Positions 1 to 64,000 of a DNA stretch of 64,000 nucleotides are shown here, piece by piece. Origin of the DNA: Gracilimonas sp. Lineage in GTDB: Bacteria; Bacteroidota; Rhodothermia; Balneolales; Balneolaceae. The notes beneath the pieces were generated by a model. The model did not search any database. It had not been told where the DNA came from and saw only the letters and a program-made list of their open reading frames with translations. The stretch lies in NCBI RefSeq assembly GCF_040218225.1, contig NZ_JAVJQO010000007.1:62001-126000 (forward strand), read 5' to 3'. How positions within the stretch are numbered: the stretch's first letter is position 1; the number at the start of each line of letters is the position of its first letter. Both the position numbers and the translations under genes were made by a program.

Positions 1-858
1 TTTGTAGCTGGCAATGTCGATCCTGTAAAAACAATACTTTCACAAAAACGTCCTTTGGATACATTTATTCAGGAGAACATTTCAGATAACACAAGCTATC
101 CTTACCGGGTACTCCCATTGTTAGATAATGCCTTCAACAATGCCATACCTGCTTATTTCTACCCTTCAATAGGAGGTTATTCGGGTGCAAAACTCAGTAT
201 CACCCAGGATGTCATTGACCAGGGAGGCCCGTTGTTTAAAGGGCAATTTGGACTTAATACTAACCTGCTTAGCCTCTTAAATGTTAAATACCTTACGTAT
301 CGCAGAGGATTAAACATTCCCGGTTATATAGTGGCATTCGAGAGCCCTCAGGGTGTGGTTTATGAGAACACAGCTGTATTGCCTAAAGCCTTTTTTGTTG
401 ATTCGGTGATCACAGTACAAGAACCTGTTATGGCATATGAATATTTAAATCCTGGAAAAATCGATTTTGCAAAAACAGCTGTTGTTGAAACATCTGAGTC
501 TATTTCAATTAAAAAGGACTCCTTATCCAGCGTCAATGTGGTAGAATATTCTGCACCTGAAATTAAGCTGGAAGTGAACCGAAGTGAACCAGGCTTTTTA
601 GTATTAAGTGAAGTTTATTACCCCGCCGGATGGATTGCTGAACTGAATGGAGAAGAAGTCCCTATTTATAAAACCAACTATCTTCTTAGAGGATTGGCGG
701 TGCCAGAAGGAAACCACACCATTACTCTAAGGTTTGAACCATCGATTTATAGCCTTGGACTTACTTTGTCATGGATATCACTTGGTATACAGCTACTCTT
801 GGCAGGGTTTGTAGGTTTCACTTTTTTCAGAAACAGGTTTACAGGTGGCACAAACTAA
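1..858 (+). CDS. YfhO-like membrane protein, C-terminal part (5' end outside window)
   Basis: The frame is open from base 1, so the gene begins upstream; the TTG at 55 is not a credible start. The visible ~285 residues are mostly a soluble beta-rich segment ('VYENTAVLPKAFFVDS', then 'EVYYPAGWIAELNGEEVPIY'), as in the C-terminal extracytoplasmic part of YfhO-family multi-pass membrane proteins. A final hydrophobic helix ('LGIQLLLAGFVGFTFF') and a short basic tail follow. YfhO proteins resemble GT-C glycosyltransferases and are linked to cell-surface glycan or teichoic-acid decoration; the substrate here is unknown. The 3' end overlaps the next glycosyltransferase gene by 14 bp, which suggests co-transcription and translational coupling. 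The family call rests on the C-terminus only. Confidence 0.7.
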   Translation, partial: FVAGNVDPVKTILSQKRPLDTFIQENISDNTSYPYRVLPLLDNAFNNAIPAYFYPSIGGYSGAKLSITQDVIDQGGPLFKGQFGLNTNLLSLLNVKYLTYRRGLNIPGYIVAFESPQGVVYENTAVLPKAFFVDSVITVQEPVMAYEYLNPGKIDFAKTAVVETSESISIKKDSLSSVNVVEYSAPEIKLEVNRSEPGFLVLSEVYYPAGWIAELNGEEVPIYKTNYLLRGLAVPEGNHTITLRFEPSIYSLGLTLSWISLGIQLLLAGFVGFTFFRNRFTGGTN

Positions 859-2152
859 AAAGGTCCTGATTATAACCTATTACTGGCCTCCCAGTGGAGG
901 ATCTGGTGTTCAGCGGTGGGTTAAATTTGCTAAATATCTCAGAGAATTTGGCTGGGAACCGATTATTTACACCCCTTCAAATCCCGAAAGACCTGCTATA
1001 GACCACTCTCTTTCTAAGGATGTTCCTAAAGACTTAACCGTTATTAAACAACCAATATGGGAACCTTACATATTCTACAAAAAACTGGTCGGCCTTAAAA
1101 AAGACGAAAAGCTTGGCTCAGGTTTGATGAAAACCGGGAAAGAATCATCTTTTTTTCATTCTTTATCTGTCTGGATAAGGGGAAATTTCTTTATTCCCGA
1201 TGCCCGTAAATTTTGGATTCGCCCTTCCGTAAAGTTCTTAACTGATCACTTAAGAGATAACCCCGTTGACGCAATAATATCTACCGGACCTCCGCACTCG
1301 ATGCATATGATTGCGATGAATGTTACTAAACAAATTTCCATCCCCTGGCTGGCAGACTTCCGCGACCCCTGGACCAATATTGATTTTTTTGAGGAACTAA
1401 GGCTATCTAAGTATGCTCGGAAAAAACATCATAAGCTGGAAAGTAAAGTTCTTAAAACCGCTGATGATTTGGTCGTAATCAGCCCTACCATGAAAAAGGA
1501 ATTTCAGGAAATTACCAATACACCTGTTTCTGTTGTGCCTAATGGTTTTGATAAGGATGATTTTAGTGAAGAAAGTTATCACCCTGATTCTGTTTTTTCC
1601 CTTTCTCACGTTGGAATGATGACACCCACACGTAATCCGCAGGTTCTATGGGAGACACTCAGTGAACTAAGCAAAGAGAACCACCATTTCCGTAATAATT
1701 TCAAGCTTCGATTAATCGGTAAGATTGATGGAACCATAAAAGAAGATATTGACCGGTTTAACATTCAGCATTTGGTTCAATTTGAGAGTTATGTACCGCA
1801 CAATGAAATCATCAGGATACAACAGCAATCTGATGCTCTTCTTCTAATTATAAATAATACACCAAATGCTCCTTTAATTTTAACCGGCAAATTGTTTGAA
1901 TACCTCGCAGCTAAGCGACCTATCATTTGTCTGAGTCCTGTTGATGGAGACGCAAAGGAAGTAATTGACGAAACAAAAGCCGGTAGGTTTATTCTATATT
2001 CTGAGAGAGATCGTCTTAAAAGTGAAATAATGAGATTGTTCCAAAACTGGCAGGAAGGGATAAACTCATACGAGGGAATTGATGCAGAGAAATACTCGAG
2101 ACGATCGCTGACCAAGAAAATCGCCACTCAACTAAATGAATTAGTTTCATGA
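845..2152 (+). CDS. Glycosyltransferase family 4 (GT-B fold)
   Basis: This 435-residue protein probably transfers a sugar from a nucleotide-sugar donor during cell-surface polysaccharide assembly at the cytoplasmic face. The N-terminal Rossmann domain opens with 'YYWPPSGGSGVQR', typical of GT4 enzymes of Bacteroidota polysaccharide loci, and has 'LADFRDPW' near residue 170. The C-terminal GT-B half carries 'VVPNGFDKDDF' (about 230) and 'GKLFEYLAAKRPII' (about 347-360), the region that contacts the donor. The start is GTG at 845, inside the 3' end of the preceding gene. Its stop overlaps the ATG of wecB (ATGA). Donor and acceptor cannot be read from the sequence. Confidence 0.85.
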   Translation: MAQTKKVLIITYYWPPSGGSGVQRWVKFAKYLREFGWEPIIYTPSNPERPAIDHSLSKDVPKDLTVIKQPIWEPYIFYKKLVGLKKDEKLGSGLMKTGKESSFFHSLSVWIRGNFFIPDARKFWIRPSVKFLTDHLRDNPVDAIISTGPPHSMHMIAMNVTKQISIPWLADFRDPWTNIDFFEELRLSKYARKKHHKLESKVLKTADDLVVISPTMKKEFQEITNTPVSVVPNGFDKDDFSEESYHPDSVFSLSHVGMMTPTRNPQVLWETLSELSKENHHFRNNFKLRLIGKIDGTIKEDIDRFNIQHLVQFESYVPHNEIIRIQQQSDALLLIINNTPNAPLILTGKLFEYLAAKRPIICLSPVDGDAKEVIDETKAGRFILYSERDRLKSEIMRLFQNWQEGINSYEGIDAEKYSRRSLTKKIATQLNELVS

Positions 2153-3213
2153 AATCGATTTTGACCATTGTTGGAGCCAGACCACAATTTGTAAAAGCCG
2201 CAGTTGTGTCGAAAGCACTTGCTGAAGTGGGAATTGAAGAAGAAATCATCCACACCGGACAACATTACGATCATGAAATGAGTACTGTTTTTTGGGATGA
2301 ATTAAACCTTCCTGCACCATCTGTAAATTTAGAGGTAGGTTCCGGTTCGCATGGAAAGCAAACCGGAATAATGCTCCAGAAAATAGAAGAATTCATTTTT
2401 GGTCTACCTCAGAATCCTGATGCTTTATTAGTCTACGGTGATACAAACTCCACTTTGGCCGGAGCCTTGGTGGCTTCAAAGTTGCATATTCCTATTGTTC
2501 ATATTGAAGCAGGTTTACGGAGTTTTAACAAAGAAATGCCGGAAGAAATAAATCGAATTCTAACCGATCATGCATCAGAATTCCTGTTCTGTTCCTCAGA
2601 GCAAGGCGTAGACCAATTAGCTAAAGAAGGCATTACACACAATGTATTTAATGTTGGTGATGTGATGTATGATGCACTGCTCACTTTTTCAGAAATTGCT
2701 GATAAAAAAATAGACCTAAAACAGGTTCTTCCCTTTAACAAAGAGGAATATTATCTCGCAACTATTCACCGGCCATCCAATACTGATAGTGATACCAACT
2801 TAAATTCTGTTCTGCAGGCTTTTAGTAAACTTTCTAAGCCAGTTGTTTGGCCCGTTCACCCAAGAAATAAAAAGAAATTGAAAAGCTTGGCTATACCCAA
2901 AAATCTCCACCTGATCGAACCTGTTTCCTACTTCAAAATGATGGTCTTGCTTAAGAACTGCTCAAAAGTAATTACCGATTCCGGTGGACTTCAGAAGGAA
3001 GCCTACTGGATGAAGAAACCTTGCATTACTGTGCGGCAGGAAACTGAATGGGTTGAAACATTAAAGGGAGGATGGAATCAGCTTACAGGTGCAAATACAA
3101 AAGCTATCGTGAAGGCTGTTCAACAAAATCCAGATGGAGACTGGACATCTTTATATGGAGATGGTAAAGCCACAAAAAAAATCACTAAAGTCTTAAAGGA
3201 AAAATTTATTTAA
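2149..3213 (+). CDS. wecB: UDP-N-acetylglucosamine 2-epimerase (non-hydrolysing)
   Basis: Interconverts UDP-GlcNAc and UDP-ManNAc, supplying ManNAc-type precursors for surface polysaccharides. The 354 residues match the usual 350-380 of the family. Motifs run in order: 'GARPQFVKAA' near the N-terminus, 'HTGQHYD', 'YGDTNST' (about 98), 'HIEAGLRS' (about 120), 'MPEEINR', 'HRPSN' (about 208) and 'SGGLQKEA' (about 280), covering the UDP-binding and catalytic residues of this GT-B-like epimerase. It starts with an ATGA overlap on the preceding glycosyltransferase and ends 4 bp inside the converging methyltransferase gene, so no terminator separates the two strands. No ManNAc dehydrogenase (wecC) is seen nearby. 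Confidence 0.93.
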   Translation: MKSILTIVGARPQFVKAAVVSKALAEVGIEEEIIHTGQHYDHEMSTVFWDELNLPAPSVNLEVGSGSHGKQTGIMLQKIEEFIFGLPQNPDALLVYGDTNSTLAGALVASKLHIPIVHIEAGLRSFNKEMPEEINRILTDHASEFLFCSSEQGVDQLAKEGITHNVFNVGDVMYDALLTFSEIADKKIDLKQVLPFNKEEYYLATIHRPSNTDSDTNLNSVLQAFSKLSKPVVWPVHPRNKKKLKSLAIPKNLHLIEPVSYFKMMVLLKNCSKVITDSGGLQKEAYWMKKPCITVRQETEWVETLKGGWNQLTGANTKAIVKAVQQNPDGDWTSLYGDGKATKKITKVLKEKFI

Positions 3214-3983
3214 TCCTTCTTTTCCAAAACAAAGTCGTAAAGGTGATACACTCCTTTATTCTGAACTTCCACTTTTCCGGGCCTTTTGTTCATTTCTTTA
3301 ACAGAAAACCCAAAAGCTTTTACTTCTTCAAAAAAGGCTTTCTTTGAGAGCACGGAGCTTGTATAAATGTTGTCTTTATCTGTAACAAGGATGTTATAGA
3401 ATTTCTCTCCGGACGTAACCTCATCAGAAATAGCTGTGTGTATGAGCATTGTTTGCTTTGAAGGAACAGACAACACATTCTTCAAGCTTTTTATTGGGTC
3501 AAAAGTAGAAATTATAGTCCCTTTAGTTAGAACCACGTCAAATGACTCTTCGATAACATCTTCCTGGATGTCTGAGACGAAAAAAACACCCTCAGGCAAT
3601 GCCTCTGCTGCTAATTCCACAAAAACAGGCAGTAAGTCTGTTCCCATATAGGAAATTCTATTCCATAAATTTTCAGCTTTTAAATAAAATGGAAGGTTAC
3701 CGACATTACATCCTATATCAATCAAGCTTATCTCACCTTCAGGCAGGTACTTTTTAATAAATAGATATCCGGGATCATCCTTCCAGAAAGAGCTTGTACT
3801 TCTCTTCTCTATATATGCTTTAAGTCTTTTTTTATCTTCTTCAGAATTGTTGAAATTTTCTTTACCGGCTTTTTTAAGAGTATCCAACATATTTGACTCA
3901 GGCAGATATATAATCACTTTCTTATTCTCTTTCTCAGCAAATAATCCTGCTTTGAATGGACCTAAAGTAAAACTTAGCTTCAT
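3210..3983 (-). CDS. Class I SAM-dependent methyltransferase
   Basis: 257 residues. A Rossmann-type methyltransferase core begins at about residue 88 with 'LIDIGCNVGNLPFYL' (SAM motif I), followed by 'YMGTDLLPVFVELA' (acidic loop of motif II) and 'FDVVLTKGTII' (motif IV region). The first ~85 residues, rich in Lys/Glu, do not resemble a known domain. It is the last gene of the - strand polysaccharide operon, 51 bp after the deacetylase-like gene, so it may methylate a sugar or another envelope component. Substrate unknown. Its 3' end overlaps wecB on the other strand by 4 bp. Confidence 0.72.
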   Translation of the reverse strand: MKLSFTLGPFKAGLFAEKENKKVIIYLPESNMLDTLKKAGKENFNNSEEDKKRLKAYIEKRSTSSFWKDDPGYLFIKKYLPEGEISLIDIGCNVGNLPFYLKAENLWNRISYMGTDLLPVFVELAAEALPEGVFFVSDIQEDVIEESFDVVLTKGTIISTFDPIKSLKNVLSVPSKQTMLIHTAISDEVTSGEKFYNILVTDKDNIYTSSVLSKKAFFEEVKAFGFSVKEMNKRPGKVEVQNKGVYHLYDFVLEKKD

Positions 3984-4034
3984 TATTTTTTCATCTGTTT
4001 TTAATTTGAAGACTGAGAACTTAGAACTTACTTA

Positions 4035-4805
4035 TTATGATCTAAAAAAATGTTCATAAATATCTGTGACCACTTTTTTGATATTTCTTGATAAATGATA
4101 GTTCCAGTGCTGAGGATGAGTTAGCAAACAAATATTTTTCTTTTTTTGCTTTATTGCTTCCTCTGGTGATAAACCATATCTCCACCCGTGATTTGACTTA
4201 ATACTAGAGTCCGAAATATAGGCATCAAATTTACTCTTTATAGGTTCATCATAAGTTTCAAAGAATAGACCCAACTCTTCTCGGTCTTTACCCTCTAAAA
4301 TTCGATGATTTGGGATGCCAATCAACCTGTTACGCTGGTCCCCATGAGAGCAAATTGTTTTTATGTCCCAAAATTTTTCCTGGAAAACTCTTATTTCATC
4401 GAGAAGTTTTTCAAAGCATATATCAAAATCTTCAGTTGTTAATTCTTGCCCGGAGCAAATATTCTTTTCTCTGCAATAAGTTGCCAATGTTTCAAAATGC
4501 AGGGAAACCTCGAAACCATTTTCATTGATCTCTTCCATTGTAGAAACATGAATAGTAGACCACCGGTAGTAAAAAGTGGAATTAACACCAAGCCTCTTTT
4601 CTATTTCATACATTTTGTAGGCACCTTCATTATCATAATCCACATCATGACGTAAAACCAACACATTTTGATCGGGGTAAAAACCATGTTCGTACCAATC
4701 TTTTAGTGATGTTATCTTATACCCCTCCGCCAACGCTATTTCCAGAATAGCTTGATACTCACCCAGCCTGGAAGTTTGAACTATTTTTTTAATGACCGAG
4801 ATCAT
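4035..4805 (-). CDS. Polysaccharide deacetylase-fold protein (NodB-like)
   Basis: 256 residues. 'LRHDVDYDNEGAYKM' (about 51-65) is the metal-binding Asp-Asp motif of NodB/CE4-type carbohydrate deacetylases, here in the short 'HDVD' form used by polysaccharide-locus members. 'VNSTFYYRW' and 'EVSLHFETLA' supply the following barrel strands, and the C-terminus has 'ICLLTHPQHW', a plausible metal or substrate site. No signal peptide is visible, so action on a cytoplasmic or lipid-linked glycan intermediate is more likely than on peptidoglycan (inference). It overlaps the upstream methyltransferase stop by 4 bp (ATGA). It is the shorter of two deacetylase-fold proteins in the operon. Confidence 0.75.
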   Translation of the reverse strand: MISVIKKIVQTSRLGEYQAILEIALAEGYKITSLKDWYEHGFYPDQNVLVLRHDVDYDNEGAYKMYEIEKRLGVNSTFYYRWSTIHVSTMEEINENGFEVSLHFETLATYCREKNICSGQELTTEDFDICFEKLLDEIRVFQEKFWDIKTICSHGDQRNRLIGIPNHRILEGKDREELGLFFETYDEPIKSKFDAYISDSSIKSNHGWRYGLSPEEAIKQKKKNICLLTHPQHWNYHLSRNIKKVVTDIYEHFFRS

Positions 4806-5497
4806 AACTCTTTCACTAAAACAGTCATTACTCTTACCGGTTTACGAATTATTTTACCGATGAAGTTTTCAGAAATATAGCTTACTAAACTCATTATGGG
4901 TTTTTTTAATAATGGGGTTAATACCAAATATCTGAAAAGAGGATATGCAAAATATGTTTTCATTGAAAAGTCAGGATGAGCAAACATAGTCTTGATCTGA
5001 TCGTGAGTATGATAAAACCAACCAGAAGAGGACTCCATCCCGCTAAAATCAGTTCTCCCAAGAATAAATATAACGCCTTCATCTTCTAAACAACTCGACC
5101 ATCGGTTTATTATCTGCTGGGTAGCTTCAAAATTGGTAGTATTAAAGGGAGAGAAACCACTTACAAAAAGCATATCAAATTTATCCTGAATCTGGATATT
5201 TGTTGCATCATGTTGAAGGAAATCACAATCCGGAAATTGGGTTTTTGCTTTTTCAATAGCGGAGTTTGCAAAGTCGATTCCTCTGCAATCATATCCCAGA
5301 TCATTGAAAATTTTGGTGTAAATACCCGTTCCGCAACCAATGTCTAATACTTTTTTGACTTGTACTGTAGACGTAAGATTAACAACATTCAAATAAGATT
5401 GAACCTGATATTTAACTTTTATGTACTGATTACTCCAATCTCTATCCTTATAGAATTCCTCGTAATAAGATTTGGAATGCATATCCTGTTTTTCCAT
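4802..5497 (-). CDS. Class I SAM-dependent methyltransferase
   Basis: 231 residues from the ATG at 5497; a TTG one codon upstream is also possible. 'VLDIGCGTGIYTKIF' (about 48-62) is a textbook SAM motif I, followed by 'CRGIDFANSAIEKA' and 'FDMLFVSGFSPF'. The N-terminal 'SKSYYEEFYKDRDW' is typical of small methyltransferases of O-antigen and exopolysaccharide clusters. The start overlaps the stop of the upstream GT4 gene (TGATG), which indicates translational coupling. A hydrophobic stretch at about 180-205 near the C-terminus may associate with the membrane. It probably methylates a sugar hydroxyl; the target is unknown. Confidence 0.8.
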   Translation of the reverse strand: MEKQDMHSKSYYEEFYKDRDWSNQYIKVKYQVQSYLNVVNLTSTVQVKKVLDIGCGTGIYTKIFNDLGYDCRGIDFANSAIEKAKTQFPDCDFLQHDATNIQIQDKFDMLFVSGFSPFNTTNFEATQQIINRWSSCLEDEGVIFILGRTDFSGMESSSGWFYHTHDQIKTMFAHPDFSMKTYFAYPLFRYLVLTPLLKKPIMSLVSYISENFIGKIIRKPVRVMTVLVKEL

Positions 5498-6690
5498 CAA
5501 TTCTCAGCAAGATTACTATACATTTTCAGCATATCCTGAATAGTTTTATCCCAGCTATATTTCTCAATCACTGCTTTTTTACCATTCTTTCCAAGTTCCT
5601 TTGCCCTGCTTCGATTCTCATATAAATTCATAACACTTTCTATAAACCTGATAGTATTTTCGCTTTCATAAATCAGGCCGCAGTTTTCTTTTTCTACCAA
5701 TTTTTTTACTGAAGTACAATTTGTACCCAGGATTGGCAGTCCGAAATACATATATTGGAACAGTTTATTTGAACTTGAGTTATCTGTTTGCGGTGTTCGC
5801 TTGAATGGAACCAGTCCAACATCTGCAACTTCAAGATAGGATTTAATCTTTTCCTGGCTTTGCCATCCTTCAAAAAAAACCTGATCACTTAATTCATTTT
5901 CTTTAACAATAGCTTGTAACTGCGTCCTTGTGTCCCCATCTCCAACCAGAATAAGTCTGATATCGGGAGCTTTCTTACTTAATCCTTTCATCCCTTTTAT
6001 CACGTGCTCCAATCCGCGATTACTCACAAAACCACCAACATATACAAGCGTAAAGTAATCCTTAAATTTATTTATGATCCGCTGGTCTGTTTCAAATTCA
6101 TCAAAAAGTCTGGTGTGTATGGTATTGGGAACAAGAATCACATCTTCTTTTGAAACGCCCTTATTAATAATCCTATCTTCTATTCCTTTGCTAACCGTTA
6201 TGACTTTATCCATATCAGCAAGCCATTCCTTTTCTTTCCGCTCCCATTTTTTTTGAGATACCAGCAAGCGATTTGGAAACTTTGTAGCCCATTTATAGTC
6301 CTTGAGAACTTCCACATAATTCTCGTGCATATCTCCAACAAAATAAACATCATGTTTTTTACGAATCAGCCTTGCAGCTCCAAAAAGATATAAATCATGA
6401 AAATGAACAGCATCGTATTGCTCTGAATCTAAAATGGCAGAAACCTTTTTTGCTACAAATTGATCTATCCATGGTACCATACCTGCCAGCCCGTGCATTT
6501 TATCGCGCTTGAACCGAGATACTTTCTCCCTATACACTTTGATGCCTTTAACCTGTACAATTTCTTGTTGGGGGTTGTCAGCAATGGAAAGCAACCCCAC
6601 TTTGTGCCCGGCCCTTATCAGGGAGGTAGCCTCATTTTCTACCCGGATATCGGTAGGAAATTTTTTATCCAAAACCATTAAAATTTTCAT
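5497..6690 (-). CDS. Glycosyltransferase family 4
   Basis: 397 residues with a GT-B fold. The N-terminal half opens with 'MVLDKKFPTDIRVENEA' and contains 'FHDLYLFGAA' (about 97). The C-terminal half has 'LVYVGGFVSNRGLEHVIKG' (about 215), 'LILVGDGDTR' and the acceptor/donor segment 'DNSSSNKLFQYMYFGLPI' (about 305), all characteristic of GT4 (GT1 superfamily) enzymes. It lies in the middle of the polysaccharide operon, 6 bp after the large deacetylase-fold gene and coupled to the next methyltransferase. The sugar donor cannot be assigned. Confidence 0.88.
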   Translation of the reverse strand: MKILMVLDKKFPTDIRVENEATSLIRAGHKVGLLSIADNPQQEIVQVKGIKVYREKVSRFKRDKMHGLAGMVPWIDQFVAKKVSAILDSEQYDAVHFHDLYLFGAARLIRKKHDVYFVGDMHENYVEVLKDYKWATKFPNRLLVSQKKWERKEKEWLADMDKVITVSKGIEDRIINKGVSKEDVILVPNTIHTRLFDEFETDQRIINKFKDYFTLVYVGGFVSNRGLEHVIKGMKGLSKKAPDIRLILVGDGDTRTQLQAIVKENELSDQVFFEGWQSQEKIKSYLEVADVGLVPFKRTPQTDNSSSNKLFQYMYFGLPILGTNCTSVKKLVEKENCGLIYESENTIRFIESVMNLYENRSRAKELGKNGKKAVIEKYSWDKTIQDMLKMYSNLAEN

Positions 6691-6696
6691 ACCACC

Positions 6697-8052
6697 CTAC
6701 TTTAAACATTCCTGATAGAAAGATTTCATTTCATCGTCTACCAAATGATTGTTGTGCCAGAGAATAGTAAAGTTACCTGAATATTTTTTGCACTGATTTT
6801 TTAAACCCTCTACAATATTCCATGCTTCTTCAAGGTTTCTCCCCAGCCCTAAGTATCCTTTGTCAAATAAACTAACTTCCATAAGAATAAGGGGCTCAAA
6901 AAGCACCTCAGATTTTCTTTTTGTTCTATAATTAAAAGGATGGAATGGGATACAAGTACCACACCTAAAACCTGGTCTACCAGCAAATCCAAGGGTTTGA
7001 TCAACATGAACACCTGCCTTTTCTAACTCTGAAAGACAATCAGTATTCCATTGCAAATAATGATTCCTGCTTTTCCAAACAGTTTGCTGAATCCCTAGCT
7101 TATTAACAGCGTTTTTTAACTTCTTATATTCTTTAGAAATTTGACTTCGAGTAATCGGTGAATTATAGGAGGGGTGTAACCCAATATTATGCCCTCGATA
7201 GTAAATTTTTTTTAGCAGTTTTTTTATTTCGGGGTTTTCTAATTCATACTCTTGGTCATACTTGCCATTTGTATTTTCTGCTATAAAATGAAACGTGCTT
7301 TTTCTCCCTGACTTTTCTGAGATGTCCATTATCCAGTCAAATGTATTATATGGGTCAAGCTGATGTTCACCATTTTTAATTTTTCTGACTTTCTTAATTC
7401 GGTTAATAGCTTTTATTACTGACTTTCGAATTAACAGATCACCAGAAACTCGCTTAATCAATTTTCCACTTGAATAGTAAAGGTATTCAAAAGGACGATC
7501 TACATCGTGGGAGGGTAAAATTGAAAATGAGCTATTTACCTGCAGAGAAACTCCAAATTTTTTGAAAATAATTTTAGAAAACAACTCCAGATACAAATCA
7601 GCCAAAGGAGTTTCAATAAAGTTATTTCTTAAAAGAAATGTATGGTCTGCAACATTTCTTCCATGATCATCTTGGTTTATCTCTTCTGTTTTTTCATGAT
7701 ACCTATTCAATAAAAAAAATAGTGTGCCAAAGAAATCAATGCCATAGTCATGTTCCTGACTTTGGGGCTTTCCATTAAATAAAACTGGAAGAGTATCAAA
7801 TTTATCAAAAGCGAAACGTTTTAAACCCCAGTTACCTTGCGATCTCTTTTGTAACCACTGACTTTTTTCCTGAGAGACGAAAAGTGCAGGAAAGCTCAGG
7901 GTTTTACCTGTTTGCTGATCCGAAATTATATAGGTCTCTTTTTCATGCTTGTTAATAAGAACCTTTAATCCCCAAAATTCTTCAAATATTAGCTTTACGG
8001 TATATTCTGAAACTTGAGTTAGATCGTCAGGGATTATGACCTTTAGATTCAT
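6697..8052 (-). CDS. Large polysaccharide deacetylase-family protein
   Basis: 451 residues. An N-terminal segment of about 190 residues, of the kind found in front of many Bacteroidota deacetylase-fold proteins, precedes a NodB-like domain starting at 'FSILPSHDVDRPFEYL' (about 201). This is the 'HDVD' metal-binding motif of the family. 'RGHNIGLHPSYN' (about 289-300) supplies the conserved His-x-Ser/Pro element and 'ILWHNNHLVDDE' (about 435) the C-terminal metal/substrate histidine. No signal peptide. It sits between the FemAB-like gene (23 bp upstream) and the GT4 gene (6 bp downstream). Two deacetylase-fold proteins in one operon imply at least two N-acetylated positions or two stages of modification (inference). 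Confidence 0.75.
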   Translation of the reverse strand: MNLKVIIPDDLTQVSEYTVKLIFEEFWGLKVLINKHEKETYIISDQQTGKTLSFPALFVSQEKSQWLQKRSQGNWGLKRFAFDKFDTLPVLFNGKPQSQEHDYGIDFFGTLFFLLNRYHEKTEEINQDDHGRNVADHTFLLRNNFIETPLADLYLELFSKIIFKKFGVSLQVNSSFSILPSHDVDRPFEYLYYSSGKLIKRVSGDLLIRKSVIKAINRIKKVRKIKNGEHQLDPYNTFDWIMDISEKSGRKSTFHFIAENTNGKYDQEYELENPEIKKLLKKIYYRGHNIGLHPSYNSPITRSQISKEYKKLKNAVNKLGIQQTVWKSRNHYLQWNTDCLSELEKAGVHVDQTLGFAGRPGFRCGTCIPFHPFNYRTKRKSEVLFEPLILMEVSLFDKGYLGLGRNLEEAWNIVEGLKNQCKKYSGNFTILWHNNHLVDDEMKSFYQECLK

Positions 8053-8075
8053 AAAATAAAACTTAGATTGGGCAC

Positions 8076-9005
8076 TTATTGCTTCATCTTTTTGATAAAC
8101 TGTTTGGCATAGTAGAAAGGGGCATATTTTTTACTTATTCCTTGTATGTGATGAAAGTGAACCGGTTTGCTGCCAAAAGAACTAAAATAACGTTCAATCG
8201 ACTTAATACTTGAGCCCTCGAAGTCGAAGGTGTTACCTCTTTTCTGGGCCTCTTTTATTCCCTCCCACAATACCAGGCTTACTGCACCAGGAACTTCTGA
8301 TTCTGAATCAAATCCACCTGCCAAATAATAGGTAGTCTTATCATCGTGAAGAAAAACTTCAGCTGCATGCAAAACCCCTTTATTATCTTTTGCACCAACT
8401 ATCGTTGCCCTTTCTCTGGAAGATGCCTCATTATATAAATCATACAAAAGACCCCTTGAGTATGGAACTTTAAGTCCCTGTCTTTCAAAAGTTGCTGAAA
8501 TCATATTATAAAGCTCATCTGAGCTCAGACCAATTATGACCTCTAAAGACTCCTCTGCCCTTCGAATATCCCGACGAACCGCACTATTTAAATTTTTCCA
8601 AGTTTGTTTAGTATCTATTGGGGCCTGTACTTGAAATGTAGTCAAAGAATTTTGAGAGAAACCTTCCCAGATAAATGGCAAATAATTGATGACATCAGCA
8701 TCCAGGTTATAATTAAACTTATCAAAGCTGGGAATTTTCTTGATCAATTTTTTGAGCATAGAACGTTCTGTATTATGAATCGTTTCATGCTTTGAACTTG
8801 TTTGCTTAATCCAAGGACCTAATTTCTGAGTCAATACTGGCATTTCAATAAATCGAAATCCTTTTTCTTTCCGCAAAACAATGGGCCATCGAGCAAAAAT
8901 ATCTCCACCTTTTTCTATCCGAATATCTTCCCATTGTCCTGGAGCTACAATATCTAGCCACCAAGGTTGCATAAAAATATTTCCTGGCAATTCGTGGGGG
9001 ATCAT
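8076..9005 (-). CDS. FemAB/GNAT-like acyl- or aminoacyl-transferase
   Basis: 309 residues. 'IFMQPWWLDIVAPGQWE' at the N-terminus is the hallmark opening of FemAB-related GNAT proteins in polysaccharide loci. 'AVRRDIRRAEES' (about 144), 'LHAAEVFLHDDKTTYYLAGG' (about 210-230) and 'NTFDFEGSSI' (about 260) correspond to the second GNAT domain's acyl-CoA-type core. Known relatives add amino acids to lipid II or acylate exopolysaccharide sugars; this gene's neighbours favour the second. It lies 4 bp after the sulfotransferase gene and 23 bp before the larger deacetylase gene, so deacetylation followed by re-acylation of an amino sugar is a reasonable but untested pairing. Confidence 0.72.
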   Translation of the reverse strand: MIPHELPGNIFMQPWWLDIVAPGQWEDIRIEKGGDIFARWPIVLRKEKGFRFIEMPVLTQKLGPWIKQTSSKHETIHNTERSMLKKLIKKIPSFDKFNYNLDADVINYLPFIWEGFSQNSLTTFQVQAPIDTKQTWKNLNSAVRRDIRRAEESLEVIIGLSSDELYNMISATFERQGLKVPYSRGLLYDLYNEASSRERATIVGAKDNKGVLHAAEVFLHDDKTTYYLAGGFDSESEVPGAVSLVLWEGIKEAQKRGNTFDFEGSSIKSIERYFSSFGSKPVHFHHIQGISKKYAPFYYAKQFIKKMKQ

Positions 9006-9009
9006 TCTA

Positions 9010-9915
9010 TTAATTTTGAACTAAGATTCTTATTTCCTCTGCTAAACTATCTTTTGGAGAAGTTGAGTAATTAAACGAGTCAGGAATAAAATCATCATCC
9101 TTACTTATATAATCATTCAAGCCAAACTCTTTTGCAATTTCATTCATTACCTTATGTGGCTTCTCACAAACATCCTTATAACTGACTTTAAAAAAAGGCC
9201 TATTTGTTTTCATAAGATCTTTTTCAATTATAGTTTCGACTTCGCTAATCTGCCACAATACTCGCTTTTTTTCAGTGAGCCCTATTCTTTCTTGCCATCC
9301 TGGAGGCTTGACACCCCACCATTCTTTTGTATCTATTTTTTGACTTACACGAGCTTTTAAAATTGAATAAGCAGTATCTGCCTTATCTCTTGTAACCCAA
9401 ATAAATTGAGATTCAGGAAATGCGTCAGCCAAAGCCTTAATTCTTAAAGAATGAACTGTATTTTTTGACACAAATAATTCAGAAGGATATGCAAGTCTTT
9501 GGATCAGCTTTCGAAACTTTTTTCTTTTATTTATACCCAAAGATTCGGCAGAAGGCTCTTCTACCGGAAAAAACTGATAAAAAAATGCTCCCCCTTCATG
9601 TGGATCGTTTGGAGAATGAGTTTTGCCAAATTTTGATTTAAATGATTTTGGGTTTAACGATTTTGAAAAAAATATACGTTCAAAAAACCGGGATATCAGA
9701 GCGATTCTATATCTTTCTGCTACTCGATTTGTTAAGTACGAAGTTTTAAAAAAAGAACAAAATAGTTGATATGTCAGTGTGGTACCAGACCTTGGCGCTC
9801 CTATAATCCAAACGGGCTTTATTGAACGCTGCTTCTCAGGCCATGACCTAAGTATTATTTCAAAAGGTCGTAATAACCAGCTTTGAATATTTATTTTAAG
9901 TTTACTTAAACTCAT
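9010..9915 (-). CDS. PAPS-dependent sulfotransferase family protein
   Basis: 301 residues. 'VWIIGAPRSGTTLTYQLF' (about 31-48) is the 5'-phosphosulfate-binding loop of PAPS sulfotransferases. 'FIWVTRDKADTAYSILKAR' (about 175-193) is the matching 3'-phosphate-binding segment with its Arg and Ser. The protein would transfer sulfate from PAPS to a hydroxyl or amine of the polysaccharide, or to a lipid or protein acceptor. No signal peptide or transmembrane anchor is visible, so a cytoplasmic acceptor is expected. The start overlaps the 3' end of the upstream methyltransferase gene by 14 bp. No cysDNC or PAPS-synthesis genes lie in the window. Confidence 0.82.
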   Translation of the reverse strand: MSLSKLKINIQSWLLRPFEIILRSWPEKQRSIKPVWIIGAPRSGTTLTYQLFCSFFKTSYLTNRVAERYRIALISRFFERIFFSKSLNPKSFKSKFGKTHSPNDPHEGGAFFYQFFPVEEPSAESLGINKRKKFRKLIQRLAYPSELFVSKNTVHSLRIKALADAFPESQFIWVTRDKADTAYSILKARVSQKIDTKEWWGVKPPGWQERIGLTEKKRVLWQISEVETIIEKDLMKTNRPFFKVSYKDVCEKPHKVMNEIAKEFGLNDYISKDDDFIPDSFNYSTSPKDSLAEEIRILVQN

Positions 9916-10522
9916 TGCTGAACAGAAAAAAATGATGATTTCTATATCGATACGAGATGCTGACGGAAAATCCTAAATTTTTCATCTCTCTGATAATCAA
10001 TTCTGTATTGTAGCTCTCTATCCCTAATTCCCAGAAATGGTGTTCAGCGTTTATATGATTTCGTTTTCTGCCAATATGAATTGATTTTTTACCGAAAAAT
10101 GGAGACCAAAATTCGAGCCATAAATATGTTCGGTAGGCATATGGTAAACTCATTGCAATTCTCGAAACCTTTTTTTGCGCCAATTGCTTCCAAACAGATT
10201 TAGCCTCTTTAAATGGTATGTGCTCGAATACTTCAAATCCAAGATACATATCTGCTTTAGGAAAATCGAAGTTAGTCATATCAGCAACAATATCCGGTTC
10301 TTTTTCAGGATCAATATCGATGGTTGTAACCCTATACCCTTTATTTTTTAAAAACCCAGAAGTGAGCCCGGTCCCAACACCTATTTCATTGATATCACTT
10401 CCTTTTTCTATTCCAGAATGGTTTAATACTAAGTCCAGCTGATGCCAATATAAATTCCAATTATATTGACCTTCTAATTTATGTATCCAATCGGATGAAT
10501 ATGTTTTATTTTCTTTACTCAC
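9902..10522 (-). CDS. Class I SAM-dependent methyltransferase (GTG start)
   Basis: 206 residues when started at the GTG at 10522, which overlaps the flippase stop as GTGA. The frame stays open 54 codons further upstream, but that extension lies wholly inside the flippase gene, looks like shadow sequence (Cys/Phe-rich) and is rejected. 'DINEIGVGTGLTSGFLKNKG' is SAM motif I, 'VTTIDIDPEKEPD' is motif II, and 'ADMYLGFEVFEHIPF' is the motif IV/post-motif segment typical of UbiE/COQ5-like and polysaccharide-cluster methyltransferases. It is the second gene of the operon. The acceptor is unknown. Confidence 0.8.
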   Translation of the reverse strand: MSKENKTYSSDWIHKLEGQYNWNLYWHQLDLVLNHSGIEKGSDINEIGVGTGLTSGFLKNKGYRVTTIDIDPEKEPDIVADMTNFDFPKADMYLGFEVFEHIPFKEAKSVWKQLAQKKVSRIAMSLPYAYRTYLWLEFWSPFFGKKSIHIGRKRNHINAEHHFWELGIESYNTELIIREMKNLGFSVSISYRYRNHHFFLFSNEFK

Positions 10523-11982
10523 AGTATTCTTCTCATCATTGTTCTGAGTTCTGGTTCTTTCAAAAATATGTAGGGATAAAAACTTATTACAGCTAAAATA
10601 CCAATTGCCGATATCCACCAGGAATTTAAATCGTAAATCAGTCCTGCAGAAATAACTATAGAAAATAAAACACAAGCCGGCCAAATGGACAGTATCTCAT
10701 GGATAATTAGTAGAGGTGATACCTTCGCTATATTGGAAATTTGTATCAACAAAATACCATACCCCACAATACCTGCTATTGCAAATAGCGATATAGCTAA
10801 TACTGGAGACCCCATTAAACCACCTATGCCAAGTCCTATAAATCGCAGTACAAACAACAGCACCTGTATGTTAAACATCTTATCCTGGTTGTTTGTAATG
10901 CTATAAATTGTGGTATTTGGACTACTCAAAAACCAAACAAAAGTCCACATTGCAAGGATTTGAGAGTAAACCCCGGCCTGCGCCCATTCGATTCCAAAAA
11001 AGGCTATGAATAGATCTTCCCCAATAAAAGTGAGTACAAAAAACGGAAAAAACCCTACTTGCACCAACCTGCGCTGAACTAATTCGGTAATCTCATTTAA
11101 TGTCCCCTGCTTATATGCTTTTGCTCCTCTTTCATAATATACTTCTCCAATAGCACCACCGATTAATGAAATAGGCAGCCTGAGCAAACGATGTCCTAAA
11201 ACATAGTAGCCCAAAATTGTAGTGCTAAAGAAACCAGTCAGCATAAAACTTGGAAGCTCCCAGGCCAGTTTATTTATTACACCAGCTACCGTACTATATT
11301 GAAAAAACTTTTTGTGCTCAATTGCTTGTTGCTTAATTCGCTCCCAATCGAACATGCTTTTACTAAAGAAAATGCGCTTTTGAGGTAGTGTTTTTAAATA
11401 AATGGCCAGAGAAATAAATAGTCCCGATATATTTGAATACACTAAAAATATTCCTTCCACAAAGCCCGAAAATCCAAATCCCAGTTGCCCTCCTGAGGTT
11501 CCTAAAGATTGGCTTGCTTCGCTTGTAGCTGCAGTAGTATAAGATTGCATCCTGATATGCCATTGGCGCAAAATCAATAAACAAGCATCAATAAGAATAG
11601 CTGCCGGAATAATAGCTAGAACTATCGGATTTATAGAAATATCAAACCAGATTTCCAATTTACTCGAAAAAAGAAAAATTACTAACCCCGTTAGCAGGCT
11701 TACACATAGTGTACTCAAAAAAGATAGACCGCTCAGAGCAGAAGCATCCTTATCGTCATCCGGCAATAGAATAGCAAGATGATATCGAAATGTAGAATTG
11801 ACGCTAACAATCCCCACGACACTCAAAAACAATCCTAAGACTCCGAATGCTTCCGGGCTATACAATCTTGTAATGATTGGTGATATAAGGACTGAAATAC
11901 CTTGCGCTACCGCTGTTCCAGTAGCAACTTTAGCTACATCACCAATAAGAGTTCTTTTTGTAGATTGGTCTGAAGTGCTCAA
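10519..11982 (-). CDS. Polysaccharide flippase (Wzx-like, MOP superfamily)
   Basis: 487 residues with about 12-14 hydrophobic segments and little soluble sequence, the profile of Wzx/RfbX-type oligosaccharide-lipid flippases. The N-terminal 'VAKVATGTAVAQGISVLISP' followed by 'ITRLYSPEAFGVLGLFLS' is the typical first helix pair and loop of the MOP (MATE-like) superfamily. The protein would move undecaprenyl-linked repeat units across the inner membrane, consistent with the glycosyltransferases and modification enzymes in the same operon. It is the first gene of the - strand operon, so the promoter should lie in 11983-12166. No Wzy polymerase is recognised among the window's genes. Confidence 0.88.
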   Translation of the reverse strand: MSTSDQSTKRTLIGDVAKVATGTAVAQGISVLISPIITRLYSPEAFGVLGLFLSVVGIVSVNSTFRYHLAILLPDDDKDASALSGLSFLSTLCVSLLTGLVIFLFSSKLEIWFDISINPIVLAIIPAAILIDACLLILRQWHIRMQSYTTAATSEASQSLGTSGGQLGFGFSGFVEGIFLVYSNISGLFISLAIYLKTLPQKRIFFSKSMFDWERIKQQAIEHKKFFQYSTVAGVINKLAWELPSFMLTGFFSTTILGYYVLGHRLLRLPISLIGGAIGEVYYERGAKAYKQGTLNEITELVQRRLVQVGFFPFFVLTFIGEDLFIAFFGIEWAQAGVYSQILAMWTFVWFLSSPNTTIYSITNNQDKMFNIQVLLFVLRFIGLGIGGLMGSPVLAISLFAIAGIVGYGILLIQISNIAKVSPLLIIHEILSIWPACVLFSIVISAGLIYDLNSWWISAIGILAVISFYPYIFLKEPELRTMMRRIL

Positions 11983-12166
11983 TTATTTTTTATTTAGGTC
12001 ACTTTTATATCAAGGCAATGATAGTTGTTTTCTGATTAAATATACATGACTCAATCTGAGTTATTTAATTCATATAGCTTGGGGGTATTATTCAAAATCC
12101 TTTAAGAAACTCTCCCATTCCCCCCTTATCTTTACACCACTCAAATTAAAAGAGAAAAACAATTAC
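11983..12166. promoter_or_regulatory. Divergent intergenic region between flippase operon and hisS
   Basis: 184 bp separate the outward-facing flippase and hisS starts, so promoters for both should lie here. For hisS, TATCTTTA at 12127-12134 matches the Bacteroidota -7 element TAnnTTTG except at the last base. There is no good TTG at the expected spacing, so the assignment is weak. A small palindrome (ACTCA-atc-TGAGT) lies near 12047-12059. No clear Shine-Dalgarno precedes hisS. Confidence 0.35.
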
Positions 12167-13435
12167 ATGGCTAAACCCAAATACACGACCCACCTCGGAA
12201 TGGTGGATATTCTTCCAGATGAATCTCCAAAATGGAGGGCGCTCGAACAAATCATTCATGAAGAAGCTGCTAAATTTAATTTCGAAGAAATCCGAACTCC
12301 CATCATGGAGCAAACTGAACTTATCGTTCGGGGTGTGGGCCAGCTAACAGATATTGTTTCCAAAGAGATTTTTGCTTTTGAAAAGGGTGATAGTCATTAC
12401 GTGTTACGACCTGAACTGACAGCACCGGTTGTTCGGGCTTTTGTAGAACACCACATGCAGCAGCGTGGCGGATCTCAGAAGCTTTACTATATCGGCCCTA
12501 TGTTCCGTGCTGAAAAGCCTCAAAAAGGCCGGCAACGACAATTTCACCAGTTTGGGCTGGAAATATTGGGCAGTGATGACCCTATTGCTGATGTAGAGTG
12601 TATCGCTTTTATGATGCGTATTTATGAACGTATTGGAATCAAGAACTTTAATCTGAAATTAAATTCTGTAGGCGATCCTGAAAGTCGTGAAGCTTATAAA
12701 GAAGCTTTAAGGGAATTCCTTAAGCCGAATCTGGATAAGATGAGTGAGCTTTCTCAAATGCGGTTCGAGAAAAACCCCATGCGTATTCTGGATTCAAAAG
12801 AAGATGAGGATCAAGCGTTTATAAAAGAAGCACCGGTTATTCAGGATTATCTGAACGAAGAATCCAAAAAGCATTTTGACAAGGTTATTGGCTACCTCGA
12901 TGAACTGGGTATTAATTATACTCTAGATCCTCACCTTGTTCGGGGAATGGATTATTATACCCGTACTGCCTTTGAACTGACAAGCCCTGATTTAGGATCA
13001 CAGGATGCCTTAGCCGGTGGTGGTCGCTATGATTTGCTTGTCGAGGAAATTGGCGGACCGTCAACTCCTGCCGTTGGTTTTGCCGCGGGCATGGAGCGCC
13101 TCATGATTGCTTGTGAAGAGTTGGGGATAGAACTTGCTGAGGAAAAATCAGTGGATGTTTATTTCGTGACTTTAGGTGACGCTGCGCGGAACTGGGCACT
13201 TACCCACCTTCCCAAAGCCAGACAAGCCGGACTTTCAGCAACCATGGACTACATGAGTCGTTCTATGAAAGCACAAATGAAAGATGCTAACCGGGAAAAT
13301 GCCCTTTACACCATCATTATTGGAGATAATGAGCTAAATGAAGGCAAGTTCACGCTTCGTAATATGAAAGAAAGTGAGGAAATGTCTCTCGGTTTTGATG
13401 AGATCATTGAGAAGCTTACAGAAAAGCTTCTCTGA
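12167..13435 (+). CDS. hisS: Histidine--tRNA ligase
   Basis: Charges tRNA-His with histidine using ATP. 422 residues, the normal length for bacterial HisRS. Class II motifs are visible: motif 2 around 'YYIGPMFRAEKPQKGRQRQF' (about 107-126), then 'FHQFGLEILG'. The histidine-specific signatures are 'LVRGMDYYTRTAFEL' (about 258-272) and 'ALAGGGRYDLLVEEIGG' (about 284-300). The C-terminal 85 residues form the anticodon-binding domain ('VDVYFVTLGDAARNWAL'). It is transcribed alone, divergent from the polysaccharide operon and convergent with the permease gene 8 bp downstream. Confidence 0.97.
   Translation: MAKPKYTTHLGMVDILPDESPKWRALEQIIHEEAAKFNFEEIRTPIMEQTELIVRGVGQLTDIVSKEIFAFEKGDSHYVLRPELTAPVVRAFVEHHMQQRGGSQKLYYIGPMFRAEKPQKGRQRQFHQFGLEILGSDDPIADVECIAFMMRIYERIGIKNFNLKLNSVGDPESREAYKEALREFLKPNLDKMSELSQMRFEKNPMRILDSKEDEDQAFIKEAPVIQDYLNEESKKHFDKVIGYLDELGINYTLDPHLVRGMDYYTRTAFELTSPDLGSQDALAGGGRYDLLVEEIGGPSTPAVGFAAGMERLMIACEELGIELAEEKSVDVYFVTLGDAARNWALTHLPKARQAGLSATMDYMSRSMKAQMKDANRENALYTIIIGDNELNEGKFTLRNMKESEEMSLGFDEIIEKLTEKLL
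13409..13432. terminator. Hairpin at the end of hisS
   Basis: A perfect 9-bp inverted repeat (GAGAAGCTT / AAGCTTCTC, 6-nt loop) lies within the last codons of hisS, where it meets the converging permease gene. No long T-tract follows, so it may act as a weak bidirectional terminator or only as a 3'-end structure. Confidence 0.35.
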
Positions 13436-13443
13436 GATATTTA

Positions 13444-15546
13444 TTAAAGCAGTTTCTTCAGCTCCTTAATATCTTCAATCTCTCCGATGATGGAAAGTTC
13501 ATCGCCTTCCTGAAGTACCGTAATACCGTGAGGAATCTTAATCTGATCCTTTCTTCGGATAATGGTAATAAGGCTTTGTCCCGGCAAGGATACATCTTTA
13601 ATCATCTTACCAATAAATTCTTCGGTCTTGTTATCAGGATTTAGAATAAGCCGTATAAAACGTTCGTCTCGAAGCAGTATTTCTTTCAACTCTGCCTCAT
13701 TTTCTGCATTAATCCAACGGTCCAGGAAGTTCTTTGTGCCTACCATTTCAGCTACGTGAGCTAATATTCTCAGATGCTGGCCTGAGTTTTCATCAGAACT
13801 GATAAAGAACAACAAGGTATTTAATTTTTCTGACCCTGCTTTCTTGGAATCAAGGTTTTTAAGCTTGTCGACTTTAAGCCCGCCTTTCACCCGTACAAGT
13901 ACCATTTCTGGTTCTATTTTATCTGCAAGGCGCGCATGATTTAGAGCGACACCTTTAGCTATTGGAATGATTCTATCTTCTTCCAGCTGAGAAAGTACAT
14001 CGTACATTTCTTCTGTACTTTTGCCTAATTGTTCAGCGAAGCTATTACTTACTGTTTTAAGAATCTCATCGTAACTGGTGGATGATGAAAACTCCAGTAC
14101 TTCAGCCCTCGAAATCATTTCTTCGTAAGGATCTTCCTGTCTCAGCCCTTTTTCCCGCAGAATAGTTCTCATTTCATGCTCCAGGCCCTGATCTTTATTC
14201 TTTCCTAACCGGGCATGAACATGGAAAATAGCTCCCTGACGATCTACTTTATCGGCCGCGTAATACTTGAACCAAATTATTCCAAACACACTCACTACAA
14301 TAGTAAACAGAATGGAAAGTCCACCCATTTCAAAAATCAGAATGATGGAAAATATGATCCCAATAATTTGAAGCCATGGATAGAACGGGGAATTAAAACC
14401 CGGATCGTATTCTTCTATCTGGCTTTCACGCATCACAATAACGGCAAGATTCAGCAGTCCAAATAGCAACAATTGAAAAGCACTAGCCAGTTTTGCCACT
14501 TCGGCTACATTGAAAGCAACCAGGAAGAAAATCATCATAAGTACGGTTGCTACAACCGACCACAACGGAGTTCCCAGCTTACTGAGTTTTGCAAAACGCT
14601 CATTAATCAGCTTATCCCGAGCCATAGCCATGGGATAACGTGAAGCAGACATGATTCCTGCATTACCTGTGGATGCAAAAGCAGCAACCGCAGCAATTAC
14701 AACCAAAATCAAACCTGTGGGTTCAGGAAGCCAATCTAAGAATACTTCACCTGCGGTAGCTACCGGGGTGAGATCTTCCCGAAAGGCAGCTGGCTCCAGG
14801 AGAGCTACCATTATATATACCCCAATAACATATACCACCACTGCTGTCGCAATGGCTAAAAACATACCCAAAGGAATGTTTCTATCAGGATTTTTCACCT
14901 CTTCGGCAATACTGGCAACTTTCGTAAGCCCCGCATATGACACGAATACCATACCTACAGTAGCAAAAAACCCATAATAACCATCAATAAAGAATGGGGT
15001 AAATTGCTCCTTGGTAATCTTCACAATATCCATGCTAAATACTGCGAATACACCCTGAATAATATAAAATGCCATAATGGTAACAAGTGCAGCCACCAAG
15101 ACTTTCTGCAAAAAGGTAGTTTCCTTTGCCCCAACTACATTCAAAATCCCAAAAACAATAGTCAAAATCACGGCTACAGGAATTATAGGTACTTCATAAA
15201 AGATGGAGATGTATGCACCCATCCCAATTAAGGCAAATGCACTTTTTAGCACTAAGGCCAACCAGGACCCATAGCCTCCAATTGTGCCAATCATTGGGCC
15301 CAAACTTCGGTCAATGATATAATAAGTTCCTCCTGCTCTTGGCATGGCTGTTGCCAATTCGGCTACACTAAACATAGTAGGCAACACAATCAGCCCGGAA
15401 ACAAAGTAGGCGAGAAATACTGAAGGACCCGTTTCGGCAGCTGCAAGTCCTGGTAGAAGAAAGAATCCTGAACTAAACATTGCCCCCGTTGCAATAGCAT
15501 AAACATCTGATAGTCCAAGTTCTTTTGCTAATTTTTCATGCTTCAT
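13444..15546 (-). CDS. APC-superfamily permease with C-terminal EIIA-like and RCK_C domains
   Basis: 700 residues. Residues 1 to about 430 form a 12-helix APC-type amino-acid/cation transporter: 'ATGAMFSSGFFLLPGLAA' in helix 1, 'MPRAGGTYYIIDRSLGP' in helix 2, and 'ASTGNAGIMSASRYPMAMAR'. After a linker, about 490-615 resembles a PTS EIIA type-2 (PtsN-like) domain: 'GVALNHARLAD' places a histidine at residue 537, where EIIA proteins are phosphorylated, and 'FFISSDENSGQHLRILAHVA' follows. The last ~65 residues ('SLITIIRRKDQIKIPHG...LQEGDELSIIG') are an RCK_C/TrkA_C ligand-binding domain. Transport may therefore be gated by phosphorylation and by a bound ligand (inference). The substrate is unknown; lysA and lysC nearby are only suggestive. 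Confidence 0.85.
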   Translation of the reverse strand: MKHEKLAKELGLSDVYAIATGAMFSSGFFLLPGLAAAETGPSVFLAYFVSGLIVLPTMFSVAELATAMPRAGGTYYIIDRSLGPMIGTIGGYGSWLALVLKSAFALIGMGAYISIFYEVPIIPVAVILTIVFGILNVVGAKETTFLQKVLVAALVTIMAFYIIQGVFAVFSMDIVKITKEQFTPFFIDGYYGFFATVGMVFVSYAGLTKVASIAEEVKNPDRNIPLGMFLAIATAVVVYVIGVYIMVALLEPAAFREDLTPVATAGEVFLDWLPEPTGLILVVIAAVAAFASTGNAGIMSASRYPMAMARDKLINERFAKLSKLGTPLWSVVATVLMMIFFLVAFNVAEVAKLASAFQLLLFGLLNLAVIVMRESQIEEYDPGFNSPFYPWLQIIGIIFSIILIFEMGGLSILFTIVVSVFGIIWFKYYAADKVDRQGAIFHVHARLGKNKDQGLEHEMRTILREKGLRQEDPYEEMISRAEVLEFSSSTSYDEILKTVSNSFAEQLGKSTEEMYDVLSQLEEDRIIPIAKGVALNHARLADKIEPEMVLVRVKGGLKVDKLKNLDSKKAGSEKLNTLLFFISSDENSGQHLRILAHVAEMVGTKNFLDRWINAENEAELKEILLRDERFIRLILNPDNKTEEFIGKMIKDVSLPGQSLITIIRRKDQIKIPHGITVLQEGDELSIIGEIEDIKELKKLL

Positions 15547-15631
15547 ATATTTCTGCTATTTCTGCCCTAAATGTAGTTTTATGGAAGGAGTTTTGTTTGT
15601 CGTGATTATTGAATTCCTGATTTTTTCAGGC

Positions 15632-15874
15632 TTATTCTAAAACCTCTTTCCCGTTTGAAGTTGGATCAGCTTGTTTATGATAAGATTTCCAGATTCGCGC
15701 AGCCATCCTTATACCATACCCGATCAACATCAAACCGATGAGTCCTTGAATTTTGATACTCAACACCGGATGAAGATCAAGGGTTTCAATGATTGCAAAT
15801 TCTACAAGCGTAGCAATCCCTAGTATGGCGATCAACCAAATAAATTCTTTCAATATGTAAGATTTTTTACTCAT
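15632..15874 (-). CDS. Small two-helix membrane protein, function unknown
   Basis: 80 residues with two hydrophobic helices, 'FIWLIAILGIATLVEFAII' (about 11-29) and 'IQGLIGLMLIGYGIRMAARI' (about 43-62), a short charged loop and a hydrophilic C-terminus. I do not recognise a family. It lies 85 bp upstream of the APC permease start on the same strand and could be co-transcribed with it. A short hairpin (CCTGA-tttttt-TCAGG, about 15616-15630) lies directly downstream of its stop and might attenuate transcription. No strong Shine-Dalgarno. Confidence 0.55.
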   Translation of the reverse strand: MSKKSYILKEFIWLIAILGIATLVEFAIIETLDLHPVLSIKIQGLIGLMLIGYGIRMAARIWKSYHKQADPTSNGKEVLE

Positions 15875-16010
15875 AGGTCTTTAAATCTTATCACTGTTTG
15901 TATAATAACACAACAATACTAAAAATCCATGTCGTTCCTCAAGTTTTGCCGATCTTTTCGTGAAGGGTTTCAGCCACTTTTAGATTTCTCCAACTTTGCC
16001 TGACTTTCTT

Positions 16011-16018
16011 TATCTTTG
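16011..16018 (+). promoter_or_regulatory. Candidate -7 promoter box for the CPA1 antiporter gene
   Basis: TATCTTTG exactly matches the Bacteroidota TAnnTTTG element, 72 bp upstream of the antiporter ATG. A TTTG is present upstream (15995-15998) but only 12 bp away, against the expected ~19-20, so only the -7 element is supported. Confidence 0.4.
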
Positions 16019-16090
16019 AGGCTCTGAATCTTTATGTCTTGAAATCTATTCAAACTAACCGTACTCACAAGTTGATACGGTTTTTTTATT

Positions 16091-17941
16091 ATGGCAGAAC
16101 ACATTCTTATTGGAATTGCAAGCATTTTTGTTTTTGGTGTTGGAGCCCAGTGGTTGGGCTGGCGTCTTAAACTACCTGCTATTTTATTATTATTGATATC
16201 TGGCATTCTTGCCGGCCCTGTTTTTGGTTTGGTAAATCCTGACCAGTTAATGGGAGATTTGCTCACCCCTTTTATATCCGTTTCTGTAGCTATTATACTT
16301 TTTGAAGGTGGATTGAGCCTTCGTTTCTCAGAACTAAAGAATGTGGGAGGTGTGATTGGCAACCTGGTTAGTATAGGCGCTTTACTTACATGGGTGTTGA
16401 CTTCTGTTTTCGGGTATTATTTATTTGGTTTTGGATGGGAGCTGGCTGTTTTGCTCGGAGCAATTCTGGTGGTCACCGGTCCTACCGTAATCATCCCTCT
16501 TTTAAGACAGGTACGACCAGCCGGACAGGTTGGTTCTATACTCAAATGGGAAGGCATTGTCATAGATCCTATTGGCGCCATGCTGGCTGTTTTGGTGTTT
16601 GAGGTCATTCTGGCCAGTGGTTTCTCTGAAGCTACCTCACTAGCAGTCATGAGTATCTTTAAAACCATTTTCTTTGGTTCGTTGCTCGGGCTGGGAGGTG
16701 CCGCCTTAATCTACTTCCCCCTAAAAAAACATCTCCTCCCCGACTACCTTCAGAACCCAATCAGTTTAATGGTCGTTGTTTTGGTTTTTACCATTTCGAA
16801 CTTTGTACAGCATGAATCGGGCTTGTGGGCAACCACGTTAATGGGGGTTGTTTTAGCCAACCAGAAAGCTGCACGGATTCATCATATTATTGAGTTTAAG
16901 GAAAACATCCGGCTGCTTTTGCTATCGGCTTTATTTATCCTTCTTGCAGCCAGGGTTGAGCTTTCCAGCCTGCTGGATAGTCTTAGCCTGAATATGCTCG
17001 CCTTTCTAGGCGCTTTGATATTTATTATTCGTCCGGCTGCAGTGTACATGTCTACCATGTTTTCATCACTGAATTGGAAAGAAAAGCTTTTTCTTTGCTG
17101 GATGGCTCCGCGGGGTGTGGTAGCAGCCTCTATTTCTTCCATATTTGCCATTTCATTGATGCAAAATGGTTATCCCGAAGCCAATCAACTTGTTTCCATT
17201 GTCTTTATCATTATTATCAGTACAGTAGCCATTTACGGACTTTCAGCTTCATGTGTGGCTCGCAAATTAGGAGTGGCAAAACCAGTCCCCAGAGGCTTTC
17301 TCATTGTTGGTGCTCACGATTGGTCGGTCGACATCGCTGAAGCCATACAACAAAAAGGTATCAAAGTAATGGTAGCAGATTCGAACTGGAAAAATATAAG
17401 TAATGCCAAGTCTCGTGATTTGAATACCTATTATGGCAATGTGCTGTCTGAGTTTGCCCTCGACTATATCAACCTTGATGGATTAGGAAAGCTACTGTCT
17501 ATGACCCCTAATGATGAAGTAAATGCATTAACGGCTCTCCGTTTTGCCGACGTTTTTGGTCGTTCTCATGTTTACCAGCTTTCACCAAATTCAAAGAAGG
17601 GGAATCAGCAAAATGATGTTACTACCCACCTGACCGGACGAACCCTTTTTAAAAAAGAAATGAACTTCGATCATATTTCGGAGCTTTACGAGAACGGGAA
17701 AGTCATTAAGTCAACTCTTTTGACAGAGACTTTTACCTTCCAAAACTTCAAAGAAACTTATGGAAACGAAGCAATTCCACTATTTCTGGCTACAAAAGAC
17801 GGTACCGTTCAGCCATTTGTAATTGATAATCCGCCCGTGCCTCAGGATGGCGACACGCTGATTTCCTTAACAAACCCTGAAGCAGACAAAGACAGAAAAC
17901 CCGCCAAAACAACCGAAGAAGAACAAGCTGAATCAAATTAA
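16091..17941 (+). CDS. CPA1-type Na+/H+ antiporter with RCK_N-like domain
   Basis: 616 residues. Residues 1 to about 390 form the 12-13 helix antiporter core of the NhaP/CPA1 type: 'WLGWRLKLPAILLLLISGIL' early, 'VAIILFEGGLSLRF' (about 67-80), and 'GAILVVTGPTVIIPLL', which contains the conserved TGPT ion-binding unwinding. From about 398 a cytoplasmic Rossmann-like TrkA_N/RCK_N domain follows ('RGFLIVGAHDWSVDIAEAI'), with the nucleotide-binding GxGxxG replaced by GAHDWS, so NAD(H) binding is doubtful. The rest is hydrophilic and ends in an acidic tail. It likely exchanges Na+ or K+ for H+ in pH and salt homeostasis. lysA follows 8 bp downstream, possibly in the same transcript. Confidence 0.87.
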   Translation: MAEHILIGIASIFVFGVGAQWLGWRLKLPAILLLLISGILAGPVFGLVNPDQLMGDLLTPFISVSVAIILFEGGLSLRFSELKNVGGVIGNLVSIGALLTWVLTSVFGYYLFGFGWELAVLLGAILVVTGPTVIIPLLRQVRPAGQVGSILKWEGIVIDPIGAMLAVLVFEVILASGFSEATSLAVMSIFKTIFFGSLLGLGGAALIYFPLKKHLLPDYLQNPISLMVVVLVFTISNFVQHESGLWATTLMGVVLANQKAARIHHIIEFKENIRLLLLSALFILLAARVELSSLLDSLSLNMLAFLGALIFIIRPAAVYMSTMFSSLNWKEKLFLCWMAPRGVVAASISSIFAISLMQNGYPEANQLVSIVFIIIISTVAIYGLSASCVARKLGVAKPVPRGFLIVGAHDWSVDIAEAIQQKGIKVMVADSNWKNISNAKSRDLNTYYGNVLSEFALDYINLDGLGKLLSMTPNDEVNALTALRFADVFGRSHVYQLSPNSKKGNQQNDVTTHLTGRTLFKKEMNFDHISELYENGKVIKSTLLTETFTFQNFKETYGNEAIPLFLATKDGTVQPFVIDNPPVPQDGDTLISLTNPEADKDRKPAKTTEEEQAESN

Positions 17942-17949
17942 ACTCACTC

Positions 17950-19116
17950 ATGTATCCAAATAACATAATTTCTGCCCTTCAGAAATTTAAAACCCCTTAC
18001 TTTTTTTACGACCTTGATGTACTTCGAAATACACTTGAAGAGGTTAAGAAACACGCTATTTCCCGGGGTTATCATGTTCACTTTGCCCTTAAAGCTAATA
18101 ACCAAAGCCGCATATTAAAGGTGATTAAAGAATCTGGATTAGGTGCAGATTGCGTTAGCGGCGGAGAAATTCAGCGTGCTTTAGACTCTGGTTTTTCTGC
18201 GGATGAAATTGCCTTTGCCGGTGTCGGGAAAAGTGATGAAGAAATAGAACTTGGATTAAAGCACGATATATTTTGCTTCAATTGCGAGTCTCCCCAGGAG
18301 CTGGATGTTCTGAATGAGTTAGCCGGCAAAGAAAACAAAAAAGCTCGGGTGGCTCTCCGGCTCAACCCAAATGTGGAAGCTGAGACCCACAAATATATTA
18401 CTACCGGACTAAATGAGAATAAATTTGGGATTAATGAATCGGACCTTGATACCGTATTGGAAAAATTCCCTAACCTAAAGAACCTGGAGTTAATTGGTAT
18501 ACACTTCCACATCGGTTCACAAATAGAGAAATTCACCCCGTTTGAGGAACTGTGTTCCAAAGCCAATGCACTGAATAATTACATCGAAGATAAGGGCTTT
18601 AAGCTGACTGTGATAAATGTGGGCGGCGGATTTGGAATCAACTATGATCACCCCAATAATAATGCAGTACCTGATTTCGAGCGCTTCTTTGGGCTTTTTG
18701 AAGAGAACATCAAGCTTAAAGATCATCAGAGTCTTCACTTTGAGCTTGGGCGATCAATTGTAGGGCAAAGTGGCAGCTTAATCACCCGTGTTCTTTACAC
18801 CAAAGAAGGCAAGGCCAAGAATTTTGCTATTGTTGATGCGGGAATGACTGAACTTATTCGCCCGGCTCTGTATCAAGCGAAGCATCGTATTGATGTACTT
18901 ACCAGTGAGAAACCAGAGAAAAACTATGACGTAGTCGGTCCAATTTGCGAAAGCTCAGATACCTTCCGTAAAGATATTTCTATACCGGAAGTACAGCGTG
19001 GTGATTTAATTGCCATTCGCAGTGCGGGAGCTTATGGGGAAGTGATGCGAAGTGCTTATAATTTACGAGAGGCAAATCCTTCTGTTTTTTCTGATGACAT
19101 CGATGATATAGAATAG
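17950..19116 (+). CDS. lysA: Diaminopimelate decarboxylase
   Basis: Catalyses the last step of lysine synthesis, meso-diaminopimelate to L-lysine, with PLP. 388 residues, slightly short of the usual ~400-420. Fold-type III features are visible: 'HFALKANNQSRIL' near the N-terminus contains the PLP-binding lysine, 'GIHFHIGSQIEKF' (about 184-196), 'VINVGGGFGINYD' (phosphate-binding glycines, about 218-230), 'LHFELGRSIVGQSG' and 'GPICESSDTF' (active-site Cys). It follows the antiporter gene by 8 bp and converges on the flavoprotein gene. Related carboxynorspermidine decarboxylases are less likely given the ELGR and CESSD motifs. Confidence 0.9.
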   Translation: MYPNNIISALQKFKTPYFFYDLDVLRNTLEEVKKHAISRGYHVHFALKANNQSRILKVIKESGLGADCVSGGEIQRALDSGFSADEIAFAGVGKSDEEIELGLKHDIFCFNCESPQELDVLNELAGKENKKARVALRLNPNVEAETHKYITTGLNENKFGINESDLDTVLEKFPNLKNLELIGIHFHIGSQIEKFTPFEELCSKANALNNYIEDKGFKLTVINVGGGFGINYDHPNNNAVPDFERFFGLFEENIKLKDHQSLHFELGRSIVGQSGSLITRVLYTKEGKAKNFAIVDAGMTELIRPALYQAKHRIDVLTSEKPEKNYDVVGPICESSDTFRKDISIPEVQRGDLIAIRSAGAYGEVMRSAYNLREANPSVFSDDIDDIE

Positions 19117-19125
19117 GTGATATTT

Positions 19126-20349
19126 TCAATCCAGCTTTCCGGCTATAAAACCGGTAGTCCACGCAGCCTGAAAGTTAAAACCACCCGTCACGCCGTCGAT
19201 GTCCAGCACTTCACCTGCAAAATACAGACCCGGTGATTTCCGGCTCTCCATGGTTTTTATGTCTACATCCAGCAAACTGATTCCACCACAGGTGACAAAC
19301 TCTTCCTTAAACGTAGTTTTTCCCTGAACCTGATATACATCGTTGGAGAGCAGGTGAACCAGCCGGTTAATATTCTTCTTGCCCATGTTTTGCCAGATCA
19401 TATCATCACCTAGATTCAGTTTATTCAACAGAAATTCCCAAAGCCTGCCCGGCAACTCAAATGGGTTTACGTTAGAGATTTTCTTTTTTGGGTGATCATT
19501 TTCCACTTCCTTCAAAATGCTTCGCACTTCTTGCTCCCCTCTATCTCCGGCCCAGTTTACCAGAATCTTAAACTCATAATCCATCTTATGAAAATCCCGT
19601 GCCCCAAAAGCCGATAATTTCAAAACAGCCGGTCCGCTCATTCCCCAATGAGTGACTAGTAGTGGTCCGCTACTACTGAGATTTGAGCCCATGATTTTTA
19701 TAGCAACCGGTTCAGCAACTACACCCATCAGCTCTTTGATAGGCTCATCAGGCATGTTAAAGGTGAACAAAGAGGGAACCGGTTCTTCAATTTCATGGCC
19801 AAGCTCACGGAGCCAGTCAAACCCTTTTGCGCGGGGACTGCCACCTGTAGCCACAATTACTTTCTCGGCTGATTTACGCCCCCCTCTATGAAACCCTAAC
19901 TCATACCCATCTTCAGTTTTACTAATGCTTTTTATATTGGCTTTGGTTTTTATTCCTATTCCCAGTTTTCTTGTTTCTTCCAGCAGGCAGTTAATGATGG
20001 TTTCAGAATCATCGGTAATAGGAAACATGCGTCCGTCAGATTCGGTCTTGAGCTTTACACCCCTGCTTTCAAACCATTCTACCGTATCTGTTGTGGACCA
20101 AATCCCGAATGCCTTTTTCAGTGGCCGCTCTCCCCGTGGGTAGAACTTCACCAATTCACGGATATCGAAACAATAGTGGGTTACATTACATCGCCCCCCT
20201 CCTGAAATCCGAACTTTTGAAAGCAGCCTATCTGTTTTTTCGTAGATGGTTACCTTTGCATCCGGGTTATGCTTTTTTGCAGAAATAGCACTAAAAAAAC
20301 CGGCTGCACCACCGCCTATAACTGCTACTTGTAGATCTTTTGTACTCAT
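19126..20349 (-). CDS. BaiN/RdsA (HI0933) family FAD-dependent oxidoreductase
   Basis: 407 residues. 'VAVIGGGAAGFFSAISAKK' (residues ~8-26) is the N-terminal dinucleotide-binding motif for FAD. 'VRISGGGRCNVTH' (about 47-59) and 'VIVATGGSPRAKGFDWLREL' are signatures of the HI0933/YhiN group, and 'GGFNFQAAWTTGFIAGK' closes the C-terminal FAD-binding region. The family is predicted to act as flavin reductases or dehydrogenases; the physiological substrate is not settled. It is a single gene, convergent with lysA. TATCTTTA lies only a few bases upstream of the ATG (about 20356-20363 on this strand), which would give a very short leader if it is the promoter. Confidence 0.85.
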   Translation of the reverse strand: MSTKDLQVAVIGGGAAGFFSAISAKKHNPDAKVTIYEKTDRLLSKVRISGGGRCNVTHYCFDIRELVKFYPRGERPLKKAFGIWSTTDTVEWFESRGVKLKTESDGRMFPITDDSETIINCLLEETRKLGIGIKTKANIKSISKTEDGYELGFHRGGRKSAEKVIVATGGSPRAKGFDWLRELGHEIEEPVPSLFTFNMPDEPIKELMGVVAEPVAIKIMGSNLSSSGPLLVTHWGMSGPAVLKLSAFGARDFHKMDYEFKILVNWAGDRGEQEVRSILKEVENDHPKKKISNVNPFELPGRLWEFLLNKLNLGDDMIWQNMGKKNINRLVHLLSNDVYQVQGKTTFKEEFVTCGGISLLDVDIKTMESRKSPGLYFAGEVLDIDGVTGGFNFQAAWTTGFIAGKLD

Positions 20350-20449
20350 ATGATAAAGATACCGTTTCTGTGGAACTTAATTCAGGATTCAGCATGGAAT
20401 AGGCTAAGAATCCTCTTATTTTCCACACTCATTTTTAAGAAGCCTTTTT

Positions 20450-21811
20450 ATGGAGATTAACGTACTTAAGTTTGGCGGCACCTCAATGGCCGATCATCAA
20501 ACCTGGAAACAGGTATTAGAGATCATCAAAAATTATGAATACCCGGTAGTGATTGTCTCTGCTACAGCTAGAACTACCCGCCAGTTAGTAGAAGCCGGAC
20601 AGCTCGCCGCACAGGGTAAATTGAAACAGGCCCATGAAATATCCGAAAGCATTAAAGACCGGCACAACAAAATTGTAGCCGATTTTCTCGAAGAAAATCC
20701 GCATAAAAAAAATAAATTAATCAAAGACAGCTGTGCCCGGAATACGGAAGCTAAAATCAGCAAGCTGAATAAACTACTGACTTACACGGAGCGCCAGGGA
20801 ACTCTTTCTCCCCAAATGAAAGACGCCATTGCCAGTATTGGTGAACAAATTTCTTCCTACTTATTAGCCCAGTGCGGGCTGGCCCTTGACATGATGACTC
20901 AACACATCGAGGCTCGTAAGATCATTAAAACAGATGCAGAATATGGGAAAGCAAACCCAAATATCCTGCAAATTAATCAGCGCTGCGGTTCGCTGGAGAC
21001 GGTTCTCGAAAGCGGATTCACACCCATAATCGGTGGTTTTTACGGGGAATCTCCACAAAAGACCATCACAACCCTTGGCTTTGAAGGATCTGATTATACA
21101 GCCAGCTTGATAGGCGGAGCTGTAAATGCAAAAACCATTGAAATATGGACGGATGTAAGCGGTGTTTACACCAGCGATCCACGGTTTATACCAGAGGCAA
21201 AGCCATTGAAGGAAATGAGTTATTTTGATGCTACTGAAATGGCTTATTTCGGAGCTAAAGTCCTTCACCCTTCCACCCTTAAACCTGCACAAGAGCGAAA
21301 TATCCCCGTTTTTGTGAAGAATATGTTTAAGCCCGAAGAACCCGGAACCAAAATCATCCGGGAATCAACTCATGATCTGGATGTACTGGCTATGTCGTTT
21401 AAACAAAACATGGCTACACTTACCATCAGTGCATACGAAACGGTAATGGGATACTCATTTTTAACTAAAGTATTTACGGTTCTGGAAAGACACCGGCTTG
21501 CTGTTGACGCAGTGAATACAACCGAAGCTTCCGTAACAATAGCGCTCTCTGATTCCGAACTGCTGGATCAGCTCTCCAAGGAGTTCATTGAAGTCGGAAG
21601 TGTAACCCTTGAAAGAGATAAAGGCTTACTTACTTTGATTGGATGTTCGGTGAATTCGGCTAAAAAACTTACTAATCAGATATTTGAAACTCTGGACAAT
21701 ATCCCTCTTGACCTCATTTCGTTTAGTAAGGAAAAACGTATTCTAAACCTCGTGATTAAAAATGAACAGCTCATCGAAACGGCTCAGCGAATTCATAAAA
21801 AACTATTTTAG
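20450..21811 (+). CDS. lysC: Aspartate kinase
   Basis: Phosphorylates L-aspartate, the first step toward lysine, threonine and methionine. 453 residues. 'VLKFGGTSMADHQTW' at the N-terminus is the amino-acid-kinase KFGGTS motif, 'GFEGSDYTASLIGGAV' (about 210-225) the phosphate/aspartate-binding region, and 'TDVSGVYTSDPRFIPEA' (about 233-250) the classic aspartokinase signature. Residues from about 310 form two ACT domains ('MATLTISAYETVMGYSFLTK', 'LLTLIGCSVNSAKKL') for feedback by end products. It is monofunctional, with no homoserine dehydrogenase fused. With lysA 1.3 kb away, parts of the lysine pathway are loosely grouped. It ends 4 bp inside the converging CNNM gene. Confidence 0.93.
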   Translation: MEINVLKFGGTSMADHQTWKQVLEIIKNYEYPVVIVSATARTTRQLVEAGQLAAQGKLKQAHEISESIKDRHNKIVADFLEENPHKKNKLIKDSCARNTEAKISKLNKLLTYTERQGTLSPQMKDAIASIGEQISSYLLAQCGLALDMMTQHIEARKIIKTDAEYGKANPNILQINQRCGSLETVLESGFTPIIGGFYGESPQKTITTLGFEGSDYTASLIGGAVNAKTIEIWTDVSGVYTSDPRFIPEAKPLKEMSYFDATEMAYFGAKVLHPSTLKPAQERNIPVFVKNMFKPEEPGTKIIRESTHDLDVLAMSFKQNMATLTISAYETVMGYSFLTKVFTVLERHRLAVDAVNTTEASVTIALSDSELLDQLSKEFIEVGSVTLERDKGLLTLIGCSVNSAKKLTNQIFETLDNIPLDLISFSKEKRILNLVIKNEQLIETAQRIHKKLF

Positions 21812-22884
21812 GCTTGTTCGTTTTCTTTTTTAAGCTTTTCAGGCAGAACAATACCAAGGCGTTTGGCACGCTCTCTCCACTTCTGGCGTGCCAGTTTTTG
21901 CATGTCTTCGATGGCGTCAATTTCGTCAACGATTTCCATACCAAGCAGTGTTTCAACCACATCTTCCATAGTTACAACACCTGAGAGCCCCCCATATTCA
22001 TCAACCACTACCGCAATATGTTCCTGCTTTTCAAGAAGCCGTTCGAATAGAGTTTTAAGAGAAATGGTTTCAGGAACAATTAATACCTCCCGCTTTATTT
22101 CCTTCAGCTTTTTATCGCCATTGTCTTCTGAAAGGTTATAGTACAAGTCATTTTTGAGTACATATCCTGTTATATCTTCATCTCCTTCTCCAAAAACCGG
22201 CATCCGGGAAACACGTAACTCATCTTTATTCTCTAATATTTCATTGATGGTTTGGTCTTCCTGAAACTTCACAACTACAATTCTTGGTGTCATTATATCT
22301 TTGACCCGAAGCGAACGAAATCGTATCAGGTTCTTAAAGATGTTTGACTCTCCTTCTTCAAACACACCTTCCTCAAACCCAAGTTCGGCCATCGCACTAA
22401 ACTCTTCCCGGCTTACCGTTGGTTGTTTTTCTTCACTTGAAAGTATTTTAGTGATCACCTGAGACAGCAAAACCAACGGATAGGTCAGGTAGATAAGAAT
22501 ATTAGTGGTCCGGGCGGCAAAACCTGATAATGACTTCCAATAGGTTGCACCCAGTGTTTTTGGGATAATTTCAGAAAAAACTAAAATGAGCAACGTGAGA
22601 ACGGCTGACGTTATACTCACATATGTATTACCAAATACTACCTGAGCCTGCGCACCCACTCCTGCTGCTCCAACGGTATGTGCGATGGTATTCAGGCTTA
22701 GAATTGCTGAAAGCGGGCGGTCAATATCTTGCTTTAAATCCCGAAGTATCTTTCCGCTTTTAGATCCCTGCCTCTCTAGTACCGCAACAAATGAAGGGGT
22801 AATAGAAAGGAGTACGGCTTCCAAAATAGAGCACAGAAAAGATACGCCTATAGCGAGTAATAAATAAAAAACTAGTAATCCCAT
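21808..22884 (-). CDS. CNNM/DUF21 membrane protein with CBS pair
   Basis: 358 residues. The first ~150 form a CNNM (DUF21) transmembrane domain ('LLAIGVSFLCSILEAVLLS', 'LSLNTIAHTVGAAGVGA', 'LLILVFSEIIPKTLGATYW'), followed by 'FSAMAELGFEEGVFEE' and a tandem CBS module starting at 'VKDIMTPRIVVVKFQED' (about 193). The second CBS contains 'HIAVVVDEYGGLSGVVTMED' (about 290). CNNM/CorC proteins are implicated in Mg2+ (or Co2+) efflux and bind adenine nucleotides in the CBS pair. The C-terminal CorC_HlyC domain is absent; instead a charged tail ends the protein. It overlaps lysC by 4 bp in convergent orientation. Confidence 0.87.
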   Translation of the reverse strand: MGLLVFYLLLAIGVSFLCSILEAVLLSITPSFVAVLERQGSKSGKILRDLKQDIDRPLSAILSLNTIAHTVGAAGVGAQAQVVFGNTYVSITSAVLTLLILVFSEIIPKTLGATYWKSLSGFAARTTNILIYLTYPLVLLSQVITKILSSEEKQPTVSREEFSAMAELGFEEGVFEEGESNIFKNLIRFRSLRVKDIMTPRIVVVKFQEDQTINEILENKDELRVSRMPVFGEGDEDITGYVLKNDLYYNLSEDNGDKKLKEIKREVLIVPETISLKTLFERLLEKQEHIAVVVDEYGGLSGVVTMEDVVETLLGMEIVDEIDAIEDMQKLARQKWRERAKRLGIVLPEKLKKENEQA

Positions 22885-22933
22885 ATCTCAAGATATAATA
22901 AAAATCGGGCTTTGTTTCAGAAGTGATACAGGT

Positions 22934-23950
22934 TTAGTATTCCTGCTTGCAATTTTCTCTTAACATGGTGAGTACATGCTGAAAGTCTTTAGGTAACTCC
23001 GAATCAAACCGAACCATTTCACCAGTTACAGGATGTTCAAAACCTAACGTTTTTGCGTGAAGTGCCTGCCGGTCCAATCCAGTTATTAAATTATGAAACA
23101 TGGATTTTCTTGAGCCGGTGTTGGGGCCATAACGAACCGAAGTTCCGCCATAGGTCGGGTCTCCAAATACATGATGACCTTTATGTGCAAAATGAACCCT
23201 GATTTGGTGGGTGCGCCCTGTTTCGAGCTTTACTTCAACAAGGCTCAGATAGTCAAAATATTCGAGTACTTTATAGTGGGTTACTGCTGATTTACCTTGT
23301 CCATCAGGTTTAACCGTCATTAGTTTTCGGTCTCTTTTGGAACGCCCTATGTCTCCTTCTATCGTACCCTCCTCTTCCGGTGTTCCCCAGACAATGGCCC
23401 AATAGGTTCGTTCCACATCCTTCTCCTGAAATAAGCCGCTGAGTTTGGCTAGTGTTTCGTCGTTCTTTGCAACAACTAGTAATCCGCTGGTATCTTTATC
23501 CAATCGGTGAACGATACCCGGACGAAGGTTTTCGTCTTCTTCATCACCGGCCAGTTCATCCACGTGATACATCAATCCATTAACCATGGTACCCGACCAA
23601 TTTCCATAGGCTGGATGCACAACCATTCCTGCTTCTTTGTTGACGATAATGATGTCATCATCTTCATAAATGATATTAAGATCCAGCTTCTCAGGCTTTG
23701 CTTCCGGTGGTGGTGGTTTAGGCAACTCAATAAAAATCTCATCACCAGGCTGCATAATATAGGAGGGTTTTTCCTTGCTTCCGTTCACTTCCACATATCC
23801 ATCCTTGATGGCTTCCTGCACTTTCGTGCGGGATGCATTTTCCACAAAAGATGTGATGTATTTGTCCAACCGGATATCGGTATGTTGCCCATCCGGAACG
23901 GTGTGTTCATATATTGTACTCTGTCGGTCTTTGCCTGCTTTCTTTTCCAT
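22934..23950 (-). CDS. RluD-family 23S rRNA pseudouridine synthase
   Basis: 338 residues. An N-terminal S4 RNA-binding domain ('RLDKYITSFVENASRTKVQE', then 'GYVEVNG') is followed by the RluA/RluD catalytic domain with 'IVHRLDKDTSGLLVVAKND' (about 148-166), where the aspartate after RL is the catalytic nucleophile. 'LETGRTHQIRVHFAHKGHHV' (about 243-262) is motif III. Such enzymes isomerise uridines in 23S rRNA, RluD at positions 1911/1915/1917; the exact site cannot be proven from sequence alone. It lies 49 bp upstream of the CNNM gene on the same strand. The four-helix-bundle cassette sits directly upstream of its start. Confidence 0.88.
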   Translation of the reverse strand: MEKKAGKDRQSTIYEHTVPDGQHTDIRLDKYITSFVENASRTKVQEAIKDGYVEVNGSKEKPSYIMQPGDEIFIELPKPPPPEAKPEKLDLNIIYEDDDIIIVNKEAGMVVHPAYGNWSGTMVNGLMYHVDELAGDEEDENLRPGIVHRLDKDTSGLLVVAKNDETLAKLSGLFQEKDVERTYWAIVWGTPEEEGTIEGDIGRSKRDRKLMTVKPDGQGKSAVTHYKVLEYFDYLSLVEVKLETGRTHQIRVHFAHKGHHVFGDPTYGGTSVRYGPNTGSRKSMFHNLITGLDRQALHAKTLGFEHPVTGEMVRFDSELPKDFQHVLTMLRENCKQEY

Positions 23951-24001
23951 AACTTAAAGGTACGGAGAATCAGCCTTTGTTTTAACCCCCGTCAGCTTTT
24001 T

Positions 24002-24036
24002 TGTAAGGAATTGGTTTTTACCTGCTCTTACTTAGT
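24002..24036. repeat. 35-nt repeated element, copy 1
   Basis: TGTAAGGAATTG-N10-GCTCTTACTTAGT. The same two blocks with the same 10-nt spacing occur at 41072-41106 (29 of 35 positions identical). GTAAG and CTTAC are complementary, so both copies can fold into a stem with a variable loop. Here the element directly abuts the inverted repeat of the four-helix-bundle cassette. Confidence 0.6.
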
Positions 24037-24054
24037 AATTCAAAATGAAAAATT
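24037..24054 (+). repeat. Left 18-bp inverted repeat of the four-helix-bundle cassette
   Basis: AATTCAAAATGAAAAATT is the exact reverse complement of 24426-24443. Together the two arms bracket the four-helix-bundle gene. Additional AT-rich 'TTTAAAATT' sequence lies just inside this arm and just outside the other. Confidence 0.8.
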
Positions 24055-24067
24055 TAAAATTAAGAAT

Positions 24068-24427
24068 ATGAGTACCGTAAAAGAGAATGTAATTCAGACT
24101 AAGAGCTTTCAGTTCTCATTAAAAATTATCGAGTTATTCCGGAAATTACAGGCTGAACGAGAGTATATTATATCTAAACAATTAATCAGATCCGGAACCA
24201 GTATTGGAGCTAATGTAGAAGAAGCTATTGCCGGGCAGTCAAAAAAGGATTTTTTATCAAAATTATCTATTTCTTTAAAAGAAGCTCGCGAAACTCATTA
24301 TTGGCTAAGGTTATTAAGAGAAAGTGAACTAACTAATCTTAATGTCGATGCTTATCTTGATGCCTCTTTTGAATTAATCAGTATCTTGTCCGCAATCGTC
24401 AAAACGATGAGACAAAAGCTTCAATAA
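24068..24427 (+). CDS. Four-helix bundle protein (S23/IVP family)
   Basis: 119 residues from the ATG at 24068. An upstream open extension reaching back to about 23507 lies antisense to the pseudouridine-synthase gene and is rejected. The sequence is all-helical, with 'LIRSGTSIGANVEEAIAGQ' (about 42-60) and 'FLSKLSISLKEARETHYWLR' (about 65-84). These are hallmarks of the four-helix-bundle family first found as 23S rRNA intervening-sequence proteins and common as solitary genes in Bacteroidota. Molecular function is unsettled; members form pentamers and may bind nucleic acid. The gene is tightly framed by an exact 18-bp inverted repeat, which suggests a cassette inserted between the pseudouridine-synthase and recN genes rather than an operon partner. 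Confidence 0.88.
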   Translation: MSTVKENVIQTKSFQFSLKIIELFRKLQAEREYIISKQLIRSGTSIGANVEEAIAGQSKKDFLSKLSISLKEARETHYWLRLLRESELTNLNVDAYLDASFELISILSAIVKTMRQKLQ

Positions 24428-24443
24428 TTTTTCATTTTGAATT
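24426..24443 (-). repeat. Right 18-bp inverted repeat of the four-helix-bundle cassette
   Basis: AATTTTTCATTTTGAATT, the exact inverse of 24037-24054, overlaps the last two bases of the stop codon. AT-rich 'TTAAATTTTGAATT' continues to 24457, five bases before the recN start, so the element forms the recN leader. Confidence 0.8.
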
Positions 24444-24461
24444 TTAAATTTTGAATTCCAT

Positions 24462-26168
24462 ATGATTAAATCACTATACATAAAAGATTTTGCTCTTATC
24501 GATGAACTAGAAGTCGATTTCGAGGAGGGGCTTAATATTTTGACCGGACAAACAGGTGCCGGGAAGTCGATTATCATTGGGGCGCTGAATATGATTTTGG
24601 GTGAACGCGCTGACACTGATGTTATTCGGCAGGGTAAAGACAAAGCCATTTCTGAGGCCACCATTCGTGTTGGAGCTGATACGGACTTAAAGCAATTGCT
24701 TGAAGAAAATGAAGTAGAGTTCAGTGAATACTTAATCCTCAGGCGAGAAATTCGTGACACCGGAAGCCGTGCTTTTATCAATGATACTCCCGTCAATATC
24801 AGCGTTTTAAAAGCAGCCGGAGATTTGCTGGTCGATTTGCACGGACAGCATGATCATCAGCTCCTGCTGAAAGAAGAAAATCATCTGGGCGTAATTGATG
24901 GGTTTGGGGAAGTAGAACCTATTTTGGTGGAATATAAAACTGAACATCGCAAGATGACTGAGCTTCAGAAAGAGTTACGCGCACTACAAAAGAGAGAGAA
25001 CGAACTTCAGGAAAAGACAGAACTCTACCGCTTTCAGATACAGGAACTGGAAGAAGCCCGGCTTGGTGAAATTGATCTGGAACAGCTGGAATCGGAGATG
25101 AATCTCCTTGACAATGCGGAAGTGCTTGATCAAAAAGCTGCCGCTATTTCCGAGATGGCTGATTCGGATGATGGTAATATAATTCAGCTTTTGAACTTTT
25201 TGAAGCTAAACCTGGAAGACCTTGCACGTATTGAACCAGAATTCGAAAATTATCTTAAGGAAATTAACGCCGCAAGGGTAAGCGTGAATGAAGCCATTGC
25301 TTTCGCTGAGCGATATCGCAACAGCATTGAATTCAACCCAAAACGGCTGGAAGAACTTCGCCAGCGGCAATCGGAACTCAACCGGCTTCAGAAAAAATAC
25401 CAGCGGGATTTACCTGAACTCATTAGCTACCTGCATGAAATTCAGCGTGAGCTTTCCATAGCTGATAACTTTGATCTGGAAATTGAAAAACTTGAAAATC
25501 AAATTCAGATGCAGGCTAAAAACCTTAAGGAAAAAGCCATTTTGCTTCATGAAACCAGACTCAAAATTGGAGAGCAACTTGCTGTTCAAATTCAGCAGGA
25601 ACTTGCTAAAGTGGGAATACCCCATTCAAAATTAGATGTTCGCGTTGACTGGCTGTTATCTGACAAGGGATGGATTGAGGTAGAAGGTAAACAAATCGAT
25701 TGTACCGAAACCGGTTGTGATGATGTTCGGATGTTTATCTCTACCAATAAAGGGGAGGAACCAAAGCCATTAGCCAAGATTGCTTCAGGTGGAGAAATCA
25801 GTCGGGTTATGCTGGCTTTGAAATCCATTCTGGCTAAAGAACAAAGCCTGCCGGTTATGATTTTTGACGAAATTGACACGGGAATTAGTGGAGAGATATC
25901 AGAAAAAGTAGGAACATCAATGCGCAAGCTTTCTGAACATTGCCAGATCATTGCCATTACCCATCAGCCACAGATAGCAAGTCAGGCTCACAAACACTAC
26001 AAAGTTGCAAAAGCGGAAGACGGGGAGCGGACGGTAACGAAAATCATTCCGCTTACCGACGAAGAGCATATCCACGAAATAGCCAGCCTGATGAGCGGCT
26101 CACAGATTTCAGAATCGGCCCTTAACAGCGCGAGAGAGCTCATCGAAAAGAATACGTTCAGAAATTAG
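24462..26168 (+). CDS. recN: DNA repair protein RecN
   Basis: SMC-like ATPase acting in double-strand-break repair. 568 residues, near the usual ~550-560. The Walker A motif 'LTGQTGAGKSIIIGALNM' is at about residues 27-44. Long coiled-coil arms run from about 150 to 360 (heptad-rich Glu/Leu/Lys sequence such as 'ELQKELRALQKRENELQEKT'). The ABC signature 'KIASGGEISRVMLALKSIL' and Walker B 'PVMIFDEIDTGISGEIS' are at about 440-475, then 'AITHQPQIASQAH' (H-loop). The AT-rich repeat of the preceding cassette ends 5 bp upstream of the ATG, leaving little room for a separate promoter. Confidence 0.95.
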   Translation: MIKSLYIKDFALIDELEVDFEEGLNILTGQTGAGKSIIIGALNMILGERADTDVIRQGKDKAISEATIRVGADTDLKQLLEENEVEFSEYLILRREIRDTGSRAFINDTPVNISVLKAAGDLLVDLHGQHDHQLLLKEENHLGVIDGFGEVEPILVEYKTEHRKMTELQKELRALQKRENELQEKTELYRFQIQELEEARLGEIDLEQLESEMNLLDNAEVLDQKAAAISEMADSDDGNIIQLLNFLKLNLEDLARIEPEFENYLKEINAARVSVNEAIAFAERYRNSIEFNPKRLEELRQRQSELNRLQKKYQRDLPELISYLHEIQRELSIADNFDLEIEKLENQIQMQAKNLKEKAILLHETRLKIGEQLAVQIQQELAKVGIPHSKLDVRVDWLLSDKGWIEVEGKQIDCTETGCDDVRMFISTNKGEEPKPLAKIASGGEISRVMLALKSILAKEQSLPVMIFDEIDTGISGEISEKVGTSMRKLSEHCQIIAITHQPQIASQAHKHYKVAKAEDGERTVTKIIPLTDEEHIHEIASLMSGSQISESALNSARELIEKNTFRN

Positions 26169-26196
26169 GTGTTAGTCCATACCATATTCTAACACC
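26168..26196. terminator. Hairpin after recN
   Basis: GGTGTTAG / CTAACACC, an 8-bp perfect inverted repeat with a 13-nt loop, begins at the recN stop codon and lies between convergent genes. No T-tract follows on either strand, so Rho-independent function is uncertain. Confidence 0.4.
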
Positions 26197-26223
26197 TCAA
26201 ACCTGACACTTTTCGACTAAAAC

Positions 26224-26886
26224 CTATTTTACCAGCGTCATTTTCTTAGAACCTAACAAGTATCTTTGCTCTCCGGTTATTGCTACCAGTTGATAAAAGT
26301 AGATTCCTGATGGTTGATTATTGAAACTAACCTGAACAGAAGTCTCACCGGGTGCTGCATTTCCAGCTACTTCCTCAACCAAAGCGCCATGTGCAGTATA
26401 AATCTTTAACTGATAGGAGACGGCCTGAGGAACTTCAAACGCGATATTTGTACTTGGATTAAACGGATTCGGATAGTTTCCTTTTAATTTAAATCCCTCT
26501 GGTAATTCAGTAACTATCTCATTCGAAGTTGGCACCTCATTCGCTCCTTCAGAAATCCATTGCCTTATTAAATCAATTTCATTCGTTGAAAGAAATGGCC
26601 CGCCTTGAGGCATTCTGGTACCAAATGATGGATTGGGTTCAACTTTGTCCACCAATGGACTATTATTTGGTTCTCCCGGAACAACAATTTCTGTCCCATA
26701 TAGATCACCCACACTGTTCATAGTAGTTGAATAGCTAGTTAAAGTAACCCCACTCTGTCCACCATGGCAGCTGGTGCAATTGGCGTTAAAAATGGGCTGA
26801 ATCTGTCCTGCATAATCTACCTGAGCAAGAATGACCGTTCCTGAAGTACAAAAGACTAGCATGAAGAATAGTATAAATCGATTCAT
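26224..26886 (-). CDS. Secreted cytochrome c-like protein with T9SS sorting domain
   Basis: 220 residues from the ATG at 26886, where a clean signal peptide begins ('MNRFILFFMLVFCTSG...VILAQ'); 19 further upstream codons are open but do not fit a secretion signal. 'NANCTSCHGG' provides a CxxCH haem c motif (about 34-43), with 'GTRMPQGGPFLS' (about 92) carrying a possible distal Met, as in Planctomycete-type cytochrome c domains. The last ~85 residues are a type IX secretion C-terminal domain: 'LKGNYPNPFNPSTNIAFEVP', ending in 'GSKKMTLVK'. The protein should cross the outer membrane through the Por system and be released or surface-anchored. Its redox partner is unknown. Confidence 0.85.
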   Translation of the reverse strand: MNRFILFFMLVFCTSGTVILAQVDYAGQIQPIFNANCTSCHGGQSGVTLTSYSTTMNSVGDLYGTEIVVPGEPNNSPLVDKVEPNPSFGTRMPQGGPFLSTNEIDLIRQWISEGANEVPTSNEIVTELPEGFKLKGNYPNPFNPSTNIAFEVPQAVSYQLKIYTAHGALVEEVAGNAAPGETSVQVSFNNQPSGIYFYQLVAITGEQRYLLGSKKMTLVK

Positions 26887-27006
26887 AAGCACCTTTTTTG
26901 TTTTAAATGAAGAGTAAAGTGTTAAAAATTCGTTTAATATCAAACAATTAGTTTGCCTAAGCTAAATTATTAATTAGCCTACAGAACAAACACTTTACTT
27001 CTTCTT

Positions 27007-29853
27007 TTAAGAAAGGCTACGATAGATAAGTTCCGCCGGATGGAAAGATTTAATATTTACCCCATCCTTAATTTGGTGACGGCATGAAAATCCCGGCGCA
27101 CAAACCAACGGGTTTTCTCTTTCTTTTAATGCAGGAAAAAGTACTAATTGCCCAATGTCCTGAGAAACTTCATAATGCTCTTTCTCATAACCAAAACTTC
27201 CGGCCATACCACAACATCCTGTTTCCAGAACTTCAACTTTATAGCCTGCCGCAGTTAAAGCTTCGACAGTAGGATCATTACCAACTAATGCTTTGGCATG
27301 GCAATGACCGTGCAGGGTCACCGTTTTATCTTGATCTTTAGAAGATAGCCTGGACTTATTATTAGCTACAAACTCTTCAAACAGAAACGATTGTTCGGCT
27401 AGTTTTTCGGCAATGGGTAATTGTTCGTCAGTGCAAAGCTCCAGAAACTCATCCCTTACCGTCAAAATTTCTGATGGCTCTAGCCCCACTACCGGAACCC
27501 CTGCTTCCACATACTCTTTAAACTCTTTCAGGACTTTCCAACATATTGCCTGAGCTTCATCAAGAAAACCCTTAGAAAGTTGTGGTCGCCCTGTCTCCAT
27601 CGTATTTGGAACAAGCACTTCATATCCCATACTTTCTAAAACCGCTACTGCTGCTTTTCCGATATCGGGATCGTTGTAGTTTGTAAATACATCTGCAAAT
27701 AACACTACTTTCTCTTCACTCTTAACAGCACCATTCCGGCTATGCTTTTTAAACCAGCTCCTGAATGTTTGGTCTGCAAATTTGGGAAGGTCCCGACGTG
27801 AGTCAATCCCAAATATATTTTCCAGTACTTTTTTACCTACTGCAGAATCAGCAACTTTATTTGAAATTTTTGGAGTAAGAGAAGCCAATGGGAAGACCTT
27901 AGCCGCGTCTGAAAAAAATCGCTCTTTAAGGGTTGAGCCGTTTTTTTGATGCCATCCATTCATGAACTCGGTCTTCATTTTAGCCATATCCACATTTGCC
28001 GGGCATTCACTTTTGCAGGCTTTACAACTAAGGCATAAATCGAGGGCTTCCTTTAGCTCTTCCGATTCGTATCCTTTAGGATTCTCACCCGCAAACACCT
28101 GTCTGAATACATTTGCTCTCCCACGAGTGGAATCTTTTTCGTTTTTGGTAGCCATGTATGACGGGCACATGGTGCCACCACTTTCCGCAAGCTTTCTGCA
28201 CACTCCTGCTCCATTGCACAACTCCATAGAACTGCCAAAATCACCTTCTTTTCGCCATGCTAAAACAGTATCAGGCTTTGGTTTTTTATAAGAGGGTGAA
28301 AATCTAAGATCCTGATCAATGGGTTTTGGCTTTACAATTTTACCAGGATTAAAAATATATCCCGGATCCCAAATCTCTTTAACCTGCTGAAGTACAGGAA
28401 GCATTTCTTTTCCTAAGATCTTCTCAATATACGGAGCACGTACACGTCCATCACCGTGCTCTCCCGACAAAGATCCGTTGTACTTCTTGACCAAATCTGC
28501 AATCTCACCGGCCATAGTCTTCATGGTATTCAGACCGGTATCGGTAGTAATATCAATTTGCGGGCGAAGATGTAATTCCCCTACTGAGGCATGGGCATAA
28601 AACACACACTTGGTGTTATGCTTGTTTAAAATAGCCCGGAACTCATTTACATATTCCGGTAAATCCTGAACCCGAACGGCAGTATCTTCACAAAAAGATG
28701 GGGAACGACCGTCCGAACCTAATCCCATCAGCAGACCAAGTCCGGCTTTTCTGAGATCCCAAACTCTTTTCATCTTATCCGCTTCTTTTATAATCGGGTA
28801 AGCATATCCCAAAGACTTCTCCTTCAGCTTAGCTGACAAATTCTCTGCTCTTTTTTGAAGTTCTTCCAGGTCATTCCCTTCAAATTGTGTAATCAGGATA
28901 TACTTCGGTTCACCATCAAGAAAAAAGCGATTCTTTCTCTGCTCTATATTTCCTTTGGTCGCATTTAGAATAATGTAGTCAACCAGCTCAACAGCTGCAG
29001 GATCGAAGCTAACAATCTCGACAGCAGCCCGCATGGCTTCTTCAATGGTTTCAAACTGAGGAACGACAACAAGCTTATGCTTATCTAAAGAACTCAGGTT
29101 CAGCTTTGCCGAAACCGTCATTGCTAAAGTTCCCTCGCTACCACAAAGCAGTTCGCAGAGATTGAATTTTCTGCCTTCAGGATTAAAGGGCTGCATTTCG
29201 CACAGTTTATCCAGTGCGTAACCTGTATTTCTCCGGATTATATCAGGATGGGGGTAGCTATTTTGAATCAGCTCTCGATTTTGCTCAATAAGCTTAAGCA
29301 TGGAACGATAAATATACCCTTCCAGGCTATCCTGCTTCTTTCTCTTTTCCAGTTCTTGAGCAGATAGAGGTTTAAACACTGCCTTAGATCCATCACTCAA
29401 AACAGCCTCAATCTCAAGGGTGTGTTCACGTGTGGTTTTATATTTAATTGAAAACGAACCTGATGAATTGTTGCCAATCATACCGCCAGTCATACAGCGA
29501 TTTGTAGTTGCTGTATCGGGACCAAAGAGTAATTGATGTTTCGCCGCTTCCCGATTCAGCGTATCTCTTATTACTCCTGGCTGGACATGAGCTTTTTTAT
29601 TTTCTGCATCAAGGTGAAGGATTTGATCCATATAACGGGAGACATCCATTATCACCCCGCCACCGGTTGTTTGCCCTGCAAGACTCGTTCCTGCGCTTCG
29701 GGCCGTGATGGTAAATTTATGCTCATTCGCTTTTTTCACCAACTGCTGGATGTCATCTCCAGATTTTGGAAAAGAAACACCTTCAGGAAATTCCTCATAC
29801 ATGGAGGCATCCTGGGCATATAATTGGCGGGTAAGTAAATCTCGTTGTATCAA
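27007..29853 (-). CDS. FAD/4Fe-4S 2-hydroxyacid dehydrogenase (YdiJ/D-2-hydroxyglutarate-like)
   Basis: A single chain of ~948 residues. It contains an FAD-binding PCMH domain ('FTITARSAGTSLAGQTTGGG', 'GGMIGNNSSGSFSIKYK'), an FAD-oxidase C-terminal domain ('FYAHASVGELHLRPQ', 'SGEHGDGRVRAPYIEK') and a ferredoxin-like domain with 'CLSCKACKSECPANVDMAK' and 'GTMCPSYMAT'. C-terminal CCG motifs ('GHCHAKALVG', 'TGCCGMAGSFGYEK') follow. This layout matches E. coli YdiJ, reported as a D-2-hydroxyglutarate dehydrogenase, and fused GlcD-GlcF/D-lactate dehydrogenases; the substrate is unproven. I prefer the TTG at 29853 because AGGAG lies about 4-5 nt upstream; a TTG 15 codons earlier is possible. It would donate electrons to the respiratory chain. 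Confidence 0.85.
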   Translation of the reverse strand: MIQRDLLTRQLYAQDASMYEEFPEGVSFPKSGDDIQQLVKKANEHKFTITARSAGTSLAGQTTGGGVIMDVSRYMDQILHLDAENKKAHVQPGVIRDTLNREAAKHQLLFGPDTATTNRCMTGGMIGNNSSGSFSIKYKTTREHTLEIEAVLSDGSKAVFKPLSAQELEKRKKQDSLEGYIYRSMLKLIEQNRELIQNSYPHPDIIRRNTGYALDKLCEMQPFNPEGRKFNLCELLCGSEGTLAMTVSAKLNLSSLDKHKLVVVPQFETIEEAMRAAVEIVSFDPAAVELVDYIILNATKGNIEQRKNRFFLDGEPKYILITQFEGNDLEELQKRAENLSAKLKEKSLGYAYPIIKEADKMKRVWDLRKAGLGLLMGLGSDGRSPSFCEDTAVRVQDLPEYVNEFRAILNKHNTKCVFYAHASVGELHLRPQIDITTDTGLNTMKTMAGEIADLVKKYNGSLSGEHGDGRVRAPYIEKILGKEMLPVLQQVKEIWDPGYIFNPGKIVKPKPIDQDLRFSPSYKKPKPDTVLAWRKEGDFGSSMELCNGAGVCRKLAESGGTMCPSYMATKNEKDSTRGRANVFRQVFAGENPKGYESEELKEALDLCLSCKACKSECPANVDMAKMKTEFMNGWHQKNGSTLKERFFSDAAKVFPLASLTPKISNKVADSAVGKKVLENIFGIDSRRDLPKFADQTFRSWFKKHSRNGAVKSEEKVVLFADVFTNYNDPDIGKAAVAVLESMGYEVLVPNTMETGRPQLSKGFLDEAQAICWKVLKEFKEYVEAGVPVVGLEPSEILTVRDEFLELCTDEQLPIAEKLAEQSFLFEEFVANNKSRLSSKDQDKTVTLHGHCHAKALVGNDPTVEALTAAGYKVEVLETGCCGMAGSFGYEKEHYEVSQDIGQLVLFPALKERENPLVCAPGFSCRHQIKDGVNIKSFHPAELIYRSLS

Positions 29854-29930
29854 AAAAACTCCTATTCTGTTGAGGCAGAAGTTTGAGGTTAATTTCAATG
29901 AATTTCAATACAAAACTAGATAAAATCCGC

Positions 29931-31328
29931 CTACTTTTTTTTAACCCAACTAGAGATCGTTTCCAGGAAACTATTCACAAAATTTTTGTCCAACATGGGA
30001 TATTCTGAAGCCTGTCCTGTATTTGCTTTTTGAAATAAGTGATTGGCATCAGGAAGTACTTTTACTTCATATTCGACCCCTGCTTTATCCAGAGCATTGG
30101 TAATTGGAGACCGATTGATTTCTTCCGTTACCTGAGTATCCTTTTCCCCAAAAAGCACCAAAACCGGAACCTTCAACTCTGCTAAATCTTCAGCCGGATC
30201 ATAAAATAACAGCGACTGCAACTGTGGAGTCCTGTAATACTCAACAAGTTGCTGCACCTGTTTTTCGACAAAGGATTCAATATCGGGTATACCTTTTTTC
30301 TGCTCTTCAGGCAGATTCTTCAGCATAAACGTGTACTGCTTTCGATAGGCCTTCTTTGCTTCCTCTAATCCTTTACCATCCCTTATTGCCGCCATCATGT
30401 CTTCCCGCAGCGCTATTTCTTTTTCGACATCTTTATCGTCATGTATACCCACTCCAAAACCCTTCTTCACCTGAAAACGAAGAATATCTTTCAGCGGAAC
30501 TCCAGTTGAAGCCATTAAAATAACCTGATCAACACGGTTATTTTCAGAAGCGGCTTTTCCGGCAACCACACCACCCTGACTATGCCCCAGCAGGATAACC
30601 TCGCTAAAACCCCGGTTTTCCATTTTTGTCAGGTGATCGATAATTGCTTCTACATCCCCGGCCAGCATATCAAGGGTAGTATTCATAAAATTACCTGTTG
30701 ATTCGCCTACCTGCCTATCGTCATAACGAAAGCTTGCGATTTCCTGCTTTTCGAGGTGCTCAGCTATCTCAGCAAAAATTTTAAACTCAAAAATATTTGA
30801 ATCCCGATTCTGTGCACTGCTTCCTGAAATCAAAATAACCAAAGGTACTTCTGTTGCTCCATCGGGATAAACCAGTGTACCCCCAATCTCTACTCCATTG
30901 CCCTGAATGATTAAATCTTCTCCCTGTCCGGGTTCTGGTTCACCGGAAGAATACTGCTTCTCGATTTCAAACGGGAAAGAAGCAGGTCCCTGAGAATAGT
31001 TTCCGGTAATCAGACTATTGGAGCTAAAAGTGCCAACAAACTTTCCCTCTCCCTGACCGGTAAAAAAAGTTAGAAAAACAGAGTCTGCCTTCTGCTCTGC
31101 CCGCGTTAATGGCAGGTCTATAGCTCCCTGCATTGGAATATCCAGCGTCCCTGAAAATTGACCAGGCTCTCCATCAATATTGAAGATCACACCCAATTTC
31201 TGCCCCTGAATATTGATCGCACCTTTCCATGCACCGGCAATATTCTGTTGGGCTTGGGCTTGGGCTTGGGCTTGGGCTTCGTAAATACCAAATACTACAC
31301 CTACTATGAATATGACTAATTTATTCAT
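29931..31328 (-). CDS. Secreted alpha/beta hydrolase (serine esterase/peptidase-like)
   Basis: 465 residues with an N-terminal signal peptide ('LVIFIVGVVFGIYEAQA'). A beta-rich domain of about 110 residues follows ('GAWKGAINIQGQKLGVIFNI'), often found in front of such hydrolases. The alpha/beta hydrolase domain runs from about 150: 'ILISGSSAQNRDSN', the nucleophile elbow 'LLGHSQGGVVAG' (about 246-257), 'VLFGEKDTQV' (acid) and 'PDANHLFQ' (His). The directly mature sequence is an (AQ)n tract encoded by a perfect hexamer repeat at 31250-31279. The start overlaps the SdpI-like gene by 4 bp (ATGA), so it belongs to the sdpR-sdpI-like operon. The natural substrate is unknown. Confidence 0.85.
   Translation of the reverse strand: MNKLVIFIVGVVFGIYEAQAQAQAQAQQNIAGAWKGAINIQGQKLGVIFNIDGEPGQFSGTLDIPMQGAIDLPLTRAEQKADSVFLTFFTGQGEGKFVGTFSSNSLITGNYSQGPASFPFEIEKQYSSGEPEPGQGEDLIIQGNGVEIGGTLVYPDGATEVPLVILISGSSAQNRDSNIFEFKIFAEIAEHLEKQEIASFRYDDRQVGESTGNFMNTTLDMLAGDVEAIIDHLTKMENRGFSEVILLGHSQGGVVAGKAASENNRVDQVILMASTGVPLKDILRFQVKKGFGVGIHDDKDVEKEIALREDMMAAIRDGKGLEEAKKAYRKQYTFMLKNLPEEQKKGIPDIESFVEKQVQQLVEYYRTPQLQSLLFYDPAEDLAELKVPVLVLFGEKDTQVTEEINRSPITNALDKAGVEYEVKVLPDANHLFQKANTGQASEYPMLDKNFVNSFLETISSWVKKK
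31250..31279 (-). repeat. Hexanucleotide microsatellite (5 x GGGCTT)
   Basis: Five perfect tandem copies of GGGCTT on the + strand encode (Ala-Gln)5 at the signal-peptide junction of the hydrolase. Because the unit is six bases, changes in copy number would keep the reading frame. Confidence 0.9.
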
Positions 31329-31993
31329 GCATTCTCTCCGGTTGATTCTATTTTTTTAAACTCGAAATAGGAATAAAGCAGTGGTACAATCACCATAAAA
31401 CCAACCGTTACTCCAAATACGACGGCATTTAGCGACTCGGAAAAAATCAGGTCTGAAATAATAATGAGAACTCCTCCTACCATCCAGATTTTACTACCCA
31501 AACGATGAGTCTTTTTCCAAACCGTTGGATTTTCAAGCGTCCAGGGTGTACGGATACCAATAAAATAATTAGGCTTCACTGTATTCATGTAATTCCCCAA
31601 TCCAACAAAGAAAAGGCCCACTGCTATGAATACATAGGAATTGATACTGACATCCGAACCGGTTACCACCAGTATCATCATTGCGTATAAACCCACCATA
31701 AAAAGTGAGGTGATCAGACGAATAGCAGCGATCGGCTTTTGCGCCTCTTCAATTCTTTTCTTTGGGTCTATCCGGGGTAGAAGCAGGAGCGCAGCATAAA
31801 GCAGAATACCAATAGCAGGCAGCATATAAAGAATTACCCATTTCGGTCCGTAATCATCTGCTTCGCCCTGAAGATTAAAGTGCGTTGGGACCGTGTCGGG
31901 AACCTGATCTGAAAGTAAAAGAGACACTGCGAATGGCGCCAATAGTAATAAGATAACAGGCCATTCTTTCTTTAATATGTTAGTGATATTCAT
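31325..31993 (-). CDS. SdpI-family membrane protein (DUF1648 + SdpI)
   Basis: 222 residues, six or seven hydrophobic helices. 'VPTHFNLQGEADDYGPK' (about 37-53) is the DUF1648 signature and 'NYFIGIRTPWTLENPTVWKK' (about 140-160) the SdpI-family motif. In Bacillus subtilis SdpI gives immunity to the SdpC toxin and signals to the repressor SdpR; many homologues elsewhere have no toxin gene nearby, and none is seen here. It lies 8 bp after the ArsR-type regulator, exactly the sdpR-sdpI order, and overlaps the hydrolase gene. A regulatory loop involving membrane stress is plausible but inferred. Confidence 0.85.
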   Translation of the reverse strand: MNITNILKKEWPVILLLLAPFAVSLLLSDQVPDTVPTHFNLQGEADDYGPKWVILYMLPAIGILLYAALLLLPRIDPKKRIEEAQKPIAAIRLITSLFMVGLYAMMILVVTGSDVSINSYVFIAVGLFFVGLGNYMNTVKPNYFIGIRTPWTLENPTVWKKTHRLGSKIWMVGGVLIIISDLIFSESLNAVVFGVTVGFMVIVPLLYSYFEFKKIESTGENA

Positions 31994-32001
31994 GGCGTTG
32001 A

Positions 32002-32262
32002 TTATTTGTTATTCATGAGTTTGAACAGCCACTGTGTGGCATCTTCAAGTCCGGTGGTGTTAAGTGAATAATAAATGAATTGTCCCCTGCGCTCGGTATC
32101 TACCAATCCGGCTTGCTTAAGCAATTCAAGGTGATGAGAAATACTGGGTCTTGAAATGTCAAAAGCCTCCGCAATCTCTCCAGCCGAAAGGTCTTTTTCT
32201 TTCAGCATATCCAGAATTTCTCTCCGGGTAGCATCATTAAGCGCTTTGAATAATGTATTCAT
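32002..32262 (-). CDS. ArsR-family winged-helix regulator (SdpR-like)
   Basis: 86 residues forming one winged helix-turn-helix: 'LNDATRREILDMLKEKDLSA' (residues 8-27), recognition helix 'EAFDISRPSISHHLELLKQA' and wing 'LVDTERRGQFIYYSL'. It lacks the metal-binding Cys motif of ArsR/SmtB, as in SdpR-type members that are titrated by a membrane partner. It is the first gene of the arsR-sdpI-hydrolase operon. The start codon directly abuts a tandem ATTTAGAT repeat, the likely site of autoregulation. Confidence 0.88.
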   Translation of the reverse strand: MNTLFKALNDATRREILDMLKEKDLSAGEIAEAFDISRPSISHHLELLKQAGLVDTERRGQFIYYSLNTTGLEDATQWLFKLMNNK

Positions 32263-32290
32263 TTAGATATTTAGATAACTATCGAAATAT
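32261..32290 (-). promoter_or_regulatory. Candidate operator of the ArsR/SdpR-like regulator
   Basis: Two adjacent copies of ATTTAGAT (32261-32268, 32269-32276) at the start codon, followed by an AT-rich segment that makes a loose palindrome (ATATTT ... AAATAT, 32268-32290). Its position fits autorepression; no binding site from a known homologue has been compared. Confidence 0.35.
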
Positions 32291-32327
32291 TAATCATAAT
32301 TAGTATGATATCAAACTAAAGCAATTG

Positions 32328-33542
32328 TCAGGCTAATTCCCTTACTGCGAAATTATCTTCTACCCGCTTTACGATTTCATCACCGATGGCCAACCCGGCC
32401 GTTGCGGCCGGACTTGGAGCGTTTAGCACATGGATCTGACGGTCTGCAACTTCGAAATAGAAGTCATCCAGTATTTCTCCATTAGGCTGAAGTGCCATAG
32501 CCCTGATTCCTGCTGGGGATACTTCTAAATATTCTTCACGCACTTCGGGTATTAGTTTTTGCAACCCTTTAACAAAAGCTTTCTTGGAAAAAGAACGTTT
32601 ATATTCATCAAGCCCCATCCGCCAGTGCTCTTTTGCCATTTTCCAAAACCCCGGAAAGTTGAAGGTTTCGGTGGTTTCCTTCAGGTTGAATGAAAGTTTT
32701 TTATACCCCTCCCTCTTGAAAGCAAACACGGCATTTGGGCCACATTCAATTCCTCCCAGAGCCATGCGGGTAAAGTGAACCCCAAGAAATGGAAACTCAG
32801 GATTTGGAAGCGGATAAATCAGATTATTAACCAAATACTCAGCCTCTGGTTTAAGCTCATAGTATTCGCCTTTAAAAGGAACAATCTTAACCGGAGAATG
32901 AACTCCAGCAAACTTTGCCACATGATCAGAATAAAGGCCTGCGCAATTGATCAGAAAACGGGTACTTACTTTTTCCCCACCGGCTTCCACTTCCACTTTG
33001 TCACCTTTGTTGGAAATATTGGAAACAGCGCTATTAAACCGGACTTTTCCATTTCGCTCCTCAAGTAGCACCATAAGCTTGCGACACATTCCGGCATAAT
33101 CCACAATACCAGCACAGGGTACATGGATGGCTGCCACTCCATTCACATGAGGCTCGAGTTCTTTCAGCCGCGCAGCATCTATGAGTTCAATCCCCTCGAT
33201 TTCATTTTGAAGACCGCGTTCATATATCTCTTTGAGCTTTGGGACTTCACTTTCTTGTGTGGCTACGATCACCTTTCCGCAGACATCTATAGCTACATCA
33301 TATTTTTTACAAAAATCTACCAGTTGATGGCGACCATCCACACAGTTTTTGGCTTTATAACTTCCAGGTTTGTAATAAATCCCCGAATGAATAACTCCAG
33401 AATTTTTACCTGTTTGGTGTGCTGCTACTCTATTCTCTTTTTCCAATACAAGAATATGTGCTTCAGGATATTTAAGGGATAATTTATAAGCCGTGGAGAG
33501 CCCTACAATTCCGGCTCCAACAATAGTAAAATCGTACATCAT
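32328..33542 (-). CDS. lhgO: L-2-hydroxyglutarate oxidase
   Basis: 404 residues from the first of two adjacent ATGs at 33542; an upstream extension of 14 codons runs into the terminator hairpin and is rejected. 'YDFTIVGAGIVGLSTAYKLS' is the N-terminal FAD dinucleotide-binding motif, 'HQTGKNSGVIHSGIYYKPGS' (about 41-60) is highly specific for LhgO/YgaF, and 'FPFLGVHFTRMALGGIECGP' (about 265-285) is the substrate-site region. 'SPAGIRAMAL' and 'HVLNAPSPAATAGLAIG' close the C-terminus. The enzyme oxidises L-2-hydroxyglutarate to 2-oxoglutarate and feeds electrons to quinones. It lies 41-65 bp from neighbours on the same strand, with a strong terminator separating it from susD upstream. Confidence 0.93.
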   Translation of the reverse strand: MMYDFTIVGAGIVGLSTAYKLSLKYPEAHILVLEKENRVAAHQTGKNSGVIHSGIYYKPGSYKAKNCVDGRHQLVDFCKKYDVAIDVCGKVIVATQESEVPKLKEIYERGLQNEIEGIELIDAARLKELEPHVNGVAAIHVPCAGIVDYAGMCRKLMVLLEERNGKVRFNSAVSNISNKGDKVEVEAGGEKVSTRFLINCAGLYSDHVAKFAGVHSPVKIVPFKGEYYELKPEAEYLVNNLIYPLPNPEFPFLGVHFTRMALGGIECGPNAVFAFKREGYKKLSFNLKETTETFNFPGFWKMAKEHWRMGLDEYKRSFSKKAFVKGLQKLIPEVREEYLEVSPAGIRAMALQPNGEILDDFYFEVADRQIHVLNAPSPAATAGLAIGDEIVKRVEDNFAVRELA

Positions 33543-33566
33543 GTTGGCTAAGATAAAGTTTATACA

Positions 33567-33600
33567 TAAAAAAAGAGCCCCCAAATTTTTGAGGGCTCTT
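33567..33600 (-). terminator. Rho-independent terminator of the susCD operon
   Basis: On the - strand AAGAGCCC pairs with GGGCTCTT (33593-33600 with 33573-33580), followed by a run of seven T. It lies 20 bp past the susD stop and just upstream of lhgO. Confidence 0.85.
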
Positions 33601-33620
33601 ACGATCGATAAATGATCTAT

Positions 33621-35033
33621 TTAGCTATTTTCGCTTGAGAAATCATCCCAGTCTATTTCAGCTTGAGGACGGCCGATTTCGGTTGGAACACGCCCACCTC
33701 CAATAGAGGTGTCTATTTGATCTAAACGATCATAGCGGCGCATATCTACCCATCGGTGACCTTCACCCCACAGAGAGTATCTTCTCTGCTTGAGCACTTC
33801 ATCAATAAGTGAAGCTTGGTCTACTGTACCTGTATAAGGACCAACACCCCAGATACCACGGATGGTATTGATGGCCGTAACCGCATTAGCCAAATTAGTT
33901 GCTCCACCAAGCTGTACATTTGCCTCCGCATAAATCAGAATAAGCTCTTCATTACGTATAAAAGGTATATCGGCTGTCGAAGATGCATATTTACCTATTT
34001 GATAAGCAGAAGATAACCCACTTATTCCCGGGGCTGTAACTGCTGCACTGTCTCTAAGTTCGAACATTCGGTCGATTCTTAGATCTCCAGCGTCAGCCTC
34101 ATTGATGTGTATGGGATTGGGCACCACCAACTCTTCTTCACTCGCATTAGGTATATAATAATAGGGGTTAAATATATCATTACCACCTCCAAAGACATGA
34201 GCAGGACCCACCATTAAGTCGGCCTCAGATGCCGCATTCAGATCCATAAATGAATCATCAAGGGCATCAAGAGCTCCCTGCCAATCGTCTGCATATAAAG
34301 CAAATCGCGCAGCAATCGCACGATTGACCTCAAGCATAGCCGCCGGTGTATCGAAACCATCAAATCCATCACTTAATACAAAAGTGAAACTATTGCCCGC
34401 ATTACCAAGCTGAGTAGCTCCTTCGCCTAGTATGGTCCGGATTTCAGCAAGAGCCTGATCGTACCCCAAGAATCCTCCCGGATTCAGTGGTTCTGAGAAT
34501 GAAACATCAACTCTGATTCCTTTTTGATACTGGTGCATCAAGGGAAACTGAAATTGATACGCTTTGATTGTATTGGCAAAGCCTAAGTATCCGTTTTTCT
34601 GAGCTTCAGTAACCGTATTGGTGTTTTCGATAGATTCTATCAACAGGTTAGCCTGCCGGATAGCTCCGTAAGGCGCTTCATATCCGCTTGCGTCTACAAA
34701 AAAAGCTGGATTTTCTTCTGCATCAAGACTTCTTGCTGGTAATTGCAACCAATCAATAGCAAATGTTGGATCTGAAGTATTTATATAAAAAAGCTCTCTG
34801 CTTAATGTACCCGTTAAGGCCCACCAATCAGAATTAGCGTTATTATAGTTTCGGTGTACTGACTCAAGACCTGAAACCAGATCCTGAAGTTCACCCGGAC
34901 TGGCGTTATCGAGCACGCCCGTGGTACTTGGACTGTTTGGGTCGAGTACTTTATCCACTTCTAACAAATCACAGGAAATTGACATAAAAATCAATCCCGT
35001 CAGTATAAATGTAGTTCTTATTAGTTGTTTCAT
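33621..35033 (-). CDS. SusD/RagB-like outer-membrane nutrient-binding lipoprotein
   Basis: 470 residues. The N-terminus is a lipoprotein signal ending at Cys21 ('LIFMSISCDLLEVD'), so the mature protein is lipid-anchored at the cell surface. TPR-rich helices follow, with 'YGAIRQANLLIESIEN' (about 116-131), 'FIRNEELILIYAEANVQLGG' (about 355-375) and the C-terminal signature 'RYSLWGEGHRWVDMRRYDRL' (about 425-444). SusD proteins cap SusC channels and capture oligosaccharides or peptides. It follows susC by 18 bp. No glycoside hydrolase, protease or sigma/anti-sigma pair accompanies the pair, so the nutrient cannot be guessed. Confidence 0.92.
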   Translation of the reverse strand: MKQLIRTTFILTGLIFMSISCDLLEVDKVLDPNSPSTTGVLDNASPGELQDLVSGLESVHRNYNNANSDWWALTGTLSRELFYINTSDPTFAIDWLQLPARSLDAEENPAFFVDASGYEAPYGAIRQANLLIESIENTNTVTEAQKNGYLGFANTIKAYQFQFPLMHQYQKGIRVDVSFSEPLNPGGFLGYDQALAEIRTILGEGATQLGNAGNSFTFVLSDGFDGFDTPAAMLEVNRAIAARFALYADDWQGALDALDDSFMDLNAASEADLMVGPAHVFGGGNDIFNPYYYIPNASEEELVVPNPIHINEADAGDLRIDRMFELRDSAAVTAPGISGLSSAYQIGKYASSTADIPFIRNEELILIYAEANVQLGGATNLANAVTAINTIRGIWGVGPYTGTVDQASLIDEVLKQRRYSLWGEGHRWVDMRRYDRLDQIDTSIGGGRVPTEIGRPQAEIDWDDFSSENS

Positions 35034-35051
35034 AATAATTTCTTTAAAGGA

Positions 35052-38000
35052 TTATAGGTCAACTTTTATGCTGAATAATATTTTTCTTGACGTCGGATAG
35101 GGCGTAATATCCACTCGTTGGGATAATGCACTTCGGCCGGTAGCATTTACTTCCGGGTCATATCCATTATAGTCCGTAAACATCAGCAGGTTAGTGCCAG
35201 AAACACCTACTCTGATATTACTCAACGAATTGCCAACCGTCCTTTCTAAAAATTCACTAGGAACGGTATAATAAATGGAAGCTTCTCTTAATTTCACATA
35301 AGAGGCATCTTTAGTATAGGAAAGTGTACCTCCTTCACGCTGTACAATGTTATTTTCGCTGTCAAAATAATCAGCGGTATTTCCTGCACCATCGGTTAAC
35401 AACTGAGAAAGGTTAATTCCTTCTGCACCTTTACTCCAGTGCAGCAAGAAGCTGGCCCTGAAGTTCTTAAAGAATGAGAAATCATTCGAGAACGACATCT
35501 GGAAGTCTGGTTGAAGATCACCCACGATCTCACGCTCTGCCTGTCCGGGAACAAAACCATAAATACCGGTTGGGGAAACCCCTTCTTCCAATCTGGTTGC
35601 TCCAAAAGCAGGAGAAGCATAAAAAGTATTAGCTTGAGCTGGAATAATAAGGTCGGTTAATTCTGTCTCATTCGTCCACCACAATATTCCAGAATTCCAG
35701 GTGAAATTCTGATTTTGAACCGGAATCAGCGATAACCCGATTTCAGTACCAATATTTTCCATCTCTGCGGCATTCGTTGCAATCTGATTCACTCCTGTTG
35801 AAGGTGAGGGCACCAAAGGTAAAATCAAATCTTCGATGGTTTTATTATAATGGGTGAATTCAAGGGAAACACGACCATCAAACAATCCGAGATCAAAACC
35901 ATATTCGAGCTCTTTTGCTCGTTCTGGCTGCAGATCGGGATCAACATCGGTACCGGGTGCTACTGCTCCACCGAACTCACCAATATTTGTTCCTCCTAAA
36001 CTTGAGAATATAGCTCCGAAGTTCGGCAATCCACCGGTCTCTCCATAAGCTACTCGCAATTTCAGCTGATTAACCTGATCTACAGTCCAGAAATCAAAGT
36101 TGGACAGGTTGGCTGCCAGTGATGCTTTTGGATAAAAGTAAAACTCACTTTCATCAAGATTCAGTGTCGATTGATCCCATCGGCCACCAACAGTAGCAAT
36201 CAAGCGGTCAGCATAGTTGATTTCTTCCTGAAGGAAAACACCAAAATCTGTTACTTCTGTAAAGTTTTGGGTAGCTGTTACCTGGGCTGCATTTCCAACA
36301 TTGGTTTGACCCGGGAGTAGGCCTTGTCCTCGGATACGGTCCAGAGAAATATTCTGGTCATATCTGGAAACACCGGCTTGAGAAGTCAGGTCAAAGTTCC
36401 CAAAGTCCGTTCCAAGTGTTTTATTATAGAGCAATACAGCCTGCAGGTTGGTATTGACTACCTCCTGGGTAGTATGAATTACATCTCCTGGAAAATCAGT
36501 TCCAGTACGTTGATACTGCATAAACTCGGGGAAGTAAATGATTGAATTGGCATTTGTATAATCCAAACCACCATCAATCTTCAGGCTGGCTAAAGACGTT
36601 TCGTTCTGAAATAAATCAGCTTCTAACACCACCGACTGCAGGAATCGATTGATTTCCTGATTGTTGGTCGCAACATCAATGAGTCGCAGCGGATTCTCAC
36701 CGAAATAAGGAGTATCAGGATAGGTCCCATCCGGATTTTGCTTAATTAAGTTATAAGCATAGTTAGGATGTGCTGACAAAGAATACCCAATAGATCCACC
36801 GGTATCATTCTGGTTTCCTGTAAACCCGCGATCACTATCGGTATTGATGTAGTTTGAATTACTTGACACTCTGATTCTTTGAGTAATAGAATGATCAATA
36901 TTCGCGCGTATAGAGTTACGTTCGAATCCGGTATTTTTAATAATACCATCTTCCACATCTAAACCACCGGATACATAGAAACGGGTCTTCTCATTTCCGC
37001 CAGATACGCTGATCTGAGTGTTGTTAATCAATCCGGTATTTCCGTACACCTCTTTCTCAAGATCTTTTATATTGCCAGCGGCTTGGGCATCATTAAATCT
37101 TTGAATTTCAAGCTGCCTTTTTTCAAGTCCGTCATCAATGCCATTATTATTAGCATCTTGACCATTTGGTTGATAAAATAAAGTCAAACGCTCTTCATCC
37201 CAGTCTGTACGTCCAAGAAGATTTAGGGCGTTATTGAACCCTAACTCTTGCTTGAAAGATACCTGGGTATCTCCCGCTTTACCCTGCTTGGTATTGATGA
37301 TGATCACACCTGCGTTAGCTCGTGCACCGTAAATGGCAGCAGCAGAAGCTCCTTTCAGTACTTCTATGCTTTCAATTTCGTCAGGGTTAATATCAGCAAG
37401 ACGATTAGCGGTATCATCCTGAGAATTTCCACCAGCACCACTTACTGCTGATCGTCCGGTCGTCAGTAATTCATTATTGACATACACACCATCAATGATA
37501 TACAGGGGTTGAGAACCTCCAGCACCTAAAGTAGTTACACCCCGAAGCTGGACATTAAATCCTCCACCCGGAGCACCACTGTAAGAGGTAATTTGCACAC
37601 CCGGTATCTTACCTTGTAATGCATTATCAATTGATTCCGGTTGCGCCCGGCCTGCAATATCGTCAGCACTTACAGAAGCCACTGAGTTTGCTAAGTTTGC
37701 CCGCTTCACAGAAGAAGCAAGTCCGGTTACAACCAATTCTTCAAGGTTCGCAACATCGGATCTCAACTCAACATCCAGGGTTACTTCTTCTCCATCAGAA
37801 CCAGATACATCAATGTTCCGTGTTACATATCCAATGGATGAAAAGCGTAAACTTGCATCGCCGGCTGGCAATTCAAGGGAAAACTCACCATCTATATTGG
37901 TGGACGTTCCTGTATTGGTAGCAGCATTAAAAATGGTTACTCCGACCAATGTTTCCCCGGTAGCAGCATCTGTTACTGTACCGGACACAATATACTGGGC

Positions 38001-38072
38001 TATCGCGATCTGTGAACTTATAAACATCACAGAAAGAACAGCCAGGAATTTTATATAGTAGCTATTTCGCAT
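35052..38072 (-). CDS. SusC/RagA-family TonB-linked outer-membrane transporter
   Basis: 1006 residues: signal peptide ('FLAVLSVMFISSQIAIAQ'), an N-terminal carboxypeptidase-regulatory-like domain ('SGTVTDAATGETLVGVTIF', about 30-105), then a TonB-dependent plug with a TonB-box-like 'NLEELVVTGLASS' (about 110). The plug continues with 'PESIDNALQGKIPGVQI' and 'SIEVLKGASAAAIYGARANA', the SusC-type plug motif near residue 245. The 22-strand barrel ends in 'SRKILFSIKVDL' with a terminal hydrophobic strand for BAM recognition. It imports nutrients bound by the neighbouring SusD. The regulatory-like domain is shared by both SusC and RagA classes, so the substrate type is open. Confidence 0.94.
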   Translation of the reverse strand: MRNSYYIKFLAVLSVMFISSQIAIAQYIVSGTVTDAATGETLVGVTIFNAATNTGTSTNIDGEFSLELPAGDASLRFSSIGYVTRNIDVSGSDGEEVTLDVELRSDVANLEELVVTGLASSVKRANLANSVASVSADDIAGRAQPESIDNALQGKIPGVQITSYSGAPGGGFNVQLRGVTTLGAGGSQPLYIIDGVYVNNELLTTGRSAVSGAGGNSQDDTANRLADINPDEIESIEVLKGASAAAIYGARANAGVIIINTKQGKAGDTQVSFKQELGFNNALNLLGRTDWDEERLTLFYQPNGQDANNNGIDDGLEKRQLEIQRFNDAQAAGNIKDLEKEVYGNTGLINNTQISVSGGNEKTRFYVSGGLDVEDGIIKNTGFERNSIRANIDHSITQRIRVSSNSNYINTDSDRGFTGNQNDTGGSIGYSLSAHPNYAYNLIKQNPDGTYPDTPYFGENPLRLIDVATNNQEINRFLQSVVLEADLFQNETSLASLKIDGGLDYTNANSIIYFPEFMQYQRTGTDFPGDVIHTTQEVVNTNLQAVLLYNKTLGTDFGNFDLTSQAGVSRYDQNISLDRIRGQGLLPGQTNVGNAAQVTATQNFTEVTDFGVFLQEEINYADRLIATVGGRWDQSTLNLDESEFYFYPKASLAANLSNFDFWTVDQVNQLKLRVAYGETGGLPNFGAIFSSLGGTNIGEFGGAVAPGTDVDPDLQPERAKELEYGFDLGLFDGRVSLEFTHYNKTIEDLILPLVPSPSTGVNQIATNAAEMENIGTEIGLSLIPVQNQNFTWNSGILWWTNETELTDLIIPAQANTFYASPAFGATRLEEGVSPTGIYGFVPGQAEREIVGDLQPDFQMSFSNDFSFFKNFRASFLLHWSKGAEGINLSQLLTDGAGNTADYFDSENNIVQREGGTLSYTKDASYVKLREASIYYTVPSEFLERTVGNSLSNIRVGVSGTNLLMFTDYNGYDPEVNATGRSALSQRVDITPYPTSRKILFSIKVDL

Positions 38073-38322
38073 AGTGTTCTCTTTTAGTTATTGGTTTTAC
38101 TTTACTCCGCCTCATTTAGGACGACTCAAATACATTTGATCATTATTATTAATTTATTTTAAAGAAACAAGACAAAACCCGTCTCTTTTTTTCTCCTAAA
38201 AAAACACATAACTCATATTAAACGAGGTATTCTTGATCTAAAAATCACCAGCACCACAAATTTCATCTTTGTGAAAACTAAATCGTATCTTTAGCTGTTA
38301 TCAAAAAAAATAATTAATACGA

Positions 38323-38853
38323 ATGAAAATTAACTTTCTACCTTTCTTGCTCATTGTACTTTTGACGATTATTTCCTGCACTGATTCTACTCGTCAGAAT
38401 CCTCGTGATTTATCTGAAGCAAATCAAAAAATTGATCAAGCCATTTGGAACGCCAGTTTTCAGGACCTTGAAGGCAATAAGTTAACTGTCGAAGACTTGA
38501 AGGGAAAAGTAGTACTGGTTGATTTTTGGGAAACATGGTGCGGTCCCTGCCTTCAGGTTTTCCCTGCTATGGACTCCCTTCAGAATGAATATCCTGATGA
38601 CTTTGTTGTAGTAGCTGTAAATTTGAATGATTCCGATACCCGTGAAGATGTCCAAAATTTTAGAGATAATAATGAATACGATTTCAGGTATGTACTCGAT
38701 ATTAATAACGTCGGGGACGAGGTCATAACCCTTGGAATTCCATTTAAAGTATTTTTAGACCCTCAGGGATATTTAATTAAAGCAGAGCTTGGATTAACAG
38801 GCAATGACTATCAGGACACAAAAGAAATTATAGAACAGAATAAAACATCATAA
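38323..38853 (+). CDS. TlpA-like thioredoxin-fold lipoprotein
   Basis: 176 residues. A lipoprotein signal ends in 'LLTIISC' (Cys19), placing the protein in the periplasm on a membrane. The thioredoxin domain has '[20 protein letters not shown]' (W72-C73-G74-P75-C76), and the cis-proline segment '[15 protein letters not shown]'. Such proteins reduce or oxidise disulfides, often for cytochrome c maturation or oxidative-stress defence. It is followed 5 bp later by ahcY, which is functionally unrelated, so the pairing is probably only transcriptional. The 250 bp upstream toward susC contain a -7-like TATCTTTA at 38286-38293 with no well-spaced TTG. Confidence 0.88.
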
Positions 38854-38858
38854 ATAAC

Positions 38859-40175
38859 ATGCCACAAGTTAAAGAAGAAGAAAAACTAGCCTATAAAGTA
38901 AAAGATATTTCTCAGGCCCATTATGGCCGTCAGGAGATTAAACTTGCTGAAGCTGAAATGCCGGGACTGATGGCACTTCGGGAGCAGTACAAAGATGAAC
39001 AACCTTTGAAAGGTGCCCGTATTGCCGGATGTCTTCATATGACTATCCAAACTGCAGTGCTCATCGAAACACTGGTTGAGCTTGGTGCAGATGTAACCTG
39101 GTCTTCCTGTAATATTTATTCAACACAAGACCATGCCGCAGCTGCTATTGCAGAAGCAGGTATCCCGGTTTATGCCTGGAAAGGAATGACCGAAGAAGAA
39201 TTTGACTGGTGCATCGAACAAACTTTGTTTTTCCCGGACGGTCAGCCATTAAATATGATCTTAGATGATGGTGGCGACCTCACTAACATGGTTCTGGATA
39301 AATATCCGGAACTGGTGGACGGAATCAACGGAATTTCTGAAGAAACTACGACCGGTGTGCTTCGCCTGATTGAGCGTGAGCGCAAAGGCACCCTTTCTCT
39401 TCCCGCGATTAACGTTAACGACTCGGTAACCAAGTCTAAATTTGATAATAAATATGGATGCCGTGAATCAGCCGCTGACGCCATTCGCCGTGCCACCGAT
39501 GTAATGATGGCCGGAAAAGTAGCTGTTGTTGCTGGTTATGGAGATGTTGGAAAGGGAACGGCTGCATCTCTTCAAGGCGCCGGAGCCCGGGTAATTGTAA
39601 CCGAGATCGATCCTATTTGTGCCCTGCAGGCTGCAATGGATGGCTTTGAAGTGAAGAAGATGGATAATGCCGTAGAAGAAGGTGATATTTTTGTTACCGC
39701 CACCGGCAATAAAGACATCATTAAAGACCGCCACTTCCTGAAGATGAAAGACAAAGCCATTGTAGGAAACATCGGCCACTTTGATAATGAGATTGATGTT
39801 GCCTGGCTGAAAAAGAACGCTGAGGAAGAAAACATCAAACCTCAGGTAGATGTGTTTACCCTAAAAGAAACCGGCCGACAGGTTATTCTCTTGTCGCAAG
39901 GTCGCTTGATGAACCTTGGGAATGCAACCGGTCACCCATCATTTGTGATGAGTAACAGCTTCACCAACCAAACACTGGCGCAGATTGCCCTCTGGAATCG
40001 TCCGGAAGAATTTGAAGTGGGTGTACACGTACTTCCAAAATCACTGGATGAGAAAGTTGCCCGATTACACTTATCTAAAATTGGAGTGGAACTTGAAACA
40101 CTGACGGAAGAGCAAGCCGAATACATCGGTGTTCCTATCAAAGGACCTTATAAGTCCGATCAGTATCGTTATTAA
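38859..40175 (+). CDS. ahcY: Adenosylhomocysteinase
   Basis: Hydrolyses S-adenosylhomocysteine to adenosine and homocysteine, recycling the product of SAM-dependent methyltransferases. 438 residues, typical for the bacterial enzyme. '[20 protein letters not shown]' (about 53-72), '[17 protein letters not shown]', '[20 protein letters not shown]' (about 188-207) and the NAD-binding '[20 protein letters not shown]' (about 225-245) are all characteristic. The C-terminus '[10 protein letters not shown]' is the conserved Lys/Tyr tail that reaches into the partner subunit's NAD site. A strong terminator lies 21 bp past the stop. Confidence 0.97.
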
Positions 40176-40196
40176 AAAGAGCTGTATAAAAACTAA

Positions 40197-40231
40197 AATC
40201 CCGCATTATTCAATTAGTGCGGGATTTTTTT
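40197..40231 (+). terminator. Rho-independent terminator after ahcY
   Basis: AATCCCGCA (40197-40205) and TGCGGGATT (40218-40226) form a 9-bp stem with a 12-nt loop, followed by a T-run to 40231. Confidence 0.9.
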
Positions 40232-40239
40232 ATTGAGCT

Positions 40240-40602
40240 CTATTCTTCTTCGCCTTTTCCTTTTTCATGGAAGTACTCGGCTGCCTCATCAAGTGTACGG
40301 AAGTGATTAAACACTTTAATCAGCTGGGTTACCATCAACAAACTCTCGATTTTCTTATCTGCCTGACAAATAACCAACTCACCACCCGCATTCTTCATGG
40401 TCGTAAGACCGGCAATAAGAATCCCAAGACCGGATGAGTTAATAAATTTCACTTTCCCCAAATCTACAATAATCTCCTTCTTGTCCTGCTCAATAAACTC
40501 GTGAAGTTTTTCCCTGAATTCTTCGGCATCGGGGCCGCCCATTAAATTTCCTTTAAAAGTAATCACTACACAATTGTACCGTTCCGAAACGTCGTATTTC
40601 AT
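40240..40602 (-). CDS. STAS-domain anti-sigma-factor antagonist
   Basis: 120 residues from the ATG at 40602, where the STAS fold begins ('YDVSERYNCVVITFKGNL'); an upstream open stretch of 23 codons adds nothing domain-like. 'KEIIVDLGKVKFINSSGLGI' (about 54-73) contains the SpoIIAA/RsbV phospho-acceptor serine context (NSSGLG). The unphosphorylated form would bind an anti-sigma/serine kinase of the RsbW/SpoIIAB type and release a sigma factor. No such kinase or PP2C phosphatase is nearby. It ends in a charged tail and is a single-gene unit converging on ahcY. Confidence 0.88.
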   Translation of the reverse strand: MKYDVSERYNCVVITFKGNLMGGPDAEEFREKLHEFIEQDKKEIIVDLGKVKFINSSGLGILIAGLTTMKNAGGELVICQADKKIESLLMVTQLIKVFNHFRTLDEAAEYFHEKGKGEEE

Positions 40603-40771
40603 AATCTTGATGCTTGGTTTGAAATGATTCTTAACAAAGGAAAAAGTGACATAAAAATCCACTTTAATCACTTTGTATAAGTTAATTTATACAGCTCTTC
40701 CAATACCAGAAAGCTTAAAACGGATATCACTTTAAAATTATCATGATATCCCGATTTGTGTTTAAAAATAA

Positions 40772-40802
40772 TTGCCCTGCAGTTGTGATCTTCTTATCTT
40801 TG
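40772..40802 (+). promoter_or_regulatory. Bacteroidota-type promoter of the tRNA-Arg gene
   Basis: TTG at 40772-40774, 20-bp spacer, TATCTTTG at 40795-40802: a full match to the TTG-N19/20-TAnnTTTG primary-sigma consensus of Bacteroidota. The tRNA begins 17 bp downstream, so transcription would start just before the mature 5' end. Confidence 0.75.
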
Positions 40803-40819
40803 ATGCTCTCGAATTTTTT

Positions 40820-40893
40820 GCGCACGTAGCTCAGCTGGATAGAGCGTCTGGCTACGGACCAGAAGGTCAGGGGTTCGAATCCTCTCGTGCGTA
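40820..40893 (+). tRNA. tRNA-Arg (anticodon ACG)
   Basis: 74 nt forming a complete cloverleaf. The acceptor stem is GCGCACG with CGTGCGT (one G-T pair) and discriminator A at 40893. The D arm is GCTC-AGCTGGATA-GAGC. The anticodon stem TCTGG/CCAGA encloses the loop CTACGGA with ACG at positions 34-36, to be edited to ICG by TadA. The T arm is AGGGG-TTCGAAT-CCTCT. CCA is not encoded and must be added by the CCA-adding enzyme. A promoter and a terminator frame it as a single-gene unit. Confidence 0.96.
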
Positions 40894-40904
40894 CAAAAAT
40901 CTCT

Positions 40905-40936
40905 AAGCCATCTTTGAATAAAAGGTGGCTTTTTTT
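40905..40936 (+). terminator. Rho-independent terminator of tRNA-Arg
   Basis: AAGCCATCTTT (40905-40915) with AAAGGTGGCTT (40921-40931), one G-T pair, 5-nt loop, then a T-run. It starts 11 bp after the tRNA 3' end. Confidence 0.85.
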
Positions 40937-41071
40937 ATTTCTGCTTTCTCGCACAAGAACGACTCCTTCTCCCCTTCTGCATTTTGTTTACTCTTCACCC
41001 TATTCCTGAAAAATCACTTTTAAAGCTGTTCAAAAGCGTTTTTTAGGTTAAAAAATAATTTCCAATAAAAC

Positions 41072-41106
41072 TGTAAGGAATTGCTTTAGAATCGCTCTTA
41101 CTTAGT
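41072..41106. repeat. 35-nt repeated element, copy 2
   Basis: TGTAAGGAATTG-N10-GCTCTTACTTAGT, matching 24002-24036 at 29 of 35 positions. Mismatches are confined to the central 10 bases, which would be the loop if GTAAG pairs with CTTAC. Confidence 0.6.
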
Positions 41107-41148
41107 GGTCAAGAGGGCCATTTTGGGTTAAGTCGTGGGTACAAATAC

Positions 41149-41187
41149 AACCACCCTCATCTATTTTAGGAGAGGGTGGTTTTTTAT
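41149..41187 (+). terminator. Rho-independent terminator without an assigned gene
   Basis: AACCACCCTC (41149-41158) pairs perfectly with GAGGGTGGTT (41172-41181); 13-nt loop; T-rich tail TTTTTATTTTT. Strong by composition. Confidence 0.88.
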
Positions 41188-41284
41188 TTTTACGCGAAGA
41201 CACTGATTTTTCTTGTGGTTTAACACAGAAAATAGTTAGTTCAAATTTAGACATCTTCACAAGAGAAGCAGACTACCCTTAACC

Positions 41285-44041
41285 ATGAAGAGGCTCCAAA
41301 AACTATTTCAGCTTAATGCTGTAACTATTACTGTCATATACATGGTAATAGGTACATTATGGATTCTCTTTTCTGACCAGCTGTTAAGGGCGACTATAAA
41401 AGATCTTGAAACTTTCTCCCGCATCGAAACTTTCAAAGGTCTTTTTTATATCGTGGTAACCGGCTCTCTCCTTTACTTTCTTGTTGACTTCAGCAATAAA
41501 CGCATTAAAGCCACCCGTGAAACCGTCGACAAAGCCCTGGACTCTGTAAAAATTGCTACCTGGAGCATTGACCTCAGAAACGACCGAAACATCACCTCTA
41601 AGTACCACTATAAACTTTTTGGTTTAAAAAAAAGCCCCAAAACCTGGAATGTTCAGGACTTTTACAATCGCATTCATCCTGAAGACAGAGATCTTGTTGA
41701 ACGAGCTTTTATTGAGGCCATTGAAACAAAAAAACCTTATGCAGCTGAGTACCGCATTATTTGGCCCGATGAAACCATCCGCTGGATGAAAAGCCTGGGC
41801 AATGTTCAGCTAAACGAAGAAGGTGAGACAATAGGCATTTCAGGAATTATTCAGGATATCACAGAACAGATGCATCTTGAAGTACAACATAACCGGAAAC
41901 AAGAGCTTTTCGAGCGTATTTTCGAGCAAATCCCCGTTATGGTTGATATTTATGATCCTCAAATTAACGAGATCAGGGTTAATAAAGCTTTTGAAGATAT
42001 TTTAGGATGGAGTAACGATGAAATACAGGAAATAGATTTAATGACTGCCTGCTATCCTGATCCTGAAATTAGAGAAAAAGCCGCCAAAGTAATGAACGAA
42101 GCTGATGGGGGGTGGCACACCTTCCACGTAAAGGATAAGAAAGGAAATACACACATTCAGGAGTGGTCAAATATAAAGCTCTCTGACAGCAGTATTATTG
42201 GTATTGGGCTGGATGTAACTGAATTGAAAGCTTCACAGGAAGAGATTATAGAATCCCGGCAATTACTTGAAAAAATGTTCGAGAGTTTAAAGGAATCCGT
42301 TTTGATCCTTGAACCGGGAACCCGCGTCATTACAGACTGTAACCAAAGTGCTACCAAATTGTTTGGCTATTCAAAAGAAGAATTAATTGGCAGCAGTACA
42401 AAAAAGCTACATGTAAGCGAAGAATGGTACTACAAGTTTGACGAAATGGGGACCGAGAACCTTAAAGAAAAAGGGATTTTCGAAACAGAATATGTACTTA
42501 AGAAAAAAGACGGTACAAAATTTCACACCCAACATACCGTAACTTTAATTGAAAGAGAAGATGGTGAGGTTGAAAAAATCGTAAGCGTTGTTCAGGATAT
42601 CACTGATCAGGTAAACCATGAAAAGGAACTAAAAGAGCATAATGAATTCATCGAAACCACTTTAGAAAACCTTCCCATTGGGGTGGCGGTTAATCTGGTT
42701 GATTCTGGTAAAGTGACATTAATGAATAAACAGTTTGCCGAAATTTACGGCTGGCCTAGAGATGTAATTAATGATGTGGAGACCTTTTTTGAAAAAGTAT
42801 ATCCCGATGAACAGTACCGAAAACATATGGTAGAAATGGTTATGGCCGATATGGAGTCAAAAAAGCCAGAGCGAATGAATTGGAAGGGCATCAGGATAAC
42901 AACTCAGACTGGAGAACAACGCATTATAAATGCCAAAAATATTCCCGTTTATGACCAAAATCTCATGATTTCTACAGTGGTGGATGTGACGGCTCAGGTT
43001 GAAGCAGAGAAAAAACTGGCTGAATCAGAACATAATTACCGACTTCTTTTTCAGAAAAGCCCACAACCGATGTTCATATATAACCCTGATGATTTATCCA
43101 TTGTTGAAGTAAATGAATCAGCAGTCCGGCATTATGGATATACAAGGCAAGAATTTTATTCCAAAACGTTACTGGACATCCGACCTGAAGAGGAAAAAGA
43201 AAAAGCCAGAAAAATTATCAAAAACGATCGTGAAACTAATCTCTCAGAACCTGAGGAATCACGACACCTTAAAAAATCCGGTGAAGTAATTAATGTCCGC
43301 GTCACCGGTTCAGCCATAAACTACTTTGGCAAAGATTACCGGCTGGTGTTGGTGAATGATATCACCAAACAAAAGAAAGCGGAGGAAATGGTTTTGGCTT
43401 CTTTGGTGGAAGGAGAAAATAAAGAACGGGCGCGAATTGCCCAGGAGTTGCACGATGGATTGGGGCAATACCTTGCAGCTGCCAACATGAACCTGGATGC
43501 TGTAAAAACCCAAATCTCCAACCTGAATGAACGCAAGCAAGAGCAGTTCAATAAAGGTTTGAATTTATTAAAACACGCAGTTACCGAAACAGCACAAATT
43601 TCACGAAACCTGATGCCACGCGTGGTTGATGATTATGGACTGGCTTTAGCTATTGAGGCCCTCGTTGATAATTACAGCACCAATAATGAAATGGATATCA
43701 GCTATTATCAAAATATTCAGAATGTAGAACTTCCCCGGGAAGTACAATTTAATCTCTATCGTATTGCTCAGGAAGGACTTTCGAATGCCGTAAAATATTC
43801 GGAAGCTACACAAATAAATGTACAGCTAATTAAAGATGAGCTTGATTTGATCCTGACGATTGATGATAATGGAGTCGGCTTTAACACTTCAGATTCGGAC
43901 TTTGTGCCAGGACTGGGTTTACAAACCATTAAAACAAGAACGGGGGCACTTGGTGGTGATTTTGAATTCGACTCTAAACCAGGAAAAGGGACTTTTATTA
44001 GTGCAATCGTTCCCATTCATAAAAATTCTAGCGGCACTTAA
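41285..44041 (+). CDS. Multi-PAS sensor histidine kinase, NarX/DesK-like (HisKA_3)
   Basis: 918 residues. Two N-terminal transmembrane helices (about 13-32 and 50-68) are separated by a short loop, so sensing is probably not by a large periplasmic domain. About five PAS/PAC modules run from ~80 to ~700, e.g. 'RIHPEDRDLVERAFIEA' (PAS_3 type) and repeated 'VVQDITDQ'/'VVDVTAQ' PAC ends. The HisKA_3 dimerisation helix has 'ARIAQELHDGLGQYLAAAN' with His723 as phospho-acceptor. The HATPase domain has 'YRIAQEGLSNAVKYSE' (N box), 'LTIDDNGVGFN' (G1) and 'GLGLQTIKTRTGALGG' (G2), all intact. The stop codon is immediately followed by the ATG of the LuxR-type response regulator, its cognate partner. Confidence 0.92.
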   Translation: MKRLQKLFQLNAVTITVIYMVIGTLWILFSDQLLRATIKDLETFSRIETFKGLFYIVVTGSLLYFLVDFSNKRIKATRETVDKALDSVKIATWSIDLRNDRNITSKYHYKLFGLKKSPKTWNVQDFYNRIHPEDRDLVERAFIEAIETKKPYAAEYRIIWPDETIRWMKSLGNVQLNEEGETIGISGIIQDITEQMHLEVQHNRKQELFERIFEQIPVMVDIYDPQINEIRVNKAFEDILGWSNDEIQEIDLMTACYPDPEIREKAAKVMNEADGGWHTFHVKDKKGNTHIQEWSNIKLSDSSIIGIGLDVTELKASQEEIIESRQLLEKMFESLKESVLILEPGTRVITDCNQSATKLFGYSKEELIGSSTKKLHVSEEWYYKFDEMGTENLKEKGIFETEYVLKKKDGTKFHTQHTVTLIEREDGEVEKIVSVVQDITDQVNHEKELKEHNEFIETTLENLPIGVAVNLVDSGKVTLMNKQFAEIYGWPRDVINDVETFFEKVYPDEQYRKHMVEMVMADMESKKPERMNWKGIRITTQTGEQRIINAKNIPVYDQNLMISTVVDVTAQVEAEKKLAESEHNYRLLFQKSPQPMFIYNPDDLSIVEVNESAVRHYGYTRQEFYSKTLLDIRPEEEKEKARKIIKNDRETNLSEPEESRHLKKSGEVINVRVTGSAINYFGKDYRLVLVNDITKQKKAEEMVLASLVEGENKERARIAQELHDGLGQYLAAANMNLDAVKTQISNLNERKQEQFNKGLNLLKHAVTETAQISRNLMPRVVDDYGLALAIEALVDNYSTNNEMDISYYQNIQNVELPREVQFNLYRIAQEGLSNAVKYSEATQINVQLIKDELDLILTIDDNGVGFNTSDSDFVPGLGLQTIKTRTGALGGDFEFDSKPGKGTFISAIVPIHKNSSGT

Positions 44042-44707
44042 ATGGCCAATATTAAGATTGCAATAGTTGATGACCATCAGATAGTAAGGGATGGGATTAA
44101 AATACTTATAGAAGACGAGCCTGGCTTTGAAGTTTTATTTGAAGCTGAGAATGGGAAACAAGCGACCGATCTTTCAAAAAAGCATAGCCCTGATCTTATT
44201 ATCATGGATATTACAATGCCAAAAATGAATGGCATTGAAGCAACTGAGATTATCAAAAATGAACAGCCTGATGTCAAAATCCTGGCTTTGACCATGCTGA
44301 GTGAAGATCAGCACATAAAAAAAATGATAAAGGCAGGTGCTTCAGGATATATTCTTAAAAGCTCTGGCCGGGAAGAACTTATAAAAGCTATCAACACCAT
44401 CATTGGTGGCAAGCATTATTTTAGTGATGATGCTACTCAGGCTATTCTTCAGGAGCTGGTTCAGCCCTCAGTGTCTAAAGCCAAAGAACCCGATGATGTA
44501 AACATCACTGACCGGGAGCTTGAGGTGTTAAAACTGATTGTTAATGAGTTTACCAACCAGGAAATTGCCGATCAGCTATATGTCAGCGTCCGAACCGTTG
44601 ATGCTCACCGCAGAAATCTTCTGCAAAAAACCGGGGCTAAAAACACAGCCGGACTTGTCAAGTTTGCTATCAAAAATAACCTTTTTGAAAATAACGACAA
44701 TGGGTAA
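44042..44707 (+). CDS. NarL/FixJ-type response regulator (REC + LuxR HTH)
   Basis: 221 residues. The receiver domain has the acidic pair D10-D11 ('IAIVDDHQIVRDGIKIL'), phospho-acceptor D56 ('IIMDITMPKMNG'), the conserved Thr in 'ILALTMLSED' and Lys in 'GYILKSS', so it is a complete receiver. The C-terminal LuxR-type helix-turn-helix spans about 150-215 ('LTDRELEVLK'-like 'ITDRELEVLKLIVNEFTNQE', then 'LYVSVRTVDAHRRNLLQKTG'). It follows the HisKA_3 kinase with no intergenic base, the standard NarX-NarL arrangement. Target genes are unknown; the downstream receiver-only and pseudo-kinase genes are candidates. Confidence 0.94.
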   Translation: MANIKIAIVDDHQIVRDGIKILIEDEPGFEVLFEAENGKQATDLSKKHSPDLIIMDITMPKMNGIEATEIIKNEQPDVKILALTMLSEDQHIKKMIKAGASGYILKSSGREELIKAINTIIGGKHYFSDDATQAILQELVQPSVSKAKEPDDVNITDRELEVLKLIVNEFTNQEIADQLYVSVRTVDAHRRNLLQKTGAKNTAGLVKFAIKNNLFENNDNG

Positions 44708-44877
44708 TTTACCCCCTTACCTACTCACCCATATCCTTCTTTTGAATGAGTTTTGCAAAACCTTCCTGTTTTACGTAGGTGAAAATACCTAGAACAAAAT
44801 AGGCATTAATGCCGATTGTTAAGAGGTTTCAATAAAGTACTTTTACTTTTAGCAAGAACTCTAAATCATCTGCCCAT

Positions 44878-45276
44878 ATGCTTCGGGTATTATTCATAGG
44901 AAAGACTAATCAAACCAACGAAATCATATCTGAAATTCTCAGATCTGCTTTCGATGCTGATATAGAATTTGAAGATCCCACCAAAGCTTTTGGAGAAAAA
45001 GGCATAACTATAGCCCCGCCCACAAACCTTGCTATCATTGATCTTAACACTTCTCACGGTTTTGGAAACGCTCCGGATAATATAAAGATCATAAAAAAGA
45101 ACTCACCTAATATTCCTGTTTTAGTATTAGATCATCACGACGATAAGAAGTTTATACATCCTTTGGTTGAAGCAGGTGCTTCAGGGGTTATTTCTCATAC
45201 CCCAACCGAACTGATACTTACCGAAGCTGTTACAGAGCTTTTAGGTGGGAATACATTCTATGACTATCCCGATTAG
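44878..45276 (+). CDS. Stand-alone degenerate receiver-domain protein
   Basis: 132 residues with the receiver fold pattern ('LRVLFIGKTNQTNEIISEIL', 'LAIIDLNTSHG', 'IPVLVLDHHDD', 'EAGASGVISHTP'). Only the phospho-acceptor-position Asp (D55) is kept. The N-terminal acidic pair is replaced by GKT (8-10), the conserved Thr by Asp85 and the conserved Lys by His107. Mg2+ binding and phosphorylation are therefore unlikely in the usual way, and it has no output domain. It lies 170 bp after the LuxR-type regulator and 178 bp before the pseudo-kinase gene. It may be a phosphorylation-independent adaptor or a decoy. Confidence 0.75.
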   Translation: MLRVLFIGKTNQTNEIISEILRSAFDADIEFEDPTKAFGEKGITIAPPTNLAIIDLNTSHGFGNAPDNIKIIKKNSPNIPVLVLDHHDDKKFIHPLVEAGASGVISHTPTELILTEAVTELLGGNTFYDYPD

Positions 45277-45297
45277 ATAGTCTACTGCTTTATACTT

Positions 45298-45355
45298 ACG
45301 TGAAAAAAGGTATCCTAGGTTTTTTAGCCTAATTTCAAAATTAGGCTTTTCACGT
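45298..45355. repeat. Nested inverted repeat, possible terminator
   Basis: Outer arms ACGTGAAAA (45298-45306) and TTTTCACGT (45347-45355) enclose inner arms AGCCTAATTT (45326-45335) and AAATTAGGCT (45338-45347). The inner hairpin followed by TTTT could terminate the degenerate-receiver transcript, whose stop is 50 bp upstream. The outer arms make the whole 58 nt able to fold into a larger structure. Confidence 0.5.
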
Positions 45356-45454
45356 CATTCATTAGGATGAGAAGTTGGGTATCATCATATCAGTACAAAA
45401 TGTATGAACCTAAACGGTTCAGGGAGAGGTAAAAGTAAAGTTCCTTAACAATCT

Positions 45455-48400
45455 ATGAGTGATAATATATATACTACTATAGAATTGAATGCCTTAAGTT
45501 CGGCAATTCTCAATTCACTGAATGCTCACATTGCCATTCTTGATTACGATGGCACCATCACTGCCTTCAACAAGCAATGGAAAATACAGCGTGAGGAGTT
45601 TGGGGAAAAATGCAGTCATCCCAACCTCAATGAAAATATATTATCCACTCTTCAGCAACCACTCGCAGATGGCAATGATTTTGCCCTCAGGCTTTTGCTT
45701 GGCATTAAGGATGTTCTTCATCAGGAAAGAGATAGTTTTGAAACAAAGTATCAGATTCAACAAAATGGAAGCAGAAAGACATTTAATGTTACTGTAAAAT
45801 CTCTAGGACCTGAAGATGGAGCCATTCTTATTTATGAAGATATCAGTGCTCAAATTCAAAGCCTGACCTACCTTAAAGAAACACAAGAGAAATTTGAGAA
45901 ACATTTCCATAACAGCCTGTATGGAATTTTAGTAGCGGATGAATCAAATATTGTCATAGAAGCAAATAATGTAGCCTGTAAAATGCTGGAGACTACTTCT
46001 GATGCCATTGTTTTCTCCAATATCACTAATTACTTAGATGTTGATATGGATGCTTCCGAAATCCAGAAAAGGATTAATCGTGAAGGCAATTTTATGGGTG
46101 AATATGAAATCACGACAGCAAACGGAAGCATCGTCCCTGTTGAATTGAGTGTCACCTTATTCCGAAGTGAAAATGGAAAACCAGTTACCAGCTGGGCGTT
46201 TAAAGACATCTCTCAGAAAAGGCTTACACAGCAAGCCTTAAAAGCTTCAGAACAGCAATATAAGCTGCAGTTTAATAATACCCTGGAAGGAACCATCATA
46301 GGCAGGCCGAACGGCCGTATTCTTACGGTTAACCCGGCTGCCTGTGATTTGCTGGGGTATAAGGCTGAAGAACTGGAAGGCCAATACCGGGACATTGTCT
46401 TTGATATGGGAAACCCCATAAATGTACAGGCAGTCGCTAACCGACGAGAAAATGGTAGCTTTACAGGCGAGGTTGAATTTACTCACAAAGACGGACATAA
46501 AATTCCTGTAGAAGTGAGCTCCGTTATATTTGAAGCTGAAGACGGAACTGAAAAAACCATTATTAATATTAAGGACATATCCTCCAGAAAAGCCGTGCAG
46601 CAACAACTGCTGGATGAAAAGGAATTTACCGAATCTGCTATTTCCAGCCTGCCAACCGCGTTCTTCGTATTTAGTTTGGATGGCACGATGGTCCGGTGGA
46701 ATAGCATGCTGGAGCAAGACCTGGGCTATACACATGACGAAATTGCCCATAGCAATGTGATTCAACTGGTACATCCTGACGATCAGCCTTTACTGAAAGA
46801 AATCATGAAAGGTGAATTGGTTGGAAGAAAAATAAGTGTTGAAGCCCGCTGTATAACCAAAGAAGGAAAAGCTGTTCATTATTTATTGAGAGGAACCAGT
46901 TTTGAGCAAAACGGTGAGCGCTTTATTGTCGGGGGTGGATTGAACCGTAATAACTTAATTGAAATTGAAAATGAACGGCAACTGGTCAAAGAAGAACTGC
47001 AGCGAACCAAGCATTTTAATGAACTTGCTGTAAATGGAGCTAATCTTGGTTTATGGGAAGTAGATCTTGATAGCGGCCATGCTTACTATAATGAGCGCTG
47101 GCATACTATGCTGGGCTATCGTAAAGAAGACATTGAATTCACAAGAGAGTTCTTTTATACCTTAATTCATCCTGAAGACGAGAGTATTCCTGAAAATGAG
47201 CTTGCCAGATACAAAGAAGCCAACGATAAATATGAATCTGAATTCCGTTTAAAAGCTGCGGACGGATCTTACAAATGGATCCTGGCTATTGCAAAATTTG
47301 TAGACTGGGATGAAAATGGTAAACCAACCAAGCTTGCCGGTTCTCACATGGATATCACTGACCGAAAGGTTGTAGAAGTACAAAATAAAAGACACCAACA
47401 ACTGCTGAATCAACTTTTCTTCAATTCTCCAATTGGGATTGTTTTAGTTGATGCTGAAGGACGTGTCCAGAATATCAATCAGAGTTTTAGCAAAATTTTC
47501 GGCTATTCTGAAAAGGAAATAGCAGGAAAAGACCTCGATCAGACTATTGTACCCTCCGCTATGGATGACCAAGGAGAAATTCTTTCTCAGCTAAGCTTTA
47601 CCGGTGATAGTTTTCAAACCGAAACCATTCGTATCACCAAAGACGGCAAGGAAGTTCCTGTACTGGTAGGCGGTGTGCCCGTTGAATTAGATGGAGAAGT
47701 AATTGCAATTTATGGAATGTATGTTGATATCTCTGAGCGAAAGAGTAAAGAAGAAGAGCTCAAAAAAGTTAACGAGCAGCTAGAACAAGCTCAAAAGGTA
47801 AGTAAGCTTGGATACTGGGCACATAAGATTGCTGAAAACACCACTAAATGGTCAAAGGAGATGTATAACATTTGGGAATTAGACCCAAAAACTTTTAACC
47901 CCAACTTTGAACGGTTTAAGGAAACCATCCATCCAGAAGACAAACACCTTGTTTCTGTATTAACTGATAATTCGTTTCAGGATCAGAAATACCATGATAT
48001 AGAGTACAGAATTGTAACCTCAAGTGGCAAAATAAAATGGATTTTTGAACGAATTACCGTCATTAAGAATGATCAGGGAGAACCTGTTATCTGGGAAGGA
48101 ATTTCGCAGGACATCACTGAACGTAAAGCCCTCGAGAACCGGATTGTAGATCTCCTGAAAACGGAGCAAAAGGCCCGCGCCCAGATGCAGGATATGTTTG
48201 AGGAATCCCCATCAGCTATTGCTATGCTGGAAGGAGACCAACATACTTACACCTTTGTAAATGATAAATATAAAGAGCTGGTTGGAAGAAATCATTTAGT
48301 AGGATTACCGGTAAAAGAAGCATTACCTGAAATGGCAGAACAAGGTTTCACGGATCTGCTGAATACGTGTTTTAGTGAAGACAGAACCCTCTACTTTAAT

Positions 48401-49225
48401 GAAAAAGAAATCTATTTTAACAGAGGTGAAAATCAACCGTCAGAAAGCTATTTCCTGAATTTTGTATATAAACCTATACATGACGAAAATGGAAAAGTTT
48501 ATGGCATTTTTGTTGAAGCCATCGATGTGACCGAGCAAGTTCAGGCTCGAAACATCATTGAGAAGTCACTTGCTGAAAAAGAAACGCTGCTCAATGAAGT
48601 TCACCACCGTGTAAAAAATAACCTGGCTATTATTTCAGGTTTATTGGAGTTAGAGATTTTGGACAACCATGATCAAAAGATTTCTAAACACCTGTATTCA
48701 ACACAGTCTCGTATCACAACCATAGCTAAAATTCATGAGTTACTTTATCAAAACGAAAGCTTGACACATGTAAGCTTCAAAAAATTTATAGAGAGTGTTA
48801 TGGGTGAAGGAGCAAAACTGACTGATAAAAACTCCTACAAACTTATATCCGGCTTTGAACTGGATGAAGTTGAGTTGAATGTTAATCAGGCAATTCCCGC
48901 AGGTATGCTGCTTAATGAAGTGCTCGACTACCTGGATCAGGTTAAAAGTTCTGATTTGAATGCTGATGCAAGTCCACTCACTCTTAAAATGGTCAACAAT
49001 AATGACGAGTGTGTTAAAATTGAATTAATCGACCAATCTAACCAACTGCTTCCAGCGTATAACACAGATGACAACTCAAACACTCGTTTACGAAAAGAAC
49101 TTATTGAGGTATTGTCGACCCAAATTCATGGGAATATTGAGTTAAATCAGGACAAAGAGAGCATTCTCTCAATTCATTTTGCCAAAAGAGAAGCAAAAGG
49201 ACCACATAGTGCTTTAAGAAATTAA
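45455..49225 (+). CDS. Eight-PAS protein with HisKA_2 helix and degenerate ATPase domain
   Basis: 1256 residues, no transmembrane helix. About eight PAS/PAC modules follow one another to ~1040, e.g. 'YEDISAQIQSLTYL', 'AFKDISQKR', 'INIKDISSRKA', 'HMDITDRK', 'YVDISERK', 'SQDITERKALENR', 'AIDVTEQVQAR'. Then 'LNEVHHRVKNNLAIISGLLE' is a clear HisKA_2/HWE-type dimerisation motif with H1050-H1051. The region that should be the HATPase keeps 'NQAIPAGMLLNEV' (N1154-E1155) but has lost the second Asn of the N box and every glycine of G1 ('IELIDQSNQLLP') and G2. ATP binding is thus improbable. It may work as a phosphotransfer or scaffold protein like ChpT, or by heterodimerising with the kinase gene 15 bp downstream. 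Confidence 0.82.
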   Translation: MSDNIYTTIELNALSSAILNSLNAHIAILDYDGTITAFNKQWKIQREEFGEKCSHPNLNENILSTLQQPLADGNDFALRLLLGIKDVLHQERDSFETKYQIQQNGSRKTFNVTVKSLGPEDGAILIYEDISAQIQSLTYLKETQEKFEKHFHNSLYGILVADESNIVIEANNVACKMLETTSDAIVFSNITNYLDVDMDASEIQKRINREGNFMGEYEITTANGSIVPVELSVTLFRSENGKPVTSWAFKDISQKRLTQQALKASEQQYKLQFNNTLEGTIIGRPNGRILTVNPAACDLLGYKAEELEGQYRDIVFDMGNPINVQAVANRRENGSFTGEVEFTHKDGHKIPVEVSSVIFEAEDGTEKTIINIKDISSRKAVQQQLLDEKEFTESAISSLPTAFFVFSLDGTMVRWNSMLEQDLGYTHDEIAHSNVIQLVHPDDQPLLKEIMKGELVGRKISVEARCITKEGKAVHYLLRGTSFEQNGERFIVGGGLNRNNLIEIENERQLVKEELQRTKHFNELAVNGANLGLWEVDLDSGHAYYNERWHTMLGYRKEDIEFTREFFYTLIHPEDESIPENELARYKEANDKYESEFRLKAADGSYKWILAIAKFVDWDENGKPTKLAGSHMDITDRKVVEVQNKRHQQLLNQLFFNSPIGIVLVDAEGRVQNINQSFSKIFGYSEKEIAGKDLDQTIVPSAMDDQGEILSQLSFTGDSFQTETIRITKDGKEVPVLVGGVPVELDGEVIAIYGMYVDISERKSKEEELKKVNEQLEQAQKVSKLGYWAHKIAENTTKWSKEMYNIWELDPKTFNPNFERFKETIHPEDKHLVSVLTDNSFQDQKYHDIEYRIVTSSGKIKWIFERITVIKNDQGEPVIWEGISQDITERKALENRIVDLLKTEQKARAQMQDMFEESPSAIAMLEGDQHTYTFVNDKYKELVGRNHLVGLPVKEALPEMAEQGFTDLLNTCFSEDRTLYFNEKEIYFNRGENQPSESYFLNFVYKPIHDENGKVYGIFVEAIDVTEQVQARNIIEKSLAEKETLLNEVHHRVKNNLAIISGLLELEILDNHDQKISKHLYSTQSRITTIAKIHELLYQNESLTHVSFKKFIESVMGEGAKLTDKNSYKLISGFELDEVELNVNQAIPAGMLLNEVLDYLDQVKSSDLNADASPLTLKMVNNNDECVKIELIDQSNQLLPAYNTDDNSNTRLRKELIEVLSTQIHGNIELNQDKESILSIHFAKREAKGPHSALRN

Positions 49226-49240
49226 AAAAGATTATTTACC

Positions 49241-50470
49241 ATGCAGCAATTAATCGAACAAAATAAAACAACGGGTTTCCCGCTTCCCGATAATGAGTCA
49301 GAGAGACAGATGGCCGTCGAGAAATATAATATACTCGACACCCTGCCTGAAGAAGAATTTGATTCCCTGGTAGAGCTTGCAGCTATTATCACCGAGAGTC
49401 CGATGTCTCAGATGAATCTTCTGGACCATCACAGACAATGGACAAAATCGGCTTATGGACTTGAGAGTGGAGAAGAAAGGTCTCGGTCAGAAGCCATTTG
49501 CACCTACACTATAATGGGTAACGAAAACCTGGAAATTCAGGATCTTACCCAGGACGATCGGTTCAAAAATGCTTCTTATGTAGAAGGTGATCCCTTTCTA
49601 AAGTATTACGGAGGCTATCCTCTTAGAACCGAAAAGGGATTAAATCTGGGAGCCCTATGTGTACTCGACACTAAGCCAAAAGAACTTAGCAAAACTCAAA
49701 AAAAAGCTCTTAAGACGATTGCTAATGAAATTGTCTCCCGGCTTGAAATTCGCCGGACTCAGCAAAAACTCGAAAAACTAAACCGTGAGAAAGACCAGTT
49801 TTTACGGGCAGTCAACCACGATATTAAGAGTCCACTCAATGGCATTATCAGCTCTACCCATTATTTACAAAACTTTTGGGAAGGAGATCGGGATGAATTG
49901 AATAGTATTCTTTCGATGATTGAAGTAAGTGGCAGAAAGCTGGTAAACTACACCAGCGAATTGGTGTCCAATTCACTGGAAAATGGAGAATCCAGCCTTA
50001 TACTTGATGAGGTTCAGGTAGATGAACTCATTATAGATCTTATTCATATTTATACTCCTCTTGCAAAGGCCAAGCAGATAGATATTATTACTGAATTTGA
50101 TACTCCCGGACTTTTTAAACTTGATGATGAAAAGTTCAAACTGATTATGAGTAATCTGATTTCCAACGCACTTAAGTTTAGTTCATCAGGTGATGTCATT
50201 ACTGTTAAAGCTGAAATACTTGAAACTGATAATCGAATGCTTTACTGCTCGGTATCTGATACCGGCCTGGGTATTCCACAAGAGTTTATTCCAACCTTGT
50301 TTACCAAAAACAAAAAACACCAACGTAAAGGCACTCAAGGCGAGATCAGCACGGGATTAGGGCTGCCTATTGTCAAACAATTTGTGGAATTACACAATGG
50401 TGGTGTAAAAGTTGAGACCAAGGATAATCAAGGCACTACGTTCTATATAGCCATTCCTGAACAGCACTAA
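49241..50470 (+). CDS. GAF-domain sensor histidine kinase
   Basis: 409 residues, cytosolic. A GAF domain spans about 20-165 ('LDTLPEEEFDSLVELAAIIT', 'SEAICTYTIMGNENLEIQDL', 'GLNLGALCVLDTKPKELS'), the class seen in many Bacteroidota kinases. A HisKA domain follows with His193 ('FLRAVNHDIKSPLNGIISS'), then a full HATPase: 'MSNLISNALKFSSSGDVI' (N box), 'VSDTGLGIPQEF' (G1) and 'ISTGLGLPIVKQFVELHNGG' (G2). No receiver is fused. It starts 15 bp after the pseudo-kinase stop, so the two are co-expressed. It could act as the ATP-dependent kinase for that complex. A hairpin with a T-run ends the unit. Confidence 0.92.
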   Translation: MQQLIEQNKTTGFPLPDNESERQMAVEKYNILDTLPEEEFDSLVELAAIITESPMSQMNLLDHHRQWTKSAYGLESGEERSRSEAICTYTIMGNENLEIQDLTQDDRFKNASYVEGDPFLKYYGGYPLRTEKGLNLGALCVLDTKPKELSKTQKKALKTIANEIVSRLEIRRTQQKLEKLNREKDQFLRAVNHDIKSPLNGIISSTHYLQNFWEGDRDELNSILSMIEVSGRKLVNYTSELVSNSLENGESSLILDEVQVDELIIDLIHIYTPLAKAKQIDIITEFDTPGLFKLDDEKFKLIMSNLISNALKFSSSGDVITVKAEILETDNRMLYCSVSDTGLGIPQEFIPTLFTKNKKHQRKGTQGEISTGLGLPIVKQFVELHNGGVKVETKDNQGTTFYIAIPEQH

Positions 50471-50505
50471 GTACAGCCAGATTTTATTTGTACCCCGAAA
50501 AACCA

Positions 50506-50542
50506 GGAACTGTCTTCCGGAGGGAAGGCAGTTCTTTTTTTT
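50506..50542 (+). terminator. Rho-independent terminator of the signalling operon
   Basis: GAACTG(T)CTTCC and GGAAG(G)CAGTTC form a long stem around a 3-4-nt loop, followed by eight T. It lies about 36 bp past the GAF-kinase stop. Confidence 0.88.
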
Positions 50543-50706
50543 GAAAAATATTTCTTCAACACCTTGCTTACCTATTGATTAATGATAAAAAAGGTGCGAA
50601 TATTCATTCAATGTCTCAGAGTGCTCATCTGTCTGAACATGGGTTAGGAATTTGCCAAAACGGGCGAAAGAACATAACCAAAACCTTTTGTTTGGAGGCC
50701 GAAACC

Positions 50707-50802
50707 ATGGCTAACAAAGAACAAAAACCTGCTTCAAAATCTGCCCCTAAAGCAGCTGCAAAAAAGCAGGCTCCTCAAGCTAAAAAAGCTACCAAGAAGT
50801 AA
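50707..50802 (+). CDS. 31-residue Lys/Ala-rich basic peptide
   Basis: An ATG at 50707 is preceded by GGAGG (about 8 nt spacing), an unusually good Shine-Dalgarno for this window. The 31-residue product is almost only Lys, Ala, Pro, Gln and Ser ('MANKEQKPASKSAPKAAA', then 'KKQAPQAKKATKK'), like the C-terminal tail of histone H1 or HU-type proteins, so nucleic-acid binding is likely. A longer frame beginning at 50575 lacks such a signal and its extra residues do not look like protein. The gene has its own ~160-bp leader and a terminator, as expected of an abundant small protein. Function otherwise unknown. Confidence 0.7.
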   Translation: MANKEQKPASKSAPKAAAKKQAPQAKKATKK

Positions 50803-50837
50803 TTCTGCTGTAGCTTTTAAAAACATTATTAAATAAA

Positions 50838-50875
50838 AAAGCCGCTTCTAACAACAGAGGCGGCTTTAGTTTTTT
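50838..50875. terminator. Bidirectional terminator between small basic peptide and ECF sigma genes
   Basis: AAAGCCGC (50838-50845) and GCGGCTTT (50860-50867) form an 8-bp stem with a 14-nt loop. T-rich tails follow on both strands (TTTAGTTTTTT on +, TTTTTTATTT on -). It overlaps the last codon of the sigma-factor gene. Confidence 0.85.
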
Positions 50876-52152
50876 GATAAGTTCTTCAAGTCATTTTCTT
50901 TCATTTTTCGAAGTAAATACTCCTCATCTATTTTAGATGGCGCCAAATCACAGGCAACCTGATAGTAAGACCTGGCGACTCCATAGTTTTCAAGCCGGAC
51001 ATTCATTTCTGCTTTAGCAGCCCACAGCAAATACTGCCGATCTTTTATTCCTGGAATATCAATTTCTTCCAGTTTACGAAGCCCGGCCTTTGCTCCTTTT
51101 GCATAACTCAAGGCGATGGCATAATTCAACTCAATAATTTCGGAGGGCCTCATTTTGAGTAGCTTCTCATAGTATTTCAAAATCAAATCCCAGTTTGTAT
51201 CCTCAAAAGTGGCGGCCATAGCATGTACAGATGCAATGGAAGACTCGAGATGATAAGCACTCAATACACGGCTTTCCCGTGATTTCGACAGCTGTTCAAA
51301 TCCTTTATATATTAGACCTTTATCCCACAGCTTTCGGTCTTGGTCTCTTAGATCTATCATGGCAGATTGCTCATCTGTCCGTGCCGGAAAACGAGCTGTA
51401 TTAAAGTACATTAACGACAATAATGCATGAACAGCTCCCCGATCTATATTCTCTAAATCTGCTAAAAGATGAGCAAGTCGAAGAGCCGTATAACATAAGT
51501 CTATGTTTATGAGATGTTCACCAAAACTGGTTTTATAGCCTTCGTTAAATAATAAATAAACGGCTTTTAGAACGGTTTCAACCCTTTCCTTAATAGCCGG
51601 GGTTTTAAATTCGGGCAGTTGCTTATAATAACTCCTTACTTCAGTCTTGGCCCGGTAAATCGCTTTTTTCACAGCGGCCGGATTCATGAGTAACGCACTG
51701 GCTATTTCAGCATCACTAAAACCTCCAAGTATCTTTAAGATCAGCATAAGCTGCTCGCGTTCTTTAATCTCTTTATAGCAACACGTAAACAGCATACTTA
51801 GCTGGCTGTCTTTTATTTCCTGCTCTTGAAATAATTGCTCAATATAAACTTCATCATTTTGAAACTCATGATTGATAATCGATTCTTTTTCCTGAATCAG
51901 CTTCTCTCTTTTGACTACGTTAATAGCTTTATTTTTAGCAACCTGCATCAGCCATGCTGAAGGATTATCCGGCTCACCTTTTATTGGCCAATTCTTCATC
52001 GCTGATATAAATGTCTCCTGAACAATATCTTCAGCAAGCTCCGCTTTACGGAATCCAAAAAGACGAATCAAGATGGCCGTCATCTTTCCCGATTCTTCCC
52101 GAAAAAGATGATCGACCAAATTATGAGTTTTATGTTGACCTGCATGCTGCAA
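50866..52152 (-). CDS. ECF42-like RNA polymerase sigma factor with TPR-like extension
   Basis: 428 residues, more than twice the length of a plain ECF sigma. Region 2 (about 12-80) has 'LAEDIVQETFISAMKNWP' and 'NPSAWLMQVAKNKAINVVKR'; region 4 (about 120-170) has 'LKILGGFSDAEIASALLMNP' and 'AAVKKAIYRAKTEVRSYY'. From about 185 a DUF6596-type segment ('VLKAVYLLFNEGYKTSFGEH') and helical TPR-like repeats follow ('ELNYAIALSYAKGAKAGLRK'). This architecture with an adjacent YCII/DGPF gene is the hallmark of the ECF42 group, whose C-terminal extension replaces an anti-sigma factor. It follows the YCII gene by one base. The target promoters are unknown; autoregulation is not typical of the group. Confidence 0.9.
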   Translation of the reverse strand: MQHAGQHKTHNLVDHLFREESGKMTAILIRLFGFRKAELAEDIVQETFISAMKNWPIKGEPDNPSAWLMQVAKNKAINVVKREKLIQEKESIINHEFQNDEVYIEQLFQEQEIKDSQLSMLFTCCYKEIKEREQLMLILKILGGFSDAEIASALLMNPAAVKKAIYRAKTEVRSYYKQLPEFKTPAIKERVETVLKAVYLLFNEGYKTSFGEHLINIDLCYTALRLAHLLADLENIDRGAVHALLSLMYFNTARFPARTDEQSAMIDLRDQDRKLWDKGLIYKGFEQLSKSRESRVLSAYHLESSIASVHAMAATFEDTNWDLILKYYEKLLKMRPSEIIELNYAIALSYAKGAKAGLRKLEEIDIPGIKDRQYLLWAAKAEMNVRLENYGVARSYYQVACDLAPSKIDEEYLLRKMKENDLKNLSKN

Positions 52153-52153
52153 A

Positions 52154-52489
52154 TTACATGGCCATTATTTCCCGTACCTCAATACTTCCTCCCATACGAA
52201 AAACCGGGCAACCTTTTGAGAGTTCGGCCGCATGCTCCATGCTTTCAGCATTTATAATGTAAAAACCGCCCACTAGTTCTTTGGCTTCTAAAAAAGGGCC
52301 ATCGGTTACAACTTTCTCTTCCCCCCGAACGTTTTTTGCCGGAAGCTCTAATGCCTCACCTGAATCAAAGTGTTCTCCCAACTCTTCAATCCACCTGCCA
52401 TGGGCTTCAATTTCTCTCTGATAGTCCTCAGGGGACATTTCTTTGTAAGCATCTTCTTTGTCAAAAAGTAAAAGCATATATTTTTTCAT
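52154..52489 (-). CDS. YCII/DGPF-domain protein
   Basis: 111 residues: 'MKKYMLLLFDKEDAYKEMSP', then 'VTDGPFLEAKELVGGFYIIN' (about 61-80), which contains the DGPF motif, and 'AAELSKGCPVFRMGGSIEVR' at the C-terminus. YCII-like dimers have a ferredoxin-like fold; the conserved His/Asp pair has been proposed as catalytic, but the reaction is unknown. It precedes the ECF42-like sigma gene by one base and is probably the partner that senses or supplies the signal. The divergent 88 bp to the PaiB gene should hold its promoter. Confidence 0.88.
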   Translation of the reverse strand: MKKYMLLLFDKEDAYKEMSPEDYQREIEAHGRWIEELGEHFDSGEALELPAKNVRGEEKVVTDGPFLEAKELVGGFYIINAESMEHAAELSKGCPVFRMGGSIEVREIMAM

Positions 52490-52577
52490 AATTCTACTAT
52501 AAATGAGTTAATGTTCAACCCTATGACAAATAGTATTCCTGAAAGGGGACATCTTTTTTAAAGAACAATTTCTGCCA

Positions 52578-53189
52578 ATGTACAATCCAAATTCATTTAA
52601 AGAAACTGACCCTAATATTCTATATCCTTTTATAGAAGAGCATAACTTTGGGCTGATTTTTTCACAGACAGAAAGTACTCCCGAAGCAACACACCTTCCT
52701 TTTATGGTGAACAGGAATGATGACATACTGATTGGTCATTTCGCACGGGCAAATAAACATTGGCAGCACATAAACGAAAAGGCGGAGGTTTTGATCGTTT
52801 TTCAGGGTACCCATGGATATATCTCCCCCAGCTGGTACAAAAACCAAAACACCGTGCCTACCTGGAACTATGCTGCTGTTCATGTGTATGGAACTCCAAC
52901 GATCGTACACAATATTGATGAATTGCGAGAAATGGTTGACTCGCTTACTTACCATCATGAGGAAGGTGTTAATTCCGACTGGGATTACGAAGCTGCTCAC
53001 TCCAAGAGAGAACGTTTATTGAGAGGAATTGTAGGGATCAGAATAAATATTACAAAGCTGGAAGGGAAATTTAAGTTCAATCAAAACCGAAGTATTGAAG
53101 ACCAGAAAAAAGTTATAAAAACCCTCGAAAATTCTGCTTCTGAAAGCAATCGGAAGATGGCCAGTATTATGAAAAGAAACCTGAAATAA
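52578..53189 (+). CDS. PaiB-family FMN-binding protein
   Basis: 203 residues with a split-barrel flavin-binding fold: 'MYNPNSFKETDPNILYPFIE', 'ATHLPFMVNRNDDILIGHFA' (about 35-54), 'VLIVFQGTHGYISPSWYKNQ' (about 74-93) and 'VPTWNYAAVHVYGTP'. Those last two are signatures of PaiB (originally a negative regulator of sporulation and protease genes in Bacillus). Most family members are likely flavin- or haem-binding oxidoreductases rather than DNA-binding regulators. A single gene, divergent from the YCII-sigma pair and convergent with the hybrid kinase 8 bp downstream. Confidence 0.87.
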   Translation: MYNPNSFKETDPNILYPFIEEHNFGLIFSQTESTPEATHLPFMVNRNDDILIGHFARANKHWQHINEKAEVLIVFQGTHGYISPSWYKNQNTVPTWNYAAVHVYGTPTIVHNIDELREMVDSLTYHHEEGVNSDWDYEAAHSKRERLLRGIVGIRINITKLEGKFKFNQNRSIEDQKKVIKTLENSASESNRKMASIMKRNLK

Positions 53190-53197
53190 TCTTCAGG

Positions 53198-55036
53198 CTA
53201 CTTCTCGATATACTGCACCAATTTCTGTTCTAGGTCAGCTGGGTTAAACGGTTTGGTCACAAAATCATTCATGCCAGAAGCATACACTTTTTCCCTTACC
53301 TCTTTCAATGCAGCCGCTGTAAGAGCGATAATCGGGATATTACGCTTGTAGGGATCATCCAATTTTCTAATATGCTCTGAAGCTTCATACCCATCCATCG
53401 TTGGCATCTGAAGATCCATCAGTACAACATCAAAATTACTTTCTCTGATCGCTTCTACAGCTTCTTCCCCATTATCGACCACTTTCATCTCAACATTCCA
53501 GCGCTCCAGAAAACGTAACATCACCTTTTGATTCACCAGGTTATCTTCGGCTAGCAGTACACGAAGGCCGCTTAAACTCTTCGAACTATCTTCATCTTGT
53601 GTGATAGCCTTGGCCTCATCATCGGACGATCCTTTATCAAAAGTTAATTCAACGAAGAAAGTGCTGCCCTCACCTTCCTCACTCTCAACAGAAATAGAGC
53701 CCCCTTGCAGCTCTGCAAGCTGTTTACTGATCGTAAGTCCTAAACCGGTTCCGCCAAATAGTCGCTTTGTATTTTGGCTGGCCTGGGTAAAACTTTCGAA
53801 TATGGTATTTACACGTGCTTCCTCAATTCCAATACCAGTATCTGAAATCGCAAATTGTAAGCGGATCGATTGGTCAAGGTCTTCTACTGCATTGACAGAT
53901 AAACGGACTTCACCTTCTTCGGTAAATTTCAGGGCATTGCTGACAAGGTTATTTAAAATTTGTGTTAGCCTCGCAGGATCACCAATCAGGATATTCGGTA
54001 TACCCTCTCCAATTTCGGTATTAATGTCGATTCCCTTGTTCTTTGCAGTAATTTTAAAGCTTTCTATAATGACATTGACAAGCTTATTGAGCTCAAACTC
54101 AATACTTTCAAATTCAATTTTTCCAGCCTCAATTTTTGAAAAATCCAGTACATCATCAATAAGTGAAAGCAAGGTCTTTCCTGAAAAGTCCAGGATATTA
54201 ATTGGTTCAATCTGATCTTGACGCGGGCTGTCTTGTTTTAGCAGATGTGTCATCCCCAAAATGGCATTCATCGGTGTCCTGATTTCATGACTCATAGTAG
54301 CCAGAAACTCGGATTTAGCTTTTGTACTTTTTGCAAGCTCTTCCGTTGCCACTTCAAGCTGCTCGATATAGGTCTCAAGTTTTTCCTGTTTAAGGCTCAG
54401 CTCTTGATTCAATTCCTGCTCTTTTTGCAGAAGCTCCAGTGTTTGATGCTCTGCATCTTCCTTAAATTGGGAAAACGTGTTAAAGATTAACCAGGTAGTT
54501 ACGAAAGAACCCGTCAAAACACTCCAACGTACCAGGGAGAAGCTGCTTTCAGAAATACTAATCCGCTCAAAAATTATGTAATCCAGAATGAAATAAGAAA
54601 GTATGGATAGCAGAATACCCATATTTCGAAGATGAACCTGGGTATTGTCAAATAGCAGAATAGAAAGTCCCATTGCAGGAATAAAGAAAGCCTGAATCAT
54701 AGCATCACCACCAAAAACAGAGCTGAGAATGATAATACCGATGTCAGCGTAAGCAATAAGCAAGATTTTTGAAGCCTTCACAAAGCCCTGACGAGCTAAT
54801 AGTGGGATAAGCAGGAAGGCAATGGCTTCCGATAGAAAAAACCATGTAAGTGAAACAGATTCATTAATCTGAAAAGCGATCAGAAAAAGAATTGATACCC
54901 CGGCTAAAAAGAATGAAACCGAATTTAGTACGGTCATTCCTGCTTTTTTACCTACAACTTCATCCTTCGATCTCAGGTCCTTACCTAAAGCGATATCAGA
55001 AATACCGGTAAGAGAAAATTTTGAACTCATATCCAT
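53198..55036 (-). CDS. Membrane-bound hybrid sensor histidine kinase
   Basis: 612 residues. The N-terminus holds about five to six transmembrane helices (about 30-185) with no large periplasmic loop, followed by a coiled coil (about 200-240, 'LLQKEQELNQELSLKQEKLE'). HisKA contains His250 ('FLATMSHEIRTPMNAILGMT'). HATPase: 'LTQILNNLVSNALKFTEEGE' (N box), 'FAISDTGIGIEEA' (G1) and 'GTGLGLTISKQLAELQGGS' (G2). A C-terminal receiver carries the acidic pair in 'VLLAEDNLVNQKVMLRFLER' and phospho-acceptor D541 ('VVLMDLQMPTMDGYEAS'), with conserved Thr and Lys. No Hpt domain or dedicated response regulator is adjacent, so the downstream target is unknown. Confidence 0.93.
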   Translation of the reverse strand: MDMSSKFSLTGISDIALGKDLRSKDEVVGKKAGMTVLNSVSFFLAGVSILFLIAFQINESVSLTWFFLSEAIAFLLIPLLARQGFVKASKILLIAYADIGIIILSSVFGGDAMIQAFFIPAMGLSILLFDNTQVHLRNMGILLSILSYFILDYIIFERISISESSFSLVRWSVLTGSFVTTWLIFNTFSQFKEDAEHQTLELLQKEQELNQELSLKQEKLETYIEQLEVATEELAKSTKAKSEFLATMSHEIRTPMNAILGMTHLLKQDSPRQDQIEPINILDFSGKTLLSLIDDVLDFSKIEAGKIEFESIEFELNKLVNVIIESFKITAKNKGIDINTEIGEGIPNILIGDPARLTQILNNLVSNALKFTEEGEVRLSVNAVEDLDQSIRLQFAISDTGIGIEEARVNTIFESFTQASQNTKRLFGGTGLGLTISKQLAELQGGSISVESEEGEGSTFFVELTFDKGSSDDEAKAITQDEDSSKSLSGLRVLLAEDNLVNQKVMLRFLERWNVEMKVVDNGEEAVEAIRESNFDVVLMDLQMPTMDGYEASEHIRKLDDPYKRNIPIIALTAAALKEVREKVYASGMNDFVTKPFNPADLEQKLVQYIEK

Positions 55037-55093
55037 TGCTTATCCCCGTTAGATAGGGAAATTAAACGATTTATTATGAGCCTTACAATTAGA

Positions 55094-55522
55094 TTACGAT
55101 AACGTTTTCTGTGCTTTAAAAGCCATGGCATAAATTTTCATTTGTTTTACCATGGATGCAAGGCCATTTGCCCGGGTTGGTGAAAGGTGCTGAGCCATTC
55201 CTATTTTATCAATAAACTCAGGTTTTTTGTTAATAATAACATCCGGTTCCTGGCCCGAATAAAACCGAACCATCAGTGAAACCAACCCTTTGGTGATGGC
55301 AGCATCGCTATCCGCCTTGAAAACTACCTTATCATCTTTCATTTCGGCGGTAAGCCAAACCTGGCTCTGACATCCTTTTACCAAATTCTCTTCGATACGA
55401 TCATCCTCGGGTAGTGGGTCTAGTTTATCTCCGAGCTTAATGATGTACTTGTATCGTTCGGGCCAGTCCTGCAGTAATTCGAACTCTTTGATAATGCGTT
55501 CTTCTGTTGCCTGAATATCCAT
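55094..55522 (-). CDS. sufE: SufE-family cysteine desulfurase activator
   Basis: 142 residues from the ATG at 55522; a TTG four codons upstream is less likely. SufE accepts the persulfide from SufS and hands sulfur to the SufBCD scaffold for Fe-S cluster assembly. 'LVKGCQSQVWLTAEM' (about 45-59) contains the catalytic Cys in the family's GCQSxVW context. 'DSDAAITKGLVSLMVRFYSG' (about 72-91) and 'LSPTRANGLASMVKQMK' follow the expected order. Length matches the ~140-residue family. No other suf genes are in the window. It is a single gene between the hybrid kinase and the PAS protein. Confidence 0.92.
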   Translation of the reverse strand: MDIQATEERIIKEFELLQDWPERYKYIIKLGDKLDPLPEDDRIEENLVKGCQSQVWLTAEMKDDKVVFKADSDAAITKGLVSLMVRFYSGQEPDVIINKKPEFIDKIGMAQHLSPTRANGLASMVKQMKIYAMAFKAQKTLS

Positions 55523-55564
55523 TTTTATTTTCAATATACGGGTTAACCGGTTCTACATAAAGAA

Positions 55565-55588
55565 AAAGCCCGCACTTTGGCGGGCTTT
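55565..55588 (-). terminator. Rho-independent terminator of the PAS-only gene
   Basis: AAAGCCCGC / GCGGGCTTT, a perfect 9-bp stem with a 6-nt loop. On the - strand the stem is followed by TTTTTCTTT. It lies 21 bp past the stop of the PAS gene. Confidence 0.85.
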
Positions 55589-55609
55589 AAATATCAATTT
55601 AATTACTCA

Positions 55610-56875
55610 CTATTTTTCGACCTCAAGTTCGATCATTGCTACGCTTTTTACACTTTCAACGCGATCCCCATCTTTGGCGTAATCTGGCTTGAATGACTGT
55701 ATCACCGACACATAATTATTATCGGCCGTTTTATATTTGCAACTGATACTGGAGGAAGTACCGTTGAAAGCCTTTTCGAGTGCTTTTTCCGCATCTCCAA
55801 GATCATCAGCATGAATTACATTTTTGATGCCATTATCAAGAATAAGTTCCGGATTTAAGCCCGTTATACTCGAAAAGTTATCCGAAACAAACTTACATCC
55901 GGTCTTCCCGTCACTTCCAACTGCAAACCTAAGGGTAAATTCATCTTTTTTGCCGACAATATTTTCCAAGCTGTTTTTCTTCTTTTTCAGAGTTTCAATA
56001 ATACGATTTCGAAGTGAAATATTATCGAAATGCACTCTTATTATTGTCTCATCATTGCTGACAAAATAGTTGATGGTTCCCTCCAGCTTAACTGTTTCAC
56101 CATCTTTCTGAGTAAATTCCCATGGATATTGCTTGTCTTCAATCTTTTTGGAGTCAAAGTCACTGAATAATGATTTCATCTCTTTCTTATCATTTTCAAC
56201 TACAAGATCCCAGATTTTAACCGTTTTGAGTTCATCTGCATCATAACCCAATAGGTTTTTGAAAGAGTTATTGGATGAAATAATGTTACCCTGAATATCC
56301 AAATCAATAAATGTTTTCTTTGACTCTTCTACCAGATTGTCAAAATCAAGATTGGCATCAAATACCAGTTTACTCGATTCTTTGCGGTCCGTAATATCTC
56401 GTTGATAAGAAACCCAATGGGTAATCTCACCTTTATTGTTAGTGAGGGGATGGATATCCCATTGATTAATAAATTCGGACCCGTCTTTCCTGTAATTTAC
56501 CGTATGCCCGAAAAAAGCCTGGCCTTCAATAAGTCTTTCCTTGAGTCTGTCGAGCACGTGGCGATCGGTTTTCTCACCTTGCAATATTCTTGGGGTTTTA
56601 CCGAGAACTTCTTCTTTTGTGTAGCCTGTCATTCGGGTAAAACCTTCATTGACATATACAATTTTAGGACCGGGTTTTTCCAGATTTAACTCTGTAATAA
56701 GAATGGAGTCATAATCATGTTTTATAGCTTGTTCAACTAGTGAGAGCTGTTTTTTTGTGTTTTGATAATGCTGAAAAAGCTCTCCAAACAATTCTTCCAG
56801 CTTTGAGAATGATGCCTCATCCTTACTACACTTTTTGATTTGTTCCAATACTTCCGGGTCTAGCTTTTGATCCAT
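55610..56875 (-). CDS. PAS-domain protein without an output domain
   Basis: 421 residues: a helical N-terminus (about 1-45), then three PAS-like domains and no kinase, cyclase, HTH or GGDEF. PAS1 (about 50-165) belongs to the PAS_9/LOV-like group: 'GYTKEEVLGKTPRILQGEKT' followed by 'YRKDGSEFINQWDIHPL' and 'YQRDITDRKE'. In the position where LOV photoreceptors carry the flavin-binding Cys (GxNCRFLQ) it has Pro (KTPRILQ), so LOV photochemistry is excluded. PAS2 (about 185-290) and PAS3 (about 305-415) are more divergent. It may be a sensory adaptor that binds one of the nearby kinases. Single-gene unit with its own terminator. Confidence 0.8.
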   Translation of the reverse strand: MDQKLDPEVLEQIKKCSKDEASFSKLEELFGELFQHYQNTKKQLSLVEQAIKHDYDSILITELNLEKPGPKIVYVNEGFTRMTGYTKEEVLGKTPRILQGEKTDRHVLDRLKERLIEGQAFFGHTVNYRKDGSEFINQWDIHPLTNNKGEITHWVSYQRDITDRKESSKLVFDANLDFDNLVEESKKTFIDLDIQGNIISSNNSFKNLLGYDADELKTVKIWDLVVENDKKEMKSLFSDFDSKKIEDKQYPWEFTQKDGETVKLEGTINYFVSNDETIIRVHFDNISLRNRIIETLKKKKNSLENIVGKKDEFTLRFAVGSDGKTGCKFVSDNFSSITGLNPELILDNGIKNVIHADDLGDAEKALEKAFNGTSSSISCKYKTADNNYVSVIQSFKPDYAKDGDRVESVKSVAMIELEVEK

Positions 56876-57000
56876 CTTACTACTTTGGTTTTACAATTTT
56901 GACATACTGACGCCTAATTTTACCCCAATAAAACTCTTACTAAATCAACATCATTCCAATTATCCCAGAAATTTTTCCCTATTAATACTATCTTTTTAGT

Positions 57001-57810
57001 ATGCATAATTTCAAGCTATCGCTATACCTGTTATTAATAACAATCTTAACCTGTAGCTGTTCTTTATTGAAAGAAACTCCCAACATTCCCAAACCTGAAA
57101 TGGTTAAAGTTGAAGGTGGGACTTTTTTTATGGGAGATATCATTGACAGCCTGAATACGGACGCTTTACCCATCCATGAAGTTACATTAAATGACTATTA
57201 TATAGGGAAATATGAAATTACTTTCGAACAATACGATGCTTTTGCACAGCAAACCAAGAGACCCCTACCCTCCGATCGCGATTATGGCCGCGGGACTCGG
57301 GCAGTTGTTTATGTGAACTGGCACGACGCTTTGGCTTATTGCAATTCCTTGGGCTGGCGTTTGCCTACCGAAGCAGAGTGGGAGTTCGCTGCCCGGGAAA
57401 GGGGGCAGAATATGAGGTATTCTGGTACAAATAATCCTGATTCTCTGGAAAAATATGCTATTACAAAACTCTCTAATATTGAGTTCTCCTATTTTGTGGG
57501 CTCCAGGAAACCAAATGCATTAGGGCTATTTGATATGAGCGGAAACGTAATGGAATACGTTGGTTCATTTTATCAGGAATATGATAAACCACATGATATT
57601 TATCCGATTGAAAAACGCGGTGTCCGGATTTTACGAGGAGGTAGTTTTCAGGAACCCATTATTGAATCTGCCCAAACATTCTGGCGGGTTGGCAGTTACG
57701 ATTTAATGACTCATAGCGATGTAGGGTTTCGATGTGCTGTTTCACAGGAAGAGCTCAATAAACAACGGTTTCTGAATGGTTTTTTCCACTTTAAACCAGC
57801 AAAGCTTTAA
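57001..57810 (+). CDS. SUMF1/FGE-sulfatase-domain lipoprotein
   Basis: 269 residues. A signal peptide with lipobox ('LLLITILTCSCSLLKETP') points to a membrane-anchored periplasmic or outer-membrane lipoprotein. The formylglycine-generating-enzyme fold is clear: 'MVKVEGGTFFMGDI' (about 36-49), 'LPTEAEWEFAARERGQNM' (about 121-138), 'ILRGGSFQEP' and 'VGFRCAVSQEE'. The two active-site cysteines of true FGE enzymes are absent from the C-terminal half, so it is not expected to make formylglycine. Non-catalytic members include the T9SS protein GldK, but this one is shorter. No sulfatase gene is nearby. TATCTTTT lies 5 nt before the ATG, too close for a normal leader. Confidence 0.85.
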   Translation: MHNFKLSLYLLLITILTCSCSLLKETPNIPKPEMVKVEGGTFFMGDIIDSLNTDALPIHEVTLNDYYIGKYEITFEQYDAFAQQTKRPLPSDRDYGRGTRAVVYVNWHDALAYCNSLGWRLPTEAEWEFAARERGQNMRYSGTNNPDSLEKYAITKLSNIEFSYFVGSRKPNALGLFDMSGNVMEYVGSFYQEYDKPHDIYPIEKRGVRILRGGSFQEPIIESAQTFWRVGSYDLMTHSDVGFRCAVSQEELNKQRFLNGFFHFKPAKL

Positions 57811-57814
57811 AAAT

Positions 57815-57840
57815 AAAAGGGGGCCGAAGCCCCCTTTTCT
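57815..57840. terminator. Bidirectional Rho-independent terminator
   Basis: AAAAGGGGGC / GCCCCCTTTT, a perfect 10-bp stem with a CGAA tetraloop, lies between the convergent FGE-like and acyl-CoA dehydrogenase genes, 5 and 7 bp from their stops. The T/A tails serve both strands. Confidence 0.9.
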
Positions 57841-57847
57841 CACTCAC

Positions 57848-59011
57848 TCATCGAAGTAGCAACTTAGCTATTGTGCTGAGTTGCATGTTCGTTGTACCCT
57901 CGTAGATTTTACCGATCTTAGAATCACGGTAATATTTCTCTACGGGATATTCTTTCACATATCCATATCCCCCAAACAAGTCAACTGCTTGCGAACTTAC
58001 ACTTTCAGCTACTTCAGAGGAATAAAATTTAGCCATTGCGGCTTCTTTCAAAAAGTTTTGGCCATTCATTTTCATTCGGGCTGCATTGTAAACCAGTAAA
58101 CGAGCGGTTTCTATATCTGTTGCCATGCGTGCCAGCTGAAACTGAACACCCTGAAATTCAGAAATTGCCTTCCCGAACTGCTTACGTTCCTGCACATAGG
58201 CAAGAGCCGCATCAAAAGCACCCTGGGCAATACCAATCATCTGGGCACCAATCCCAATCCGTCCCTCATTCAAGGTTTCGATGGCTACTTTATATCCTTT
58301 ACCAACTTCACCCAGTACATTTTCTTTAGGTACACGGCAGTCTTCCAGTAAGATTTCACAGGTTGAACTCGCACGAATTCCCAGTTTATTCTCCTTCTTG
58401 GAAATTGAGAACCCTTCCATTCCGCGCTCAACCACAAATGCCGTAATTCCCTTGTATCCAGCTTCAGGATTTATATTAGCCATTACCAAAAAGATGTCTG
58501 CCTCGTTGGCATTGGTAATCCAGAGCTTCGACCCGTTCAATACAAAATGATCCCCATCTTCTTTGGCGGTAGTCTTGAGCGCGAAAGCATCACTTCCCGA
58601 ACCTGCTTCAGACAAACAATAGGCGCCGACTTTTTCTGTGGCTAACTGTGGTAAATACTTTTCTTTCAGGTAATCGGACGCAAAATTCACGAAAGCATTA
58701 TTCACCAGTGTATTTTGCACATCCATAAATACACCTGCTGATGCATCTACCCTTGATATCTGTTCTATTGCTACAACAGACATCATAAAGGTTCCACCAC
58801 CTCCGGCATATCGCTCGGGAATATCAATTCCCATCAGCCCCATCTCAAAAAATTGTTTTACTAAATCCGGATCCAGCTTAGCATTCTCATCCATTTCCTC
58901 AACCAAGGGTTTAATGGATGCTTCAGCAAAGTCTGCCGCAGCTTCTTTAAGCATTTGCTCGTCTTCGGTGAGCTGTGTTAGAGGTGGAATTAGTTGCTCG
59001 GTCTGTTCCAT
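57848..59011 (-). CDS. Acyl-CoA dehydrogenase
   Basis: Introduces an alpha-beta double bond into acyl-CoA using FAD and passes electrons to ETF. 387 residues, a normal length for short/medium/branched-chain enzymes. 'YCLSEAGSGSDAFALKTTAK' (about 131-150) is the FAD/substrate signature 1, 'LWITNANEADIFLVMA' follows, and 'RKQFGKAISEFQGVQFQLAR' (about 277-296) is signature region 2. The C-terminal 'IYEGTTNMQLSTIAKLLLR' carries the catalytic Glu in the YEGT context, as in short-chain/butyryl and SCAD-like enzymes. Divergent from the methylmalonyl-CoA mutase operon, which favours a branched- or odd-chain acyl-CoA role (inference). Confidence 0.94.
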   Translation of the reverse strand: MEQTEQLIPPLTQLTEDEQMLKEAAADFAEASIKPLVEEMDENAKLDPDLVKQFFEMGLMGIDIPERYAGGGGTFMMSVVAIEQISRVDASAGVFMDVQNTLVNNAFVNFASDYLKEKYLPQLATEKVGAYCLSEAGSGSDAFALKTTAKEDGDHFVLNGSKLWITNANEADIFLVMANINPEAGYKGITAFVVERGMEGFSISKKENKLGIRASSTCEILLEDCRVPKENVLGEVGKGYKVAIETLNEGRIGIGAQMIGIAQGAFDAALAYVQERKQFGKAISEFQGVQFQLARMATDIETARLLVYNAARMKMNGQNFLKEAAMAKFYSSEVAESVSSQAVDLFGGYGYVKEYPVEKYYRDSKIGKIYEGTTNMQLSTIAKLLLR

Positions 59012-59088
59012 CTATAAAACTAAATCTATTAATTATGAGTGAATGTGAGATTGAATATACAAATTGTAAGCGCTTTTTTACTAATTAA

Positions 59089-59111
59089 AACCGTATTTTT
59101 TGAATACGGTT
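59089..59111. promoter_or_regulatory. Palindrome in the divergent acd-mutA regulatory region
   Basis: AACCGTATT-TTTTG-AATACGGTT, perfect 9-bp arms; with bulges the symmetry extends to TTACTAA ... TTAGTAA. It sits 78 bp from the dehydrogenase start and 67 bp from the preferred mutA start. No T-run follows, so an operator for a TetR/FadR-type regulator is more likely than a terminator, but no regulator gene is present. Confidence 0.45.
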
Positions 59112-59177
59112 AGTAAAGAACTTCTGACCTGTTTATTTTTGTTGATAATACAAAACTTAAAAATCCGTAAGCAACTT

Positions 59178-60584
59178 TTGGAAAATTCAGACTTCGAAAA
59201 AGCCCTTCATTTTGATGAGTTTCCGCCCATATCTACTGAGGAATGGGAAGCCGTAATCGAGAAAGACCTTAAAGGAAAAGATTATAAAGATGTGCTTCGG
59301 TGGAAATCCGGAGAAGGGGTCAATCCTCTTCCATTTTACCGGGAAGAAAACTTACGCGATCTTTCTCTTTCACCTGAACCCATTGCAGCCCAAGCCTCCT
59401 GGAATGTTCTGGAACCTGTGGAAAGTTCGGTGGTATCGGAAGCAAATAAAGAAGCCCTGCATGCACTCGAGAATGGAGCTTCCGGATTATATTTCTGTCC
59501 AGCCAAAAACTACCTGCAATCCCGTGGCGATCTGGAGAACTTGTTAAAAGACATTCAAATTGAACTTATCACACTGAGATTTGGCAGTACAATTTCTTCA
59601 CCTGAAGCAGCTAAATGGCTCAAAGAAGTCTGTCGTGAAAAAGGTTTAAATGAAGATGAGATTACGGTTAGTTTTAATTTTGATCCTTTTTCACAAGCAT
59701 TGCTAAATGGAAAGCTGCCTTCAAAGCCAGAACTTGAGAAAATGATTCATTCATTTGAAGGCCCTTTTCTATTCTGTGCCGTTGAGTCTTCGGTGTTTGC
59801 CAATGCCGGCGCCACCATTATTCAGCAGTTAGCTTTTTCTCTGGCTGCCGGAAACGAATACCTTGGCTTAGACTCGAAACTTTCCCAAAACCTTCATTTC
59901 AATTTAGCTTCAGGACCGAATTACTTTCTTGAGATTGCAAAATTCAGGGCCTTCAAACTTGTCTGGGCTCAGGTTCTGGATGGATATGAATTAAAAGACA
60001 TACCGACTTATTTATACGCAGAAACCAGCTTCTGGAATAAATCTCAAACTGATGCTCATAACAACCTGCTCCGCACTACAACCGAGGCGATGTCTGCTGC
60101 GATTGGTGGATGTGATGCTGTTACTGTCCATCGATACGACGAGCACTTTTCTGAAGACTCAAGTTTTGCCTCACGTGTTGCGCGGAATATCCAGATCATT
60201 CTTCAGGAGGAGGCCTATCTTGACAAAGTCGCTGACCCCGGAGCGGGCTCATATTACATTGAGGTACTAACAGATAGTATTGCCCAAAAAAGCTGGACAC
60301 TATTCCAGGAAATTGAGGCTAGAGGTGGTTTTTATGAGAGCCTGAAATCAGGATATATCCAAAGACTGATTTCTTCATCAAGACAAGAAAAAATTGATGC
60401 TTATAAAAAGAAGAACAACGTGTTGGTTGGGGTGAATAAATATCGGCCGGACAAAAATATTCAAAATTTAGAATTCAAAATTCAAAATTTTGCCAGCTTT
60501 GACCAGGATATGAATGAATGTATTACGATCGACAAAATATCGCTTTTGAATATTGAAGCTGAACTTCAGAATGGAGAAGGGTAA
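59178..60584 (+). CDS. mutA: Methylmalonyl-CoA mutase small subunit (short form)
   Basis: Non-catalytic beta subunit that pairs with MutB. 468 residues from TTG at 59178, whose product starts '[20 protein letters not shown]', the family's usual N-terminus; an earlier TTG at 59100 lies within the palindrome and adds 26 atypical residues. The TIM-barrel part shows '[20 protein letters not shown]', '[20 protein letters not shown]' (about 320) and '[14 protein letters not shown]' (about 353). The protein ends after the barrel and lacks the C-terminal cobalamin-domain relic of ~620-residue MutA proteins. Near its end an AT-rich repeat is translated as '[12 protein letters not shown]'. It overlaps mutB by one base (TAATG). 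Confidence 0.88.
60459..60491. repeat. AT-rich ATTCAAAAT repeat inside the mutA coding sequence
   Basis: Three tandem, slightly varied units (ATTCAAAATTTAGA, ATTCAAA, ATTCAAAATTTT) of the same motif that flanks the four-helix-bundle gene at 24.0-24.5 kb. It is in frame and encodes Ile-Gln-Asn/Phe-Lys-type residues. Confidence 0.75.
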
Positions 60585-62728
60585 TGAAAAAAGATTTCTC
60601 CAAAATAGACTTTAAACCAAATGGTAAGACTGATCAGAAAACTAACCATCAGGATACATGGGAGACCCCTGAGCAGATTTCTGTAAAGTCCCGTTTCTCA
60701 AAAGAGGACATCAAAAAGCTGGAACATCTGGATTATGCAGCCGGCATTCCTCCCTATCTTCGCGGACCTTATTCCACGATGTATGCCGTTCGTCCCTGGA
60801 CTATCCGTCAGTACGCTGGATTTTCTACTGCAGAAGAATCCAATGCTTTTTACCGCCGAAATCTTGAAGCCGGTCAAAAAGGGCTCTCTGTAGCGTTTGA
60901 TCTGGCTACACATCGTGGTTATGATTCCGACCATCCCAGAGTTTCCGGAGATGTAGGCAAAGCCGGAGTGGCTATTGATTCGGTGGAGGATATGAAAATT
61001 CTCTTTGATCAAATTCCGCTGGATAAAATGTCTGTTTCCATGACCATGAACGGAGCCGTAATCCCGGTGATGGCTTTCTATATTGTCGCTGCGGAGGAAC
61101 AAGGCGTGAAACCAGAACAGCTTTCAGGGACCATTCAGAATGACATCCTGAAAGAATTTATGGTTCGGAATACCTATATCTATCCGCCAGAACCGTCTAT
61201 GAAAATCATTGGTGACATTTTTGAGTACACCTCTCAAAATATGCCCCGATTTAATTCCATTTCTATTAGTGGATATCATATGCAGGAAGCCGGTGCAACC
61301 TGTGACATCGAACTTGCCTATACACTGGCAGATGGTTTGGAATATCTTCGAACAGGAATTGAAGCTGGTATGGATATCGATGATTTTGCCCCTCGAATAT
61401 CTTTTTTCTGGGCCATTGGAATGAATCATTTTATGGAAATTGCCAAGATGCGGGCTGCTCGGTTACTATGGGCTAAAATTGTGAAGTCTTTTAACCCCAA
61501 GAATCCAAAATCGCTTTCACTAAGAACGCATTGCCAAACTTCTGGCTGGAGCCTCACAGAACAAGATCCATTTAATAATGTAGCACGAACAACAGTAGAG
61601 GCAATGGCAGCTGCACTGGGCCACACTCAATCTCTGCACACTAATGCTTTGGATGAAGCTATTGCACTGCCTACTGATTTCTCTGCCCGAATTGCCCGAA
61701 ATACGCAACTGTTTTTACAGGAAGAAACAGGAATCACTAAAGCGGTGGACCCATGGGCTGGTTCTTACTATGTAGAATACCTTACGGATCAAATTGCGAG
61801 ACGAGCCTGGTCGCTTATTGGTGAAGTGGAAGAATTGGGCGGAATGGCGAAAGCTATCGAAACGGGTATCCCGAAAATGCGCATTGAAGAAGCGGCTGCA
61901 AGAAAACAGGCCCGCATCGACTCTGGCAAAGACACGATAGTAGGCGTAAATAAATTTCAGACTGAGGAGAAATCCGAGATCGAAGTATTGGAAGTTGACA
62001 ACGTGAAAGTTCGAAAATCTCAGATTGAGCGCATCAATAAAATGAAGGAGGAACGGAATGATGAAGCCGTTCAAGCTTCACTCGATAAGCTTACAAAATG
62101 CGCGGAATCAGGAGAAGGAAATTTATTAGCTTTAGCAGTTGATGCTGCCCGGGAGCGGGCTACCCTTGGCGAAATTTCTGATGCCATGGAAAAGGCCTTT
62201 GGGCGGTATAAAGCAACCATTAAATCTATTTCCGGCGTGTATTCTTCTGAATTAAAAAACAACGATCAGTTTAAAGAAGCCCTTAATTTAGCTGATAAAT
62301 TTGCTGAACTAGATGGGCGTCGCCCGCGCATTATGGTCGCTAAAATGGGACAGGATGGTCACGATCGGGGCGCAAAAGTAATTTCTACCAGCTTTGCCGA
62401 TTTGGGTTTTGATGTGGATATCGGCCCTCTTTTCCAAACACCGCAGGAGGCTGCCCGTCAAGCTGTAGAAAATGACGTCCACATTCTCGGGGTTTCAAGT
62501 CTTGCGGGTGGACATAAAACACTGGTTCCCGAGGTTATTGAAGAGCTTAGAAAACAAGGCCGCGGAGATATCATCGTTATTGCTGGTGGTGTCATCCCTC
62601 AACAAGACTACGATTTTCTTTATAATGCCGGAGTAACTGCCGTTTTCGGCCCGGGAACTGTTATACCTAAAGCAGCTAAACAAATTCTGGAAGTACTTAT
62701 TGAGAATTATTCAGATAACGGTCAATGA
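60584..62728 (+). CDS. mutB: Methylmalonyl-CoA mutase large (catalytic) subunit
   Basis: Interconverts (R)-methylmalonyl-CoA and succinyl-CoA with adenosylcobalamin. 714 residues, the standard alpha-subunit length. The substrate-binding barrel has '[20 protein letters not shown]' (about 67-86), '[20 protein letters not shown]' (about 225-244) and '[17 protein letters not shown]'-like '[20 protein letters not shown]'. The C-terminal B12 domain has '[16 protein letters not shown]' with D591-x-H593, the histidine replacing dimethylbenzimidazole, then '[16 protein letters not shown]' and '[15 protein letters not shown]'. mutA overlaps its start and meaB overlaps its stop (ATGA). No methylmalonyl-CoA epimerase is in the window. 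Confidence 0.97.
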
Positions 62729-63717
62729 GTAAAAAAGACATCCCAGCTAAAGATTATATAGATGGTATTTTATCGGGAAACCGAATGCTTTTAAGCCGTG
62801 CCATTACCCTTATCGAAAGCACGAAACAAGAGCATCAGAATTTAGCCCAGGAAATTATTGAAGGATGCCTGCCTCATTCCGGCAATTCCATTCGCATCGG
62901 TATCACCGGTGTACCCGGTGTGGGTAAGAGCACCTTTATTGAAGCCTTTGGAAATTATGTGATTGAGGAGAAAAATCGGTCTTTAGCTGTTCTTGCGGTT
63001 GATCCTTCCAGTTCTAAAACACGCGGAAGTATCTTAGGCGATAAAACCCGCATGGAGACGCTATCTAATCATCCCAATGCCTACATCCGCCCCACCCCAA
63101 CCTCGGGCTCTCTCGGTGGAGTGGCAAGGAGTACACGGGAAACCATCACCCTCTGTGAAGCAACAGGCTTTGATACCATCCTCATAGAAACCGTTGGAGT
63201 AGGTCAATCGGAAACGGCCGTTCACTCTATGGTTGATTTCTTTTTATTATTGATGCTGGCTGGAGCAGGAGATGAACTCCAGGGTATTAAACGCGGCATT
63301 ATGGAAATGGCCGATTCCATTGTCATCAATAAAGCAGACTCTGGTAATGAGGATGCTGCCAAGCGGGCTATGGCCGAGTACAAAAATGCATTGCACCTTT
63401 TCCCGCCCACCGAATCCGGCTGGATTCCCAAAGTAACAACCTGTTCAGCTTTTCATTACAAGGGTATCCCGGAGGTTTGGAATATCGTTGACGAGTTTAT
63501 CCGGCACACAAAAGCCAAAAGTTATTTCGAACTACAGCGGAAAGAACAGGCCAACTACTGGCTGAATGAAAGCATCAACCAGGAATTACATCAGGCATTT
63601 TATGGGGATGCAGACCTGAAATCGAAATTAGAAACCTACCGAAAGCAGGTTCAGGAAGGAAAAATATCTTCCTACAAAGCCGCCAAAGATTTAATGAAAG
63701 AGTTTTTGGATAGGTAG
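62725..63717 (+). CDS. meaB: Methylmalonyl-CoA mutase-associated GTPase MeaB
   Basis: G3E-family P-loop GTPase that protects and repairs methylmalonyl-CoA mutase by gating adenosylcobalamin delivery. 330 residues, the normal length. Walker A is '[20 protein letters not shown]' (about 57-76), '[20 protein letters not shown]' (about 90-109) contains the switch I/G2 region with the base-specific 'DPSS', '[12 protein letters not shown]' (about 153-164) switch II/Walker B, and 'VINKAD' the guanine-specific NKxD. The C-terminal helices ('[20 protein letters not shown]') are the dimerisation arm. It overlaps mutB by 4 bp, so the three-gene operon is complete. An imperfect long hairpin follows. Confidence 0.96.
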
Positions 63718-63769
63718 TTCGTTATTCGGGGTCCCACGACCAACGGTTAACCATTTCCCGATTAACGAA
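63718..63769. terminator. Long imperfect hairpin between meaB and the diadenylate cyclase gene
   Basis: TTCGTTATTCGGG (63718-63730) and CCCGATTAACGAA (63757-63769) pair at 12 of 13 positions with a 26-nt loop that itself holds the palindrome GGTTAACC. It fills the space between the convergent genes. There is no T-tract, so it may be a Rho-type 3' end or a small repeat element. Confidence 0.45.
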
Positions 63770-63772
63770 ACC

Positions 63773-64000
63773 CTAATTAAGCTTCATATCGGCCTGGGCA
63801 GAACTGAAGGCCACGTCTTCATCAAACTTCTGGCTGCCGAAAGTTTCTTCCATTTCAGCTCGCAGTTTCTGGATGGTAAGCCCACTGGTAAGCGCTCCGT
63901 TTCTGGCTATAGAAATACGACCGGTTTCTTCCGATACTGCGATCACAAATACATTATTTGATTCACTGATTCCTACAGCTGCACGGTGCCGGGTTCCAAA
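63773..64000 (-). CDS. Diadenylate cyclase (CdaA/DisA_N), C-terminal 75 residues
   Basis: The frame is open to the window's right edge, so only the end is seen. 'FGTRHRAAVGISESNNVFVI' followed by 'AVSEETGRISIARNGALTSG' is the second half of the DisA_N catalytic domain, with the RHR motif that binds the ATP phosphates and the conserved S-E-E-T-G. The enzyme condenses two ATP into c-di-AMP, which controls K+ transport and osmotic balance. The short C-terminus ('VAFSSAQADMKLN') with no further domain fits a CdaA-type membrane cyclase rather than DisA, but the N-terminal helices lie outside the window. Confidence 0.88.
   Translation of the reverse strand, partial: FGTRHRAAVGISESNNVFVIAVSEETGRISIARNGALTSGLTIQKLRAEMEETFGSQKFDEDVAFSSAQADMKLN

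What the first reader, a model, noticed from the sequence alone, without database searches (positions are those of the whole stretch)
45455..49225. Eight-PAS protein whose kinase domain has lost its ATP-binding glycines
The HisKA_2-type helix is textbook (HHRVKNNL, H1050-H1051). The following domain keeps the barrel-entry motif 'NQAIPAGMLLNEV' but lacks the second N-box Asn and all G1/G2 glycines ('IELIDQSNQLLP' where DxGxG is expected). This looks like a dimerisation/phosphotransfer protein derived from a kinase, comparable in principle to ChpT, with an enormous PAS array as input. Its nearest partner is a fully intact GAF kinase starting 15 bp downstream, and a degenerate receiver is upstream.
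Basis: partly seen in the sequence, partly recalled or inferred. Interest (0 to 1): 0.6.

Follow-up and report, generated by a model that had tools for sequence, protein, structure and literature searches.

The report
Kinase-dead PAS relay protein, family-wide
A large bacterial sensor protein has lost the ATP-using part of its kinase but kept, without exception in 40 related genomes, the histidine that carries phosphate, so it is most likely a relay or brake inside a conserved signalling gene cluster and not a kinase that starts the signal.

Summary
ORF 45455-49225 (1256 aa, Gracilimonas-like Balneolaceae) has a textbook HisKA_2 phosphoacceptor helix and a C-terminal domain that still folds like a kinase catalytic domain but lacks the N-box Asn and the G1 and G2 glycines. 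It is neither an assembly error nor a decaying gene: in 40 syntenic copies across the family, H1051 and N1055 are kept 40/40, while the N-box Asn, DxGxG and G2 Gly are kept 0/40; 38 paralogous HisKA_2 kinases keep Asn and G2 Gly 38/38. A sister-family genome has an intact kinase at the same position with the same N-terminal domain. The gene follows a PAS-HisKA_3 kinase (38/40) and LuxR regulator (39/40), usually a pseudo-receiver (36/40), and is often followed by a canonical single-domain receiver (17/40) and a GAF kinase (21/40). The closest biochemical precedents are PhyT (Sphingomonas) and PhyK/LovK (Caulobacter), HisKA_2 proteins acting as phosphotransferases. Best explanation: a soluble, PAS-gated histidine phosphotransferase acting on the LuxR regulator (inferred, not shown); a PAS-gated phosphatase or sequestering brake is the main rival. 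New variant of a known kind, outside Alphaproteobacteria.

The parts
45455..49225 (+). PAS-array HisKA_2 pseudo-histidine kinase, 1256 aa, predicted soluble
45455..45859 (+). N-terminal atypical PAS-like domain specific to this locus (residues 1-135)
   Evidence: PAS_4 E 0.084; a profile of the locus N-termini recognises the positional orthologue in G051 at E 1.2e-28, other HisKA_2 proteins of the own genome at most 21 bits
45860..48580 (+). seven PAS domains (residues 136-1042)
   Evidence: each segment passes a Pfam PAS cut-off
48596..48805 (+). HisKA_2 DHp domain with HHRVKNN; H1051 phosphoacceptor
   Evidence: invariant in 40/40 locus members
48872..49189 (+). degenerate catalytic (Bergerat-fold) domain without N-box Asn, G1 or G2 glycines
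49190..49222 (+). conserved C-terminal tail (KGPHSAL within it)
44878..45276 (+). single-domain pseudo-receiver, 132 aa; keeps D55 but has no acid pair, Thr or Lys
44042..44707 (+). LuxR/NarL-type response regulator, intact receiver
41285..44041 (+). membrane PAS-HisKA_3 histidine kinase, intact
49241..50470 (+). GAF-HisKA histidine kinase, intact H, N, G1, G2 boxes

Best explanation
The protein is an ATP-dead histidine phosphotransferase of the PhyT/PhyK type: a soluble HisKA_2 kinase derivative whose PAS array gates access to H1051. It accepts a phosphoryl group from a phosphorylated receiver (in many relatives probably the single-domain receiver encoded next to it, charged by the adjacent GAF kinase or other kinases) and passes it to, or withdraws it from, the LuxR regulator of the same locus. 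The dead catalytic domain remains as a structural and docking element. Shown here: loss of the ATP-site residues in all 40 loci, invariance of the DHp motif, a predicted fold that is retained, purifying selection, family-wide synteny. Inferred: phosphotransfer, its direction, the LuxR regulator as partner, PAS gating.
For: 40/40 locus members keep H1051, R1052, N1055, N1056 and E1155, 0/40 keep N1159, DxGxG or the G2 Gly; intact paralogues keep N1159, G1195, G1213 38/38. Both DHp and CA are under purifying selection (G001-G007 dN/dS about 0.08 and 0.15). The AlphaFold model (pLDDT 79.9) keeps DHp plus a Bergerat-like CA and matches EL346 (Z 13.2), ChpT 4fmt (E 1.1e-6) and DivL 4q20. Synteny with the HisKA_3/LuxR pair across the family, joint absence in G008, and a canonical single-domain receiver directly downstream in 17/40 loci. 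Biochemical precedent: PhyT moves phosphate from SdrG to PhyR with a degenerate ATPase domain (PMC5898713); PhyK and LovK G1/G2-box mutants still relay phosphate from the single-domain receiver MrrA, which a HisKA kinase charges (PMC5964349).
Against: In the window's genus the local single-domain receiver is absent, so no donor receiver is identified there; the best-matching single-domain receiver of G000 is orthologous to a different gene in the relatives. HisKA_2 DHp acting on a NarL-type receiver is unproven. Conservation of His is also compatible with a phosphatase.
Confidence: 0.55

Rival explanations
1. PAS-gated phosphatase or sequestering brake: the HisKA_3 kinase phosphorylates the LuxR regulator, and the pseudo-kinase DHp removes the phosphate or holds the unphosphorylated regulator.
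For: In 14 loci with readable flanks neither single-domain receiver nor GAF kinase is present, leaving the HisKA_3 kinase and LuxR as the obvious partners. PhyT also sequesters PhyR, and LovK acts as LovR phosphatase (PMC5898713, PMC5964349). HRxxN keeps an Asn at H+4.
Against: H1051 is invariant in 40/40, more than a phosphatase strictly needs (the His is not essential for HisKA or HisKA_3 phosphatase activity according to PMC12632262).
Confidence: 0.28
2. DivL-like allosteric regulator or scaffold: the dead kinase module reads the state of a receiver (perhaps the pseudo-receiver) and controls the GAF or HisKA_3 kinase without carrying phosphate.
For: A pseudo-receiver precedes it in 36/40 loci; precedents DivL (PMC4211667, abstract) and Osp inhibiting CckA (PMC9430884).
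Against: DivL has lost its His (general knowledge); here it is invariant. The pseudo-receiver is absent in four loci that keep the pseudo-kinase.
Confidence: 0.1
3. It is still a kinase, with a non-canonical nucleotide site.
For: E1155 and the predicted CA fold are retained.
Against: The Mg-binding Asn and the G1 and G2 motifs are replaced, by different residues in different relatives.
Confidence: 0.04
4. A decaying gene without function.
For: The gene is missing or truncated in three genomes of another genus (G099, G102, G097).
Against: Open reading frame of 1256 aa, purifying selection, and the same loss with an invariant DHp in 40 genomes of many genera.
Confidence: 0.02

Closest known systems
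PhyT (formerly PhyP), Sphingomonas melonis Fr1, HisKA_2-family phosphotransferase
   Same: HRxxN DHp, degenerate ATPase domain, gene beside its response regulator, working with a single-domain receiver
   Different: PhyT is membrane-anchored with a periplasmic domain and works on PhyR/NepR; the window protein is soluble with a PAS array and sits beside a LuxR regulator and a pseudo-receiver, in Balneolaceae
PhyK and LovK, Caulobacter crescentus
   Same: HisKA_2 proteins that relay phosphate from a single-domain receiver without needing their ATP site
   Different: their G boxes are still present; here they are gone in every member of the family locus
ChpT (PF10090) and Spo0B
   Same: dimeric DHp with a dead CA-like domain; ChpT is among the structural matches
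   Different: no family match by profile at the thresholds used, no PAS input, different DHp family
DivL, Caulobacter
   Same: PAS-bearing pseudo-histidine kinase
   Different: DivL has Tyr instead of His (general knowledge); here His is invariant
EL346, Erythrobacter litoralis (4r39, 4r3a)
   Same: soluble HisKA_2 module, best structural match
   Different: EL346 is an active kinase

Membership tests
HisKA_2 histidine kinase | HisKA_2 DHp with HRxxN | tested here: met
   PF07568 E 3e-21; HHRVKNN at 1050
HisKA_2 histidine kinase | HATPase with N, G1 and G2 boxes | tested here: not met
   no HATPase_c match for residues 1131-1256; Y1159, S1195, Q1197, R1213
PhyT/PhyK-type phosphotransferase | HisKA_2 DHp kept with a dispensable or degenerate ATP site | tested here: met
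   precedent
PhyT/PhyK-type phosphotransferase | encoded beside its target response regulator | tested here: inconclusive
   beside a LuxR regulator in 39/40 loci, but partnership is untested
PhyT/PhyK-type phosphotransferase | donor single-domain receiver | tested here: inconclusive
   beside it in 17/40 loci, not in the window's genus
PhyT/PhyK-type phosphotransferase | phosphoryl transfer receiver-His-receiver | not testable with these tools
   needs biochemistry
PhyT orthologue | membrane anchor and periplasmic sensor, PhyR/NepR partner | tested here: not met
   no hydrophobic segment above 1.6; neighbours are a LuxR regulator and kinases
ChpT (HPTransfase, PF10090) | profile match | tested here: not met
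   not listed at E<=10 (HMMER filters drop most matches above about 0.1)
DivL-type pseudokinase | phosphoacceptor His replaced | tested here: not met
   H1051 in 40/40
Pseudo-receiver (44878-45276) | receiver fold without the phosphorylation residues | tested here: met
   fold matches VraR receiver; in 36 members no acid pair and no Lys, Thr position occupied by other residues (one Ser), Asp kept in 27/36

The most novel reading that the evidence does not exclude
Balneolaceae carry a family-wide signalling locus in which both halves of a two-component pair are dead (a pseudo-receiver and a pseudo-histidine kinase) yet maintained together, forming a PAS-gated phosphorelay node that merges the output of several kinases onto one LuxR regulator: an independent counterpart of the alphaproteobacterial PhyT/PhyK relay.
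Probability: 0.4. Interest if true: 0.65.

Novelty: new variant of a known kind. Interest (0 to 1): 0.5.

Why it matters
Kinase-derived phosphotransferases are known from a few systems (ChpT, Spo0B, PhyT, PhyK/LovK). A family-wide case in another phylum, with an intact positional orthologue in a sister family and a co-conserved pseudo-receiver, gives a natural series for asking how a sensor kinase turns into a relay or brake, and why the dead catalytic domain is kept.

Tried and rejected
Decay or frameshift: rejected (intact ORF, dN/dS, 40 genomes). Whether the degenerate group is one clade: the full C-terminal tree with 19 members says yes (100/98) but shares the lost columns; DHp alone cannot resolve it (p-AU 0.35), and a quick tree with 33 members again gives one branch (SH-aLRT 98). 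In that tree the intact G051 protein groups with intact kinases, so its orthology rests on position and its N-terminal domain. A relocated single-domain receiver in Gracilimonas was sought: the best candidate (G000 C6:540633) is orthologous to another gene (77% identity to G079 C1:99775), not to the locus receiver. A search of the open library for Balneolaceae two-component work listed no paper naming that family among its best rows. PDB phmmer with the C-terminus gave only weak hits.

Full report
What was checked. The ORF at 45455-49225 is 1256 codons with no stop. Pfam finds HisKA_2 at residues 1048-1117 (E 3e-21) and PAS domains, but no HATPase_c. Cut into segments, seven stretches pass a PAS cut-off; residues 1-135 match PAS_4 only at E 0.084, and residues 1131-1256 match no ATPase family. 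No hydrophobic segment reaches 1.6 on a 19-residue Kyte-Doolittle scan, so the protein is predicted soluble.

The own genome (3.54 Mb) gives 18 matches to the C-terminal module, the window protein included. Aligned, the other 17 largely retain their catalytic boxes, and the window protein is the only one that lost all three. One paralogue (G000 C4:14850) shows the reverse defect: HRxxN lost, DxGxG kept.

Family-wide conservation. Orthologues were found in eight other genomes of the genus and in further genera. Following the LuxR gene, which occurs in 50 of 92 family genomes, and reading downstream gave, with those already held, 40 C-termini at this locus. H1051 and N1055 are present in 40/40. 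N1159 is replaced in 40/40, by Y, C, T, Q, L, V, I, R or M. DxGxG is absent in 40/40. G1213 is replaced in 40/40. In 38 paralogues the numbers are N 38/38, G1195 38/38, G1213 38/38 (these paralogues were chosen as largely intact, so they serve as a reference and not as a random sample). Losing the ATP site in every member while keeping the phosphoacceptor motif in every member is a pattern of function, not decay. Purifying selection is visible in both domains (G001 against G007: dN/dS about 0.08 for DHp and 0.15 for CA; G002 against G009 about 0.07 and 0.13); most other pairs are saturated at synonymous sites.

Structure. An AlphaFold model from five sequences (pLDDT 79.9, pTM 0.77) shows the two DHp helices and an alpha/beta sandwich. 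Foldseek's best match is the HisKA_2 kinase EL346 (4r39, E 1.3e-8), with ChpT (4fmt, 1.1e-6; 4fpp) and DivL (4q20) also listed; VIA-align gives 4r3a Z 13.2 and CA domains of many kinases near Z 10-11. A shared fold does not show function.

The locus. Order: HisKA_3 PAS kinase, LuxR regulator, pseudo-receiver, pseudo-kinase, optional single-domain receiver, optional GAF kinase. Of 40 loci, LuxR is present in 39 (in G004 the parts lie on two contigs), HisKA_3 in 38, the pseudo-receiver in 36 (decayed in G068), the single-domain receiver in 17 and the GAF kinase in 21. The downstream single-domain receivers carry the canonical residues. The pseudo-receivers have no acid pair, no Lys, and no Thr (one Ser); the Asp is kept in 27 of 36. 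The pseudo-receiver model (pLDDT 87.5) has the receiver fold, nearest VraR. Genome G008 of the same genus lacks LuxR, pseudo-receiver and pseudo-kinase together at the thresholds used.

Origin. In G051, of another family in the order, the protein at the same position (behind LuxR and a degenerate receiver) has intact boxes (NEVVSN, DNGIG, KLGTT), and its N-terminus matches the profile of the locus N-termini at E 1.2e-28, against at most 21 bits for other HisKA_2 proteins. This suggests that the ancestor was a working kinase and that the receiver degenerated first. It is one genome, and the sequence tree does not place it with the pseudo-kinases, so a domain swap is not excluded.

Mechanism. 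PhyT in Sphingomonas (degenerate ATPase domain) transfers phosphate from SdrG to PhyR and also sequesters PhyR (PMC5898713). In Caulobacter, PhyK and LovK act as phosphotransferases fed by MrrA even with G1 or G2 mutated, and MrrA is charged by a HisKA kinase among others (PMC5964349). The loci with HisKA kinase, single-domain receiver, dead HisKA_2 protein and response regulator resemble this relay. In the window's genus and several others the local receiver is absent, so a direct action on LuxR (reverse transfer, phosphatase or sequestration) is the main rival. The invariant His favours phosphotransfer.

Limits. No biochemistry; expression and signals unknown; the LuxR regulon is unknown.

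Noticed in passing
window 53198-55036 (-): MASE7-like hybrid kinase is 91-94% identical in three congeners, far more conserved than the HisKA_3 kinase and pseudo-kinase nearby (59-77%).
   Followed up: no
L018 (G000 C4:14850-15488): HisKA_2-like protein with the HRxxN motif lost (RQQLYDN) but N-box and DxGxG kept: the reverse defect of the window protein.
   Followed up: no
window 49190-49222 and paralogues: A short C-terminal tail (KGPHSAL, KGSSSS and similar) recurs in many Balneolaceae HisKA_2 proteins, intact ones included, and in the genus is better conserved than the degenerate domain before it.
   Followed up: partly
window 45455-45859: Locus-specific N-terminal PAS-like domain with a conserved 'YALKLLLGLKxVL' stretch, below Pfam thresholds.
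   Followed up: partly
L164 (G099), L171 (G102), L173 (G097): Pseudo-kinase gene missing or truncated while neighbours remain; could be real loss or assembly error.
   Followed up: no
window 45455-49225 against L051: PAS number varies: the window copy is about 130 aa longer than its nearest orthologue, roughly one PAS domain, and most members outside the genus are about 600-760 aa.
   Followed up: partly
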